From positions 1 to 50,413 of the forward strand of contig JAGAYZ010000033.1 of assembly GCA_017940245.1 (NCBI GenBank): 50,413 bases of DNA, given 5' to 3'. The notes beneath the pieces are model-generated. The model was not told where the DNA came from. It did not search any database and saw only the letters and a program-made list of their open reading frames with translations. How positions within the stretch are numbered: position 1 is the stretch's first letter; each line of letters starts with the position of its first letter. Made by a program: the position numbers and the translations under genes. Below, piece after piece: positions 1 to 50,413 of this stretch. This DNA is from Muribaculaceae bacterium (lineage in GTDB: Bacteria; Bacteroidota; Bacteroidia; Bacteroidales; Muribaculaceae).

Positions 1-110
1 ATATATTTCTTTCTATCTGTATTACAAATACTTACAAAATTCTAAAACACTTCAACATGCATGACAGGCTTGCTTTGAACTGGCAGACTCCATTCAAACG
101 AAGTGAAGAT

Positions 111-316
111 GGGGTATTAGGCTGCCCCTCCTTACTTTTGAGTGGACAGAGGCAAGCCTCTTCTGCATATCCTTCTTTGCGTGAAGTCGCCAGATCTCTT
201 TCATTTTGAATATTGTTATTCGAAGAACCATCAAAGTCATAGTAACCCTAAAAGCTTGCTTATTTATCTGGTCAGCTCCCCTTACATCGATAGATGGCTG
301 GGGTATTAGGCTGCCC
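111..316. repeat. pair of 17-bp direct repeats in a gene-poor stretch
   Basis: The 17-mer ggggtattaggctgccc occurs at 111-127 and again at 300-316. On the minus strand similarity extends upstream (GCTTGCC..TG.CCACT), so each copy is a degenerate unit of about 45 bp. The copies are 189 bp apart, a multiple of three, and both lie in the same minus-strand open frame (94-417), giving GSLIPH and GSLIPQ. I do not recognise a protein family in that frame. The rest of 1-500 shows no convincing gene. Confidence 0.5.
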
Positions 317-502
317 ACGGACTTTGAAAAAGTGGCATCGGCAAGCAGAATAGACAGACTGGATATAATCCTCTGGTATCGGCGCGGAAATTCATAACCG
401 ACCATGTGTGAGAACAACTTTATGCCAGATTTTGTGACCTATGCTTGCAGATTTATGTGGTCAGTCCAACGTTCGATGCTAATCGGAACGGGTAGTGAGC
501 TT

Positions 503-534
503 CCCGATGCTTGTTTTATGTGGCAAGCATCGGG
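503..534. terminator. perfect 11-bp hairpin, possible terminator of the BspA fragment
   Basis: CCCGATGCTTG (503-513) and CAAGCATCGGG (524-534) form a perfect stem around a 10-nt loop. It lies about 90 nt past the stop of the minus-strand BspA-like fragment. Neither strand has a long T run after the stem, so intrinsic termination is only a possibility; a repeated palindrome is the alternative. Confidence 0.4.
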
Positions 535-624
535 CAAACCCTCTACTTCATAGCTACATTGCCTTCATCCACTCCTTGTCCCGCAGATAGACATATAGAT
601 AGGAACGCGAACTCAGGTCACCTT

Positions 625-933
625 TTATCGGCTGAGCCAATCGAATGCCCAGTCACCGATGGAAGTAACGGAGTTGGGGATGGTCACATTCGTCAAGTTG
701 CAATTCCTAAACGCCCAGTCGCCGATGGATGTGACAGAATAGGTAGAGCCGTAGATGGTGGCAGTGGCGGGAATCACGAAGTTGCCGACGATTTCACGCT
801 CATAGCCGGTGACGGTGACGGAAGTGCCATCTCCGTTAAATGTGTAGTGCAGGCCATCGGCCTTGATGCCATAGGCGGTTGCGGGTAAAATGGCTAGCGA
901 TGCCGCGATAGTGAGGAGGAAAAACTTTTTCAT
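625..933 (-). pseudogene. truncated BspA-like leucine-rich repeat surface protein
   Basis: A 102-residue exported protein starting MKKFFLLTIAA with a clean signal peptide ending near ATAYG. It is followed by the short N-terminal beta region typical of Bacteroidales BspA-like (LRR_5) proteins and just over one repeat, in which SVTSIGDWAF appears twice about 23 residues apart. Family members normally carry many such repeats, used for surface adhesion. Here the frame ends (DWLSR, stop) early in the second repeat and no continuing repeat is visible downstream, so I read it as truncated. A longer frame begins 48 nt upstream, but the start at 933 is the one that gives the signal peptide. A short functional secreted protein is less likely. 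Confidence 0.6.
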
Positions 934-1020
934 AAGCACGAACGTGGCAGGGACGAGTGGTATCCTCCGTGTGCCACACAATTACCCGACTTGGTTAAAT
1001 GGGTTGAAAGAATAAAACGA

Positions 1021-1303
1021 AAGCGTGAGGAACTTGTTCTGATTATTATCATTGAGGCATCGGCAAACGCCTAACTATCAATAAACAGCCCACCAAACGC
1101 CATGCCGATATACCGGCACCCCGCGTGTGGGGTGGATAAAGGCACGCATGAAGCGTTTGTCGACTGCTTAATCCTGATAGTTAAAATTTTTGCCGAATTT
1201 CAATGATAGGATAAGCAAAAACGCTTTCTGTGAAATTAATGGTGCCTCCGCCGACGCAACCGCGGCTGCGACAACAATGGTGCCAAAGCCGATGACAAAA
1301 TTA
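1021..1303 (-). other. gene-free structured stretch with a possible minus-strand promoter
   Basis: Between the BspA fragment and the PIG-L gene (934-1610) there is no convincing gene. On the minus strand a TAATTTTG box (plus-strand complement at 1296-1303) could start a transcript running toward the BspA fragment. The stretch then contains small hairpins (CACCCC/GGGGTG near 1117-1134 and TGCCG/CGGCA near 1102-1118) and two copies of GGCGTTTG. A 63-codon minus-strand frame (1168-1359) has no recognisable features. It may be an untranslated leader or small RNA; I cannot name a family. Confidence 0.3.
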
Positions 1304-1455
1304 CAAAAAATAGATTTAAAAATATAATTATTTTGCCTAATATGAGATTTTTGTGCCATTTCTTTTCGGCTGGAGTTGTGATCCGGTCGCTGGAGAGATG
1401 GGCGGATTTGTTATCTGCTAGCCTGTGGGGCTATGTGGTGCGCTGAAGCAGCGCT

Positions 1456-1508
1456 GGGGATTACAAATCCCCAAGTTGCGTTCTGGCGGATTGCAAATCC
1501 GACAGAAC
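1456..1508. repeat. two adjacent palindromes with GGATTnCAAATCC cores
   Basis: GGGGATTACAAATCCCC at 1456-1472 is a 7-bp stem with loop ACA. At 1480-1508 a second hairpin has outer arms GTTCTG/CAGAAC and inner arms CGGATT/AATCCG around GCA. The same core recurs at 32368-32388, so this is a dispersed palindromic repeat rather than a terminator for one gene. Confidence 0.6.
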
Positions 1509-1541
1509 GGGGTGTTTCAGTCGCAATTGCTGGGCACAGTG

Positions 1542-1573
1542 TTTTGCGGGTGAACTGATTTTTTGTAATTTTG
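1542..1573 (+). promoter_or_regulatory. Bacteroidetes-type promoter for the PIG-L deacetylase
   Basis: TTTTG at 1542-1546 and TAATTTTG at 1566-1573 are separated by 19 bp, matching the -33/-7 consensus of the Bacteroidetes primary sigma factor. Transcription should begin near 1580, which argues against the in-frame ATG at 1581 as translation start. Confidence 0.75.
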
Positions 1574-1610
1574 TGGGCAGATGATTAGGGTTTTATATCA
1601 AATTGACGAA

Positions 1611-2363
1611 ATGATGACACGACGTGAAATGCTGAAAAGTGCCGGAGCCATGACCATGGCTACCGTGCTGGGCGGAATACCGCTGGCTAGTGCCGCCGAG
1701 GAGGCGGTGAACGCGAAATCGAAACGAAAAATTCTGGTGATAGGGGCGCATCCCGACGACCCTGAGACTTGCGCTGGCGGTACGATGTGCCTGCTTGAGC
1801 GTGCCGGCCATGAGGTGGTGAGTGTGTATCTCACCCGCGGTGAGGCCGGCATTGAGGGCAAGAGCCATGCCGAGGCGGCCGCCATCAGGGTGGTGGAATC
1901 GGAAAACGCGTGCCGTGTGATGGGTGTGCGCCACATCTTCATGAGCCAGACCGACGGCAATACCGAAGTGAATCTGGCTCGCTACAAGGAGATGCGTGAT
2001 CTGATTGAGCAAGAGCATCCCGACGTGGTGATTACGCACTGGCCCCTGGACGGTCATCGCGACCATGCCGCTTGCGGCATGCTGGTGATGGATGCCTGGC
2101 GGCGACTGGGCCGCAACTTCAAGCTCTATTATTGCGAGGCTATGAGCGGCACGCAGTCGCAGATGTTCCATCCCACCCACTGGGTCGACATCACATCGGT
2201 GCAGGAACTCAAGCACAAGGCGTGCCTGTGCCATGAAAGTCAGGGGATGCAACCACTGCTCGACGAGTGGCACATCCCCATGGAACGTTTTCGCGGTTTG
2301 GAATGTCGGTGCGCGGCGGCCGAGGCCTTTGCCCTTCACACCGATGCTCTGGCTACGCTTTAA
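1611..2363 (+). CDS. PIG-L family deacetylase, exported
   Basis: Zinc-dependent N-deacetylase of the PIG-L/LmbE family, which remove acetyl groups from N-acetylglucosamine-type or related substrates; the actual substrate is not evident. The N-terminus MMTRREMLKSAG followed by a hydrophobic run and ASAAEE resembles a twin-arginine-type signal peptide. The zinc motif AHPDDPE lies shortly after it, with the second histidine cluster at DGHRDH. I placed the start at 1611 rather than 1581 because the promoter predicts transcription starting near 1580 and because this start puts the signal at the N-terminus. The adjacent ATG at 1614 is equally possible. It is transcribed alone and faces the convergent DUF4954 gene. 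Confidence 0.88.
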   Translation: MMTRREMLKSAGAMTMATVLGGIPLASAAEEAVNAKSKRKILVIGAHPDDPETCAGGTMCLLERAGHEVVSVYLTRGEAGIEGKSHAEAAAIRVVESENACRVMGVRHIFMSQTDGNTEVNLARYKEMRDLIEQEHPDVVITHWPLDGHRDHAACGMLVMDAWRRLGRNFKLYYCEAMSGTQSQMFHPTHWVDITSVQELKHKACLCHESQGMQPLLDEWHIPMERFRGLECRCAAAEAFALHTDALATL

Positions 2364-2440
2364 TCAATGAATTAAGAATGATGAAAGCAGCGCACTGCGC
2401 CACTTGTAGCTCGTAGCTATCTGTGGTCAGCCCATGGCCA

Positions 2441-4297
2441 TTACATGTAGAGCCGCTGGTTCTCGAAGTCGATTTCGTGGTCGAGCTTGTCGATGAAGTC
2501 GTTGAACACTTCTTCCGACACATCGCCCAGCGAATATTCCTTTTCGGCATCCTGACGAATGTAGGCGATCCACTTGCGGCGCGCTTCCACATAGTCGGTG
2601 CGGATGCGCTCCACGGCCTCGTCGGTAAGGGCGTCAATGCCGTAGTAGTCCATAATCATGCGGTAGCTCCACACCCACCGCAGCTCGTTGTAGTTGTTGT
2701 GAATGGCACGGAAGCGGTCCAGAATATCGCCCACCGATGCGAGTTTGCCATCAATGATGTCGTCGATGATGCGCTGTTCGGCGCTCTCGGGCATGAGCAG
2801 TCCGGCCAGGTCTATCCAGTTGCCTTCGCCATCGGTGGAGTCGGGCTTAACCGGGCTGTGACGCTTGAGCACAGCTCCCATGTAGATGCGCAGTGCCAGG
2901 TCGTAGTACTCGATGCCCTTGCGCAGCATGGGTGCTTTGATCACGTATTCGTGATAGTTATAGGTGCTCACGCGGTCGCCCGAAGCTGCTCTGAGCCGTT
3001 CCAGAATCTTTTTACCGCGCAATATTTCGTTGATGGTGAAGGGGCTGAGCCAGTCGAAGTTGACGCAGCTCTTGCGCTCGCCGCTCTTGCGCTTGTCGCG
3101 CTGTGGCCACTTGCGTATGTCGCGGTATAGACCCACGGTGGCAAAGTTGCGGCCGGGCACGAGATACATGGTGTCGCCGTAAGCAATCAGGTAGGAGAAC
3201 GGCAGGTCGCGCGTGTCGGGGTGGTACATCAGTTTGCCGAACAAGACAGAAAATGCCCCGATGTTGGCCGGCATGAGCAGATAAGCCCCGCTGGCGGTCT
3301 TGGAACCGCGCTCCAGTGTGCCATAGTGCATGGGACCCATTTTGTAGGCATGGTTGCTGAAGTTGGTGGCCGACCCGGCATTGTAGAACGAGAACATGCC
3401 GCCAATGAGCAACGAACTCTTGTGATGACTTACGCTGAATGGTCCGCAGAAGGCTGCGCATGCCTCACCGTTGGCCATGTAACTATTGGCGAAAAATACA
3501 CTGCTGGCGGCCGTGAATCCATTGGTGAGCTCGCAGGCTTCGCCCACGAGACAGTCGGTCATCTTGACGCTGCCCTTGATTTTCGAACCTCCACTCACGA
3601 TGGAGTGCTCACATATCACTCCCGTGCCGATGCTGATGGGGTTCTCGCAAGAACTGGCAATGGTGCAGTCGTAGATGCGCGAAGCGCCCCACACGCTGCA
3701 GCCGTCGCCCAGCACCGAGTTGGTGATTTCGCGTGCATTGACGATGCGCACGCCGTCGCCGATGGTACTGCAATTTGGTTTTAATGATGTTATGTGTTTC
3801 TCAACCAGATTGTTGAGCGTATTCATGAGCCGTTTGTTGTCGCCATGTTTCACCATCAATGCTGCCAGCTGGCTGTTCAGGTCGCTGAAGAGGATGAGGT
3901 TGCCGTTGCCGGCCTCGTTGAGCACGGCAATGAGCCGTCCCTGTCCGTAGGTGGCTTCCTTGCGCGTGTCGATGGTGCTCACGTTGGAGATATAGCATCG
4001 GTTGCCGATGTTCACGTTATTGATAAAGTTGCCAATGTTCTCAATCAAGCATCCATCGCCAATGGTCACATTGCGCAGTGTGGCATTGTAAATGCCACAA
4101 TTCTTGACAAAACCGTCACTCACTTCTATAGTTCCCTGGCTGCTTCCCAGTCGTGCCTCTCCATAGAAAATCACGCGGTAGCATCTGTGGACATCGAAGC
4201 CTTCACTCACTCTAATTTGCATCCAGTCTTGAGCCAAGCATCCATTGGCAGTCAAGATCTCAATCTCAGCTGAAGTCAGCTGCCGATATTCTTTCAT
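2441..4297 (-). CDS. DUF4954 family protein (left-handed beta-helix type)
   Basis: A 618-residue cytoplasmic protein matching the Bacteroidetes DUF4954 family from start (MKEYRQLTSAEIE) to end. The N-terminal half shows the irregular hexapeptide rhythm of left-handed beta-helix acyl- or nucleotidyl-transferases (for example IENIGNFINNVNIG and TIGDGVRIVNA). The C-terminal half is helical. The family has no assigned reaction; a sugar-nucleotide or acyl transferase relative is a guess from the fold. It has its own promoter, so it need not depend on the aroB group upstream. No signal peptide or membrane segment is seen. Confidence 0.85.
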   Translation of the reverse strand: MKEYRQLTSAEIEILTANGCLAQDWMQIRVSEGFDVHRCYRVIFYGEARLGSSQGTIEVSDGFVKNCGIYNATLRNVTIGDGCLIENIGNFINNVNIGNRCYISNVSTIDTRKEATYGQGRLIAVLNEAGNGNLILFSDLNSQLAALMVKHGDNKRLMNTLNNLVEKHITSLKPNCSTIGDGVRIVNAREITNSVLGDGCSVWGASRIYDCTIASSCENPISIGTGVICEHSIVSGGSKIKGSVKMTDCLVGEACELTNGFTAASSVFFANSYMANGEACAAFCGPFSVSHHKSSLLIGGMFSFYNAGSATNFSNHAYKMGPMHYGTLERGSKTASGAYLLMPANIGAFSVLFGKLMYHPDTRDLPFSYLIAYGDTMYLVPGRNFATVGLYRDIRKWPQRDKRKSGERKSCVNFDWLSPFTINEILRGKKILERLRAASGDRVSTYNYHEYVIKAPMLRKGIEYYDLALRIYMGAVLKRHSPVKPDSTDGEGNWIDLAGLLMPESAEQRIIDDIIDGKLASVGDILDRFRAIHNNYNELRWVWSYRMIMDYYGIDALTDEAVERIRTDYVEARRKWIAYIRQDAEKEYSLGDVSEEVFNDFIDKLDHEIDFENQRLYM

Positions 4298-4327
4298 ATT
4301 CTAAAATTATGTGTTTGAATGTGCTGG

Positions 4328-4359
4328 CAAAGATACAAAAAAACGGCAACAGGGCAAAA
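4328..4359 (-). promoter_or_regulatory. Bacteroidetes promoter for the DUF4954 gene
   Basis: Read on the minus strand, TTTTG (plus complement 4355-4359) and TATCTTTG (4328-4335) are spaced by 19 bp, a full match to the -33/-7 pattern. It sits about 30 bp upstream of the ATG at 4297. Confidence 0.75.
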
Positions 4360-4419
4360 TAATACTCAATTTTTTACTTTTTGTCGCTTTTGGCGTGTAG
4401 GTCGAAGTTCCGGTGGCAG

Positions 4420-5463
4420 TTAGATGCCCATCAGGTCGCGGTAGATGTCGAGAGCGGTGCTCATGTCGTCGTCACTGACCACGTTGTCGATGACGGCATC
4501 ACCACAAAGCCGCAGCAGGGTGCAGTTGATTTCGCCCGAGCGGCTTTTCTTGTCGTGGTGCATGAACTGGAGCAGGGCAGGGTAGTCGTTGCAGGTGAAG
4601 CGCACCGGTCCGTAGTGGTCGCGCACGAAGGCCGCCAACCGGTTGAGAAGGTCAGTGGGAAACTTGAAAACCATGTGCGACAGCACAGCCTCGGCGACCA
4701 GCCCGCAAGCCACGGCATGGCCATGGGTGACGGGAGTGCCTCGTTGCAGAGCCAGTGATTCTATGGCATGTCCGGCCGTGTGTCCTAGGTTGAGCGTGCG
4801 TCGCAGTCCGTGCTCGTGCGGGTCGGCCGCCACGATGCGGTTTTTAATGTTGACCGAAGTCTCAACAAGTGGCAGCATCTCGCACCAGTCAACCGTGGCA
4901 GGTTCCAGCTCGGTGAGCTCGAAGAAGTCCTCGCGACTAGTGAGCAAGGCGTGCTTGATCATCTCGGCATAACCCGAGAGCACTTCTTGCTGTGGTAGTG
5001 TGTCGAAAAAAATGGTGGACACGACTACCTGACGGGCATGACTGAAGAGTCCGATTTCATTTTTTAATCCCGAATAGTTGATGCCTGTTTTACCTCCGGC
5101 CGCTGCATCCACGGCAGCCAGCAGAGTGGTGGGCACGTTGATGAACGGTATGCCTCGCTTGAATGTGCTGGCTGCGAATCCGCCTAAGTCGGTGACCACG
5201 CCACCACCTAGGCACACCATGATCGAGTTCCGTGTGGCGCCGGCCGCCTCCATCTGTTGCCACACTTGGCAAGTGGTGTCGATGGTTTTATGGCAATCGC
5301 CTGCGGGAATGACAATGGCCGTAGCCGTAGCAAGCGATGGCAGTCGTGGCAGCACCTGGCGTGCCGTGTTATCGTCGGCCAGCACGAGCACATTGCTGGG
5401 TTGCATGTCGTCAATGAAGCTTTTCAGCAGCTCATCCACATGATTTGTGAAGGTGATGGCCAT
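4420..5463 (-). CDS. aroB: 3-dehydroquinate synthase
   Basis: Second enzyme of the shikimate pathway: converts DAHP to 3-dehydroquinate with NAD+ and a divalent metal, in the cytoplasm. The NAD-binding segment CLGGGVVTDLGGFAAS and the phosphate/active-site segment VPTTLLAAVDAAAGGKTGIN are intact. The metal ligands expected in the family appear as the Glu of GYAEMIKH and the His of LNLGHTAGHAIE and THGHAVACG. Length (347 residues) is normal. It follows the HAD phosphatase gene by 24 bp and is probably read from the same minus-strand transcript. Confidence 0.96.
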   Translation of the reverse strand: MAITFTNHVDELLKSFIDDMQPSNVLVLADDNTARQVLPRLPSLATATAIVIPAGDCHKTIDTTCQVWQQMEAAGATRNSIMVCLGGGVVTDLGGFAASTFKRGIPFINVPTTLLAAVDAAAGGKTGINYSGLKNEIGLFSHARQVVVSTIFFDTLPQQEVLSGYAEMIKHALLTSREDFFELTELEPATVDWCEMLPLVETSVNIKNRIVAADPHEHGLRRTLNLGHTAGHAIESLALQRGTPVTHGHAVACGLVAEAVLSHMVFKFPTDLLNRLAAFVRDHYGPVRFTCNDYPALLQFMHHDKKSRSGEINCTLLRLCGDAVIDNVVSDDDMSTALDIYRDLMGI

Positions 5464-5487
5464 AGGAAAATGAAACTGACAGAAAGG

Positions 5488-6216
5488 TTACTGGGCTGGG
5501 TTGAGCAACAGGGGCAGTGCTTGTGCCAAAGCGTCCATTGTGGGGAACACGATATCGGCACCGGCCTTGTATAAATCTTTCTCCGATAAGGGACCCGTCA
5601 TCACCGCAATGGTGAAGCATCCGGCGGCATGCCCAGCCTGCACACCCAGTGGCGCATTTTCAATGACGATGCACTGCGCAGCCCGTGCACCGGCCTTTTC
5701 TATTCCCTTCAGGTATGGCTCGGGGTTGGGCTTGCCATGACGCACGTCAAAACCGGTGACGCGTTTCTCGCTGAGCAGCCCTTCAAACTCCCGGTCGATG
5801 CGGTCGAGCACGGATGGTTGCTGTGAACCGGTGACCACGATGCGCTCGATTCCGGCTTGCTTGAGCACTTCCAGCACCTGGTCGATGCCTTCTATCTTGG
5901 GTGTTTCTCCCAATTCCTGGAAGTAGCGCCCCTTTACTTTATACAGTGCCAGCGCTTCATCGTCGGTGAGGAGTTTGCCCACACCATCCTTGAATTTTTT
6001 CTTGACGATTTCGGTACCAGTCATGCCCTCGTACTGATAAAACTCATCACGAGAACATTTGATGCCGTTCTTCTGCATGAGTCTGACCCAGGCGCGTGTG
6101 TGATTCTTCATCGTGTCGAACAGCACTCCATCGCAGTCGATGAGTGCTGTGGTGATGTTCAGTTGCTTACATCCCGCATAGCGCAGGTAATTACTGATTG
6201 CTTCTTGAAGTGTCAT
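5488..6216 (-). CDS. HAD-IA family phosphatase, beta-phosphoglucomutase-like
   Basis: A 242-residue cytoplasmic HAD-superfamily hydrolase. Motif I is DCDGVLFDT (nucleophile Asp27, acid/base Asp29), motif II is VVTGS, motif III the Lys in GKPNPEPYLKG and motif IV ENAPLGVQAG. The helical cap between motifs I and II is the type found in beta-phosphoglucomutases and phosphoglycolate phosphatases, so a sugar or glycolate phosphate is a likely substrate, though it cannot be read from sequence. It lies between DUF5715 (15 bp upstream) and aroB (24 bp downstream), consistent with one transcript. Confidence 0.9.
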   Translation of the reverse strand: MTLQEAISNYLRYAGCKQLNITTALIDCDGVLFDTMKNHTRAWVRLMQKNGIKCSRDEFYQYEGMTGTEIVKKKFKDGVGKLLTDDEALALYKVKGRYFQELGETPKIEGIDQVLEVLKQAGIERIVVTGSQQPSVLDRIDREFEGLLSEKRVTGFDVRHGKPNPEPYLKGIEKAGARAAQCIVIENAPLGVQAGHAAGCFTIAVMTGPLSEKDLYKAGADIVFPTMDALAQALPLLLNPAQ

Positions 6217-6231
6217 GTTTATAATTAAAAA

Positions 6232-6969
6232 TTATCTTACTGTAATGTGGAAACATCCTTGTCGGCGCTCGAAGATGGCGTAGCAGCGACCTTGTTGCCG
6301 CTTGTCGTAGACGATTTCGGCCAGGATGTTCTTGAGATCTTCCAGCGAAATGACATAACTGGAGTCGCGGCAGTCGAATTTTGTCCAACTGATGTCAAAA
6401 GTGGTGCCGTAGCGGTGGCACGACTGCTCGGTGGCGGCACGATTGCGGCGGGTGAGGCGCCGCACACTGTAGTCGGTGCGCAGTGCGCTGGTCACCTTGA
6501 TGCGGTATTCCTTGCCGCCGCGTGCCTTGATGGTGTCGCGGAAGTCTTGCCCGATGTCGTGCAACAGTCGTGCGGCACGCGGCACAAGATAGGGCAGTGA
6601 AAACCACATGGTGTCTACGGCATAAGCGTCGCAGGTGCTGATGCGCACCAGTGGCCGCTTGAGCCCATAAGCTTGCGCGATGCCCTCGATGGGCTTGATG
6701 CCGCGGTGACGTGCCGCGGTGAGCTGCAAGTCGTTGGTGTCGTTGAATATTTCCTTCAGCCGGCCGGGCACGACGTGAGTGACCATGCTGTGCACCTCAC
6801 CGTCGAATTCACCGCAGTGAACCGGCGTGTGGGTCTCGGGCACCAGTGTGTCGAAGGCATCGGGCTGCTCTTTATCGGCTGTTTCAGTGTCGCTGCATGA
6901 ACTGCAACTGCTCATGAGCGACATGGTGGTAAAAAATGCTGTAATTAAGATGAAAATTGTTTTTCTCAT
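6232..6969 (-). CDS. DUF5715 family lipoprotein
   Basis: A 245-residue putative lipoprotein: the N-terminus MRKTIFILITAFFTTMSLMSSC carries a hydrophobic segment and a lipobox-like MSSC. The body matches DUF5715, with a conserved stretch TSALRTDYSVRRLTRRN followed by SCHRYGTTFDISW. That arrangement resembles the S-x-H-x-x-G-x-x-x-D metal site of peptidoglycan D,D-carboxypeptidases of the M15 type, so a cell-wall role is plausible but inferred. Its ATG shares one base with the TAA of the upstream C10 protease gene (TAATG), suggesting translational coupling. Confidence 0.82.
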   Translation of the reverse strand: MRKTIFILITAFFTTMSLMSSCSSCSDTETADKEQPDAFDTLVPETHTPVHCGEFDGEVHSMVTHVVPGRLKEIFNDTNDLQLTAARHRGIKPIEGIAQAYGLKRPLVRISTCDAYAVDTMWFSLPYLVPRAARLLHDIGQDFRDTIKARGGKEYRIKVTSALRTDYSVRRLTRRNRAATEQSCHRYGTTFDISWTKFDCRDSSYVISLEDLKNILAEIVYDKRQQGRCYAIFERRQGCFHITVR

Positions 6970-9407
6970 TAAACTCCGAGAATGATGTTGATAATTGCGT
7001 TCACGTCTTCTACATCGATTTTTCCATTGTTATCCATGTCGCAACTTGTGATTTGTGATGCGGTGGGAGTCTGTACCTTGAGGATGAAGTTGATGACCAG
7101 GTTCACGTCTTCTACATCCACTTTTCCGTCGCCGTTGGCATCACCTTTCTTTCCAGTAGAACCGCCGGTCATTTTGTAGCGGGCGGTGCTTCTAGCCCGC
7201 ACCAGTTCTCCTTGATTGTAGTAGTAGAAGATGACGAAGTAAGACTCGCCTGTGATGAGCTCATCGAAAGAGAACGTGAGTTTATCGGTTCCATTTCCTG
7301 CCAGTCGCAATGCCTGAGTTTTGGCCATCACGGCCGAGCCGCTATAACTCGTTCCATTCACCTTGGTCACGCGGCATATTTTGGCCACGATATCCTCATC
7401 GTAGTCCGAGGCCAGGTTGTTTGTAATCAGGTCCTCAACGATGAGTGTGTTGCCGGCCACACTTCTGCCGCTGACTGCATTGGTGGAGTTGGGCACCGTC
7501 AAGGTCATGGTCAGATTTGCCTCGGGCATTTCCTCGATGGTTACCGACTGAGTGGCGATGGGGCTGGTGCCGTCTTCGTTAAAGGTGACCGACAAAGTCT
7601 TGTTGCCGGTGGTGGAGGGCGTATAGTAGAACTTGAGATCTTCGGTTTCACCCGATTGAGACTGGGTGATGGCAACTGTGTTTTTGACTCCATCGACAAA
7701 CAAATAGGCAACATTGTTGACCGAATTTCCCCTGTTGGTGACATTGGCTACAATCTCGAGAGTTTTCCCCACGCGCCGGTTGCCGTTGATTGTGATGTCA
7801 TTCAAAGTATAGTTGGGCTTGATGTCGCTGCTAATTCCGTGTGCAGCTAGTGTGAGCCGATTACCGGCCACCTGCGCAATCACATAGTTGACGTCGCCGC
7901 TCTCACATATCTCCCAACTGTCGCCGCTGGCTAATCGGCTGATGGGCACAATGCGATAGGTGCCATCGGCAAGGCCTGCCCCCAACGAGCATGGGTATGC
8001 ACCTGTGCGACCATATCCATTTGGCAATTCGTTGAACTTGAACGTTGAGCTTGTCTCGTTTGAGATGATGGCCAGGCGCGTGTCGCCCTGATAGAGTCCC
8101 CATCCGGCAACGAAGTTTTGGGTCGCTCCTGTGTGATTAGAAAAACGGCCTTTGATGGAGATGCCGGTAAAGTTGGCTGAGGAATTTGCGCGCGTGTAGC
8201 TGGTAGCTGGCAACTCCAGAGCAGAGAATGTCATTGCGGTGGTGTTGGCGATGGAGCCTTTGGCAGGCTGAATTCCCGCAACGATGGCTTGGCCTAAAAT
8301 ATAACCTTCGTTACCTTGGGCACTCCCTGTGCCTTGCGAATTGGGACGCAGAGCCGAAAGTGCGAAGTAGCCATTGCTGGAACTACCCCAACCCCAGTTG
8401 AAATGAAACAGCCCGTTGTCATATCCGTCGCACACAAACGAGTGTCCGGCTTTATTCATTTTCTCTCCGCGATACACTACAGGACGATGCGCACGGAGTT
8501 CGGAATAGATGAGTTGCTCCCATGCGTCACGGCTGAAATTGTTGCGTGCGTAATATCGGCAAGAGGGTGCATAGTCAAAGTATTGCTGTAGTGCATCGGG
8601 AATGTTGCTGGTAGAAGCAGAGGATGTGCCATCCTTGAAGTCCATATTCAGAGCCTGGTCGCAATATAGCATAAGCGTGGCCACGGCATCGGCCGAAACG
8701 CCTGTAGAAGTGGGCAAGTAGTTGTCCTTCATATTGGCCCAGTCGAAGTTGACTACAGGTAGCTCGGGCATGGAAATGGACTGGCTTTTGGTCAGGTACT
8801 GCGGGATGGCTTTTGTAGGAGCCACAGGCCATTTATAATAGTACATCACCTGCGCCATGGCGGTGGCTACGCACCCCGTAGCGGCCCGTTCGCCATTGGC
8901 TGTGTTGGGCAGCAATGAGTTGTAAGGCTCGTTCTGATCCCAGTTGCATGTGAGCAACGGCGTTATTCTCCCTGCAGGTGCCTGGGCCGTGGCATCAAAA
9001 GAATCATCGTCTGGCTCGAGGCTTTCAATCTCTTGTGCATAGGCATCGAGCCAGAGCTGCATGGCCGGCGGAATTGCGTCGGCGTCGAAGTGACCGCTGT
9101 CGCTATAGGCCAGCACTGGAATGGCGCGGTCGTCACCGCTCACGATGACATATCCATCACCCGTCTGTGATGCATTAAAGACGTAGTAGGCTGCGGCGAC
9201 ACCTGGTGCGCGATGGGATCCACGTTGCTTTGTCACCATGAGATTACTTCCCATGTCGATGTGATGGCCAGAGATGAACGCTTGAGCCACTTGGAGTGCC
9301 TCGCTCTCGCTGAGTGTGCGTGCCTGGACATAAACCGACCCGCACAGGATCATTGCTAATGCTGTTGAGAGACTTTTAATTGCTTGACGAGATGATGGAT
9401 AAGTCAT
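6969..9407 (-). CDS. C10 (streptopain-like) cysteine protease with C-terminal dockerin
   Basis: Secreted cysteine protease of 812 residues. In order: an export signal (to about residue 29, VQA), an inhibitory pro-domain (about 30-140), the C10 catalytic domain (about 145-370), beta-sandwich accessory domains, then a two-lobe dockerin-like module. The catalytic Cys179 sits in ATGCVATAMAQ, His322 in AGHSFVCDGY, followed by NWGWGS. The dockerin lobes are DANGDGKVDVEDVN and DMDNNGKIDVEDVN, each with a complete EF-hand calcium loop. Relatives include streptococcal SpeB and Prevotella interpain. It lies 10 bp downstream of a second C10 gene and overlaps DUF5715 by one base, so the genes look like one operon. 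Confidence 0.93.
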   Translation of the reverse strand: MTYPSSRQAIKSLSTALAMILCGSVYVQARTLSESEALQVAQAFISGHHIDMGSNLMVTKQRGSHRAPGVAAAYYVFNASQTGDGYVIVSGDDRAIPVLAYSDSGHFDADAIPPAMQLWLDAYAQEIESLEPDDDSFDATAQAPAGRITPLLTCNWDQNEPYNSLLPNTANGERAATGCVATAMAQVMYYYKWPVAPTKAIPQYLTKSQSISMPELPVVNFDWANMKDNYLPTSTGVSADAVATLMLYCDQALNMDFKDGTSSASTSNIPDALQQYFDYAPSCRYYARNNFSRDAWEQLIYSELRAHRPVVYRGEKMNKAGHSFVCDGYDNGLFHFNWGWGSSSNGYFALSALRPNSQGTGSAQGNEGYILGQAIVAGIQPAKGSIANTTAMTFSALELPATSYTRANSSANFTGISIKGRFSNHTGATQNFVAGWGLYQGDTRLAIISNETSSTFKFNELPNGYGRTGAYPCSLGAGLADGTYRIVPISRLASGDSWEICESGDVNYVIAQVAGNRLTLAAHGISSDIKPNYTLNDITINGNRRVGKTLEIVANVTNRGNSVNNVAYLFVDGVKNTVAITQSQSGETEDLKFYYTPSTTGNKTLSVTFNEDGTSPIATQSVTIEEMPEANLTMTLTVPNSTNAVSGRSVAGNTLIVEDLITNNLASDYDEDIVAKICRVTKVNGTSYSGSAVMAKTQALRLAGNGTDKLTFSFDELITGESYFVIFYYYNQGELVRARSTARYKMTGGSTGKKGDANGDGKVDVEDVNLVINFILKVQTPTASQITSCDMDNNGKIDVEDVNAIINIILGV

Positions 9408-9417
9408 GAAAAAAAGA

Positions 9418-12186
9418 TTATTTGATTCCTAAAATGATGTTGATAATTTTGTTCACGTCTTCAACATCCAGTTTGTAATTGTAGTCCATGTCGCATCGAG
9501 AGATTTGTGATGCGGTGGGAGTCTGCACCTTGAGGATGAAGTTGATGAGCAGGTTCACGTCTTCCACATCCACCCTTCCGTCGCCGTTAGCATCGCCTTG
9601 AATATAGGTGGAACTGCCGCTCTTCATCGTGTAGGTAGCCGTCTTGGCAATTTGAGTTTTCACGCCGTTCTTGTAATAGGACACGATGCCATAGTAGGCT
9701 TGTCCAGAGGTGAGCCCTGTAACGTTGCCGGTGATGGTGACCGTTTTTCCGGCAGCTACCTGAGTGCTGATGTTGGATGTTTTGTACACTGAACTATAGC
9801 CGCTGCGATAGATGTCGAGAACGAAGCCGCTGGTGTAGGCAGCAGATCCCTTGTTGGTAGCCGAGAAACTGACTCCGAAGGTCGTGCCGTTGATGGTTGA
9901 TCCACTGGCATTTTGCACGCTTACAGAACCGAAAGTCATATCGACCGATGATGCGGCGGGCAGAGAGTAGGTGGAAGTGGTGGTAGCAAGGGTCTTGGTG
10001 CCGTTTTTGTAGTAATAAATCTTGGCATAATAGCTCTTGCCTGTTGCCAGTCCGGTAACGGTGGGGTTGATGGTAGCACTACCGCCTGCATTCACCGTGG
10101 TGCCTATCGTGGTGGTCTTGTAAACCGAAGACACTCCCGATTGATACACGTCCATGACGAAACCGCCCGAGTAGGCCGATGTTCCCTTGTTGGTAATGGT
10201 CTGCTTCACCGAGAATACATTGGTTGTGAGTTGACTGCCCGAAATGTTCTGCACTTGCGGTGTTCCGAAACTCAGATTCACGTTATCGTCGGCAGCCTTG
10301 ATGGTGACCGAGCCGGTGTATAGCGGTGAAGAGCCGTCGGAGTTGAGCGATAGATTGATGGAATAGACGCCGGCCGAGGTGGGCGTGAAGTGAAGTGTGA
10401 CCGTCTCGGCGTTATAGGCGGGAATGTCGAGCATGCCCATGCTGGATTGCACGTTGTTCACAAAGAGGTAAAGCATGTTGTAGTCGTTATATCCACCATT
10501 GGTGATGTGGGCATTGACGGCAACGTTGGAGTTGGGTGTGAGTGTACCGCTATAGGTGACGGTGTTCACGGTATAGGCCGGATTGGCGGCATTGCCCATT
10601 CCGGTGATGGTGAGCGTGAGGCTGTTGATGGTCACTTTATAATAGTTGCGGCTGGCGCCTTCACATTTTTGCCAAGCATCGTTAGAGCCGTGCTTACGGT
10701 AGATGGCGTGCAATTCGTAGGTGCCGTTGCTCAGCCCGCTGCCGAATGATAGCGAGTATTCTTTGCGGCTGATGTAATAGCTCGGCTTGATGTCGGTAGT
10801 ATAACTGTTGAAGACCACTTTCACCAGCTCCCCGTTTTGGTATAATCCCCATCCGAAGTCGGGAGACATCGTGTTGTTGGTCTCGTTGGAGAAAGTTCCG
10901 GTGATGTTGATGTTGGAAAAGTTTCCGCTCGATGAAGAGCGAGTCAGTGTGGAGGCTCCGTAGACGCGTGTGTCGGAAATGCTGAGCTGGTAACTGACCG
11001 TGTTGGTGGTGCTGGGCTTGAAGTTGATGATCATGCCCTGGTTATTGCCGTAACCGTCCGAGCCCACGATGCCACCTGTGCCTTGTTCCTCGGGATTGAG
11101 AATGTTGAGCGCGAAGAAACCGTCGCTGCCGCCTCGCCAGCCCCAATTGATGTGGAACATCCCCTTGCCGTCGAAGCCATCGCAAATAAATGCGTGTCCG
11201 CCCTTGAGTTTCTGTCCGTGGTAATAGACGGGGCGTCCGGCTTTAAGCTCGTTATACACCAGGGTTTCCCACTCGTTGCGGGTGTAGCTCGAGCGGGTGT
11301 AGTGGCGGCATGCGCCATAGCCGAAATAGTTGGCAAAAGCCGATGCGGCCACATAGGAGTTGGCACTGGATGTGGCGTTGCCGTTATTGTCGATTTGAAA
11401 ATCCATTTCCACCGATTGCGCGCAGAAATTCAGTAGCGTGGCCACGGCACTGCTTGTCTCGCTGCTGGAGTAGTAATTCTTCATGCTGCTCCACTGAAAT
11501 GTGACGGGGCTCAAGGCCGGGCGCGAAATACTTCTAGTCTTGGATGTGTAGGCCGGTATGGTCTGTGTGGCCTTAGCAGGCGACTTGAAGAAGTACATCA
11601 CTTGTGCCATGGCGGTGGCCACGCAGCCTGTTACGGCGCGAAGCGAAGAAGTGAGCATGGGCATATTGGCATTGAATGGTGAGCCTTGTGCCCATTGCGA
11701 TTTAATGAGGGGCGAGATAGCCGATCCTGTGATGTACTGCGGTGCGGCAGCATGATAAGGCTTGTTGATGCCCATTTTGTCGAGTTGCTCGATCTGCTCG
11801 GCATATTCATCTAGCCAACTCTGCATGTTTTCGGGAACATCGGTGGGGTCGAAGTAACCGCTGTCGCTGTATCCCAGCACGGGAATGACGCGGTCGTCAC
11901 CGCTCACAATCACATAGCCGTCGCCAGCAGTGCCTGCATTGTAGACATAGTAGGTGGCAGCTGTGGTCAAGCTGGGGGCACGCCTGGCTCCGCGCTGCAC
12001 GGGAGCCAGGTCGCCTTTGACGGCAATGTGTTCTCGGGCAAAAAACGATTGAGCCACTTGGCGGGCCTCACTCTCGCTGAGTGTGCGTGCCTGAGCCATG
12101 TTGAAACATGAGCACATGATGGCCAGCACGATAGCTGTTGCAGTCGTGCCAGTCAGAATATTAGGGATATAGCGGAATCTTTTCAT
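9418..12186 (-). CDS. C10 (streptopain-like) cysteine protease with C-terminal dockerin
   Basis: Paralogue of the next gene in the operon, 922 residues from the start chosen at 12186 (MKRFRYIPNIL), which puts the hydrophobic signal at the N-terminus; an in-frame ATG 42 nt upstream is less likely. A pro-domain, then the catalytic Cys in VTGCVATAMAQ, His in GGHAFICDGF and NWGWRGG. Beyond the protease are beta-sandwich domains, including two tandem repeats of about 110 residues that share FV.D.Y.SG.SSVYKT. The first dockerin lobe (DANGDGRVDVEDVN) is intact. The second (DMDYNYKLDVEDVN) has Tyr at the usual Gly position of the calcium loop and may bind calcium poorly. Presumed role: extracellular protein degradation. 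Confidence 0.92.
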   Translation of the reverse strand: MKRFRYIPNILTGTTATAIVLAIMCSCFNMAQARTLSESEARQVAQSFFAREHIAVKGDLAPVQRGARRAPSLTTAATYYVYNAGTAGDGYVIVSGDDRVIPVLGYSDSGYFDPTDVPENMQSWLDEYAEQIEQLDKMGINKPYHAAAPQYITGSAISPLIKSQWAQGSPFNANMPMLTSSLRAVTGCVATAMAQVMYFFKSPAKATQTIPAYTSKTRSISRPALSPVTFQWSSMKNYYSSSETSSAVATLLNFCAQSVEMDFQIDNNGNATSSANSYVAASAFANYFGYGACRHYTRSSYTRNEWETLVYNELKAGRPVYYHGQKLKGGHAFICDGFDGKGMFHINWGWRGGSDGFFALNILNPEEQGTGGIVGSDGYGNNQGMIINFKPSTTNTVSYQLSISDTRVYGASTLTRSSSSGNFSNINITGTFSNETNNTMSPDFGWGLYQNGELVKVVFNSYTTDIKPSYYISRKEYSLSFGSGLSNGTYELHAIYRKHGSNDAWQKCEGASRNYYKVTINSLTLTITGMGNAANPAYTVNTVTYSGTLTPNSNVAVNAHITNGGYNDYNMLYLFVNNVQSSMGMLDIPAYNAETVTLHFTPTSAGVYSINLSLNSDGSSPLYTGSVTIKAADDNVNLSFGTPQVQNISGSQLTTNVFSVKQTITNKGTSAYSGGFVMDVYQSGVSSVYKTTTIGTTVNAGGSATINPTVTGLATGKSYYAKIYYYKNGTKTLATTTSTYSLPAASSVDMTFGSVSVQNASGSTINGTTFGVSFSATNKGSAAYTSGFVLDIYRSGYSSVYKTSNISTQVAAGKTVTITGNVTGLTSGQAYYGIVSYYKNGVKTQIAKTATYTMKSGSSTYIQGDANGDGRVDVEDVNLLINFILKVQTPTASQISRCDMDYNYKLDVEDVNKIINIILGIK

Positions 12187-12232
12187 TGTAATGGGTCTTT
12201 TAAAAATTTGGTGTATGAAATATTTCAATCAG

Positions 12233-12240
12233 CGAAATTA
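12233..12240 (-). promoter_or_regulatory. possible degenerate -7 box of the C10 protease operon
   Basis: The minus strand reads TAATTTCG here, one base off the TAnnTTTG consensus and about 46 bp upstream of the C10 start. No good -33 TTTG is seen. The same variant box occurs at 44303-44310 upstream of an M6 protease. Confidence 0.35.
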
Positions 12241-12354
12241 CGAAATAATTATGATTTATGAATGAGGAATGATGAATAATTTGACATGGAAATGGCTTGG
12301 CCGGCCTTGATGGTTCAAATAAAACTTTAGATCAAATAATTGCTAGAAAGAAGT

Positions 12355-13518
12355 TTAACCGAACATCCAGTAGTGGTACTCGTCGTAAACATTTACCATG
12401 CGAGTGCCTATTTCTCTCCAGATACTATAGTGTGTACCCTCCATGGAGTTCCATCGCACATATAGTTCCAGTCCTGCATCGGTGTGCATGATGCACATGA
12501 TTTCCGGCCCGTGTTCGCTGAACAGGTCATCCAAATCGCTGGTGTCGAACAGATTGGCATCGCTGAGGTCGCTGCTGAATTCTCCCTCTTCTTTCATGTC
12601 GGTAGCTATTTCGATGGCCGAAGCTACCGTGCCTTCGGCCAGGGTGACAACGGCAAAAATCACCTTTTGCCTGCCAGCCAGCAGCACTAGATAGTAGTCG
12701 CGGTTTCCCACGGGTGTGGGCAGAGTGGCAAGCCATTGCGACTTGGCCACATGGTAATAGCTGCCATAATGATCGACAACGATTTGCTTCAAGCCTTGAT
12801 TCATGGTGCGCAAGGGCTCGGGCGATAGCCAGCGGCTGAACTGCTGCGGCTTGTGTGTGGTGAGGAACTGACGTGTCACCGCCACCGGGACGGCCACGCC
12901 GTCGGTGTAACCGCGAAACATCGTGGCCACAACTTGAGGATTCTTCAGTTTGAACTCTCGGGTGCTTTGCCACAGCGTGTCACCATCGAGCGACGTGAAA
13001 ATGCGGTTGTCGCGCACAAAGCTGATTTCGTTGACGTATGGCTTGAACACCATGTGGGTGTACTGGTTGCCGTGCGGGTAATTCTCCATCTCCCGCCAGC
13101 CGATGAAGACATTTTTCGCCTTTTGCATGCCGCTGATGAAGATGGGCGGCTGCTTGAGGGTGATGTCGTCGGCAGGCAATGCCCAACTGCCGCAGATGTA
13201 CTGGATGGGGGCGGGGCGCTCACTTGAGATTTTCTGAATTTGTTCTGCCTTCAAGTTGATTGGAGCCATGTTGCGTCCTACCGAGAAAGCAAGAAATTTT
13301 CTGCTGATTGCTTTGTCGTCGTTGAAGAGCACCAGGTCGTCGATGCCGTCGTCGTCCAGGTCAATCTTTTGATAATACATGAGGGCTGAGGTGCCGTCGG
13401 GCTCAACCATAAGGTTGTCGAGAGCGTTCCACACGGTGCGGTTTTGCTCATCTTCGGTCATGGCTCAGCAACTCATGGTTGCGGCTGCCAGAGTGAATAA
13501 GGTCAGAATCCTGTTCAT
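12355..13518 (-). pseudogene. lipoprotein gene interrupted by an in-frame TGA after the lipobox cysteine
   Basis: From the ATG at 13518 the frame reads a short lipoprotein signal peptide, MNRILTLFTLAAATMSC, then TGA (plus complement 13465-13467), then continues open for 368 codons from the ATG at 13461 to 12355. The body (MYYQKIDLDDDGIDDLVLF near its start, REIGTRMVNVYDEYHYWMFG at its end) has an FG-GAP-like calcium loop but no family I recognise. Without the signal peptide the product would stay in the cytoplasm, which does not suit such a protein. It is therefore either a very recent pseudogene, a sequencing error or, least likely, read through. No other lesion is seen in the frame. Confidence 0.65.
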
Positions 13519-13629
13519 AGTTAGTTGCGTTAGAAGGATGAAACTTTTCGCAAATTTCGTCAAAAAACTTGGAATATGCAAGAAATGCCATCGGCCGAAA
13601 TTACTCTCACTCGGAAAAGTCCAAATTAA

Positions 13630-13661
13630 TTTGGCTGTTCGCTCGCTTATTCGTAATTTTG
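13630..13661 (+). promoter_or_regulatory. Bacteroidetes promoter for typA
   Basis: TTTG at 13630-13633 and TAATTTTG at 13654-13661, separated by 20 bp, lie just upstream of the typA start at 13683, leaving a very short leader. Confidence 0.75.
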
Positions 13662-13682
13662 CAGCTTGAAAAAAAATGAAGT

Positions 13683-15500
13683 ATGCAGAATATTAGAAAT
13701 GTAGCCATTATAGCCCATGTGGATCATGGCAAAACCACTCTTGTAGATAAAATGCTTGCTGCCGGTAACTTGTTCAGAGACAACCAGCAAGTGGGCACGC
13801 AAATCCTCGACAGTAATGACCTGGAGCGTGAGCGTGGCATCACAATCCTGTCGAAAAACGTGTCAATCAACTATAATGGATACAAAATCAATATTATCGA
13901 CACCCCGGGGCATAGCGACTTTGGCGGCGAAGTGGAGCGCGTGCTGAATATGGCCGACGGCTGCCTGCTGCTGGTAGATGCCTTTGAGGGTCCCATGCCG
14001 CAGACGCGCTTTGTGTTGCAGAAAGCCATAGAGATAGGGCTGAAACCCATTGTGGTTATTAATAAGGTGGATAAACCCAACTGTCGACCCGATGAAGTTC
14101 AAGAACAGGTGTTTGAACTGATGTGCAACCTGGACGCTACCGAAGACCAGCTGGAGTTTCCCACCATCTTCGGCAGCGCGAAAAATGGCTGGATGAGCAT
14201 GGACTGGCGTGAGCCTACCGATAACATTACCGCTGTGCTGGATGCCATTATCGAGCATATACCCGCACCCGAAATGATGGAGGGAGAACCGCAGATGCTC
14301 ATCACATCGCTCGATTATAGCTCTTATGTGGGGCGTATCGCTATCGGCCGTGTGCATCGTGGCGTGATTAAGGACGGTATGGAAGTGGGGCTATGCAAAA
14401 AGGACGGAACTGTGGTCAAGCAGAAGATAAAAGAACTGCGCACCTTCGAAGGCATGGGACAGAAGCATGTTGACCAGGTGGAGTGTGGCGACATTTGCGC
14501 CATCGTGGGTCTGGAAGGATTTGAGATTGGCGACACTGTGACCACGATGGCCGCTCCCGAGCCACTTCCGCGCATTGCCATTGATGAGCCCACGATGTCG
14601 ATGTTATTCACCATCAACGACTCGCCGTTCTTCGGTAAAGACGGCAAATATGTCACCTCGCGTCACATCTGGGATCGCCTGCAGCGTGAGCTGGACAAAA
14701 ACCTGGCATTGCGCGTGGAGCGCACACCCAATGAGGACGCTTGGCTCGTGTATGGCCGCGGCGTGTTGCACCTGAGTGTGCTCATCGAGGAAATGCGTCG
14801 CGAGGGCTACGAGTTGCAGGTGGGCCAGCCACAGGTTATCATCAAGGAAATTGACGGTGTGAAATGTGAGCCCATCGAGGTGCTCACCATCAATGTGCCT
14901 GAAGAATACTCCAGCAAGATGATTGACATGGTCACTCGCCGCAAGGGTGAGATGACATCAATGGAAACGCAGAACGACCGCATCCATCTGGAATTCAAGA
15001 TTCCGTCGCGTGGCATCATCGGCTTGCGCACCAATGTGCTTACCGCCAGTGCGGGCGAGGCCATCATGGCTCACCGCTTCCTGGACTACGAGCCATGGAA
15101 GGGCGAAATCACCCGCCGCATCAACGGGTCACTCATTGCTATGGAAGGTGGAACGGCATTTGCTTATGCCATCGACAAATTGCAAGACCGTGGCAAATTC
15201 TTCATCTTCCCGCAAGAGGAAGTGTATGGCGGCCAGGTCGTGGGTGAGCATGCTAAGGACAAAGACTTGGTCATCAACGTGACGAAGAACAAAAAACTCA
15301 CCAATATGCGTGCCACAGGCAACGATGAGAAGGTGCGCATCATCCCGCCCATCGTGTTCAGTCTGGAAGAGGCTCTGGAATATATCAAGGCCGATGAATA
15401 TGTGGAAATCACTCCCAACCACCTGCGCATGCGCAAAATCATCCTCGACGAGCTGGAGCGCAAGCGCATCGCCAAGGCTTCGGGCCACGACGAAGAGTAA
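13683..15500 (+). CDS. typA: ribosome-associated GTPase TypA/BipA
   Basis: Translational GTPase of the EF-G/LepA superfamily that binds the 70S ribosome and supports 50S assembly and stress adaptation. The 605-residue length is typical. The P-loop AHVDHGKTT begins at residue 11, the switch I segment ERERGITI and G3 motif [14 protein letters not shown] follow, and NKVDKP is the G4 motif. Beta-barrel, EF-G-like and C-terminal domains follow to the expected end. It is transcribed alone between the divergent interrupted lipoprotein gene and a convergent gene. Confidence 0.97.
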
Positions 15501-15525
15501 CGACACTGTGTGAAACATTAAAACG

Positions 15526-15562
15526 AGCAGGGGCTGCACCGACGATGAGTGCAGCCCCTGCT
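15526..15562. terminator. intrinsic terminator between convergent genes
   Basis: AGCAGGGGCTGCAC (15526-15539) and GTGCAGCCCCTGCT (15549-15562) form a perfect 14-bp stem with a 9-nt loop. On the minus strand the stem is followed by CGTTTTAATG, so it best serves the minus-strand gene at 15606-18638. It probably also stops typA transcription. Confidence 0.8.
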
Positions 15563-15605
15563 GTGTAGAGGGTGAGGCATCAGCGCCTCACCGATGAGTG
15601 ATACG

Positions 15606-18600
15606 TTACTTCACCACAACCTTCTTGCCGTTGACCACGTAAATGCCTGCGGGCAGGGTCATCAGTCGGTCGCCGCCATTCTGCATGATGCGGCCATCGA
15701 TGCTGTAGACGACATTGCTGCTGGTGACATCGTTGGCGATTCCGTTGATTCCAGTGGTGGGATCACTGATTTCAATCCAGTCGATGTTCACCATGCCGAA
15801 GTTCACCTCGCCGGGCATCAACACATACAGCGGAGTGTAGAGTTGAGGATCCTCGGTAGAGGTGGTGGTAATGGTGATGGTCTTGCCATCGTCGCTGACG
15901 GTCATGTTGGTACGAACGTCGGTCGGTTCATTGCCGTTGATGTACCAGAACGAGCCGCCCAGACCATTCATAGCTTCCTCACTGGTGATGATGAGTTGGT
16001 ACTCGTTGCTGCCAGTGTAGTGGTATCCCACGAGCGTGATGGTGTGTCCGTCGGCGGTGAGCACTTGTCCCTCGGTGGGCTTGGCCGGAGCGGTGACGGT
16101 AACCTCAAACTGTGCGGTGATGGCATCACCAGGAGCGCGTGCGGGAGCACCATTGGCCTGAGGAGCCACGTAGGTGGCAGTGATTGTTGCGGTACCCTCG
16201 GCGATAGCGGTAACGAGTCCGTTCTCGTCGATGGTGGCAATGCTTTCGGCACTCGAGGCGAAGCTCAGTCCGTTGGTCACAACGTTGCCATCCTGATCCT
16301 TGACGGTGAGCTGCAGTGTCTTTCCGGCTTCAACCTCCGAAGCGTCGGCCTCGATGGTGATGGCGGTGATTTCAACTTCTTCACCGGCCTTCTCAATCCA
16401 GTTAATGGTAACCTCGCCGAAGTTCACCTCGCCGGGCATCATCACATACAGCGGAGTGTAGATTTGAGGAGCCACGGTAGAGGTGGCGGTGACGGTGATC
16501 GTCTTGCCGTCGGCACTGACGGTCATGTTGGTGCGCATGTCAGTTCCACCTACGCCATTCACATTCCAGAACGAGCCGCCCAGACCGGTCATTGTCTCCT
16601 CGCTGGTGATAATGAGCTCATAGTTGTCGGTTCCGGTGTAGTGGTAGCCCACGAGCGAAATGGTGTGGCCGTCGGCCGTGAGTACTTGGGCATTGGGATC
16701 AACGATAGGCTCTTCGCCGCTTTCTTCCTTGTAGAAGTAGATGTTGTCAACATATACCATCTCGCTGCCCGTGCCGCGGTCAATCTTGAGCTGGAATGCG
16801 GTGTTGTCGGTGTAATTGAGAACGAACTGGCTCAATGGGATGTCAATGCTGTTCCACTGCTTCACGTTGAGCGTGCCCACCGATTGAGAGTTCTCGGTAG
16901 GTGCATTGCGCATGATGGGCGTGATGCCGAAGTTCATTTCCTGCATGGGCAGGATGTCGATGTGGAGATACTCCATGTCGCTCAGGTCGATGTCTTGAGC
17001 GAACTCAAAGCCCAGGTAGTTGTAGTTGGTGAGCTTGAGCATCTCGTCATTATCCACGGTTTCGGTGTTAACAGCGGTAGCTTGTCCCCACCAGCCGTAG
17101 TTGTAAGTAGTGGCGGGGGTGTAGGCGTTGCTGTAGAGCGATTTCACGTTTGCGGCATCCACTGTGGGAGTGGGAGCGACAGTGAGCACGAATGCTTCGC
17201 CGGTAGTCTTGACTGTCACCTGAGTAGTTTGCGAGCGGTTGCCAAATGCGTCGATGGCGACTACGTCGAATGTGTATTCGGTGTTGCCGTTAAGACCATC
17301 GATGACAACAGCCGCAGTTTGTCCAGTCATGCTACTTGGAGTGTAAATTGTGCCATTCACATCGTAGGCCAGATACTTCGACGAATTGTCGGTGGCAGTG
17401 ATGTTGAGCGTAATGCTTTCTTCGGCTGCATCGGTGGTGATATTGCTGATGGCGGGAGCCTCGGTGTCGGCAATGTCACTCACTTTCGTTCCGAATACCG
17501 AGAAGTCGAAAATCTTCACGCTCCACTCGGTAGCGGCCTTGGTGCTGAGGAACTTCACATAACGCACGCCCTGTGCACCACCGAAGGTCTCGGTGTGATT
17601 GTTGATGCCGGGCATACCGCCAGAGTAAGTAGGCTCGCCAAAGACGCCGTCCTCGCCGGCAAATGCCAGCGTGAAGGCCTCTGAGCAGGCACCCTCGAAG
17701 TGGATGGAAATGCTTGAGAGGTTATACACTCCGCGCAGGTCGGCAATGAAGCCCACGTCGTAGGTGCGGCTGGCTTCGTCGGCGCCGGTGGTCTTGCCCA
17801 GCATGTCCCAGTTGCTGCCATCGTTATCGTCGAAGGCACCCACCTTGCTGTTGCTGGTGGCCAGCCCCAGGTTATAGATGCGCACGTTCCAGTCGGTGAA
17901 CAAGTCAATCTTTTGTCCGGCGATTACAGTGATAGTCACTTCGTTTGATTCAACATTGCCATTTACGGCCTTGATGGTGGTTGTGCCGGTGGCTGCAGGA
18001 ACAAACTGTCCGTTTTCAACCGATCCTACAGCGGGAGTGCCGAGCACATATTCCACATCACCAGTGGCAATATCACCGCCTAACTGGTCAAATCCGGCCA
18101 GCGTGAGAGCTACGGGTGTGCCGATTGGTGTCTCGCCCGTTGCTGCAGTGAGGGTCATGCTGCTCAAGGCCAGTGCTTCGCTGAGATTGTAAACACCGAA
18201 CTCAAAGAAGCTGTAGCCCCATTGTGTGGCGCGCTCTGTGCCTTTAAACTGCACGTAGCGATAGCTTTGGTCTCCCAGCGCGATGGACTGCACGAGATTG
18301 CTGCCCAGGGTCATGCCGGTCACAGAGGTTAACACAGTGCCGTCGGTGAGATAACCGTCGGCACCCACGGTGTTGCCACCGATGATTTCAAACGACTGTG
18401 CGTAAGCACCTTCCCAACGGATGTTGATGGTGTTGAACGCCTTGACTTCGCCCAAATCCACCTGCCACAATTGCGGGTCTGATTTTTCCGACTCCCAGCG
18501 TGTGCCGTTGTTGCCGTCAACAGCCAGGGCGGCTTCGCCCGATGTGGCTATCGAGGCACAACCCACAGCAAGGTTGGTCTGAGCGAAAGCACTCATTGCC

Positions 18601-18638
18601 ACTATTGTGGCAAACAAAAATGTAAATACTTTCTTCAT
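15606..18638 (-). CDS. secreted discoidin/Ig-like multidomain protein with sorting signal
   Basis: A 1010-residue exported protein with signal peptide MKKVFTFLFATIVAMSAFAQ. Two F5/8 type C (discoidin)-like domains occur early (around NGTRWESEKSDPQLWQVDLG and later DGSNWDMLGK...ADLRGVYNLSSISIHFEGA). A fibronectin III-like domain, a carbohydrate-binding-like beta-sandwich and a Big_2 Ig-like domain come later. A unit of about 98 residues beginning VLTADGHT and ending near WIE is present twice, flanking the Big_2 domain. The C-terminus (YSIDGRIMQNGG...LPAGIYVVNGKKVVVK) looks like a type A type IX secretion signal. No catalytic domain is seen; carbohydrate binding or surface display is the likely role. 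Confidence 0.85.
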   Translation of the reverse strand: MKKVFTFLFATIVAMSAFAQTNLAVGCASIATSGEAALAVDGNNGTRWESEKSDPQLWQVDLGEVKAFNTINIRWEGAYAQSFEIIGGNTVGADGYLTDGTVLTSVTGMTLGSNLVQSIALGDQSYRYVQFKGTERATQWGYSFFEFGVYNLSEALALSSMTLTAATGETPIGTPVALTLAGFDQLGGDIATGDVEYVLGTPAVGSVENGQFVPAATGTTTIKAVNGNVESNEVTITVIAGQKIDLFTDWNVRIYNLGLATSNSKVGAFDDNDGSNWDMLGKTTGADEASRTYDVGFIADLRGVYNLSSISIHFEGACSEAFTLAFAGEDGVFGEPTYSGGMPGINNHTETFGGAQGVRYVKFLSTKAATEWSVKIFDFSVFGTKVSDIADTEAPAISNITTDAAEESITLNITATDNSSKYLAYDVNGTIYTPSSMTGQTAAVVIDGLNGNTEYTFDVVAIDAFGNRSQTTQVTVKTTGEAFVLTVAPTPTVDAANVKSLYSNAYTPATTYNYGWWGQATAVNTETVDNDEMLKLTNYNYLGFEFAQDIDLSDMEYLHIDILPMQEMNFGITPIMRNAPTENSQSVGTLNVKQWNSIDIPLSQFVLNYTDNTAFQLKIDRGTGSEMVYVDNIYFYKEESGEEPIVDPNAQVLTADGHTISLVGYHYTGTDNYELIITSEETMTGLGGSFWNVNGVGGTDMRTNMTVSADGKTITVTATSTVAPQIYTPLYVMMPGEVNFGEVTINWIEKAGEEVEITAITIEADASEVEAGKTLQLTVKDQDGNVVTNGLSFASSAESIATIDENGLVTAIAEGTATITATYVAPQANGAPARAPGDAITAQFEVTVTAPAKPTEGQVLTADGHTITLVGYHYTGSNEYQLIITSEEAMNGLGGSFWYINGNEPTDVRTNMTVSDDGKTITITTTSTEDPQLYTPLYVLMPGEVNFGMVNIDWIEISDPTTGINGIANDVTSSNVVYSIDGRIMQNGGDRLMTLPAGIYVVNGKKVVVK
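15771..16685 (-). repeat. duplicated 98-residue module inside the discoidin protein
   Basis: The segments 15771-16064 and 16392-16685 encode near-identical beta-rich modules sharing VLTADGHT, VGYHYTG, LIITSEE, GLGGSFW, TNMTVS.DGKTIT and YTPLYV.MPGEVNFG. The DNA is also very similar, so the duplication is recent or homogenised. An Ig-like domain separates the copies. Confidence 0.8.
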
Positions 18639-19068
18639 TGTGAATAAAAATTTAATTAATTAATGAAATGTTATTGATTTAGCTTACAAATTGCAAATGT
18701 AAAACAATATTTTATTTGATGTTTTATTTTAGGGGATAAAAAAACTAAAATCTACCCTTTTGGTCGTTTCTAGTAGTGTTTCTCATGCGGCGCAAGACAA
18801 ACGAAAAAATGGCGTGATTGCGCTATGAGTGCAACTTTTTGACATTTCATCGCGTCTAATTAGTGTGGAGCGGAAACGAGGAAAAGGGACGTCCGCATAA
18901 ATATAATCTGTGAATTCATTACATGAGTTGCCTGGACGCAGTGATTGCATCCAGGCAATTTCGATTGAATAATTCTTTTCCAAAAGAAAACGGTCACAAA
19001 ATGCTGTGATTTGTCAAAAATGTTGTAATTTTGTATTTAATTATAACCATTATTAATTTTATGAAACT
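18639..19068. other. intergenic region with promoter boxes and an orphan hairpin
   Basis: No gene is seen in these 430 bp. The minus strand has TACATTTG (complement 18694-18701), a likely -7 box for the discoidin protein. The plus strand has TAATTTTG at 19026-19033, a likely -7 box for the dockerin/FGE gene; the nearest TTTG (19010-19013) is only 12 bp upstream, so the -33 is unclear. A stem of 13 bp with one mismatch (arms TTGCCTGGACGCA and TGCATCCAGGCAA, 18928-18958) stands alone without an adjacent gene end. Confidence 0.45.
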
Positions 19069-19971
19069 ATGAAAAAGAGAATGTTATTAGTGGCGGTGTG
19101 TGCTGCGATGTTTTTCCCTGTGTGGAGCGATGTGTATGGCGACGTGAACGGCGACGGCCGTGTTGACGTGGAAGATGTGAACGAAGTGGTGAACGTGATT
19201 CTGCGTCTGCCGCATGGCGGCCAGTCGGGCACGCAGACGTTTACTGTAAATGGTGTGAGCTTTACGATGGTAGGCGTGCAGGGCGGTACGTTCACGATGG
19301 GTGCGACGGAGGAGCAGGGCAGCGATGCCTACGACAGTGAGAAGCCTGCACATCAGGTGACCTTGTCGAGCTACCGTATCGGGCAGACCGAGGTCACGCA
19401 GGCGCTGTGGCAGGCTGTGATGGGGAGCAACCCGAGTTATTTTCAGTCATCCACAGATAGCGATTACGGCACGAACATGCAGCGTCCAGTGGAGAATGTG
19501 AGCTGGAACGGCTGCCAGGAGTTCATCACGAAGTTGAACCAGCTCACGGGCAAGCAGTTCCGCTTGCCGACAGAGGCCGAGTGGGAGTATGCGGCGCGTG
19601 GTGGTAACAAGAGCAAGGGCTATAAGTACGCTGGCAGCAACACCGTGGGCGATGTGGCGTGGTATAGGGACAATATACCATCGCAATCAGAAGGCACCAC
19701 AGGTTACGGCACTCAGCCGGTGGGCACCAAGGCTCCAAATGAGTTGGGCTTGTACGACATGAGCGGCAACGTGCTGGAGTGGTGCCAGGACTGCTACGGT
19801 AGTTACAGCAGCGACGCTCAGACCAACCCGACGGGTCCCTCTAGTGGCTCGTATCGTGTGCGCCGTGGTGGCGACTGGAGCAGCAGCGCGCGGCGCTGCC
19901 GCGTGTCGAACCGCGGCTACAGCACGCCGGCGGGCCGCGGCAGCGACATGGGCTTCCGACTTGCCCTATAG
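19069..19971 (+). CDS. secreted dockerin / FGE-sulfatase-fold protein with DGR-like variable C-terminus
   Basis: A 300-residue exported protein: signal peptide to about residue 20, one dockerin-like lobe DVNGDGRVDVEDVN (about 25-38), then an FGE-sulfatase (SUMF1-like, C-type-lectin-fold) domain. That domain shows GGTFTMGA, IGQTEVTQALWQAVMG, FRLPTEAEWEYAARGG and LGLYDMSGNVLEWC. The last 36 residues (265-300) follow the pattern of diversity-generating retroelement variable regions: an invariant frame (RGG.W...AR.CRVSNR...TPA.R...MGFR) with 13 interposed codons that are all NNC, as adenine mutagenesis of AAC codons produces. A binding rather than sulfatase-maturing role is therefore likely. No template repeat or reverse transcriptase is in the window. 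Confidence 0.85.
   Translation: MKKRMLLVAVCAAMFFPVWSDVYGDVNGDGRVDVEDVNEVVNVILRLPHGGQSGTQTFTVNGVSFTMVGVQGGTFTMGATEEQGSDAYDSEKPAHQVTLSSYRIGQTEVTQALWQAVMGSNPSYFQSSTDSDYGTNMQRPVENVSWNGCQEFITKLNQLTGKQFRLPTEAEWEYAARGGNKSKGYKYAGSNTVGDVAWYRDNIPSQSEGTTGYGTQPVGTKAPNELGLYDMSGNVLEWCQDCYGSYSSDAQTNPTGPSSGSYRVRRGGDWSSSARRCRVSNRGYSTPAGRGSDMGFRLAL
19855..19971 (+). other. candidate DGR variable region
   Basis: Codons for R265, D269, S271-S273, R276, G283, Y284, S285, G289, G291, S292 and D293 are all NNC (AGC, CGC, GGC, TAC, GAC) and occupy the positions that read AAC in template repeats of Bacteroidetes FGE-type DGR targets. Intervening codons vary in third base, which fits unmutated template positions. This is inference from pattern; the template itself is not present here. 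Confidence 0.55.
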
Positions 19972-20033
19972 TTTCCACCTTTCTCCAAGAAAAGAAGAAA
20001 AAAGTAAAACAGAGAAGAAGATAAAAAAACGTT

Positions 20034-20102
20034 CGGCGGAATGTGCAGCAATGCGAGGGCGCAGGCCCTCAAGGCCCGCCCCGCTTGCGGAACATTCCGC
20101 CG
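20034..20102. repeat. GC-rich nested inverted repeat downstream of the candidate variable region
   Basis: CGGCGGAATGT (20034-20044) and ACATTCCGCCG (20092-20102) pair perfectly over 11 bp and enclose a second hairpin, GAGGGC/GCCCTC at 20055-20070. It starts 62 bp after the FGE gene stop. It could be a terminator (no T run follows on the plus strand) or the cruciform often found just downstream of DGR variable regions. The remaining gap to 20438 shows nothing I can identify. Confidence 0.5.
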
Positions 20103-20438
20103 CCGGTAGTTCTGTGTCAATGATGCCGTCGTCGTCGCCGCCCCCCATTGGCCGCCTTGCGGTAGCCCATGATGCGCAGGCCGATAGCTGAAGCGAGTCT
20201 CGCGGCTTGCCTTCGGCTGCTCAGCTAATTCTGTGTGTTTACGCTCGTAATAAAAAATTACGACAACTGGAACAACCTATAACAACAGCGGGGGAGAGAA
20301 AAAGTTTGTTTTTTGTTGTGATGATTGTTGTCTTTCCTACGGACTAAGAAGCTAGCACCCTTTTTCTCATCGCCGCACGCATAGTTGAGAATAATAAGAA
20401 ACGTGATAAAAGCATCGCCTGGGCGGTGGGGTGCGTTT

Positions 20439-20469
20439 TTTGTCGGGTGGGGAGTTTTTAGTATATTTG
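20439..20469 (+). promoter_or_regulatory. Bacteroidetes promoter for the DUF4298/GH20 pair
   Basis: TTTG at 20439-20442 and TATATTTG at 20462-20469 with a 19-bp spacer fit the consensus well. The leader to the first gene would be about 75 nt. Confidence 0.72.
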
Positions 20470-20552
20470 CAAAATATTGTGCAAGGTGAATGCAAAAATA
20501 AACTTGTTTGATTTTGCTGAACGGCAGCCAATATTATCCAAAAATTGAAGCA

Positions 20553-20864
20553 ATGACGATGGAACAGATTGAAAGAATCCGATTGATGGAGAGTTATCTC
20601 GACGAGGCCGAGCAGGCAGTGAACGACATGCAAGAGGCACTCGACAAGTATGTGGCAGCGCAGGGGCTACTCAGTGAACTGAACAATTACCTGGGCAGTG
20701 AGGAGTGGAACCAAGACTACGATGACGATGCCGCAGGACGCCTTCCTGCCGACCTCAAGCGCGGAGTTCTGAGCCAGGACGGCGTGTGGAACGTGCTGGA
20801 CGACAGCCGCCAGCTCAACGTTCGCATGCTGGAAACGCTGGCAAGTATTCTCAAGAACAATTAA
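20553..20864 (+). CDS. DUF4298 domain protein
   Basis: A small cytoplasmic protein of 103 residues that matches DUF4298: an N-terminal helix MEQIERIRLMESYLDEAEQAV, then ALDKY, LNNYLGSEEW and a C-terminal acidic-to-basic stretch ending ETLASILKNN. The family has no known function. The start at 20553 (or ATG at 20559) is preferred over an upstream frame start at 20508 because homologues begin at this helix. It ends 13 bp before the GH20 gene and probably shares its transcript. Confidence 0.8.
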   Translation: MTMEQIERIRLMESYLDEAEQAVNDMQEALDKYVAAQGLLSELNNYLGSEEWNQDYDDDAAGRLPADLKRGVLSQDGVWNVLDDSRQLNVRMLETLASILKNN

Positions 20865-20877
20865 ATCAAGGGAAAAA

Positions 20878-23379
20878 ATGATGGCTATGAATAATAAAAC
20901 TATTACAATGATTGCCGCCGTGGCTGTGACCGTGGCTGCAGCGGCGCAGGCACCGATGAGCGTGCGCTGGGAAATGGGGCAGAACGATGCAGAGCCAGGA
21001 TGGTACAGCTCACGCTTTGTAATCAAAAACACGTCGGGCAAAGTGATTGACAAGGAGTGGCAACTGTTTTTCAATCAGTTCTCACGCACCGTGAAACAGC
21101 CCGCCACTTCACCTGTTGATATTGAAGAGGTGTCGACCACCTATTATCGCATGGTGCCCAACAAGAGCTATCGCCCGTTGGCGGCCGGCGACTCGCTGGT
21201 GATTGACGTGATGATGCGCGGCACCATGGTGAATTATTGCTACCGGCCGCAGGGCGCCCACGTCGTTCTCAACGGCGATATGGCCCATCCGCAGGCTGTA
21301 GCCATGACCTACAATTTGCTCGACAAGCCCGGGCAGTGGCGCGGCGGCGTACCTTATCCCGACGGAACCTACATATGGGCTTATAACGAGCAAGTCAACA
21401 ACATAGGCGATGCCTACACAGGCAATGACTACGACATCTTCCCGGCGCCCAAGCAAGTGGAAGTGCATGAGGGCTACACGAGTATACCCAGCCTGGTGTC
21501 GGTGAAGTGCAGCACGTGGTGGAAGCCCTGGGACAAGGATATGCGCCGTGTGAAAAACTTTTTACTGGAAGAACTCAAGGGGCGTGGCATCTATCAGGCT
21601 TCGGGGCAAAAGATGAAAATCAGTGTTTCCATTGATAAAGGTATCAGCAAGAATCCGGAATACTACACCATGGAGGTGGCCGACGGCCATGTCGGTCTGG
21701 TGGGTGCCAGTGTGGATGGTGCACTCAATGCCGTGAAGACTCTTATGGCCGCCATCGACCATAGCAAAGGGCGCAACCTGCAAAACGCTTCGGTGACCGA
21801 CTGGCCCGACCTTAATTATCGCGGTTTTATGCTCGACATTGCCCGCAATTTCCAGTCGGTAGACCACTTGAAGCGTTTCATTGACCTGCTGTCGTATTAC
21901 AAAATCAACCGTTATCAGTTCCATTTCACCGACGATGAGGCATGGCGACTGGAAATCCCCGGCTTGCCCGAACTCACCGAGGTGGCCTCGCGTCGTGGCT
22001 GCACGCTCACCGAGCAAGGATTCCTGGCTCAGATTTTCGATGGCAACGGCAATCCCGACGATCGTTCGCAGAGTGCCAATGGATATGTGACCCGCAAGCA
22101 GTTTATTGATTTGTTGCGCTATGCCCATGAGCGAGGCGTGAAGATCATTCCCGAGATCGAGACTCCCGGCCATGCCAGGGCGGCTATAGTGGCCATGAAG
22201 AACCGTCAGGCCAAATATGCGTCGAGTCATCCCGAAATGGCCAACCAGTATGTGCTGTGGGACGACCGCAACACGTCGGTCTATACTTCGGCCCAGAGCT
22301 ACCACGACAATGTGCTGAACGTGGCCAGCGACGGAGTGTATGAATTCCTCACCAAGGTGATAGACGAGTTGGCCAAGATGTATCGTGAGGCCGGACTGCG
22401 GCTCGACATCGTGCATCTGGGTGGCGACGAGGTGGCAATGGAGGCGTGGAACCAGTCGCCCGCAGTGCAGTCGCTCATGCAGCGTGAGGGGATTAAGGAC
22501 GCACATGGCGTGAACGAGTATTACCTGCGCCGCATTACCGATATTCTTTATCCTCGCGGCATCCGCATCGAGGGGTGGCAAGAAATCGCGCAAAATCATG
22601 GTGAGGCCTTCAATCGTGAGATGACTAGGCGTGTGGCCGGTGTGAACGCGTGGAGCACCGTGGGCAAGCGCGATGTGGTGCCCTATGAGATTGCCAACAG
22701 TGGTTATCCTGTAATTTTGTCTAATGTAACCAATTTCTATATGGATATGGGTTACAATTGGCACCCCTATGAGCAGGGACTGCACTGGGGCGGAAAAGTG
22801 GATGAATTGGACTCTTGGAGCGCACTGCCGTGGAACGTCTATGCCAGCGCGCGTACCCAAATTGACGGAAGTTCCATCAATGTGGCGACAAACGGGGCCG
22901 GCAAACCAGCCCTTGACAAGAAGGAAAACATCATCGGTGTGCAGGCGCAGTTGTGGGCCGAAACCATCCGTAACTTCGACCAGGTGCAGTATCTCATGCT
23001 GCCAAAAGTGCTGGGATTTGTAGAACGTGGGTGGAACGCTCAGCCCGACTGGGCATTGAAACTCGGCGACCCCGCACCCTACGACAGTGCCCGCCATCAG
23101 TACAACCTAAAAATCGGTACGCGAGAGTTGCCGTTGCTCAACCGTCGCGGCTATAACTTCCGCATAGGCCAGCCCGGAATCAAGGTGGAAAACGGCATGA
23201 TGATGGTGAACACGCAATATCCCGATGTGGAAGTGCGCTACACGCTCGATGGCAGTGAGCCCAGTGTGCGTTCGTCGCTGTGGACGGCTCCGGTGTCGGT
23301 GCCAGCCGGCACCACCATTGTCAAGGCGCGTGCCTACTACCTGGGCAAAGAAAGCGTAACCACCCAGCTGCGTCTGTAA
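20878..23379 (+). CDS. beta-N-acetylhexosaminidase, GH20
   Basis: Exo-hexosaminidase of 833 residues releasing terminal GlcNAc or GalNAc from glycans. A signal peptide (ending about AAAAQA) is followed by an N-terminal CHB_HEX-like beta-sandwich (SVRWEMGQND...), the GH20b domain, then the TIM barrel starting near NYRGFMLDIARNFQ. The catalytic Asp517-Glu518 pair lies in HLGGDEVAMEAW, using substrate-assisted catalysis. A C-terminal Ig-like domain follows (VEVRYTLDGSEPS). An AAGGG-like site precedes the ATG at 20878; ATG 20887 is an alternative. In a gut bacterium it would trim mucin or host N-glycans in the periplasm or on the surface. Confidence 0.94.
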   Translation: MMAMNNKTITMIAAVAVTVAAAAQAPMSVRWEMGQNDAEPGWYSSRFVIKNTSGKVIDKEWQLFFNQFSRTVKQPATSPVDIEEVSTTYYRMVPNKSYRPLAAGDSLVIDVMMRGTMVNYCYRPQGAHVVLNGDMAHPQAVAMTYNLLDKPGQWRGGVPYPDGTYIWAYNEQVNNIGDAYTGNDYDIFPAPKQVEVHEGYTSIPSLVSVKCSTWWKPWDKDMRRVKNFLLEELKGRGIYQASGQKMKISVSIDKGISKNPEYYTMEVADGHVGLVGASVDGALNAVKTLMAAIDHSKGRNLQNASVTDWPDLNYRGFMLDIARNFQSVDHLKRFIDLLSYYKINRYQFHFTDDEAWRLEIPGLPELTEVASRRGCTLTEQGFLAQIFDGNGNPDDRSQSANGYVTRKQFIDLLRYAHERGVKIIPEIETPGHARAAIVAMKNRQAKYASSHPEMANQYVLWDDRNTSVYTSAQSYHDNVLNVASDGVYEFLTKVIDELAKMYREAGLRLDIVHLGGDEVAMEAWNQSPAVQSLMQREGIKDAHGVNEYYLRRITDILYPRGIRIEGWQEIAQNHGEAFNREMTRRVAGVNAWSTVGKRDVVPYEIANSGYPVILSNVTNFYMDMGYNWHPYEQGLHWGGKVDELDSWSALPWNVYASARTQIDGSSINVATNGAGKPALDKKENIIGVQAQLWAETIRNFDQVQYLMLPKVLGFVERGWNAQPDWALKLGDPAPYDSARHQYNLKIGTRELPLLNRRGYNFRIGQPGIKVENGMMMVNTQYPDVEVRYTLDGSEPSVRSSLWTAPVSVPAGTTIVKARAYYLGKESVTTQLRL

Positions 23380-23392
23380 AGTAAAGCGGTGA

Positions 23393-24319
23393 TTAAGAAT
23401 TGGCTGTTTCGGTGCCATCCTCACTAGAGGTAGAAGATGGGTGTGGCCGGTCGGCGAGGATGATGCCTGCCAGGATGATGGCGCAACCCGCTAGCCCGAC
23501 TGCACCCACTCGCTCACCCAGGAAGACTGCAGCTACCGTCATGGTGACGATGGGACCCAGATAGATGTAGTTGTTGGCCCTGATGGCTCCCAGTGCCTTG
23601 GTGACGCGTCCCCATGCAAAGAATGCCGCCATGGAGCACAGCAGAGCCAAGAAAAGCAGATTGCCTGCTACAATGGGGCTTGTGAGCGTGGAGAGTGGTG
23701 CAAAATCGCCTTGTGCCAGCATAATGGGCAACGAGGTGATGATGCCGTAGAAGAAGGTCTTGCGCGTGATGAGCAGGGTGGAGTAGCGGTTGTTGAGCCG
23801 CTTGAGAATGATGGAGTAGATGGCCCATGCAATGGCAGCACCGATGGCGAGCATGTCGCCCATGATGCCACTGCCCCACACAAAGCCATGACGGAACGTG
23901 AGCATGGCCACGCCGATGAACGCCAGCAGCGACCCTACTGCCTTCTGCCATGTGAAATGCTCATCGTTAAGGAAAATTGCTGCAAGCATGACGGTGAAAA
24001 GCGGTGTGGTGTCGACCAAGATGGCCACATTGGTGACCAGTGTCATGTCGAGGGCAACATTTTGAGCGATGAAATAGGCCGTGCCACCGGTCAAGCCCAG
24101 CAGTGCCATGCGCAACTCGTCGCGCCATGGACACATGGTGAATCGAAAACGTGAGCAAGCCACCAGCCCGATGTAGGCAATGATGAACCGATAGACATAG
24201 ATTTCTGTTGGGTTGAGGCCGGCATCAAGCAGAATGCGCGTGTTAGGGTAGGACACGCCCCACACGATGATGGTGATGATGGCCAGCAGGTGATATTTCA
24301 GTTTTCCGTAAGAATTCAT
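23393..24319 (-). CDS. EamA/DMT family transporter
   Basis: An integral membrane protein of 308 residues with about ten hydrophobic helices in two EamA halves, from MNSYGKLKYHLLAIITIIVWG to VGLAGCAIILAGIILADR. Members export metabolites or amino acids; the substrate is unknown. I chose ATG 24319 because the longer frame to 24544 adds 75 residues without transmembrane character and crosses a possible promoter region. The gene ends 13 bp from the convergent GH20 gene. Confidence 0.88.
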   Translation of the reverse strand: MNSYGKLKYHLLAIITIIVWGVSYPNTRILLDAGLNPTEIYVYRFIIAYIGLVACSRFRFTMCPWRDELRMALLGLTGGTAYFIAQNVALDMTLVTNVAILVDTTPLFTVMLAAIFLNDEHFTWQKAVGSLLAFIGVAMLTFRHGFVWGSGIMGDMLAIGAAIAWAIYSIILKRLNNRYSTLLITRKTFFYGIITSLPIMLAQGDFAPLSTLTSPIVAGNLLFLALLCSMAAFFAWGRVTKALGAIRANNYIYLGPIVTMTVAAVFLGERVGAVGLAGCAIILAGIILADRPHPSSTSSEDGTETANS

Positions 24320-24622
24320 TTTTTGCAGGTAAAATTTGGCTGCGAAGTTAGTAATAATTTTCAGAACAAGAATTGTACTTCCCATAAAATGCTTAAAAAA
24401 TGGCATCTCCTTTTCATCTTTTAGTTGTGTGGTGCTCATGATATTTAAAATAAGGTTACTGGAGTGAACGATTTGGGTGGATTGCGAAGATAATGAGACC
24501 ATGTGTGGATTAGCCGTAAAACCGTAAAGCGAACGAAAGTGCATGTGTTTTTCGTGTTTTTTGGCACATAATTTGCAAGTTCGGTGTAACGGTATTAATT
24601 TTGTGGCTTAATTTAGAGAACA
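24320..24622. promoter_or_regulatory. divergent intergenic region with panC promoter
   Basis: For panC, TTTG at 24572-24575 and TAATTTTG at 24596-24603 are spaced 20 bp, a full Bacteroidetes promoter. For the transporter, the minus strand has an imperfect TAACTTCG box about 30 bp upstream of the start. Nothing else is seen. Confidence 0.7.
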
Positions 24623-25468
24623 ATGAAAATTATCAGCAATGTTGCCTTGCTCAAGCAGGCGGTGAAAGAAGCTCGAGAAAAGAATTTGTCGGTGGCCCTG
24701 GTGCCTACAATGGGTGCGCTGCACGAAGGGCATAAATCGCTTGTAGAACGGGCTCGCAAGGAAAATGACTTTGTTGTGGTGAGCGTGTTTCTCAATCCCA
24801 CACAATTTAATAATCCCGATGACCTGCGCACCTATCCGCGCACGGCCGACGCCGACGCCGCCATGCTGGAAGCATGCGGTGTGGATGTGGCTTTTATGCC
24901 AACGGTTGAAGACATCTATCCCGAGCCCGACACGCGGGTGTTCGACTTGGGCAGTGTGGCCGAGGTGATGGAGGGAGCCATGCGACCCGGTCACTTTAAC
25001 GGGGTGTGCCAGATTGTGAGCAAGTTGTTTATGATGGTTGAGCCCGACCGGGCCTATTTCGGTGAGAAGGATTTCCAGCAGATTGCCGTGATACGGGCCA
25101 TGGTGAAGCAGCTCGGTTTCAAGTTGGAGATTGTGCCTTGTCCGTGTATCCGCGAAGAAGACGGTCTGGCCAAGAGCAGTCGCAACGTGCGTCTCACGCC
25201 CGTAGTGCGCAAGGTGGCGCCTGCCATATATCGCACGTTGAAAGAAAGCCTGCGTTTTGCCGAAGACCACACGCTGGAGCAGACTCACGACTGGGTGGTG
25301 GCCACGATCAACGCCTATCCCGAGATGGAAGTGGAGTACTTCAGCATCTGTGACGGCACCACATTGCTGCCCCTCAACAACTGGGACGACAGCGACTATG
25401 TGGTGGGTTGCATCACCGTTTATTGCGGCGATGTGAGAGAAATAGACAATATCACCTATAAAAAATAA
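24623..25468 (+). CDS. panC: pantothenate synthetase
   Basis: Condenses pantoate and beta-alanine with ATP to give pantothenate, in the cytoplasm. The nucleotidyl-transferase HIGH-type motif is HEGH (residues 34-37) within [15 protein letters not shown]. The ATP-binding [12 protein letters not shown] (KxSSRN) is intact, as are the pantoate-binding FLNPTQF and FGEKDFQQ. At 281 residues it is full length. It lies 6 bp before panD, forming a panCD operon from the promoter at 24572-24603. Confidence 0.97.
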
Positions 25469-25474
25469 AGCACC

Positions 25475-25825
25475 ATGTTTATTCAGGTTGTAAAATCGAA
25501 AATTCATCGCGTTACCGTTACAGGAGCTAATCTTGACTACATCGGTTCCATCACTATCGATGAAGACCTGATGGATGCCGCCGGCATCGTAGAGGGCGAG
25601 CGTGTTTACATCGTTGACAACAACAATGGTGAGCGATTTGATACTTATGTCATCAAGGGTGAGCGTGGCAAGGGCGACATCTGCCTCAATGGCGCCGCAG
25701 CTCGCAAGGTGTTGCCAGGTGATGTGGTGATTATAATGGCTTATGGCTACTTGACGCCTGAAGAAGCCAAAACGTTTAAGCCCAGTGTGGTGTTCCCCGA
25801 CACGCGCACCAACAAATTGATTTAG
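25475..25825 (+). CDS. panD: aspartate 1-decarboxylase
   Basis: Pyruvoyl-dependent enzyme that makes beta-alanine from aspartate for pantothenate synthesis. The self-cleavage site is Gly24-Ser25 in YIGSITID; Ser25 becomes the pyruvoyl group. Lys9 and the later [20 protein letters not shown] are typical. Length 116 residues is normal. It is co-transcribed with panC 6 bp upstream. Confidence 0.97.
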
Positions 25826-25828
25826 CCG

Positions 25829-25860
25829 TTTGTCTATTAGGACAATTATTGCTAAATTTG
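25829..25860 (+). promoter_or_regulatory. Bacteroidetes promoter for ffh
   Basis: TTTG (25829-25832) and TAAATTTG (25853-25860), spacer 20 bp, directly after the panD stop and 28 bp before the ffh ATG. Confidence 0.75.
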
Positions 25861-25888
25861 CACGAAATTTTGAAGAAAACAAAAAGAT

Positions 25889-27208
25889 ATGTTTGACAAT
25901 TTATCAGAGAAACTTGAGAGATCATTTAAGATACTGAAAGGACAAGGCAAGATTACCGAGATTAATGTTGCCGAAACCCTGAAAGAGGTGCGCCGCGCAC
26001 TCATCGATGCCGATGTGAACTATAAGGTGGCCAAGCAGTTTACCGACACGGTAAAGGCCAAGGCACTGGGCCAGGATGTGATTAACGCCATCAAGCCCAG
26101 TCAACTCATGGTGAAAATCGTGCACGATGAGCTCACTCTGCTCATGGGTGGAGAGCAAGCACCGTTCAACATTGAGGGCAAGCCGGCCATCATCCTCATG
26201 TCGGGTCTCCAAGGCTCCGGTAAAACTACGTTCACCGGCAAGCTGGCACGCAAACTCAAAAAGGAAAAAGGCAAAAATCCGTTGCTGGTGGCCTGCGATG
26301 TGTACCGCCCTGCCGCCATTGAGCAGTTGAAGGTGCTGGGCGAACAAATCGAGGTGCCCGTTTACAGTGAGCCCGAGAGCAAAGACCCGGTGCAAATCGC
26401 CCTCAACGCCATCGCCGAGGCCAAGCGCACCGGTCGCGACCTGGTCATTGTGGATACTGCCGGCCGCCTGGCCGTAGACGAGCAGATGATGCAGGAGATT
26501 GAAGCCATTAAGCGGGCCATCAATCCCACCGAGACGCTGTTTGTGGTCGATTCTATGACCGGACAGGACGCGGTGAACACGGCGAAAGAATTCAACGACC
26601 GTCTCGACTTTGACGGCGTGGTGCTCACCAAGCTCGATGGTGACACGCGTGGCGGTGCTGCATTGTCAATCCGGTCGGTGGTGAACAAACCCATCAAGTG
26701 GGTGGGAACTGGCGAAAAGATGGAAGCCATCGACCCGTTCCGTCCCGCCGGTATGGCCGACCGCATCTTGGGCATGGGCGACATCGTGTCGTTTGTAGAT
26801 CGCATGCAGCAGCAATATGACGAGGAAGAGGCCAAGAAACTTGAAAAGAAACTGCGCCAGAATACCTTCGACTTCAATGACTTCCTGGCTCAAATAGGTC
26901 AAATCAAGAAGATGGGCAACCTCAAGGATTTGGCATCGATGATTCCCGGCGTGGGCAAAGCCATCAAAGACATCGACATCGACGACAATGCCTTCAAGAG
27001 CATTGAGGCCATCATCCAGTCGATGACCCCCTACGAGCGCACGCATCCCGAGGTGATGAACGGCAGCCGCCGCAAGCGCATTGCAGCAGGTAGCGGAACC
27101 GACATCCAGGAAGTGAACCGGTTGCTCAAACAGTTTGAACAGACCCGCAAAATGATGCACATGGTGTCTACGGCCAAGCATCCATTCAAAATGCGTTTTG
27201 GCCGTTAG
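25889..27208 (+). CDS. ffh: signal recognition particle protein Ffh
   Basis: SRP54 GTPase that, with SRP RNA, targets nascent membrane proteins to FtsY at the inner membrane. The N domain is helical, the P-loop is GLQGSGKTT (from about residue 106), then DVYRPAAIEQL, DTAGR and TKLDGDTRGG. The C-terminal M domain includes SRRKRIAAGSGTDIQEVN, the RNA-binding helix. Length 439 is typical. It has its own promoter. Confidence 0.97.
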   Translation: MFDNLSEKLERSFKILKGQGKITEINVAETLKEVRRALIDADVNYKVAKQFTDTVKAKALGQDVINAIKPSQLMVKIVHDELTLLMGGEQAPFNIEGKPAIILMSGLQGSGKTTFTGKLARKLKKEKGKNPLLVACDVYRPAAIEQLKVLGEQIEVPVYSEPESKDPVQIALNAIAEAKRTGRDLVIVDTAGRLAVDEQMMQEIEAIKRAINPTETLFVVDSMTGQDAVNTAKEFNDRLDFDGVVLTKLDGDTRGGAALSIRSVVNKPIKWVGTGEKMEAIDPFRPAGMADRILGMGDIVSFVDRMQQQYDEEEAKKLEKKLRQNTFDFNDFLAQIGQIKKMGNLKDLASMIPGVGKAIKDIDIDDNAFKSIEAIIQSMTPYERTHPEVMNGSRRKRIAAGSGTDIQEVNRLLKQFEQTRKMMHMVSTAKHPFKMRFGR

Positions 27209-27228
27209 CAAAGAGTAAATCTATATTG

Positions 27229-27249
27229 GGTCGCGACTGTGTCGCGGCC
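27229..27249 (+). terminator. short hairpin after ffh
   Basis: GGTCGCGAC and GTCGCGGCC form a 9-bp stem (one G-T pair) around TGT, followed by TAATTT. A modest intrinsic terminator for ffh; folD follows 25 bp later. Confidence 0.5.
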
Positions 27250-27274
27250 TAATTTAAAATATATAATGTAAAGT

Positions 27275-28159
27275 ATGCAACTGATTGATGGAAAGAAAGT
27301 GTCGGCTCAGATTAAAGAAGAGATTGCCGCACAAGTGAAAGAAATCATAGCTGCCGGTGGCCGTGCTCCGCACCTGGCAGGACTGCTGGTGGGGCATGAC
27401 GGCGGCAGCGAGAGTTACATGGCCTCGAAGGTGAAGGCTTGCGAGCAGTGTGGCTTCAAGTCGTCGCTCATCCGCTTCGATGAAGATGTGACGCAAGAAA
27501 CCCTGATTGCCGAGATCAAGCGGCTCAATGAGGATGATGGCGTAGACGGCTTCATCGTGCAGTTGCCTCTGCCGCGTCACATCGACGAGCAGGCAGTGAT
27601 TGAGGCCATCGATTATCGCAAGGATGTGGATGGTTTTCACCCCATCAATGTGGGCCGCTTGTCGATAGGACTGCCGTGCTTCAAGTCGGCCACACCCTCG
27701 GGCATCATCATGTTGCTCGACCGTTATGGCATCGAGACCCGAGGCAAGCACTGTGTGGTGCTGGGGCGCAGCAACATTGTGGGCAAACCCGTAGCCTCGT
27801 TGCTCATGCAGAAAGCCACTCCCGGTAATTGCACCGTGACCGTGTGCCATAGTGCCACACTCAATATCAAAGAATTTACCCGCCAGGCCGATATTCTGAT
27901 TGCTGCCCTGGGAAGTCCCAATTTTGTGACCGAAGATATGGTAAAAGAGGGTGCAGTGGTGATAGATGTGGGTACAACTCGCGTTGATGATCCCACCCGC
28001 GAGCGCGGTTGGCGCTTGTGTGGTGACGTGGATTACGAGCATGTGGCACCGCACTGTAGTTACATTACTCCGGTGCCGGGTGGTGTGGGCCCGATGACTA
28101 TCGTCTCGCTCATGCACAACACACTGCTTGCCGCCAAGCATGAGATTTATAACAAGTAA
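27275..28159 (+). CDS. folD: methylenetetrahydrofolate dehydrogenase/cyclohydrolase
   Basis: Bifunctional cytoplasmic enzyme interconverting 5,10-methylene-THF, methenyl-THF and 10-formyl-THF with NADP(H). Active-site Tyr48 and Lys52 (SYMASK) match the Y-x-x-x-K pair. [23 protein letters not shown] (cofactor binding) and [12 protein letters not shown] are all intact. Length 294 is normal. Its promoter is unclear; it may be partly read through from ffh. Confidence 0.97.
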
Positions 28160-28169
28160 AATGCCATCA

Positions 28170-28234
28170 AAGTCGCTCTGGACATGGGTGAAACGATTTA
28201 AGGCCTGTTCTGGAGCGGCTTGTTTTGTTTTTTG
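28170..28234 (+). terminator. likely folD terminator
   Basis: AAGTCGCTC (28170-28178) and GAGCGGCTT (28213-28221) can pair over 9 bp with one G-T pair, followed by the T-rich gttttgtttttt. The long 34-nt loop makes it a weaker case. Confidence 0.45.
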
Positions 28235-28238
28235 AATC

Positions 28239-29297
28239 ATGAACCTGCTTTCCGTCTTATTGTTGTCGCTGGTGTCGCTCTTGCAGAGCAATAATCAGGT
28301 AGATTTAATGTTTGTGGGCGATGCCATGCAACATTCGCCACAACTGACGGCTGCGCTCACATCGGCAGGCACCTACGACTATTCGCCGTGTTTCCGCTAT
28401 GTGGAAGAAGACATCCGATGGGCCGACTATGCAGTGGTGAATCTGGAGTGCCCTCTGGGCGGAAAGCCTTACACGGGTTATCCGGCATTCAGCGCGCCCG
28501 ACAGTTATGCAGCTCAGTTGCAGAAGTCGGGCTTTGACCTGATCTTGACGGCCAACAACCATTGTCTGGATCGGCGTGACTATGGCCTGCGGCGCACCAT
28601 CGCGGCACTGGATTCAATGGGCATCCCACATTTAGGGACCTATGCCAATCCAGCAGCAAGAGCCCAACAAGTGCCGTTGATTACCACCATCAAGGGTGTG
28701 AAATTTGCATTCCTTTGCTACACCTATGGCACTAACGGCATAGCGGTGCAGGGCGATGCCGTCGTGGACCTAATAGACCGCGATGTCATTGCTCGCGACA
28801 TAGAGCGGGCACGTGCTTTGGGTGCACAGGTGCTATGCGTCAACCTTCACTGGGGCATTGAGTACCAGTTAAAACCCGTGCAGAGCCAGCGCGATTTGGC
28901 CGACTGGCTCGTGGAGAAGGGCGTGGATCTAATTATCGGAGGCCATCCACACGTGGTGGAACCCATGGAGATGCGTCACAGCAAAGCCTATGATAAAGAT
29001 GTGCTGCTGGTCTATAGCATGGGCAACTTTATCTCCAACCAACGCGACATTGACAGCCGTGGCGGTGCAATGGTAAAAGTGTCGGTCACCATGAACGGAA
29101 ACAAGCCGCTTGTGCATGATGCGCGTTATCAATTGTTTTTCGTACAGAAACCCAGTTATCGTGGAGAAAACTATGTGGTGATTCCCGAGAATCGTCCCGA
29201 GTTGTTGCGTGCCGACTCACGCGGCGAGTTTACGCGTTTCATGCAACGTGCCCACGACTTGGTGATGACACATAACGTCAACGTGCCCGGCGAATGA
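28239..29297 (+). CDS. CapA-family (PgsA-like) calcineurin-type phosphoesterase
   Basis: An exported 352-residue protein; the N-terminus MNLLSVLLLSLVSLLQS is a short signal. The metallophosphoesterase-like core has VDLMFVGDAM (Asp28), NLECPLGG, ILTANNHCLDR, NLHWGIEY and IIGGHPHVVEP, the set typical of CapA/PgsA proteins linked to poly-gamma-glutamate capsule synthesis. In Bacteroidales without a capsule locus its substrate is unknown. Its TGA overlaps the ATG of the SGNH gene by four bases (ATGA), so the two are almost certainly co-translated and may act on the same cell-surface polymer. Confidence 0.9.
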   Translation: MNLLSVLLLSLVSLLQSNNQVDLMFVGDAMQHSPQLTAALTSAGTYDYSPCFRYVEEDIRWADYAVVNLECPLGGKPYTGYPAFSAPDSYAAQLQKSGFDLILTANNHCLDRRDYGLRRTIAALDSMGIPHLGTYANPAARAQQVPLITTIKGVKFAFLCYTYGTNGIAVQGDAVVDLIDRDVIARDIERARALGAQVLCVNLHWGIEYQLKPVQSQRDLADWLVEKGVDLIIGGHPHVVEPMEMRHSKAYDKDVLLVYSMGNFISNQRDIDSRGGAMVKVSVTMNGNKPLVHDARYQLFFVQKPSYRGENYVVIPENRPELLRADSRGEFTRFMQRAHDLVMTHNVNVPGE

Positions 29298-30526
29298 AAC
29301 GATTGCTGCACATATCGCTACTGCTGTTTGCCTGCGCGATGGGCGCGGTGGCGCAAGAGATAGATTTCATCAACAATGAAGTCAACCACATCATCATGAA
29401 TGGTGATGACTGGGGCGACATGCGTCGCTCGCTCAAGAATTCCAAGTCGTGGACTGGCGGCAAATGGCAGGTGGTGCAGATAGGCGACAGCCATATCCAG
29501 CCTGGCATCATGACGGCGCAAGTGCGCTGGAAGATGCAAGACAAGTGGGGCAATGGTGGGCGCGGCCTGATTGCCGCCCTCAATCTGGCACGTACCAACG
29601 AGCCGCGTGACTATTATCTGAAGTCGAGCGACCGTGTGAAAGAAAGCAGCCGATTGCTGTCGCGCACGTGGACTACCGAAATCGGTCTCACGGGCGTGGC
29701 AGTGAGGTGGGATTCGGCTTTTACGCAACTGTCTATTCGAGCCAAAGAAGAAGGCGACGAGTTTTCGTCGGTGACACTATTGCATGCCCCTCATGGCGGA
29801 TACGAGACGGCCATGGTGGGTGGCGAAGTGCTCGTGGCTAAAGCCTTGTCGGCATGGGCCTCGCGCATCGACTTGAAGCACACCGTGGACACTATCACCA
29901 TGGGTGTGCCATGCAAGAGCGACTTCTATGGTGCCATCATCACTAATGGAAAAACCGGTGTGATGGCACATGCTATAGGTAATAATGGTGCCACCTATGG
30001 CACCTACTTGAAGGTGCCGCAGTTTGCCGAACAGATGAAAGTGCTCAATCCGCACCTCATCATTATATCGCTGGGCACCAATGAGGCATTCGGCAATCTG
30101 AGTGGCGTGGAGGACAATATTCACCGCCTGGTTACCAACCTGCGCAAGGCGATGCCTGGCGCGCATATTCTGCTCACTACCCCCATGGAGTGCCGTCGCA
30201 AAACCTCGCGCCAGGTGGCACAGCAAGTAAAGGTGGGCGGCGGTAAACGGCGCAAGGCACACTATAAAACCGTGTATAAAACCGTGACCAGCTATGCTGC
30301 CAACGCCAATATCGTGCGCGTGCGCGACATCATCATGACCTATGGACGCAACCACAAGATTCCGGTGTGGGATCTCTATACAGTGGCCGGCGGTTATGGA
30401 GCCAGCGGCAAGTGGGTGTCGGCAGGGCTGATGAATCCCAATGACCATTTGCATCAACTCGAAGCCGGCTACGAATTGCAGGGCATGCTGCTGGCCGATG
30501 CGCTGATGAAAGAATTAACCAAGTAA
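29294..30526 (+). CDS. SGNH/GDSL-type esterase, exported
   Basis: A 410-residue protein with a signal peptide ending near AMGAVAQ. Block I is GDSH (nucleophile Ser66), block III GTNEA (Asn263) and block V D384-x-x-H387 in NPNDHLH, giving a complete SGNH triad. An inserted beta-sandwich of about 100 residues lies between blocks I and III, as in peptidoglycan or polysaccharide O-acetylesterases of Bacteroidetes. Deacetylation of a wall or surface glycan is inferred. It overlaps the CapA-like gene by 4 bp and precedes an M6 protease by 32 bp. Confidence 0.87.
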   Translation: MKRLLHISLLLFACAMGAVAQEIDFINNEVNHIIMNGDDWGDMRRSLKNSKSWTGGKWQVVQIGDSHIQPGIMTAQVRWKMQDKWGNGGRGLIAALNLARTNEPRDYYLKSSDRVKESSRLLSRTWTTEIGLTGVAVRWDSAFTQLSIRAKEEGDEFSSVTLLHAPHGGYETAMVGGEVLVAKALSAWASRIDLKHTVDTITMGVPCKSDFYGAIITNGKTGVMAHAIGNNGATYGTYLKVPQFAEQMKVLNPHLIIISLGTNEAFGNLSGVEDNIHRLVTNLRKAMPGAHILLTTPMECRRKTSRQVAQQVKVGGGKRRKAHYKTVYKTVTSYAANANIVRVRDIIMTYGRNHKIPVWDLYTVAGGYGASGKWVSAGLMNPNDHLHQLEAGYELQGMLLADALMKELTK

Positions 30527-30558
30527 AAAACAATACAACACATTATATATTGACAGTT

Positions 30559-32337
30559 ATGAAGAGGATGACCATATTGGCCGTGACGGCACTTTTGCTG
30601 GCTGGCGCTGCATTTGCGGCACCGGCCAAGCGTGGCTTGACTACCGTGACACAAAGCGATGGCACCACACTGCAGGTGCAAGCGTTGGGCGATGAGTTCC
30701 ATCACCGCTTGGCCACGGCCGACGGCCTGACCATCGCGCAAGCCGGCAATGGTGATTATTTTTATTGTACCAATGCAGGTATTACCGCTGTGCGCGCTCA
30801 CGACGCGGCAGGCCGCAGTGCTGCCGAGACCGCTTTTCTTGCCGCGCATCATGACGAGTTGACACCAGCATCGGCCAGTAATGGCGCACGTCGTGCCCGC
30901 CAGGCTGCAATGCGCCGCGCCATTACCCAGGTGCCCACACTGGGCAGCCCTCGCGTGCCCATCATCCTGGTGGAGTATCAAGACAAGAAGATGTCGCACA
31001 CACTTGATGATTTTGAAGCGCATTATAAGACGGGAAGCAAGAGTGTGCTGCAGTATTTCACCGACCAGAGCAATGGTCTCTATACGCCACAATATGATCT
31101 TTACGGCATCTACCCGTTGCCCGAGAACCGAGTCGCCTATGGCCGCAACCGCAGCGGTAATGACGTGGGGGTGGCGCAGATGGTGAACGATGCCATCGAC
31201 GCGGCAGGTGATGCCATCGACTGGAGCCGCTATGACAACGACGGCGACGGTGAGGCCGATGTGTGCATCGTGGTCTATGCCGGAGTGGGAGAGGCGCAGG
31301 CATGGCGCACGGTGGCCAGTTCGGTGTGGCCGTGCCAGTGGAGCTTGACCGAAGGCAAAGAGTGGAACGACGGCAGTGGGCCGGTCACGCGCAACGAAAC
31401 GCTTATCGACAAGTTTGCCGTATTCAACGAGATTGAAGGCGCCAGCGACTATGGTACCACGATGGATGGCATAGGCACATTCTGCCATGAGTTTTCTCAC
31501 TGCTTGGGCTTGCCCGACTTTTACTGCACTACCAGTAGCGGCTACTATGGCATGGGCAACTGGAGCTTAATGGACAATGGCATGTATAACGGTGGCAGTG
31601 TGAGCGGCGATACCCCCATCGGCTACAGCGCCTACGAAAAAGCCTACATGAATTGGATAGACCTGGTTACACCCGCTGCCAACATGCACTACTCCCTGCC
31701 TGTGTTCAACACCGGTAGCCGTGATACCGACGTGGCACTTAAACTCACTAGTCCGTTAAACGAAAATGAGTTCTTCATTGTGGAGAACCGCCGTCAGCAG
31801 GGCTGGGACACCTATATTTCCGATGAGGGTGTAATGATCACTCATTTCACCTATGTGCCTGATCGATGGGAAGCCAATACCGTGAACGATTACGCATTGC
31901 AGCTGGCCACGATTATGGCCGCCGACAATGCCATGAATATATATACCGAGAGCAGAGATTTATTTGGCGAGATCAATCATGAGTTTACCGACGAATCGCT
32001 CCCTGCGGCCCAACTCAATATGAAAGCCAACGGCTCGCTGGCCACAACGACCGGTGGTGCGGGCTTGCTGGAGCAGCCGCTCTCCGAAATCTATCTGAAT
32101 GAAGACGGCACGGCCTCGCTATGGTATATGAAAAAGACCGAAGCTCCGGTGACGGGCGATGTGACTGGCGACGGTCGCGTTGACGTTGAGGATGTGAACG
32201 CTGTAATTAACGTCGTTCTCGGCATTGCCGCTAGCGATGAGTTGCGGGCGGCAAGCGATGTGACGGGCGACGGCCGCGTTGACGTTGAGGACGTGAACGC
32301 CATCATCAATGTGATACTGTCAATAGCTACTAGCTAA
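30559..32337 (+). CDS. M6 family metalloprotease with C-terminal dockerin
   Basis: Secreted zinc protease of 592 residues. The frame opens with a TTG at 30550, but ATG 30559 (MKRMTILAVTALLLAG) begins a normal signal peptide. A conserved pro-region (TTVTQSDGTTLQVQ, LGDEFHH) precedes the catalytic domain. The zinc site is HEFSHCLGLPD (His310, Glu311, His314), and the Met-turn region YYGMGNWSLMD follows. RYDNDGDGEADVC is a calcium-loop-like insert. The C-terminus has two dockerin lobes, both DVTGDGRVDVEDVN, joined by LGIAASDELRAAS. M6 proteases include immune inhibitor A; the likely role is extracellular protein degradation. Confidence 0.93.
   Translation: MKRMTILAVTALLLAGAAFAAPAKRGLTTVTQSDGTTLQVQALGDEFHHRLATADGLTIAQAGNGDYFYCTNAGITAVRAHDAAGRSAAETAFLAAHHDELTPASASNGARRARQAAMRRAITQVPTLGSPRVPIILVEYQDKKMSHTLDDFEAHYKTGSKSVLQYFTDQSNGLYTPQYDLYGIYPLPENRVAYGRNRSGNDVGVAQMVNDAIDAAGDAIDWSRYDNDGDGEADVCIVVYAGVGEAQAWRTVASSVWPCQWSLTEGKEWNDGSGPVTRNETLIDKFAVFNEIEGASDYGTTMDGIGTFCHEFSHCLGLPDFYCTTSSGYYGMGNWSLMDNGMYNGGSVSGDTPIGYSAYEKAYMNWIDLVTPAANMHYSLPVFNTGSRDTDVALKLTSPLNENEFFIVENRRQQGWDTYISDEGVMITHFTYVPDRWEANTVNDYALQLATIMAADNAMNIYTESRDLFGEINHEFTDESLPAAQLNMKANGSLATTTGGAGLLEQPLSEIYLNEDGTASLWYMKKTEAPVTGDVTGDGRVDVEDVNAVINVVLGIAASDELRAASDVTGDGRVDVEDVNAIINVILSIATS
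32149..32319 (+). repeat. dockerin cassette, copy 1 (near-identical to 43963-44133)
   Basis: This 171-bp segment encoding both dockerin lobes of the M6 protease differs from 43963-44133 at about 7 positions, roughly 96% identity, whereas the catalytic parts of the two genes are much more diverged. Confidence 0.85.
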
Positions 32338-32812
32338 TTAAATTAATAATGTGGCGCACCGGTGGGCGGCCGGATTACAAATCCGGCCGAACGAGGTGCA
32401 GTGGCTCACGGCTTATTTATAGCTCGCAGCTAAAGAGGGGCAGAATCAAGTGGTGATAACCAATATCTCGGTTTTATTCTTGAGCAGGAGTTACAGATTA
32501 AGACCGGGTGATGTTGTCGAGAAATCGAAAGGATATTCGAGTTGAAAATTGGTAAGGAATTGGGTAAAAAATAAAAAGACAACAGACGATAATTTCTCTG
32601 TTGCTAATACATTTTACTGATTTTATTTATAAAACTATAGATTTTTGTAGTTTGTAACTCTTGCGCAGAGTTACATATCAGGGGACAAAATTAGGCATAA
32701 ATTCATAACGGTGCAAATAAAATAGATATTTTTTTAAAAAATTCTACAAAAAAGTTCATTTTCCCTTTAAGGGTATAGATGAACAATAATACTGCTATTA
32801 TTATTGGAAGTT
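32338..32812. other. intergenic region with palindromes
   Basis: No gene is seen. It holds the perfect palindrome with arms GGCCGGATT and AATCCGGCC around ACA (32368-32388), sharing its core with the repeats at 1456-1508 and flanked by GCACC/GGTGC. It also holds a hairpin with arms GTAACTCT and AGAGTTAC around TGCGC (32654-32674), repeated in inverse orientation at 33793-33813. Confidence 0.5.
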
Positions 32813-33241
32813 TTACCGCACCACATTGCCTGAAACCGTCAATATCACGATACACTGATCGGCGTTTGACTCAACATCTGCTGTTTTAGTAAACGAATCG
32901 GAACCGCCCATTGGATCATAGGTGATTCTGATTCTTCCCTTTTTCCCGGGTTTTATGGGATGCTTGGGAAATTCTCCGGTCAGGCACCCACACCATGTCT
33001 TCACCTGTTCAATCACCAGTGGCGAGCGGCCTGTGTTGGTAAATTCAAAATCATGATACACCGGACCTCTATCGGCCTCAATGTTCCCGAAATCGTGCGA
33101 TACCTCACCAAAGGTAATTTGGGCTTCTCCTTTTGTCATGCGGGCGATGCGTTCTTCCTCGTGAGAGGAATAAGCCAGCCATAAAGCCCCAGCCAGCAGC
33201 AACAAAACTCCTGCCAGCGAAATCCATACTGTTTTTTTCAT
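32813..33241 (-). CDS. DUF1573 domain protein, membrane-anchored
   Basis: A 142-residue protein with an N-terminal hydrophobic anchor (WISLAGVLLLLAGALWLAYS) and a single DUF1573 immunoglobulin-like domain: ITFGEVSHDFGNIEADRGPVYHDFEFTNTG, CGCLTGEFP and ESNADQCIVILTVSGNVVR. The CGC motif and the domain are typical of Bacteroidetes periplasmic proteins of unknown role. The absence of a cleavable-looking signal suggests that it stays anchored. It sits alone between two repeat-rich intergenic regions. Confidence 0.87.
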   Translation of the reverse strand: MKKTVWISLAGVLLLLAGALWLAYSSHEEERIARMTKGEAQITFGEVSHDFGNIEADRGPVYHDFEFTNTGRSPLVIEQVKTWCGCLTGEFPKHPIKPGKKGRIRITYDPMGGSDSFTKTADVESNADQCIVILTVSGNVVR

Positions 33242-33261
33242 CGTTACACCTTATTTATATA

Positions 33262-33617
33262 ATAATGTTAACTATTCAGATTGCGATGAGACGGATGACA
33301 CCTTGAAAAGGAGGCTCGGGCCGTAGGTCCGAGTACGTGTTAAAGACCATGCGAGTGCGTCGAAGATGCGCGAAGCTTGGTCCCCGAGAACACGTCCGGA
33401 AGGTGCCTCGAAAGAGGAACTTTAACATTCAAACCATTGTCACAGATTTGGTTGAAGTTCCTCTGCGAGGCACTTCGCTTTGTCGCACTTGATGACCAAG
33501 CTGCGAACCCCGTTAGGGTTCTTGCATGGTCTTTAACACAACGTCGGGTCTTCGACCCACCCCGCATCTTCGATGCATATATCGCAGAATCGCTGAACAG
33601 TTACTTATAATGTTAAC
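33262..33617. mobile_element. MITE-like palindromic element with 11-bp flanking direct repeat
   Basis: Arms pair around a single centre near 33438: 33337-33352 with 33524-33539 (16 bp perfect), 33374-33382 with 33494-33502, 33403-33410 with 33466-33473, and 33414-33422 with 33455-33463. Outermost CAG/CTG-ended arms pair near 33267-33279 and 33593-33604. ATAATGTTAAC occurs on both sides, at 33262-33272 and 33607-33617, like a target-site duplication. No gene is inside. A non-autonomous insertion element is the best reading; a long structured RNA is the alternative. Confidence 0.6.
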
Positions 33618-33905
33618 CATATTAATATGTGTTATATACTATTGAAAACATTACGCAAATTATAAATCTAAATTCTGTACTGCTCGTTAGCACAAAAATT
33701 AGCGTGGCTCACCACTTTTTAAAAGTGATAAATATAGATTATTACGAAAAGCACATAAAATCTATATTAAAACACAGAATTTGTCTTTATTTGTAACTCT
33801 GCGCAAGAGTTACAAGACTATAAATGCTTATAAAACGAGGAAAAACAGAACAAAATATCAATCTAAATTAACTGTAATTATTTATTAACTAATTTTTTAA
33901 CTACT

Positions 33906-36900
33906 ATGAGTAAAAGATTCATTAGTTCATTACTTATGGCGTTATTCTTTGTAACTGCCATGGGTGTGTTCACGTCCTGTAAGGACTATGATGATGACAT
34001 TGCCCGTCTTGAGGAGCAGTTGGACGCCAACAAAAAGACGTTCGACCAGATCAACTCCTTGATTACCGATGGTAGTGTGATCACAAAAGTTGAGAAGGTT
34101 GGTAATGGTATTGAGGTCACGCTCAGCAATGGCCAGAAGTACACCATCACCAACGGTACCGACGCAATTGTGTGGACCATCGGTGAAGATGGTTACTGGT
34201 ACCAGAATGGCACAAAGACCGAGTACTATGCACTTGGTAAAGACGGAACAAACGGTAAGGACGGTAAGGATGCTATCCAATGGACAATCGGAGCCGATGG
34301 CTACTGGTATCAGGATGGTGTGAAGACCAACGTCAAGGCCGAAGGAACCGATGGCACTAATGGCGCAGAATGGACCATTGGTACCGATGGTTACTGGTAC
34401 AAGAATGGTGTGAAGACCAACTGGAAGGCCGTGGGTAAAGACGGTAAGGATGGCACCAACGTAACCGGCAAAGACGGTAAGGATGGTGGCTACTATCGTC
34501 CCAACGAGAACGGTTACTTCGACTTCTGCGACAGCGAAGGCCGCATTATCGAGCCTAACGCTATCAAGATCACCAGCAACGCCCCCAACGGCATTACCGC
34601 TGTGATGGACGACGGTGAACTGAAACTCTACGGTGTGGAAGGTGTTGACAGCTATGTGACTGTGGCTCTGAGCAACGCTCTGCGTGGCTTTGTGTTCAAA
34701 CCCGCCACTTACGTTGATGGTGTTCCCGCTATCTTGATGGAGTCGCTCGAATACAATCCCATGAGCTATACCAAGGGTGGAAAGAAAGTGACCGATCCCG
34801 ATAACAGTGATGTGTGGGCACAGGATCCTAACTATGTGAAGGGAACCAAAGTCAGTGTGGTGAATCCTGAGACCGAGGCTTACTACCACGTGAATCCCAA
34901 GAACGCGAAGTTTGAAGACCTGAAGAACATCAAGTTTGTTGTTCAAGCCAACGATGACTTCTATGTGACTCGTAAAGCACCTGCTTCTACTGACTTCGCC
35001 GTAACCGCCGAGTTGGATGAGGATTATGGTATGCAAGATGGTGTTATCCGCGTGAAAGTTCATGTGAAAGGCACTCCCGCTACTGGCGAGAAGATTTCGG
35101 TTGTTGCTCTGCAGACCACCAAGAAGAATGGTGAGGACGTGACTTCGGACTACGCAACCATCTATAAGAAAGATGTGTATCAAGGCCTGCGCATTGCAGC
35201 TCGCATCAATAACGACAATCTGGGTTATTACAAGCACGTGAACGGTATTAAGGACGACTATCATTATCGCCGCTATGTGGCCAAGAATGATATAGAAGCC
35301 GGTATCCCCAATTTCATGCCTGTACAGAACGACTTGGACACCGAGAAAACTATCGACCTGGTGATGCCTTACAACAAGAACAAGGCCATCGGTGCCGACA
35401 ATGGCGTGCTGAACTTGAACGACTTTGTGATGACTCACCTGCTGCCCAAGACCTGCACTGTGTTTGACATGGAGCGCTTCGGCTTGAGCTTCGACTTCTC
35501 GATTGTTCGCTACCAGGTTGGTAAGAACGCTACCGAGGAAGAAGAATACATCAACCACGGTAACAGGAACGACGACGGCACTTACGCCCTGGCCAATGGC
35601 ATTCTGCAAGTGAGCGAGACTTATAAGTCTTCAGCCCTGAAGCGTACTCCCATCGTGTGCGTGCGCCTGATGCACGGCACCGATGTGCTGGAGGTGGCCT
35701 ATATCAAGGTGAAGATTGACGATGTTACTCCTATCACAGCCGACGACAAGTATCTCACGCTGCAGTTGAGCAATATCGACTTTGCTTGCAATAACCAACT
35801 GCTTGCTATCGACTATAAGGAGATGAGTAAGTATGTGTATCGCGACATGAACATGAGCAAGAAGCAGTTCCACGACACCTATGAATTTGATAACGCTTAC
35901 CGTCCTTCGGCAATCGTTGCCAATGAAGAGGCCAAGTCTGATCCTCAAATCACTGCAGGTGATGGCAGAACTCACACCTCGGTTGGTAACATGTCGGAGC
36001 GCGCAAGTAGCGGCGGTGACTTGTCGGAAGAAGGAACTCACGTGATTGAGTGGCTGCTCAGCAAGAATGACCTGTGGAACAACAAGGGCACATGGATCTA
36101 CCAGCAGGCTCGTTACAAACACAGAACCATTGCCAACACCTATGTGTATGTGACCTTCAAGGTTTACATCAACCCGTTCAACCCCAGTCTGAAGGTGCTT
36201 GCTGATGCCCGTATCGCTAACTACTGGACCAACACTCCCGAAACTTGGTACAACGTTCGCACTCCTCGCGCTGGTGAGACCACCGCTGCTAATTGCCAAT
36301 TGCAGGCTAACTTGAACACTCCGTTCCGCACGACCGGAACCAACGAGACTGGTTATGCCCGTTACACCTTGACCGGCAATGGCACCGTACAGATGGAACT
36401 GGCTTATCGTTTCAGCAACGTTATGACTAGTGAGGGCTATACGATTAAGAACTATAACAATGCCGGTGTCCGCACATCAGAGTTGTGGAAAGGCAACGCT
36501 CATGTTGCTACCATCTACAACAAGACTGCAAAGGCTGTCGATAGCCAGACCTTTGAACAGTGGATTGAGGTGAAGAAGAATGAGAAGGTTGCTCAGGATT
36601 TGATTAATAGTGGTAATTGGAAAGTGAAGATCACGCTCACCGGCTATGCCTGCGGTGACGACGACAAGGCATTCGATGCTCAGTTCTTTGGCGACAAGAA
36701 CTACTATGTGGCCTTGCTGATGCGTCCCGTCTTCTTCGAGCAGACCAGTACCGACCCGTTCCAGGATGGTGTTGACTTCGGTAATGAAGGTTCTTACATC
36801 GACGTGACTAAGGTCTTGAAGCCGCACGACTGGCGCGATGTAATCCAGAACTACATTGCTAATCCCACTCAGAATATTCTCACTCTGCCGTTGAGGAATA

Positions 36901-37238
36901 ACTACTCGTTTGAGATCAACCAGAACTACTATCAGTACTATGGTCCGTTCTCTTACGAAGACGTGAACAGCAACGATGTTGAAGTTGACTATGGTAAGGC
37001 CAGTGGAAACGACTGGGTGAAGAGCGGTAACTGGGTGAAGAACGAGAAGTTTGAAGTTACTACTCAAATGATGGGATCTCCTTTAGTGAGGTGCTTGACC
37101 TACAAGAACAATGGTAACGTGCTGCTGCACAATGCATGGCTCAAAGTTCCGTTCAAGGTGACCTATGGTTGGGGAACTGTAACAGTGTATGTTGAGGTTC
37201 CTGTGAAGAACACCGGTAACCTGGCTCCCCGCCGCTAA
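33906..37238 (+). CDS. large surface lipoprotein with collagen-like stalk
   Basis: A 1110-residue lipoprotein (lipobox FTSC, Cys25, then KDYDDDI). A short coiled coil (ARLEEQLDANKKTFDQINSL) precedes a beta segment. Three tandem units WTIG.DGYWY..G.KT (about 34171-34420) follow, interleaved with G-x-y collagen-like runs such as GKDGTNGKDGKD. A long beta-rich C-terminal region has no family I recognise. The N-terminus resembles Bacteroidetes lipoproteins with PL29-type N-terminal stalks. The aspartate-rich start right after the Cys fits a surface-export signal. It has a terminator of its own, and codon use is T-rich compared with its neighbours. Confidence 0.8.
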   Translation: MSKRFISSLLMALFFVTAMGVFTSCKDYDDDIARLEEQLDANKKTFDQINSLITDGSVITKVEKVGNGIEVTLSNGQKYTITNGTDAIVWTIGEDGYWYQNGTKTEYYALGKDGTNGKDGKDAIQWTIGADGYWYQDGVKTNVKAEGTDGTNGAEWTIGTDGYWYKNGVKTNWKAVGKDGKDGTNVTGKDGKDGGYYRPNENGYFDFCDSEGRIIEPNAIKITSNAPNGITAVMDDGELKLYGVEGVDSYVTVALSNALRGFVFKPATYVDGVPAILMESLEYNPMSYTKGGKKVTDPDNSDVWAQDPNYVKGTKVSVVNPETEAYYHVNPKNAKFEDLKNIKFVVQANDDFYVTRKAPASTDFAVTAELDEDYGMQDGVIRVKVHVKGTPATGEKISVVALQTTKKNGEDVTSDYATIYKKDVYQGLRIAARINNDNLGYYKHVNGIKDDYHYRRYVAKNDIEAGIPNFMPVQNDLDTEKTIDLVMPYNKNKAIGADNGVLNLNDFVMTHLLPKTCTVFDMERFGLSFDFSIVRYQVGKNATEEEEYINHGNRNDDGTYALANGILQVSETYKSSALKRTPIVCVRLMHGTDVLEVAYIKVKIDDVTPITADDKYLTLQLSNIDFACNNQLLAIDYKEMSKYVYRDMNMSKKQFHDTYEFDNAYRPSAIVANEEAKSDPQITAGDGRTHTSVGNMSERASSGGDLSEEGTHVIEWLLSKNDLWNNKGTWIYQQARYKHRTIANTYVYVTFKVYINPFNPSLKVLADARIANYWTNTPETWYNVRTPRAGETTAANCQLQANLNTPFRTTGTNETGYARYTLTGNGTVQMELAYRFSNVMTSEGYTIKNYNNAGVRTSELWKGNAHVATIYNKTAKAVDSQTFEQWIEVKKNEKVAQDLINSGNWKVKITLTGYACGDDDKAFDAQFFGDKNYYVALLMRPVFFEQTSTDPFQDGVDFGNEGSYIDVTKVLKPHDWRDVIQNYIANPTQNILTLPLRNNYSFEINQNYYQYYGPFSYEDVNSNDVEVDYGKASGNDWVKSGNWVKNEKFEVTTQMMGSPLVRCLTYKNNGNVLLHNAWLKVPFKVTYGWGTVTVYVEVPVKNTGNLAPRR

Positions 37239-37280
37239 TGAAAGAATTCTGTTAAACTAGAATTTATTCTAATATGACTG

Positions 37281-37312
37281 AGAATGGCACTCGCCACGTA
37301 GAGTGCCATTCT
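37281..37312 (+). terminator. intrinsic terminator of the large lipoprotein gene
   Basis: AGAATGGCACTC (37281-37292) and GAGTGCCATTCT (37301-37312) form a perfect 12-bp stem with an 8-nt loop, followed by cttt. It lies 43 bp after the stop. Confidence 0.75.
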
Positions 37313-37332
37313 CTTTAATGAAAAAAAACGTA

Positions 37333-37689
37333 ATGAAAAAGAAACTTTTTGGTTATTTAATGATGGGTATCGTCGCCCTATCGATGGCATTGTCGTCTTG
37401 TTCGGGCAGCTCGGCCGGCAGTAGCGACAAGAAATTCATTGGCAAGTATGAAGATGAATTTGGCAACAAGTTCGAGCTGCGCGAGGACTATACTGCCACT
37501 ATCCAGTTTGCGGGCCAGGAGACGGTGAACGAGACCCATTGGTTTGATGGACCTGCTCACAACAGCCCGTTTGCCACCATCGAATATAATGGAGATGTGA
37601 ATTATTACTTCATGCGCGATGGATTCCTGTATCGTCATCGCGACGACATGGAGCAGGGTAAGGCGGCCATTAAAATCAAGAAAGAATAG
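37333..37689 (+). CDS. small lipoprotein, paralogue A of a three-gene family
   Basis: A 118-residue lipoprotein with a lipobox at LSSC (Cys23) after MKKKLFGYLMMGIVALSMA. ATG 37333 has an A-rich leader and is preferred; ATG 37318 in the same frame is possible. After a Ser/Gly linker the domain reads FIGKYEDEFGNKFELREDYTAT, then a Trp, then FLYRHRDDM. The same pattern (GxY, L..D.TA, W, LYR) recurs in the next two genes. No named family is recognised. It is followed by a clear terminator. Confidence 0.75.
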   Translation: MKKKLFGYLMMGIVALSMALSSCSGSSAGSSDKKFIGKYEDEFGNKFELREDYTATIQFAGQETVNETHWFDGPAHNSPFATIEYNGDVNYYFMRDGFLYRHRDDMEQGKAAIKIKKE

Positions 37690-37704
37690 CACAGTACATA
37701 GTAG

Positions 37705-37762
37705 TTCGTCGAGCCCTTGCGATGCCTTCAAGGGTAGAGCAGGGGACCTCGACGAATTTTTT
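37705..37762 (+). terminator. intrinsic terminator after paralogue A
   Basis: TTCGTCGAG (37705-37713) pairs with CTCGACGAA (37748-37756), followed at once by six T residues (37757-37762). The inner CCCTTG/CAAGGG also pairs. Because the ATG at 37722 lies inside this hairpin, the next gene more likely starts at 37782. Confidence 0.8.
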
Positions 37763-37781
37763 CGGTAAATTACAGGTGTGC

Positions 37782-38156
37782 ATGATGGTGTCAAACTCGA
37801 TGTTGCTGATGTGGATGCTGGTTGCCGCCGTGCTGACGTTGGTCTTGCCGCTGGTGCTCATGTACTGGCTGGGACCGCACTGGAGCGTGGTCGGAGAGTA
37901 TGCCGGAAACGGAGGCCTATGCATCGTGTTGCGCACCGACATGACAGCCATAATCACGATGAGCGATGCTCAACAAACCGAAACCGGCCGGTGGAATCAT
38001 ATCTACGAAGGAGAGCAGTCGGTAGCCATTATCTCCATGCCATCGGGCATGGAAGTGGTCATGAACAGCAATGCGCTGTATCGCAACATGGAAGATTTGC
38101 GATTAGGAAAAGAAATATCCCGCTTGACCCGCGTGCGGCGTTGGGCGACAAAATAA
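37782..38156 (+). CDS. small membrane-anchored protein, paralogue B
   Basis: A 124-residue protein whose N-terminus is a single transmembrane segment (MLLMWMLVAAVLTLVLPLVLMYWL). The following domain VVGEYAGNGGLCIVLRTDMTAII...GRW...NALYRNMEDL mirrors paralogue A. The start at 37782 (ATGATG) is chosen because the earlier ATG at 37722 is within the upstream terminator. It carries no lipobox, so the paralogues differ in how they are anchored. Function unknown. Confidence 0.65.
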   Translation: MMVSNSMLLMWMLVAAVLTLVLPLVLMYWLGPHWSVVGEYAGNGGLCIVLRTDMTAIITMSDAQQTETGRWNHIYEGEQSVAIISMPSGMEVVMNSNALYRNMEDLRLGKEISRLTRVRRWATK

Positions 38157-38209
38157 ATGATGATAGAACGTTGTTTGTATCGATGAACAATAATTGAGTA
38201 GTCTGGTTG

Positions 38210-38260
38210 GAGCCTTTGCATGGTTCACCATTGTGGCGAACTGCCGCAAAGGCTCTTTTT
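38210..38260 (+). terminator. intrinsic terminator after paralogue B
   Basis: GAGCCTTTGC (38210-38219) and GCAAAGGCTC (38246-38255) form a 10-bp perfect stem, followed by TTTTT. Confidence 0.8.
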
Positions 38261-38379
38261 CAACGCTGCTCATCGGCGGGCTTTCGGCTCGCAATAGAAA
38301 GATGGAAAAATAGCCAATGTTACTTTATAGTCTCAACAAAAGCGTGACTATGAAAGAGCTACAAGAATGTTTACCTTAA

Positions 38380-38508
38380 TATATTTGTTACGCTTCGTTT
38401 TAGAGGACCATGAGAAAAATTTGCTTTTGCCCTAAGGGAGTGGTGACACTCCCTGCGGGCCTGTTTTTGAAAAGTCGCAAGCCGATAGGCTTGAAAAAAA
38501 TAAACTAG
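38380..38508 (+). CDS. possible 32-residue small protein
   Basis: ATG at 38410 opens a 32-codon frame beginning MRKICFCPKG and ending with TAG at 38506-38508, with AGAGGA just upstream and a TATATTTG box at 38380-38387. The product is basic, with two early cysteines and no known family. A perfect hairpin (AGGGAGTG/CACTCCCT, 38435-38454, extended by GCCC/GGGC) with a T run after it lies inside the frame, so a short RNA with a terminator is a competing reading. The rest of 38261-38570 shows only TCTAGA-rich short repeats. Confidence 0.3.
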
Positions 38509-38570
38509 TAATTCTAGAGAATCTAGAAGGGCTAGAAGCTAAAGGCTAACTGCCAGCAGCTGACAAAGTT

Positions 38571-38900
38571 ATGGATCGGGATGTGATCTACATATTGATA
38601 ATGATTGTGGTGCTCCTGGCAGTGCTGGGAGTGACCATGTGGCTGTTGCGGGGTGAGCGGCGGCGCAACGACCAGTTTGTGGGCAGTTACGTGGATGGCT
38701 GGGAGACGCGATATCGCCTCTATGAAGACGGAACAGCCGAGGTGCGTTCGGCCGATGGAAAGAAGTCGACGGCCTACTGGTCGCCGGTGATGCAAGACGA
38801 TGTGCCATGCCTGATTATCATGCGCGGGCGTGAGATGACCACCTTTTATGCTGTGGGCAACCGGCTGCACCGATATAAGGCCACACCTAACCCATCCTGA
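38571..38900 (+). CDS. small membrane-anchored protein, paralogue C
   Basis: A 109-residue protein with one N-terminal transmembrane helix (IYILIMIVVLLAVLGVTMWLL) and a cytoplasmic or periplasmic domain FVGSYVDGWETRYRLYEDGTAEV...YW...NRLHRYKA. It keeps the GxY, L..D.TA, W and L.R landmarks of paralogues A and B and is the shortest of the three. Function unknown. It lies 66 bp before the second dockerin/FGE gene. Confidence 0.68.
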   Translation: MDRDVIYILIMIVVLLAVLGVTMWLLRGERRRNDQFVGSYVDGWETRYRLYEDGTAEVRSADGKKSTAYWSPVMQDDVPCLIIMRGREMTTFYAVGNRLHRYKATPNPS

Positions 38901-38966
38901 AGGTGGGAGACTTTCGGAGAGCTCGGAGGACTCGGAGTTTTAATCGATTTGATTTTTACTTTAAAT

Positions 38967-39953
38967 ATGAAATATATGATGAAAATGATGAAATGGAGAT
39001 GGATGGCTCTGGTGGCGGTGTTGCTGCTGGGAGTGCAAGCGCGAGCCGTGGAGCATGACCTAAATGGTGATTCCAATGTGGACTCGCTAGACTATCGACT
39101 GCTGGCGATGCGAATCATCGACAAAACAGCAGACTACGATGTCCGTTACGACATTGATGGCAACGGCACCATAGATGCAGTGGATGCCAACTTGTTGATG
39201 AATGAAATGAAACGTGTGAAAGAATTTAATGTGAATGGCATCAAATTCCGCATGGTGCTGGTGGAGGCCGGGACTTTTACGATGGGTGCAACGGCCGAGC
39301 AAGGCGGCGAAGTGACCGGTTATGAAAAGCCGGCTCATAAAGTGACGCTTACTAAAGATTACAGAATTGGAGAAACCGAGGTGACCCAAGAACTGTTTGT
39401 AGCGGTGATGGATACCAACTACAGCCGTTATAATGATGACTTGAAACACCCTGTTGAGTGTGTTACATGGAATGACTGTAAGACATTTATTACCAAACTG
39501 AATGAACTGACCGGAGCAAAATTCCGTTTACCGACAGAAGCCGAATGGGAGTTTGCTGCCCGTGGAGGACGCCGTGGTACCGGCTATCATTATGTGGCTA
39601 CAGATTCAGCGACCTATGGTTATAAATATGCTGGAAGTGATAATATCGACGAAGTGGCATGGTACTGGAATACCAGTGACATTGAAACTCATGTGGTGGG
39701 CAAATTGAAACCGAATGAGTTGGGACTCTACGATATGAGCGGCAACGTGTGGGAGTGGTGCGAAGACTGGTTTGGCAGCTATACCAGCGCTGCGGCAACC
39801 GACCCCAAGGGTCCATCGACGGGTGTTGGACGTGTGATCAGAGGCGGCTCGTTCAGAGAAGAAGGCACGATATGCCGCATGTCTTACAGAAGCGGGTATC
39901 AGCCGGGCAGTAACAACCTGGGTATTGGTTTCCGCCTGGCGATGGAGCCATAA
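38967..39953 (+). CDS. secreted dockerin / FGE-sulfatase-fold protein
   Basis: A 328-residue exported protein. ATG 38967 (MKYMMKMMKWRW) gives a signal peptide; the longer frame opens with TTG. Two EF-hand lobes at the N-terminus (DLNGDSNVDSLDYR and DIDGNGTIDAVDAN) form a two-lobe dockerin-like module. The FGE/SUMF1 domain has EAGTFTMGA, IGETEVTQELF, FRLPTEAEWEFAARGG and LYDMSGNVWEWCEDW, ending RGGSF...GIGFRLAMEP. The C-terminus lacks the run of NNC codons seen in the paralogue at 19069, so it looks like a non-diversified relative. Sulfatase maturation is unlikely for a dockerin-bearing exported protein; binding is more probable. Confidence 0.85.
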   Translation: MKYMMKMMKWRWMALVAVLLLGVQARAVEHDLNGDSNVDSLDYRLLAMRIIDKTADYDVRYDIDGNGTIDAVDANLLMNEMKRVKEFNVNGIKFRMVLVEAGTFTMGATAEQGGEVTGYEKPAHKVTLTKDYRIGETEVTQELFVAVMDTNYSRYNDDLKHPVECVTWNDCKTFITKLNELTGAKFRLPTEAEWEFAARGGRRGTGYHYVATDSATYGYKYAGSDNIDEVAWYWNTSDIETHVVGKLKPNELGLYDMSGNVWEWCEDWFGSYTSAAATDPKGPSTGVGRVIRGGSFREEGTICRMSYRSGYQPGSNNLGIGFRLAMEP

Positions 39954-39998
39954 TGAGAGATTGAGCTGGAAAGATTAACGAAAAAAGAGACGAAAAAG

Positions 39999-41243
39999 AT
40001 GAAAAGCAAATATATACTCTTGGCGGTAAGCCTGCTGATGTCGGCAAGCATTTCCACGAAAGCCGAAGACTCAATCCCTGAACCAACTTATCCCACACTG
40101 ACAGGATACAGCATCTCATCCGATGTGCTGAAGGTGATGCCCGATTCGTTGTGTGAGATTACACTGAATCTGCTCAATGCGACTCCCATAGGGCGAGCTT
40201 ATCAAGTGGATATGGTATTGCCTGCAGGGGTAAGGCCCGTATTGACGGTGGGCGACTCGGTCGCTATTCAGGCGATGGGATCGACGGTGCTGGATTACAA
40301 GTATTATGCTGCCGACAACATGATGAGAATGTTGTTCACCAATGCGAATGAATTGAAAGCTAACACAAAGAAAACGGGTATAGCCAAACTTAAACTCCAT
40401 GCCGAAACCGATTTTGAACAAGTGGGAAATATCGAGTTTTCCAACATGGTATTCACGCGAGTAAGTGACGAAAAAGGTTATTATGGAACTCCGACCAGCG
40501 CCACGGTCACACCGCTCATCTATGCCGACAGCATTATCATGAGCAAGGATTCGCTGCGCATCAAAGTGGAGAATGCCGTCAATCTCACTGCACGGCTGGT
40601 TCCCAGTGCTGTCACTACCTCAAAGGTGACCTGGAAATCGACCAAAGCCTGGGTGGCCGAAGTGACTTCGACTGGCTATGTAAGGGCGCGCTCGCTGGGC
40701 GAGGCCGACATTATTGTCACTACCACCGATGGAACAAATCTGAGCGACACCTGCCATGTGACTGTGATTCCGCGTATCGATGGCTTGGCACTGAATATGG
40801 CCGACGAAATTACACTTAATGTTGATGATGAAGCCACTCTGGCCTATAAAGTGACTCCGACTAACATGAGCAGTGCCGTTAAATTCAGTAGCCAGAATCC
40901 CAAAGTGGCCACAGTGGATGCCAGCGGCCTGATTCACGCTGTGTCGGCAGGAGTGACGACGATTGCTGTGCAGACAACCGATGGCAGCAACCTGCTGGCC
41001 ATGTGCAAGGTGACAGTGGGGACTGGCGATGAGCCGCTGCATGGCGATGTGACCAGTGACGGACGCGTGGATGTGGAAGATGTGAATGCGGTCATCAACA
41101 TCATCTTGAAAATTGCTCAAGAAGAGGCCGAGGCCGCGCGCCGCTTGTTGCAGTTGCAGTCGGCTGATGACATGCTCGACGGTAATCTCGAATCGGTAAC
41201 AGAAGACGAAAGTGCATCCAAAGAAGATAAATCCAATTATTAA
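39999..41243 (+). CDS. cohesin-like / Big_2 / dockerin secreted protein
   Basis: A 414-residue exported protein with a signal peptide ending near SISTKA. Residues about 30-180 (ITLNLLNATPIGRAYQVDMVLPAG ... ADNMMRMLFTNA ... GIAKLKLHAETDF) resemble the cohesin/CBM2-3 beta-sandwich. Two Big_2 Ig-like domains follow (SVTW-type KVTWKSTKAWVAEV and VKFSSQNPKVATV). One dockerin lobe DVTSDGRVDVEDVN sits near residue 350, followed by an acidic tail (SVTEDESASKEDKSNY). A fold related to cohesin on a protein that also carries a dockerin could make it an adaptor, but this is inference. Confidence 0.75.
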   Translation: MKSKYILLAVSLLMSASISTKAEDSIPEPTYPTLTGYSISSDVLKVMPDSLCEITLNLLNATPIGRAYQVDMVLPAGVRPVLTVGDSVAIQAMGSTVLDYKYYAADNMMRMLFTNANELKANTKKTGIAKLKLHAETDFEQVGNIEFSNMVFTRVSDEKGYYGTPTSATVTPLIYADSIIMSKDSLRIKVENAVNLTARLVPSAVTTSKVTWKSTKAWVAEVTSTGYVRARSLGEADIIVTTTDGTNLSDTCHVTVIPRIDGLALNMADEITLNVDDEATLAYKVTPTNMSSAVKFSSQNPKVATVDASGLIHAVSAGVTTIAVQTTDGSNLLAMCKVTVGTGDEPLHGDVTSDGRVDVEDVNAVINIILKIAQEEAEAARRLLQLQSADDMLDGNLESVTEDESASKEDKSNY

Positions 41244-41260
41244 CCAAAAAGTGTGAAGCT

Positions 41261-42268
41261 ATGAAAAAGTTTTTAATGATTTTATGCGCGGCGCTTTTTT
41301 GCGCAGGAGTAATGTCGTCGTGCAGCAGCGACAAAGATGGCGATGAACCATCGAAGAATAAAAGCGAACTGGAGAAAAATTATTTCTCCATAGAGAACGG
41401 AACCTATGTTGATGGTGATTTCCCCTCGGCCACGTCTAGCGAAGACCTGGAAGGTGTCACCATCAATGACAGAGCCTTGACCGGCGGCATGAATTTCATC
41501 ACCATTATCACCGAAAAGGTGTATAAGCGTTTTTTTGTGGGAGTGAAAGGAATTAGGGGGTATTGGGTGTTTACAGCAATCACACAAAACACTTCGGGTG
41601 GCTATAACACTTATATCATCCCTATCATGTACAGCACGCTCTATAACTCCGACATCGTCATGATTGTGGCAGGCGAGAACGGCGAGGGCAAAATCACACG
41701 ACCCTATAATCCCCGCGTGAAGCATGTGGACAGTGAGAGTGGTGACTTAAACCTGAATTTGACGTTTAGCAATGCCAAGGATATAGACTTGCACATGGTC
41801 ACACCCAGTGGCGAACACATCTTCTTCGGTCATCGTGGCGGAACTGTGTCATCGGCTACCGGAGGAGCTATCAGTTATGGCCTAGACCATGATTCTAACG
41901 CAGCATGTTATTTGGACTATCTGAACAATGAGAATATTTATATCCCCAGTGCGATGATAGAGGACGGCACATATAAAGTGTATGTGAATATGTTTGCTAA
42001 CTGCAATAGAAATATTGCTACGAGCTGGTGTATTGTGGCGCGCTATAAAGGCAATATTTTAAAGCCTGAACGTGGTGTAAATCCTGCTACTGGCGTTTAT
42101 GCAGTAGGTGCAGGAGAAGGCGATATGACACAGGTGATGGAATTCAAATTGACGCGCAGTGCAAAGGCTCCATTAGTGGATAAGTCTAGTTTCCGTCCGA
42201 CTCCAATTTCAGATATGGATGAGATGAAGATGGAAGAGGCCGAATATCGCATGACTAATATGAAATAG
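41261..42268 (+). CDS. DUF2135/YfaP-like lipoprotein
   Basis: A 335-residue lipoprotein with lipobox MSSC (Cys21). The middle domain LNLTFSNAKDIDLHMVTPSGEHIFFGHR followed by YLDYLNNENIYIPSAMIEDGTYKVYVN resembles the DUF2135/YfaP domain (D-x-D-L-H-v-x-x-P-x-G). The N-terminal third and the tail (DEMKMEEAEYRMTNMK) are not recognised. Function unknown. It begins 17 bp after the cohesin-like gene and probably shares its transcript. Confidence 0.68.
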   Translation: MKKFLMILCAALFCAGVMSSCSSDKDGDEPSKNKSELEKNYFSIENGTYVDGDFPSATSSEDLEGVTINDRALTGGMNFITIITEKVYKRFFVGVKGIRGYWVFTAITQNTSGGYNTYIIPIMYSTLYNSDIVMIVAGENGEGKITRPYNPRVKHVDSESGDLNLNLTFSNAKDIDLHMVTPSGEHIFFGHRGGTVSSATGGAISYGLDHDSNAACYLDYLNNENIYIPSAMIEDGTYKVYVNMFANCNRNIATSWCIVARYKGNILKPERGVNPATGVYAVGAGEGDMTQVMEFKLTRSAKAPLVDKSSFRPTPISDMDEMKMEEAEYRMTNMK

Positions 42269-42282
42269 TTTATTGGAAACAG

Positions 42283-42364
42283 AAACTGTGAACGGGTTAG
42301 GGTGTGGCTGCAATAATTGGATACGCACGTGAAATTTGCAGCCAGCCTGCGACCCGTTCAGTTT
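42283..42364 (+). terminator. nested hairpin ahead of the second M6 gene
   Basis: AACGGGT (42291-42297) pairs with ACCCGTT (42352-42358), AAACTG (42283-42288) with CAGTTT (42359-42364), and inside TGGCTGCAA (42305-42313) with TTGCAGCCA (42336-42344). It ends in ttatt only 9 bp before the M6 start. It may terminate the DUF2135-like gene or act in the M6 leader. Confidence 0.5.
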
Positions 42365-42372
42365 ATTACACA

Positions 42373-44139
42373 ATGATGATAACACAAAAGAAACTTGCGG
42401 CATTGGTGGCGTTGCTGTTTAGTGCAATCACTACGTGGGCGGTGCCGGTGGCGCCGTGGTCGATGCCGGTGAGGCAGAGCGACGGGACCACGTTGACGGT
42501 GCGTGCCGTGGGCGACGAGTGGTGGCACTGCCTGCTGACGACCGACGGGCTGGTGGTGACGCATGGCGCCGACGGCGATTTGTATTACTGCATGGCCGGC
42601 ATGCCGACCGCGGTGCGTGCTCATAACCCTGAATTGCGTGAAGCAGAAGAGTGTGACTTTATTCTGGCTCAAAAGCAGGCCCTCAAGCTATCGTCGATGG
42701 GCGGAGACCGGGCAGTGGGGCGCCGTGCGCCTCGCAGGGCCGGGTCGGCGCGAGTGCCGCAGGTGCAGCCGATGGGTAGGCCTCACGTGCCGGTAATCAT
42801 GGTGCAATATCCCGACAAGTTGATGTCGAGTACCGTCGCCGATTTTGAGCGTCACTTCTATGTGGGCGAAACCTCGGCTCGGCAGTATTTTGCCGATCAG
42901 TCCAATGGCTTGTTTGACCCACAGTTTGACTTGTATGGCATCTACACGCTGCCGTCGCCCCGTGCCCGTTACGGGACCAACGACAGTCACGGCAATGATG
43001 CCGGGCTGGGCACGATGGTGATGGATGCCATTACGATGTCGGGCAACACGATTGACTGGAGCCGCTATGACAACGATGGCGACGGCGAGGCCGATGTTTG
43101 CATCGTGGTCTATGCCGGAGTGGGCGAGGCACAGGCGACCGGAACCGTGCCATCGAGCATTTGGCCGTGCCAGTGGAGCCTGAGCGAAGCGCAGGAATAT
43201 GGCGAAGAAGGCTGTGCCCCGATGAAAAAGAATGGTGTGGTCATTGACAAGTTTGCGGTGTTCAACGAGGTGCATGGCTGGCGCGACTTGGGCACCGAGC
43301 TGGACGGCATCGGCACGTTTTGCCACGAATTCTCGCATTGCCTGGGTCTGCCCGATTTTTATCCCACGGTGAATGTGCCCTATTACGGCATGGGCAGTTG
43401 GAGCCTGATGGACGAGGGCTGCTACAACGACGGTGGGCATACACCGGTGGGCTATAGCGCCTATGAGAAGAATTATATGGACTGGCTGGACTATACTATT
43501 GCCCGCAACGACACGCAGTATACTCTCCCGGTTCTCAATCATGGCAACGACATGGCACTCAAAGTATTGAGTCCTGTTCATCCCGATGAATATTACATAC
43601 TGGAGAACCGGGCTCGGCAGGGCTGGGACAGCTATATCCGCGATGAGGGCGTGCTGATCACGCATGTCACATATGTGGCCAACCGATGGTCAAAGAACAC
43701 GGTCAATAATGGCGATGTGCAGTTGATGACAATATTTGCGGCCGACAACGACCTGAGTACAGCCACCGAAGACGGTGACCTTTATGGCCACGACAACCAT
43801 GAACTTACCGACAGCTCGGTTCCTGCAGCTCAACTTTTCATGGAGTTCAGCGGGTACCCGTCGGGCAAAGCAGGAATGATGGGAAAGCCGGTGACGGAGA
43901 TTTATTTGAACAATGATGGAAGCGCCTCGCTATGGTTTGCTCGAGGGTTTCCAGCCGAGTTGGTGACGGGCGATGTGACTGGCGACGGTCGGGTTGACGT
44001 TGAGGATGTGAACGCTGTGATAAACGTCATTCTCGGCATTGCCGCTAGCGATGAGTTGCGAGCGGCAAGCGATGTGACGGGCGACGGCCGTGTCGACGTT
44101 GAGGACGTGAACGCCATCATCAATGTGATACTGGGCTAG
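42373..44139 (+). CDS. M6 family metalloprotease with C-terminal dockerin
   Basis: A 588-residue secreted zinc protease; ATG 42373 gives MMITQKKLAALVALLFS and a signal peptide ending about TTWA. The pro-region RQSDGTTLTVRAVGDEWWH matches the other M6 proteins. The zinc site HEFSHCLGLPD begins at His318; YYGMGSWSLMD is the Met-turn region. The calcium-loop insert RYDNDGDGEADVC is kept. The C-terminal dockerin (two DVTGDGRVDVEDVN lobes) is almost the same as that of the protease at 30559. It begins 9 bp after a nested hairpin. Confidence 0.92.
   Translation: MMITQKKLAALVALLFSAITTWAVPVAPWSMPVRQSDGTTLTVRAVGDEWWHCLLTTDGLVVTHGADGDLYYCMAGMPTAVRAHNPELREAEECDFILAQKQALKLSSMGGDRAVGRRAPRRAGSARVPQVQPMGRPHVPVIMVQYPDKLMSSTVADFERHFYVGETSARQYFADQSNGLFDPQFDLYGIYTLPSPRARYGTNDSHGNDAGLGTMVMDAITMSGNTIDWSRYDNDGDGEADVCIVVYAGVGEAQATGTVPSSIWPCQWSLSEAQEYGEEGCAPMKKNGVVIDKFAVFNEVHGWRDLGTELDGIGTFCHEFSHCLGLPDFYPTVNVPYYGMGSWSLMDEGCYNDGGHTPVGYSAYEKNYMDWLDYTIARNDTQYTLPVLNHGNDMALKVLSPVHPDEYYILENRARQGWDSYIRDEGVLITHVTYVANRWSKNTVNNGDVQLMTIFAADNDLSTATEDGDLYGHDNHELTDSSVPAAQLFMEFSGYPSGKAGMMGKPVTEIYLNNDGSASLWFARGFPAELVTGDVTGDGRVDVEDVNAVINVILGIAASDELRAASDVTGDGRVDVEDVNAIINVILG
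43963..44133 (+). repeat. dockerin cassette, copy 2 (near-identical to 32149-32319)
   Basis: Same 171-bp length as copy 1, about 7 differences. Both end at the same codon of the second lobe (VIL), with different tails after it. Confidence 0.85.
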
Positions 44140-44192
44140 CTGGAGATTCTAAATGGTCTAGATGGACTAGAGGCTCTAGGCAACAATGAATG

Positions 44193-44228
44193 AGTACTGG
44201 CAGAATGGTCGGCCAGTACTTGTGTTTT
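44193..44228 (+). terminator. likely terminator of the second M6 gene
   Basis: AGTACTGGC (44193-44201) and GCCAGTACT (44212-44220) form a 9-bp stem with a 10-nt loop, followed by tgtgtttt. TCTAGA-like short repeats lie just upstream. Confidence 0.6.
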
Positions 44229-44302
44229 AAATAGAAATTCGAAAACTCGTTAAATAATTATATTTTTGGTGGGGGTAAAATGTTTATTTCAAATTATTGA
44301 TG

Positions 44303-44310
44303 TAATTTCG
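44303..44310 (+). promoter_or_regulatory. possible degenerate -7 box of the third M6 gene
   Basis: TAATTTCG, one base off TAnnTTTG, about 60 bp upstream of the ATG. The same variant stands ahead of the C10 operon at 12233-12240. Confidence 0.35.
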
Positions 44311-44368
44311 CTATTTGAAATCCACTGAAATACAGTGTTGTAAAAAATATATTTAATTAGTGACAGAA

Positions 44369-46900
44369 ATGAAGAGATTTTTCACATTTATGGCCACGGC
44401 GATGCTGCTTTGCACATCGGCATGGGCTATTCCAGCCAAGCCTGGATTGCGTAGCGTGACGCAGAGCGACGGCACGACATTACAAGTGCAACAACTGGGA
44501 GATGAGTTCCATCACTGCCTGGCGACTGCCGACCGGTTGACCATTGAGCAGGGTGCCGACGGCGATTTCTACTATGTTTCGGCTCGCGGCATGACCACGA
44601 TGCGTGCCCACGATGCTGCGCAACGCTCGGCTGCCGAGTTGTCGTTTCTGGCTGCCAACGAGGGCCAGTTTACCATGCAGGCCACAATGACTGCCGCCAA
44701 GCGTGCCCGCGCCCAAAAGGCTGTGGCTCGCCGCGCGCTCACGCAGGTGCCCACGTTGGGCAGTCCGCGTGTGCCCATTATCCTGGTGCAGTATCAAGAC
44801 AAGAAGATGTCGAACACCATGGCTAAATTTGAGACTCAGTATAAGACTGGCAGCAAGAGTGTGTTCCAGTATTTTAAGGATCAGAGCAATGGTAAATACA
44901 CCCCTCAATATGACCTCTATGGCATCTACACGCTGCCTAGCAATCGTGCGGTTTACGGAGGCAACAGCAGCGGCAACGACAAGGGCGTGGCGCTGATGGT
45001 GAACGATGCGATTGATAAAGCCGGCAACGATATAGACTGGAGCCAGTATGACAACGATGGCGACGGTGAGGCCGATGTGTGTATTGTGGTTTATGCCGGA
45101 GTGGGTGAGGCGCAGTCGAGCGTAAGCAATTCTGTGTGGCCATGCCAGTGGTCTTTGAGCGATGCCCGACAGTATAACGATGGTCGCGGGGCGCAGACGC
45201 GCAATGGGGTGACTATCGACAAGTTTGCCGTGTTCAACGAGATTGCCGGCAGCAGCGACTATGGCACCACGCTCGACGGCATTGGCACCTTCTGCCACGA
45301 GTTCTCGCACTGCCTGGGCTTGCCCGATTTCTATTGCACGACCTATAGCGGGTATTATGGCATGGGCAATTGGAGCCTGATGGATAGCGGTTGTTACAAT
45401 GGCGGCAGTGTGGATGGCGATACGCCCATCGGCTATAGCGCCTATGAGAAAGCCTATATGAACTGGATTGAGTTGATTAATCCCGTGGCCAACACGCAAT
45501 ACACCCTGCCTGTGTTCAACAGCAAGAGCCTGGAAAAAGATCAGGCCATCAAGATCACAGCGTTCAATGAGAATGAATACTGGATACTGGAGAATCGCCG
45601 CAAACAAGGTTGGGACCAGTACATTCCCGATGAGGGCGTGATGATCACTCACTTCACTTATATCTACGACCGCTGGCAAGATAACACGCCTAACAACAAA
45701 AGCGTGCAGCTGGCCACCATTATACCGGCCGATAACTCGCTGAGCAGTTATAGCGAGAGCAAGGATTTATATGGTGAAACCAACCACGCTTACACGTCGA
45801 CTTCATCGCCTGCGATGAAAGCCAACATGACCGCTAGCGGTTCGCTGGCTTCATCGACGGGTGGTGCCGGGGTTGTTGACAAACCCGTTACCGAAATATA
45901 CTTGAACAGCGACGGAACGGCCTCGCTGTGGTTTATGAAAGGTACCATCGTGAAAGAAGTGCCGCAGTTGACCGAAGCCACCGATGTGATGGCCACCAGC
46001 TTCACCGCACACTGGAATGAGGTGGATTATGCGCAGAGCTACACGCTGCAACTCACCGACGTGAGCACGCTGCCGCCCTATGAGTTGCTGCTGAGCGAGT
46101 CGTTCCCCACGGCCATATTCAATCTCGAAGGCACGGAAGACCTTGGATCCAAGCTCGATGAGTATATGGAAAACGAAGGCTGGACGGGTTCGAAGGTATT
46201 CAAGTACAAAGGTGGCTTGAAGCTGGGAACCGGTCAGGCAACGGGTCTGCTCAAGAGCCCGAGCCTGTCGCTCGGCGGTGCCGACCAGGTGACCGTGAAA
46301 CTCAATGTGAATTCTTATGGCTCTGATTCAGGTGTGAGTTATAAGGTTTCGTGCGGTGGGCAAAGCCAGACGTTTACGGCTCTCAAGGATGGTGAAGTGG
46401 TGACAGTGCTCTTCGAGGACGTGGCCGATGGCGGCCAAGTGGCCATCGAAACCCTGGCCAACAAGAAACGCATCGTGGTGAAGGGCATTGAGATTTATGC
46501 CGGAGATGCCTCAGCTGCGGCACAAGCTCCGCGTCGAGCCACCGAGCAGGGCGATGCCAATTCCCGCACCATCACAGGCATTACCGAAACCAGCTATAAC
46601 GTTACCGGACTGAATGCCGGTGGGCTCTACATGGTGAAAGTGAAAGCCGTGTATGAAGATGGCAGCGAGAGCGCGTGGAGCAATGCCATGCGAGTGCAGC
46701 TGAGCGGTGATAGCATCATTGGTGATGTGAACCTCGACGGTGAGGTGGACGTGACCGACGTGAACATCGTGATCAACATCGTGCTGGGCAATGACCAGGC
46801 CGATAAATATGACCGTCGCGCCTATATCACCGCCGACGACGACATCGACGTGAGCGACGTGAACGCCCTAATCAACATCATCTTGAAAAATGAGAAATAA
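44369..46900 (+). CDS. M6 family metalloprotease with fibronectin III and dockerin
   Basis: A 843-residue secreted protease. ATG 44369 (MKRFFTFMATAMLL) begins the signal peptide; the frame opens with GTG 9 nt earlier. The pro-region and catalytic domain are close to those of the 30559 protease, with HEFSHCLGLPD starting at His310 and YYGMGNWSLMD. After the protease comes a split fibronectin III-like/jelly-roll region (ATSFTAHWNEVDYAQSYTLQL...) and a dockerin of the second subtype: DVNLDGEVDVTDVN, then DRRAYIT, then DDDIDVSDVN. That module resembles the one on the C10 protease at 47291. Confidence 0.92.
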   Translation: MKRFFTFMATAMLLCTSAWAIPAKPGLRSVTQSDGTTLQVQQLGDEFHHCLATADRLTIEQGADGDFYYVSARGMTTMRAHDAAQRSAAELSFLAANEGQFTMQATMTAAKRARAQKAVARRALTQVPTLGSPRVPIILVQYQDKKMSNTMAKFETQYKTGSKSVFQYFKDQSNGKYTPQYDLYGIYTLPSNRAVYGGNSSGNDKGVALMVNDAIDKAGNDIDWSQYDNDGDGEADVCIVVYAGVGEAQSSVSNSVWPCQWSLSDARQYNDGRGAQTRNGVTIDKFAVFNEIAGSSDYGTTLDGIGTFCHEFSHCLGLPDFYCTTYSGYYGMGNWSLMDSGCYNGGSVDGDTPIGYSAYEKAYMNWIELINPVANTQYTLPVFNSKSLEKDQAIKITAFNENEYWILENRRKQGWDQYIPDEGVMITHFTYIYDRWQDNTPNNKSVQLATIIPADNSLSSYSESKDLYGETNHAYTSTSSPAMKANMTASGSLASSTGGAGVVDKPVTEIYLNSDGTASLWFMKGTIVKEVPQLTEATDVMATSFTAHWNEVDYAQSYTLQLTDVSTLPPYELLLSESFPTAIFNLEGTEDLGSKLDEYMENEGWTGSKVFKYKGGLKLGTGQATGLLKSPSLSLGGADQVTVKLNVNSYGSDSGVSYKVSCGGQSQTFTALKDGEVVTVLFEDVADGGQVAIETLANKKRIVVKGIEIYAGDASAAAQAPRRATEQGDANSRTITGITETSYNVTGLNAGGLYMVKVKAVYEDGSESAWSNAMRVQLSGDSIIGDVNLDGEVDVTDVNIVINIVLGNDQADKYDRRAYITADDDIDVSDVNALINIILKNEK
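46732..46896 (+). repeat. subtype-2 dockerin cassette, copy 1
   Basis: Encodes DVNLDGEVDVTDVN ... DDDIDVSDVN. The DNA differs from 49944-50108 at about ten positions over some 165 bp although the two host proteases belong to unrelated families (M6 and C10). Confidence 0.8.
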
Positions 46901-46930
46901 GAAATAATATCATCGTTTCATAATATCTAG

Positions 46931-46963
46931 AAAGTGGTGGCCAGTGATGGTCGCCACTTTTTT
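46931..46963 (+). terminator. intrinsic terminator of the third M6 gene
   Basis: AAAGTGGTGGCCA and TGGTCGCCACTTT form a 13-bp stem including two G-T pairs around a GTGA loop, ending in a run of six T residues. Confidence 0.8.
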
Positions 46964-47075
46964 GATACTTGTGCATCTAAAAAATACAACCGAAATTAAG
47001 AGGGTTCAAATATTAAATATCAAGAGTTGGTTGAAAAAAAGTGTATAATCATGTTACTTACCTGAAAAAAATCGC

Positions 47076-47290
47076 TATATTTGCATATTCAGTCTGTCAA
47101 AATGAGGGTTGTGAGATTTGTCATCAAGATCTGCTTGGTAGACACTTAAGACTGGAATGAGTTTTGAGAAAGCCTATTCCTTCGTCCATTGTTGACATGA
47201 CAAGAAGAAAGACTCTGGAGGCTTAATAGCCTTGAATTGATGGGTGTGCATTATCCATAGACAAGAAAATAGTTTCAAAAATTTTTTAGT
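47076..47290 (+). promoter_or_regulatory. promoter and long leader of the third C10 gene
   Basis: TATATTTG at 47076-47083 is a good -7 box; the -33 is weak. The leader to the ATG at 47291 would be about 200 nt, much longer than others here, and contains AGTCT/AGACT and other short complementary segments. Nothing in it matches a riboswitch that I recognise. Confidence 0.5.
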
Positions 47291-50125
47291 ATGAAAAAGA
47301 TTCTATCCATTTTGACTCTTGTGCTAGTTGCATTACATGCTTCGGCGGCCGATGTGGATTTGGCTACCGCTCGAAATGCGGCTAAAGCGTTCATGAGTAA
47401 ACAAGTCGCAAACGGTCGACTAAGAGCAGCGGCGGTTTCAAACCTGACTCTGCTAAAGGCCGAGGCATCGGTGGCCAAGCCAGCTGCTGTGGACTACTAC
47501 ATTTTTAATGGCGATAAGTCGTATGTGGTTGTTGCAGGCGACGACGAGGCACCGGAAATCTTGATGTATGGTGAAGAAGGCACCGTGGATTTGAACAACA
47601 TTCCGCCCGCCATGCAATGGTTGCTCAACAAGTATAAATTTCAGATTGACGGTATCAAAGCCGGTACGCGCAAGGCAATAGCCATTCCCAAAACGGCGAC
47701 TGCTGTCGCTCCGCTAGTAACGGCCAACTGGGATCAGACCAAGCCATATTACAATCACACCCCGACCAGTGGCAGTACTCATGCCTACACCGGTTGTCCG
47801 GCAACCTCGCTGGCCATGTGTTTCTATATGTATAAATGGCCGGCAACCTATCCCGCCCTTCCCGCAATTCCAGCTGACAACTATAATGGATATCTTGCTG
47901 CCCCAGCGCTAGAGGAACGAGCCGCCGATTGGGACAATATGATTGATGAGTACACCGGACCGACAAACTACGACTACACCAATGCGCAGGCCGAGGCCGT
48001 ATCATGGCTCATGCGCTATGTGGGCCAGGCGTGTAACATGGGTTACAGCACCAGCGGTAGCGGGGCCAATGACCCTGAAATTCTGCAAGCCTGCCACACT
48101 TTCGGTTACACCGATGCTCAACTGCTCACGCTCACCGAACTGGTGCAGTCGGGGTGGAGCTATACCAACAGTTCACAGAAGTATACCGACGCTCAGTGGA
48201 ACGAATGGATGATGGCAGAGCTTCAGGCCGGTCGCCCTATCGAGTATATGGCTTACGACATTACCAATGGTGAAGTTTCGGGTCACGCCTTCAACGTTTT
48301 CGGCTGCAACAGTAGCGGCCAGTATTATGTGAACTGGGGCTGGAGCGGCGACAGCAATGGTTACTGCACGTTGCACAACTTCACCACGGCCACCGGTGCT
48401 ACCGGGCAGTCGGGTTCTTACGTGTTTAAATATGGTGAGGCCATGATCATTGGCATCGCGCCTCCTGCCTCCAGCAATGTTCCTACCATTACAGCCGATC
48501 CCACCAGTCTGGATTTCGGCGAAATCGCGGCAGGAACCACTACCACCAAAACATTCAAGGTGACGGGTACGAATCTGGAAGGCGACATCACTGTGGCCTC
48601 CAGCAGTGCTAATTTCACTACATCGGTGACCAGCGTGGCTCAAGCAACAGCCGAGGGCAACGGTGCTACCATCACAGTGACGTTCAAGCCCACAGCCGGT
48701 GCCAATGCCACCTACAACGGCACCATCACGCTCACCAGCAGCAATGCGTCGAGTGTAGAAGTGTCGCTTACAGGAAAAGGTAAATATGAAGGACCTGAAA
48801 TCATAGTCGAGCCTTCGACCATGACCTTCGAGAACGCGGCAGTAGGCACCTCCGCCACGCAGACGCTGCATGTGTCGGGCACCAACCTGAGCGGAATCGT
48901 GATGCTGACGCTCACCGATGCCAATGGCGTGTTCAAGCTGAGCAACAGCACCATCAGCCAGAATGACGCCCTTGCCGGAAAGGACGTGACCGTGACCTTC
49001 ACCCCGAAGGAGAACGTGCCCTACACTGCCACCGTGAAACTGGCCTCGAGCAACGCCGAGACGGTGACGGTGACCCTCACAGGAAACGGCGCATATCCCG
49101 TGCCTGTGATGCAGCCGGTGGACACGACAAAGGTGAAATACACCTCGTTCCGTGCCGACTGGACCGACGCCGCTCCGACCGAGAACGTGGCCAGCTACAC
49201 CCTGCGTGTGAACTATGTGAGTCCCGAGCCTCCCGCACCGGAATACGTGCTGATAGGTGAAGCCGACTTCTCGGGTCTTAGCGCCGTGACCAACAGCAGC
49301 GGTTCTTATACCAATCAGGCCAATAACGCATCCACTTATTTGCCCGAAGGCTGGACGGTGAACAACTACCTGTACATCGACGACGGTGCCATCATCGTGC
49401 GTGAACAAAGCAATGCGTCAAGTGCCCTGCGCACCTCGGTCAATGTGCCTGAGGGCTATGACAAAGTTTCGGTGGTTGTGGATTGTGAGGCCGTTCAGGC
49501 CAACAGCACCGACATTGAGACCGGGTTGACCGTGAGTACAGTGAATGGGGGTGGAACGCAGACCCAGATGCTCACGAACGACCGCGGCAGTTACACCTAC
49601 GTGTTCGATGCATCGTCGAGCGAGACGTTGAGGTTTAATCCCTATACGACCAGCACAAGATACTGGGCTTATGTTGGCATCTACGGCATCAAGATCTATG
49701 CCGGCGATGTGAACGAAGATCAGGGCGAAGCCAAATTGCTGGCCTCGGTGGAGACCGGCGACAGCACCTACCGTGTGATAGAGGGCATCACCGACACGTT
49801 CTATGTGGTGAACGACCTTATCGGAGGCGGCACCTACACCTACGATGTGAAGGCGATCTACACGAACCAGAGCGAGTCGGAATGGTCCAACCTGGAGACG
49901 GTGACACTCAAGCAGACTCCCGACGAGCCAGCGGGTCTTGTGGGCGATGTGAACCTCGACGGTGAGGTTGACGTGACCGACGTGAACATCGTGATCAACA
50001 TCGTGCTGGGCAGAGACCAGGCCGAGAACTATGACCGTCGCGCCTATATCACCGATGACGACGACATCGACGTGAGCGACGTGAACGCCCTGATCAACAT
50101 CATCCTGGGCAAGGAGAACAATTAA
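47291..50125 (+). CDS. C10 cysteine protease with ASH-like, fibronectin III and dockerin domains
   Basis: A 944-residue secreted protease. The signal peptide ends near ALHASA and a short pro-domain follows. The catalytic Cys169 is in YTGCPATSLAMC (Val of the usual GCVAT replaced by Pro), His332 in SGHAFNVFGC, then NWGWSGDSNGYC. Two ASH/HYDIN-like Ig domains (PTSLDFGEIAAGTT, PSTMTFENAAVGTS) follow. A fibronectin III half (TSFRADWTDAAPTENVASYTLRVNY), a jelly-roll segment and its second half come next. The dockerin is subtype 2 (DVNLDGEVDVTDVN, DDDIDVSDVN). It is more distant from the two C10 proteins at 7-12 kb than they are from each other. Confidence 0.92.
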   Translation: MKKILSILTLVLVALHASAADVDLATARNAAKAFMSKQVANGRLRAAAVSNLTLLKAEASVAKPAAVDYYIFNGDKSYVVVAGDDEAPEILMYGEEGTVDLNNIPPAMQWLLNKYKFQIDGIKAGTRKAIAIPKTATAVAPLVTANWDQTKPYYNHTPTSGSTHAYTGCPATSLAMCFYMYKWPATYPALPAIPADNYNGYLAAPALEERAADWDNMIDEYTGPTNYDYTNAQAEAVSWLMRYVGQACNMGYSTSGSGANDPEILQACHTFGYTDAQLLTLTELVQSGWSYTNSSQKYTDAQWNEWMMAELQAGRPIEYMAYDITNGEVSGHAFNVFGCNSSGQYYVNWGWSGDSNGYCTLHNFTTATGATGQSGSYVFKYGEAMIIGIAPPASSNVPTITADPTSLDFGEIAAGTTTTKTFKVTGTNLEGDITVASSSANFTTSVTSVAQATAEGNGATITVTFKPTAGANATYNGTITLTSSNASSVEVSLTGKGKYEGPEIIVEPSTMTFENAAVGTSATQTLHVSGTNLSGIVMLTLTDANGVFKLSNSTISQNDALAGKDVTVTFTPKENVPYTATVKLASSNAETVTVTLTGNGAYPVPVMQPVDTTKVKYTSFRADWTDAAPTENVASYTLRVNYVSPEPPAPEYVLIGEADFSGLSAVTNSSGSYTNQANNASTYLPEGWTVNNYLYIDDGAIIVREQSNASSALRTSVNVPEGYDKVSVVVDCEAVQANSTDIETGLTVSTVNGGGTQTQMLTNDRGSYTYVFDASSSETLRFNPYTTSTRYWAYVGIYGIKIYAGDVNEDQGEAKLLASVETGDSTYRVIEGITDTFYVVNDLIGGGTYTYDVKAIYTNQSESEWSNLETVTLKQTPDEPAGLVGDVNLDGEVDVTDVNIVINIVLGRDQAENYDRRAYITDDDDIDVSDVNALINIILGKENN
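49944..50108 (+). repeat. subtype-2 dockerin cassette, copy 2
   Basis: Encodes the same two lobes as 46732-46896 with about ten base differences; the preceding linker DNA is not conserved to the same degree. Confidence 0.8.
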
Positions 50126-50227
50126 TAATGAAGAGTGAATGATTGCTCGACTTGTAATGTGAGAATGAAGATGATTGAGCCTTAGGGCTACGGAATCATC
50201 CACTTTCATAAGATTTAGGCTTTTGTG

Positions 50228-50261
50228 AACTGCCGGCAGAATTTTCCGCCGGCAGTTTTTT
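50228..50261 (+). terminator. intrinsic terminator of the third C10 gene
   Basis: AACTGCCGGC (50228-50237) and GCCGGCAGTT (50248-50257) form a perfect 10-bp stem with a 10-nt loop, with six T residues at its end (50256-50261). The remaining bases to 50413 show GCGTC/GACGC short inverted repeats but no gene. Confidence 0.85.
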
Positions 50262-50413
50262 AGCCCTTTTTTACAATATTGTCCTAAATAATTATTTGCA
50301 GAATTGCGTCATCTTTGATAAAAAGACGCATATAACCTGATGCGTTGAGAAGGCTGAACAGCCTATACCCCAACCGTTGAGATTTCCTGATCTGGAGGTG
50401 GAGAAAATGGTGC

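Follow-up and report, generated by a model that had tools for sequence, protein, structure and literature searches.

The stretch of DNA analysed here, 50,413 nucleotides from a Muribaculaceae bacterium (hereafter, the window), carries on its forward strand a gene of 300 codons (19069-19971) for a probably secreted protein with a formylglycine-generating enzyme (FGE) fold of the C-type-lectin type, referred to below as the target gene. The protein begins with a hydrophobic stretch, by eye a putative signal peptide (19069-19128), which is followed by a single dockerin type I repeat (19135-19236; positions 1-34 of the 57 in PF00404, E = 7.7e-5 in a six-frame search) and by an FGE-sulfatase domain (PF03781, 19264-19965; 183 bits, E = 8.6e-54). 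Codons 265-294 (19861-19950) form a variable repeat (VR) of the kind rewritten by diversity-generating retroelements (DGRs), and the remaining codons with the stop codon (GFRLAL*, 19951-19971) make up the 3' end of the repeat, where a homing site would likely be placed; all these features lie on the same strand. The window contains another FGE gene that matches dockerin (39054-39941); its C-terminus is without the DGR signature.

The first-pass annotation of this DNA had proposed an FGE-fold protein with an N-terminal dockerin. The fold is confirmed by the PF03781 match and by the top solved relative in sequence, TvpA, the DGR variable protein of Treponema denticola (2Y3C; E = 1.8e-44); the TvpA alignment runs through the VR to the last residues of the target protein, placing the VR at the C-terminus of a C-type-lectin/FGE fold. 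The dockerin claim stands in part. A PF00404 match is located at the N-terminus, but only one of the two calcium-binding repeats of a type I dockerin is present, i.e., about half a dockerin, scoring 24.7 bits in the six-frame search (above the cut-off of 22.9) and 22.1 bits, slightly under it, in hmmscan (Pfam positions 1-33 of 57). Catalytic FGEs have two catalytic cysteines just downstream of an RGGS motif. In an alignment with 2AFT, the second of these corresponds to Cys277 of the target protein and the first to a serine at variable codon 272, so that the catalytic pair is incomplete in this alignment, in which 2AFT itself shows serine at the first-cysteine position and a gap lies close by. 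The named records nearest to the target protein belong to Prevotellaceae and other Bacteroidales, several of them from the rumen, which points to a gut member of the Bacteroidales as host.

The region 19855-19971, which corresponds to codons 263-300 and the stop codon, had been described as a DGR-type variable C-terminus with NNC codons set in an invariant frame. The frame RGG.W...AR.CRVSNR...TPA.R...MGFR is present, and all 13 codons at which the template repeat (TR) of G083, a genome of the same genus, has AAC are NNC in the target gene (265, 271-273, 276, 281, 283-285, 289 and 291-293). With NNC accounting for 31% of target codons 1-262, the chance of 13 out of 13 is about 3e-7, a post-hoc figure. 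The nearest paralogue in the same genome is located on contig C54, and the two genes were aligned codon by codon. Within the 32 codons 263-294 they show 11, 10 and 1 differences at codon positions 1, 2 and 3, respectively, as against 22, 13 and 47 in the 254 codons compared from the body (codons 1-262; Fisher P = 4.9e-6 for positions 1 and 2 against 3, VR versus body). Counted alone, third-position differences are also scarcer in the VR (P = 0.016), where the sole one is ATG/ATA (G/A) at codon 294. The differing codons are 265, 269, 271-273, 275, 276, 281, 284, 285, 288, 289 and 291-294; codon 283 is identical in both genes, yet AAC in the TRs of the relatives. With a relative's TR standing in as the reference, 19 of the 22 VR differences between target and C54 fall on template adenines, mostly in AAC codons, whether the TR is that of G083 (30 adenines in 90 positions, P = 3.6e-9) or of G017 (31 adenines, P = 8.9e-9), and the other three (codons 269, 288 and 294) are each A versus G. 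This result, together with the single third-position change, bears out the description of a DGR-type variable region. The clean VR stretch ends at codon 294, since four of the six later codons differ from C54, two of them silently.

Direct comparison with the G083 TR gave 21 of 30 adenines and 12 of 69 other bases changed in the target VR (P = 7e-7), 15 of 30 and 14 of 69 in the C54 VR, and 17 of 30 and 18 of 69 in the VR on contig C38. The adenine enrichment of these VRs thus appears to sit on a non-adenine background, as drift between species would give. The assembly holds 12 FGE matches, two of them inside one open reading frame; seven, namely the genes from fetched loci with a C-terminus fitting a pattern, were compared in pairs. 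Target/C54 is the only one of the 21 pairs with a clear DGR signature, its third-position change rate being 0.03 in the VR versus 0.27 in the body next to it. Three pairs that include the gene on contig C10 have a mildly lower third-position change in the VR (0.37-0.40 versus 0.52-0.56 in the body), and in the remaining pairs it is level with or above that of the body.

A search of the genome for a TR, a DGR reverse transcriptase (RT) and Avd, proposed in the first-pass annotation, gave a divided result in the available assembly (G000; 104 contigs, 80.5% complete): a bAvd-RT fusion is present on contig C64, but an FGE-type TR and a cassette-type RT were not found. The N-masked target-VR pattern, which is too strict at template-adenine sites outside NNC codons, returned only the VR itself. 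BLAST of the target VR (E up to 10) gave matches over most of the VR only on C13, C54 and C38; eight further matches span 14 to about 42 bases each. The AAC pattern for an FGE-type TR had no match in this genome. The four RT matches of the assembly are group II intron-like, retron-like, UG27 and the bAvd-RT fusion, which lies in an apparent prophage; none is close to the RT of the cassettes described below, and the G083 accessory protein had no match in the assembly in a search run without a positive control. Because the assembly is only 80.5% complete, the missing TR and RT cannot refute the DGR reading here. The same outcome agrees with the earlier suggestion that this is possibly a remote target, and we regard the gene as a remote or orphaned DGR target, with the chances that the cassette of its genome is unassembled or lost being about even.

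The DGR on C64 (L141:17336-19342) is prophage-like and lies near the contig end, with the bAvd-RT fusion adjoining an Lcl_C-type target; an A-tolerant scan of 19.5 kb around the RT gave no TR of its own. The RTs on C5 (L003) and C83 (L002) match PADLOC models for UG27 and retron-like single-gene types. In viral contigs, the exact VR and TR patterns had no match, and a search limited to close relatives gave no relative of the cassette RT; among phages and plasmids this RT has only relatives of less than 60% identity.

BLAST of the target VR, with no more than 8 candidates scored per genome, detected similar DNA in at least 24 of 101 genomes of the genus, the own genome included, and within this group an intact TR and RT were found in two (G083 and G017) and a truncated TR in one (G096, where it is cut short adjoining an FGE gene). 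On contig C23 of G083, a target, an HRDC-domain gene, an RT with DGR motifs (VPIGNLTSQYFANHYL and YMDD), a TR that begins where the RT gene ends, and a second target are found within 5 kb. Compared to this TR, each of the two adjacent VRs is changed at 16 of the 30 adenines and at none of the 69 other bases, and the TR and VRs are identical through the stop codon. In G017, the order is one adjacent target, HRDC-domain gene, RT (53% identical to that of G083) and TR, with 17 of 31 adenines and 0 of 68 other bases changed in the adjacent VR. Both genomes therefore contain complete cassettes, with a DGR RT and an accessory gene next to the TR, and their three cassette-adjacent VRs differ from the TRs at adenines only (0 of 68-69 other bases). 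A remote kinase-FGE gene on another contig of G017 has 14 of 31 adenines and 3 of 68 other bases changed relative to the G017 TR. Across the family, the TR search was positive in 3 of 397 genomes, the third being G240 from another genus, in which the RT frame is interrupted. Further TR-pattern matches in G017 (contig C118), G067, G021, G078 and G040 were rejected as TRs, as they proved to be VRs.

Several other loci were noted in the genus. Weak RT matches were motif-scanned at 14 loci; among the 10 with a motif read-out, 4 have an IGLRSSQ motif. An RT type with this motif (L154, L156, L158) occurs in several genomes, and L154 and L156-L159, which adjoin open reading frames ending in RLAFRG, are perhaps phage DGRs. 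Loci L160, L162, L163 and L167 look group II-like, L170 is without such a motif, and L164 (G095:C14) encodes an RT of about 500 amino acids with an IGNITSQ motif. No FGE frame was found beside the six weak RT loci whose neighbours were listed. In G050, which is 98% complete and gave no TR, several FGE genes with differing VRs stand in an array (L138; G050:C9:65500-85400). Fusions of kinases to FGE domains with VR-like C-termini occur in G017, G096 and G240 (L178:9910-11544; L140:1906-3747 and 9006-10667; L190; L199), the kinase being assigned by Pfam for L178 and by motif or look for L140, L190 and L199; these fusions resemble cyanobacterial kinase-CLec targets.

The comparison between strains that had been suggested as a check on the variable codons was run on a related gene. 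Two further species, G018 and G094, harbor orthologous FGE genes with one dockerin repeat each (by motif), which differ in the VR at 16, 14 and 0 of 30 codons at positions 1, 2 and 3, and in the body at 10, 8 and 33 of 264 codons (VR versus body, P = 5e-10). The VR changes, 30 at first and second positions and none at third positions, are those predicted. In the G072/G088 pair, the members of which have dockerin repeats, the corresponding figures are 12, 8 and 1 in the VR and 47, 38 and 79 of 246 codons in the body; in a tandem gene pair of G065, also with dockerin repeats, they are 10, 12 and 2, and 33, 26 and 61 of 280 codons. The near-pair search started from 24 genes with a pattern-fitting C-terminus in the fetched loci, of which 3 pairs passed.

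Dockerin repeats recur in this protein family in the genus. Among 37 selected FGE proteins (from 42 listed genes, five short or cut ones dropped and six N-terminally cut ones kept), 15 have dockerin matches, 4 kinase matches and 4 Sel1 matches. The TR search in G018 (93% complete) and G094 (91% complete) gave nothing, and no close RT was found in either; one RT match in G018 looks group II-like, and one in G094 has 25% identity. VRs of relatives were compared to their local TRs using 30 fetched loci of 69 matches, from which 19 distinct VRs fitted the pattern. The dockerin-FGE genes among them (dockerin by motif; five in G017, two in G083) include no clean copy of the local TR, with 17-33 non-adenine changes of 68-69, and three of those in G017 are adenine-enriched versus the local TR at p < 0.01. 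So far, no dockerin-FGE target is tied to a TR of its own genome. On the docking side, scoring 150 of the 232 candidates in the own assembly gave at least 141 matches to dockerin, and one cohesin match was found (26.6 bits; cut-off 24.1). The cohesin match (L185; G000:C23:17705-18094) lies within a protein that by eye has leucine-rich-looking repeats and a dockerin-like stretch.

Taken together, we consider it very probable that the target gene encodes a variable protein of a DGR, the 3' end of which was rewritten. In the proposed mechanism, a DGR RT would have copied a TR of roughly 120 bases, misreading its adenines at random; this TR is predicted to code for N-RGG-(N/S)-W-NNN-ARNCRVSNRNNN-TP-.-NRNNN or similar. 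The cDNA would then have replaced the 3' ends of both paralogues, target and C54, with no change to the rest of either gene. The C-type-lectin-like FGE fold would keep its frame, and about 15 residues that presumably share one surface would change. The own genome would accordingly have, or have had, an FGE-type cassette that is unassembled or lost. DGR targets of the C-type-lectin/FGE fold bind ligands, as established for Mtd. The target protein is most likely a secreted, changeable binding protein with an N-terminal dockerin repeat, its VR being comparable to the variable region of an antibody in that it bears the marks of random rewriting. Attachment would be via the dockerin repeat, by which the protein could dock onto a partner with a cohesin or join a surface complex.

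That the VR was written by a past DGR whose cassette has since been lost, leaving a fixed binding protein, is a sub-case of the preferred reading with overlapping odds, and we give it somewhat less than an even chance. It would fit with the own assembly having yielded no FGE-type TR and no cassette-type RT, with the failure to find a TR in near-complete relatives with VR-FGE genes (e.g., G050 at 98%), with the truncated TR retained beside an FGE gene in G096, and with the description of T. denticola isolates that have targets without the core DGR (PMC4891356). Against it, the own assembly is 80% complete, and rewriting of the VR looks younger than the target/C54 duplication because a single third-position difference occurs in codons 263-294 versus 47 in the 254 codons of the bodies.

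Two explanations dispense with an FGE-type cassette altogether. Ordinary FGE paralogues could be under strong diversifying selection and kept alike by gene conversion, with no retroelement involved; the FGE families are indeed large (12 matches in the own assembly, 29 in G083 and 25 in G017), and most FGE pairs of the own genome are without a DGR signature. Such selection does not account for the placing of 19 of the 22 changes on TR adenines of another species with one third-position change, or for the 30:0 ratio of VR changes at positions 1 and 2 versus 3 in G018/G094, and we regard it as highly improbable. Alternatively, the resident prophage-type DGR on C64 may rewrite FGE genes in trans, as its bAvd-RT fusion is the sole RT of the four in the assembly to match DGR parts (bAvd, the Avd of DGRs). 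This RT adjoins an Lcl_C-type target rather than an FGE gene, and an FGE-type TR was not found in the assembly, which leaves its action on the target gene highly improbable.

Rewriting by an FGE-type DGR, as preferred here, may be part of a wider arrangement. It is conceivable, though in our judgement rather unlikely, that DGR hypermutation and dockerin docking are linked in a lineage of Bacteroidales, with a dispersed family of FGE proteins, their faces changeable, plugging by half a dockerin into a cohesin-bearing surface scaffold and being served in trans by a rare, perhaps mobile cassette. If true, modular docking would join phage tails, lipoproteins, pili and kinases among the known modes of presenting DGR diversity. 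The distribution in the genus is itself a puzzle, as an intact FGE-type TR and RT accompany VR-like DNA in only 2 of the at least 24 assemblies, out of 101, that have such DNA.

The first-pass annotation knew of no description of DGR targets joined to dockerins, and we likewise found no describing paper: in the open-licence literature, which gives weak evidence of novelty, a search for DGR with dockerin returned one fungal-microbiome paper by title, and none with cohesin, and a search for DGR with formylglycine and Prevotella returned none. The word dockerin does not occur in the main text of either PMC8144416 or PMC6642488. The DGR target itself is of a known kind, the TvpA type of T. denticola, whereas the dockerin coupling is without a describing paper among those found. 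FGE-sulfatase has been listed among the DGR targets of the human microbiome (PMC4159848), and diversified genes have been reported to coexist with stable paralogues (PMC3521204).

The closest known system is the T. denticola DGR with TvpA (PDB 2Y3C; PMC4891356), which shares with the system described here FGE-fold targets, an HRDC-domain accessory gene that overlaps the RT, and remote targets, and for which strains with targets and without the core cassette are described. Its accessory gene lies between TR and RT (PMC4891356), in contrast to the order target, HRDC-domain gene, RT, TR in G083 and G017. Lipoprotein signals are reported for 62% of the T. denticola targets (PMC4891356), whereas in the target protein a plain signal-like stretch precedes a dockerin repeat; unlike the T. 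denticola DGR, this protein comes from an assembly in which no cassette was found. In cyanobacterial DGRs, too, VRs of the CLec fold are scattered at a great distance from the cassette, frequently in fusions with Ser/Thr kinases (PMC7517822); these remote targets resemble the kinase-FGE gene of G017, but belong to another phylum, and the target protein has a dockerin repeat in place of the kinase. Bacteroides DGRs vary pilin tips (Macadangdang et al., 2024, via PMC12632263), and thus likewise act on surface proteins of Bacteroidales, yet on proteins that are borne by pili rather than by a dockerin.
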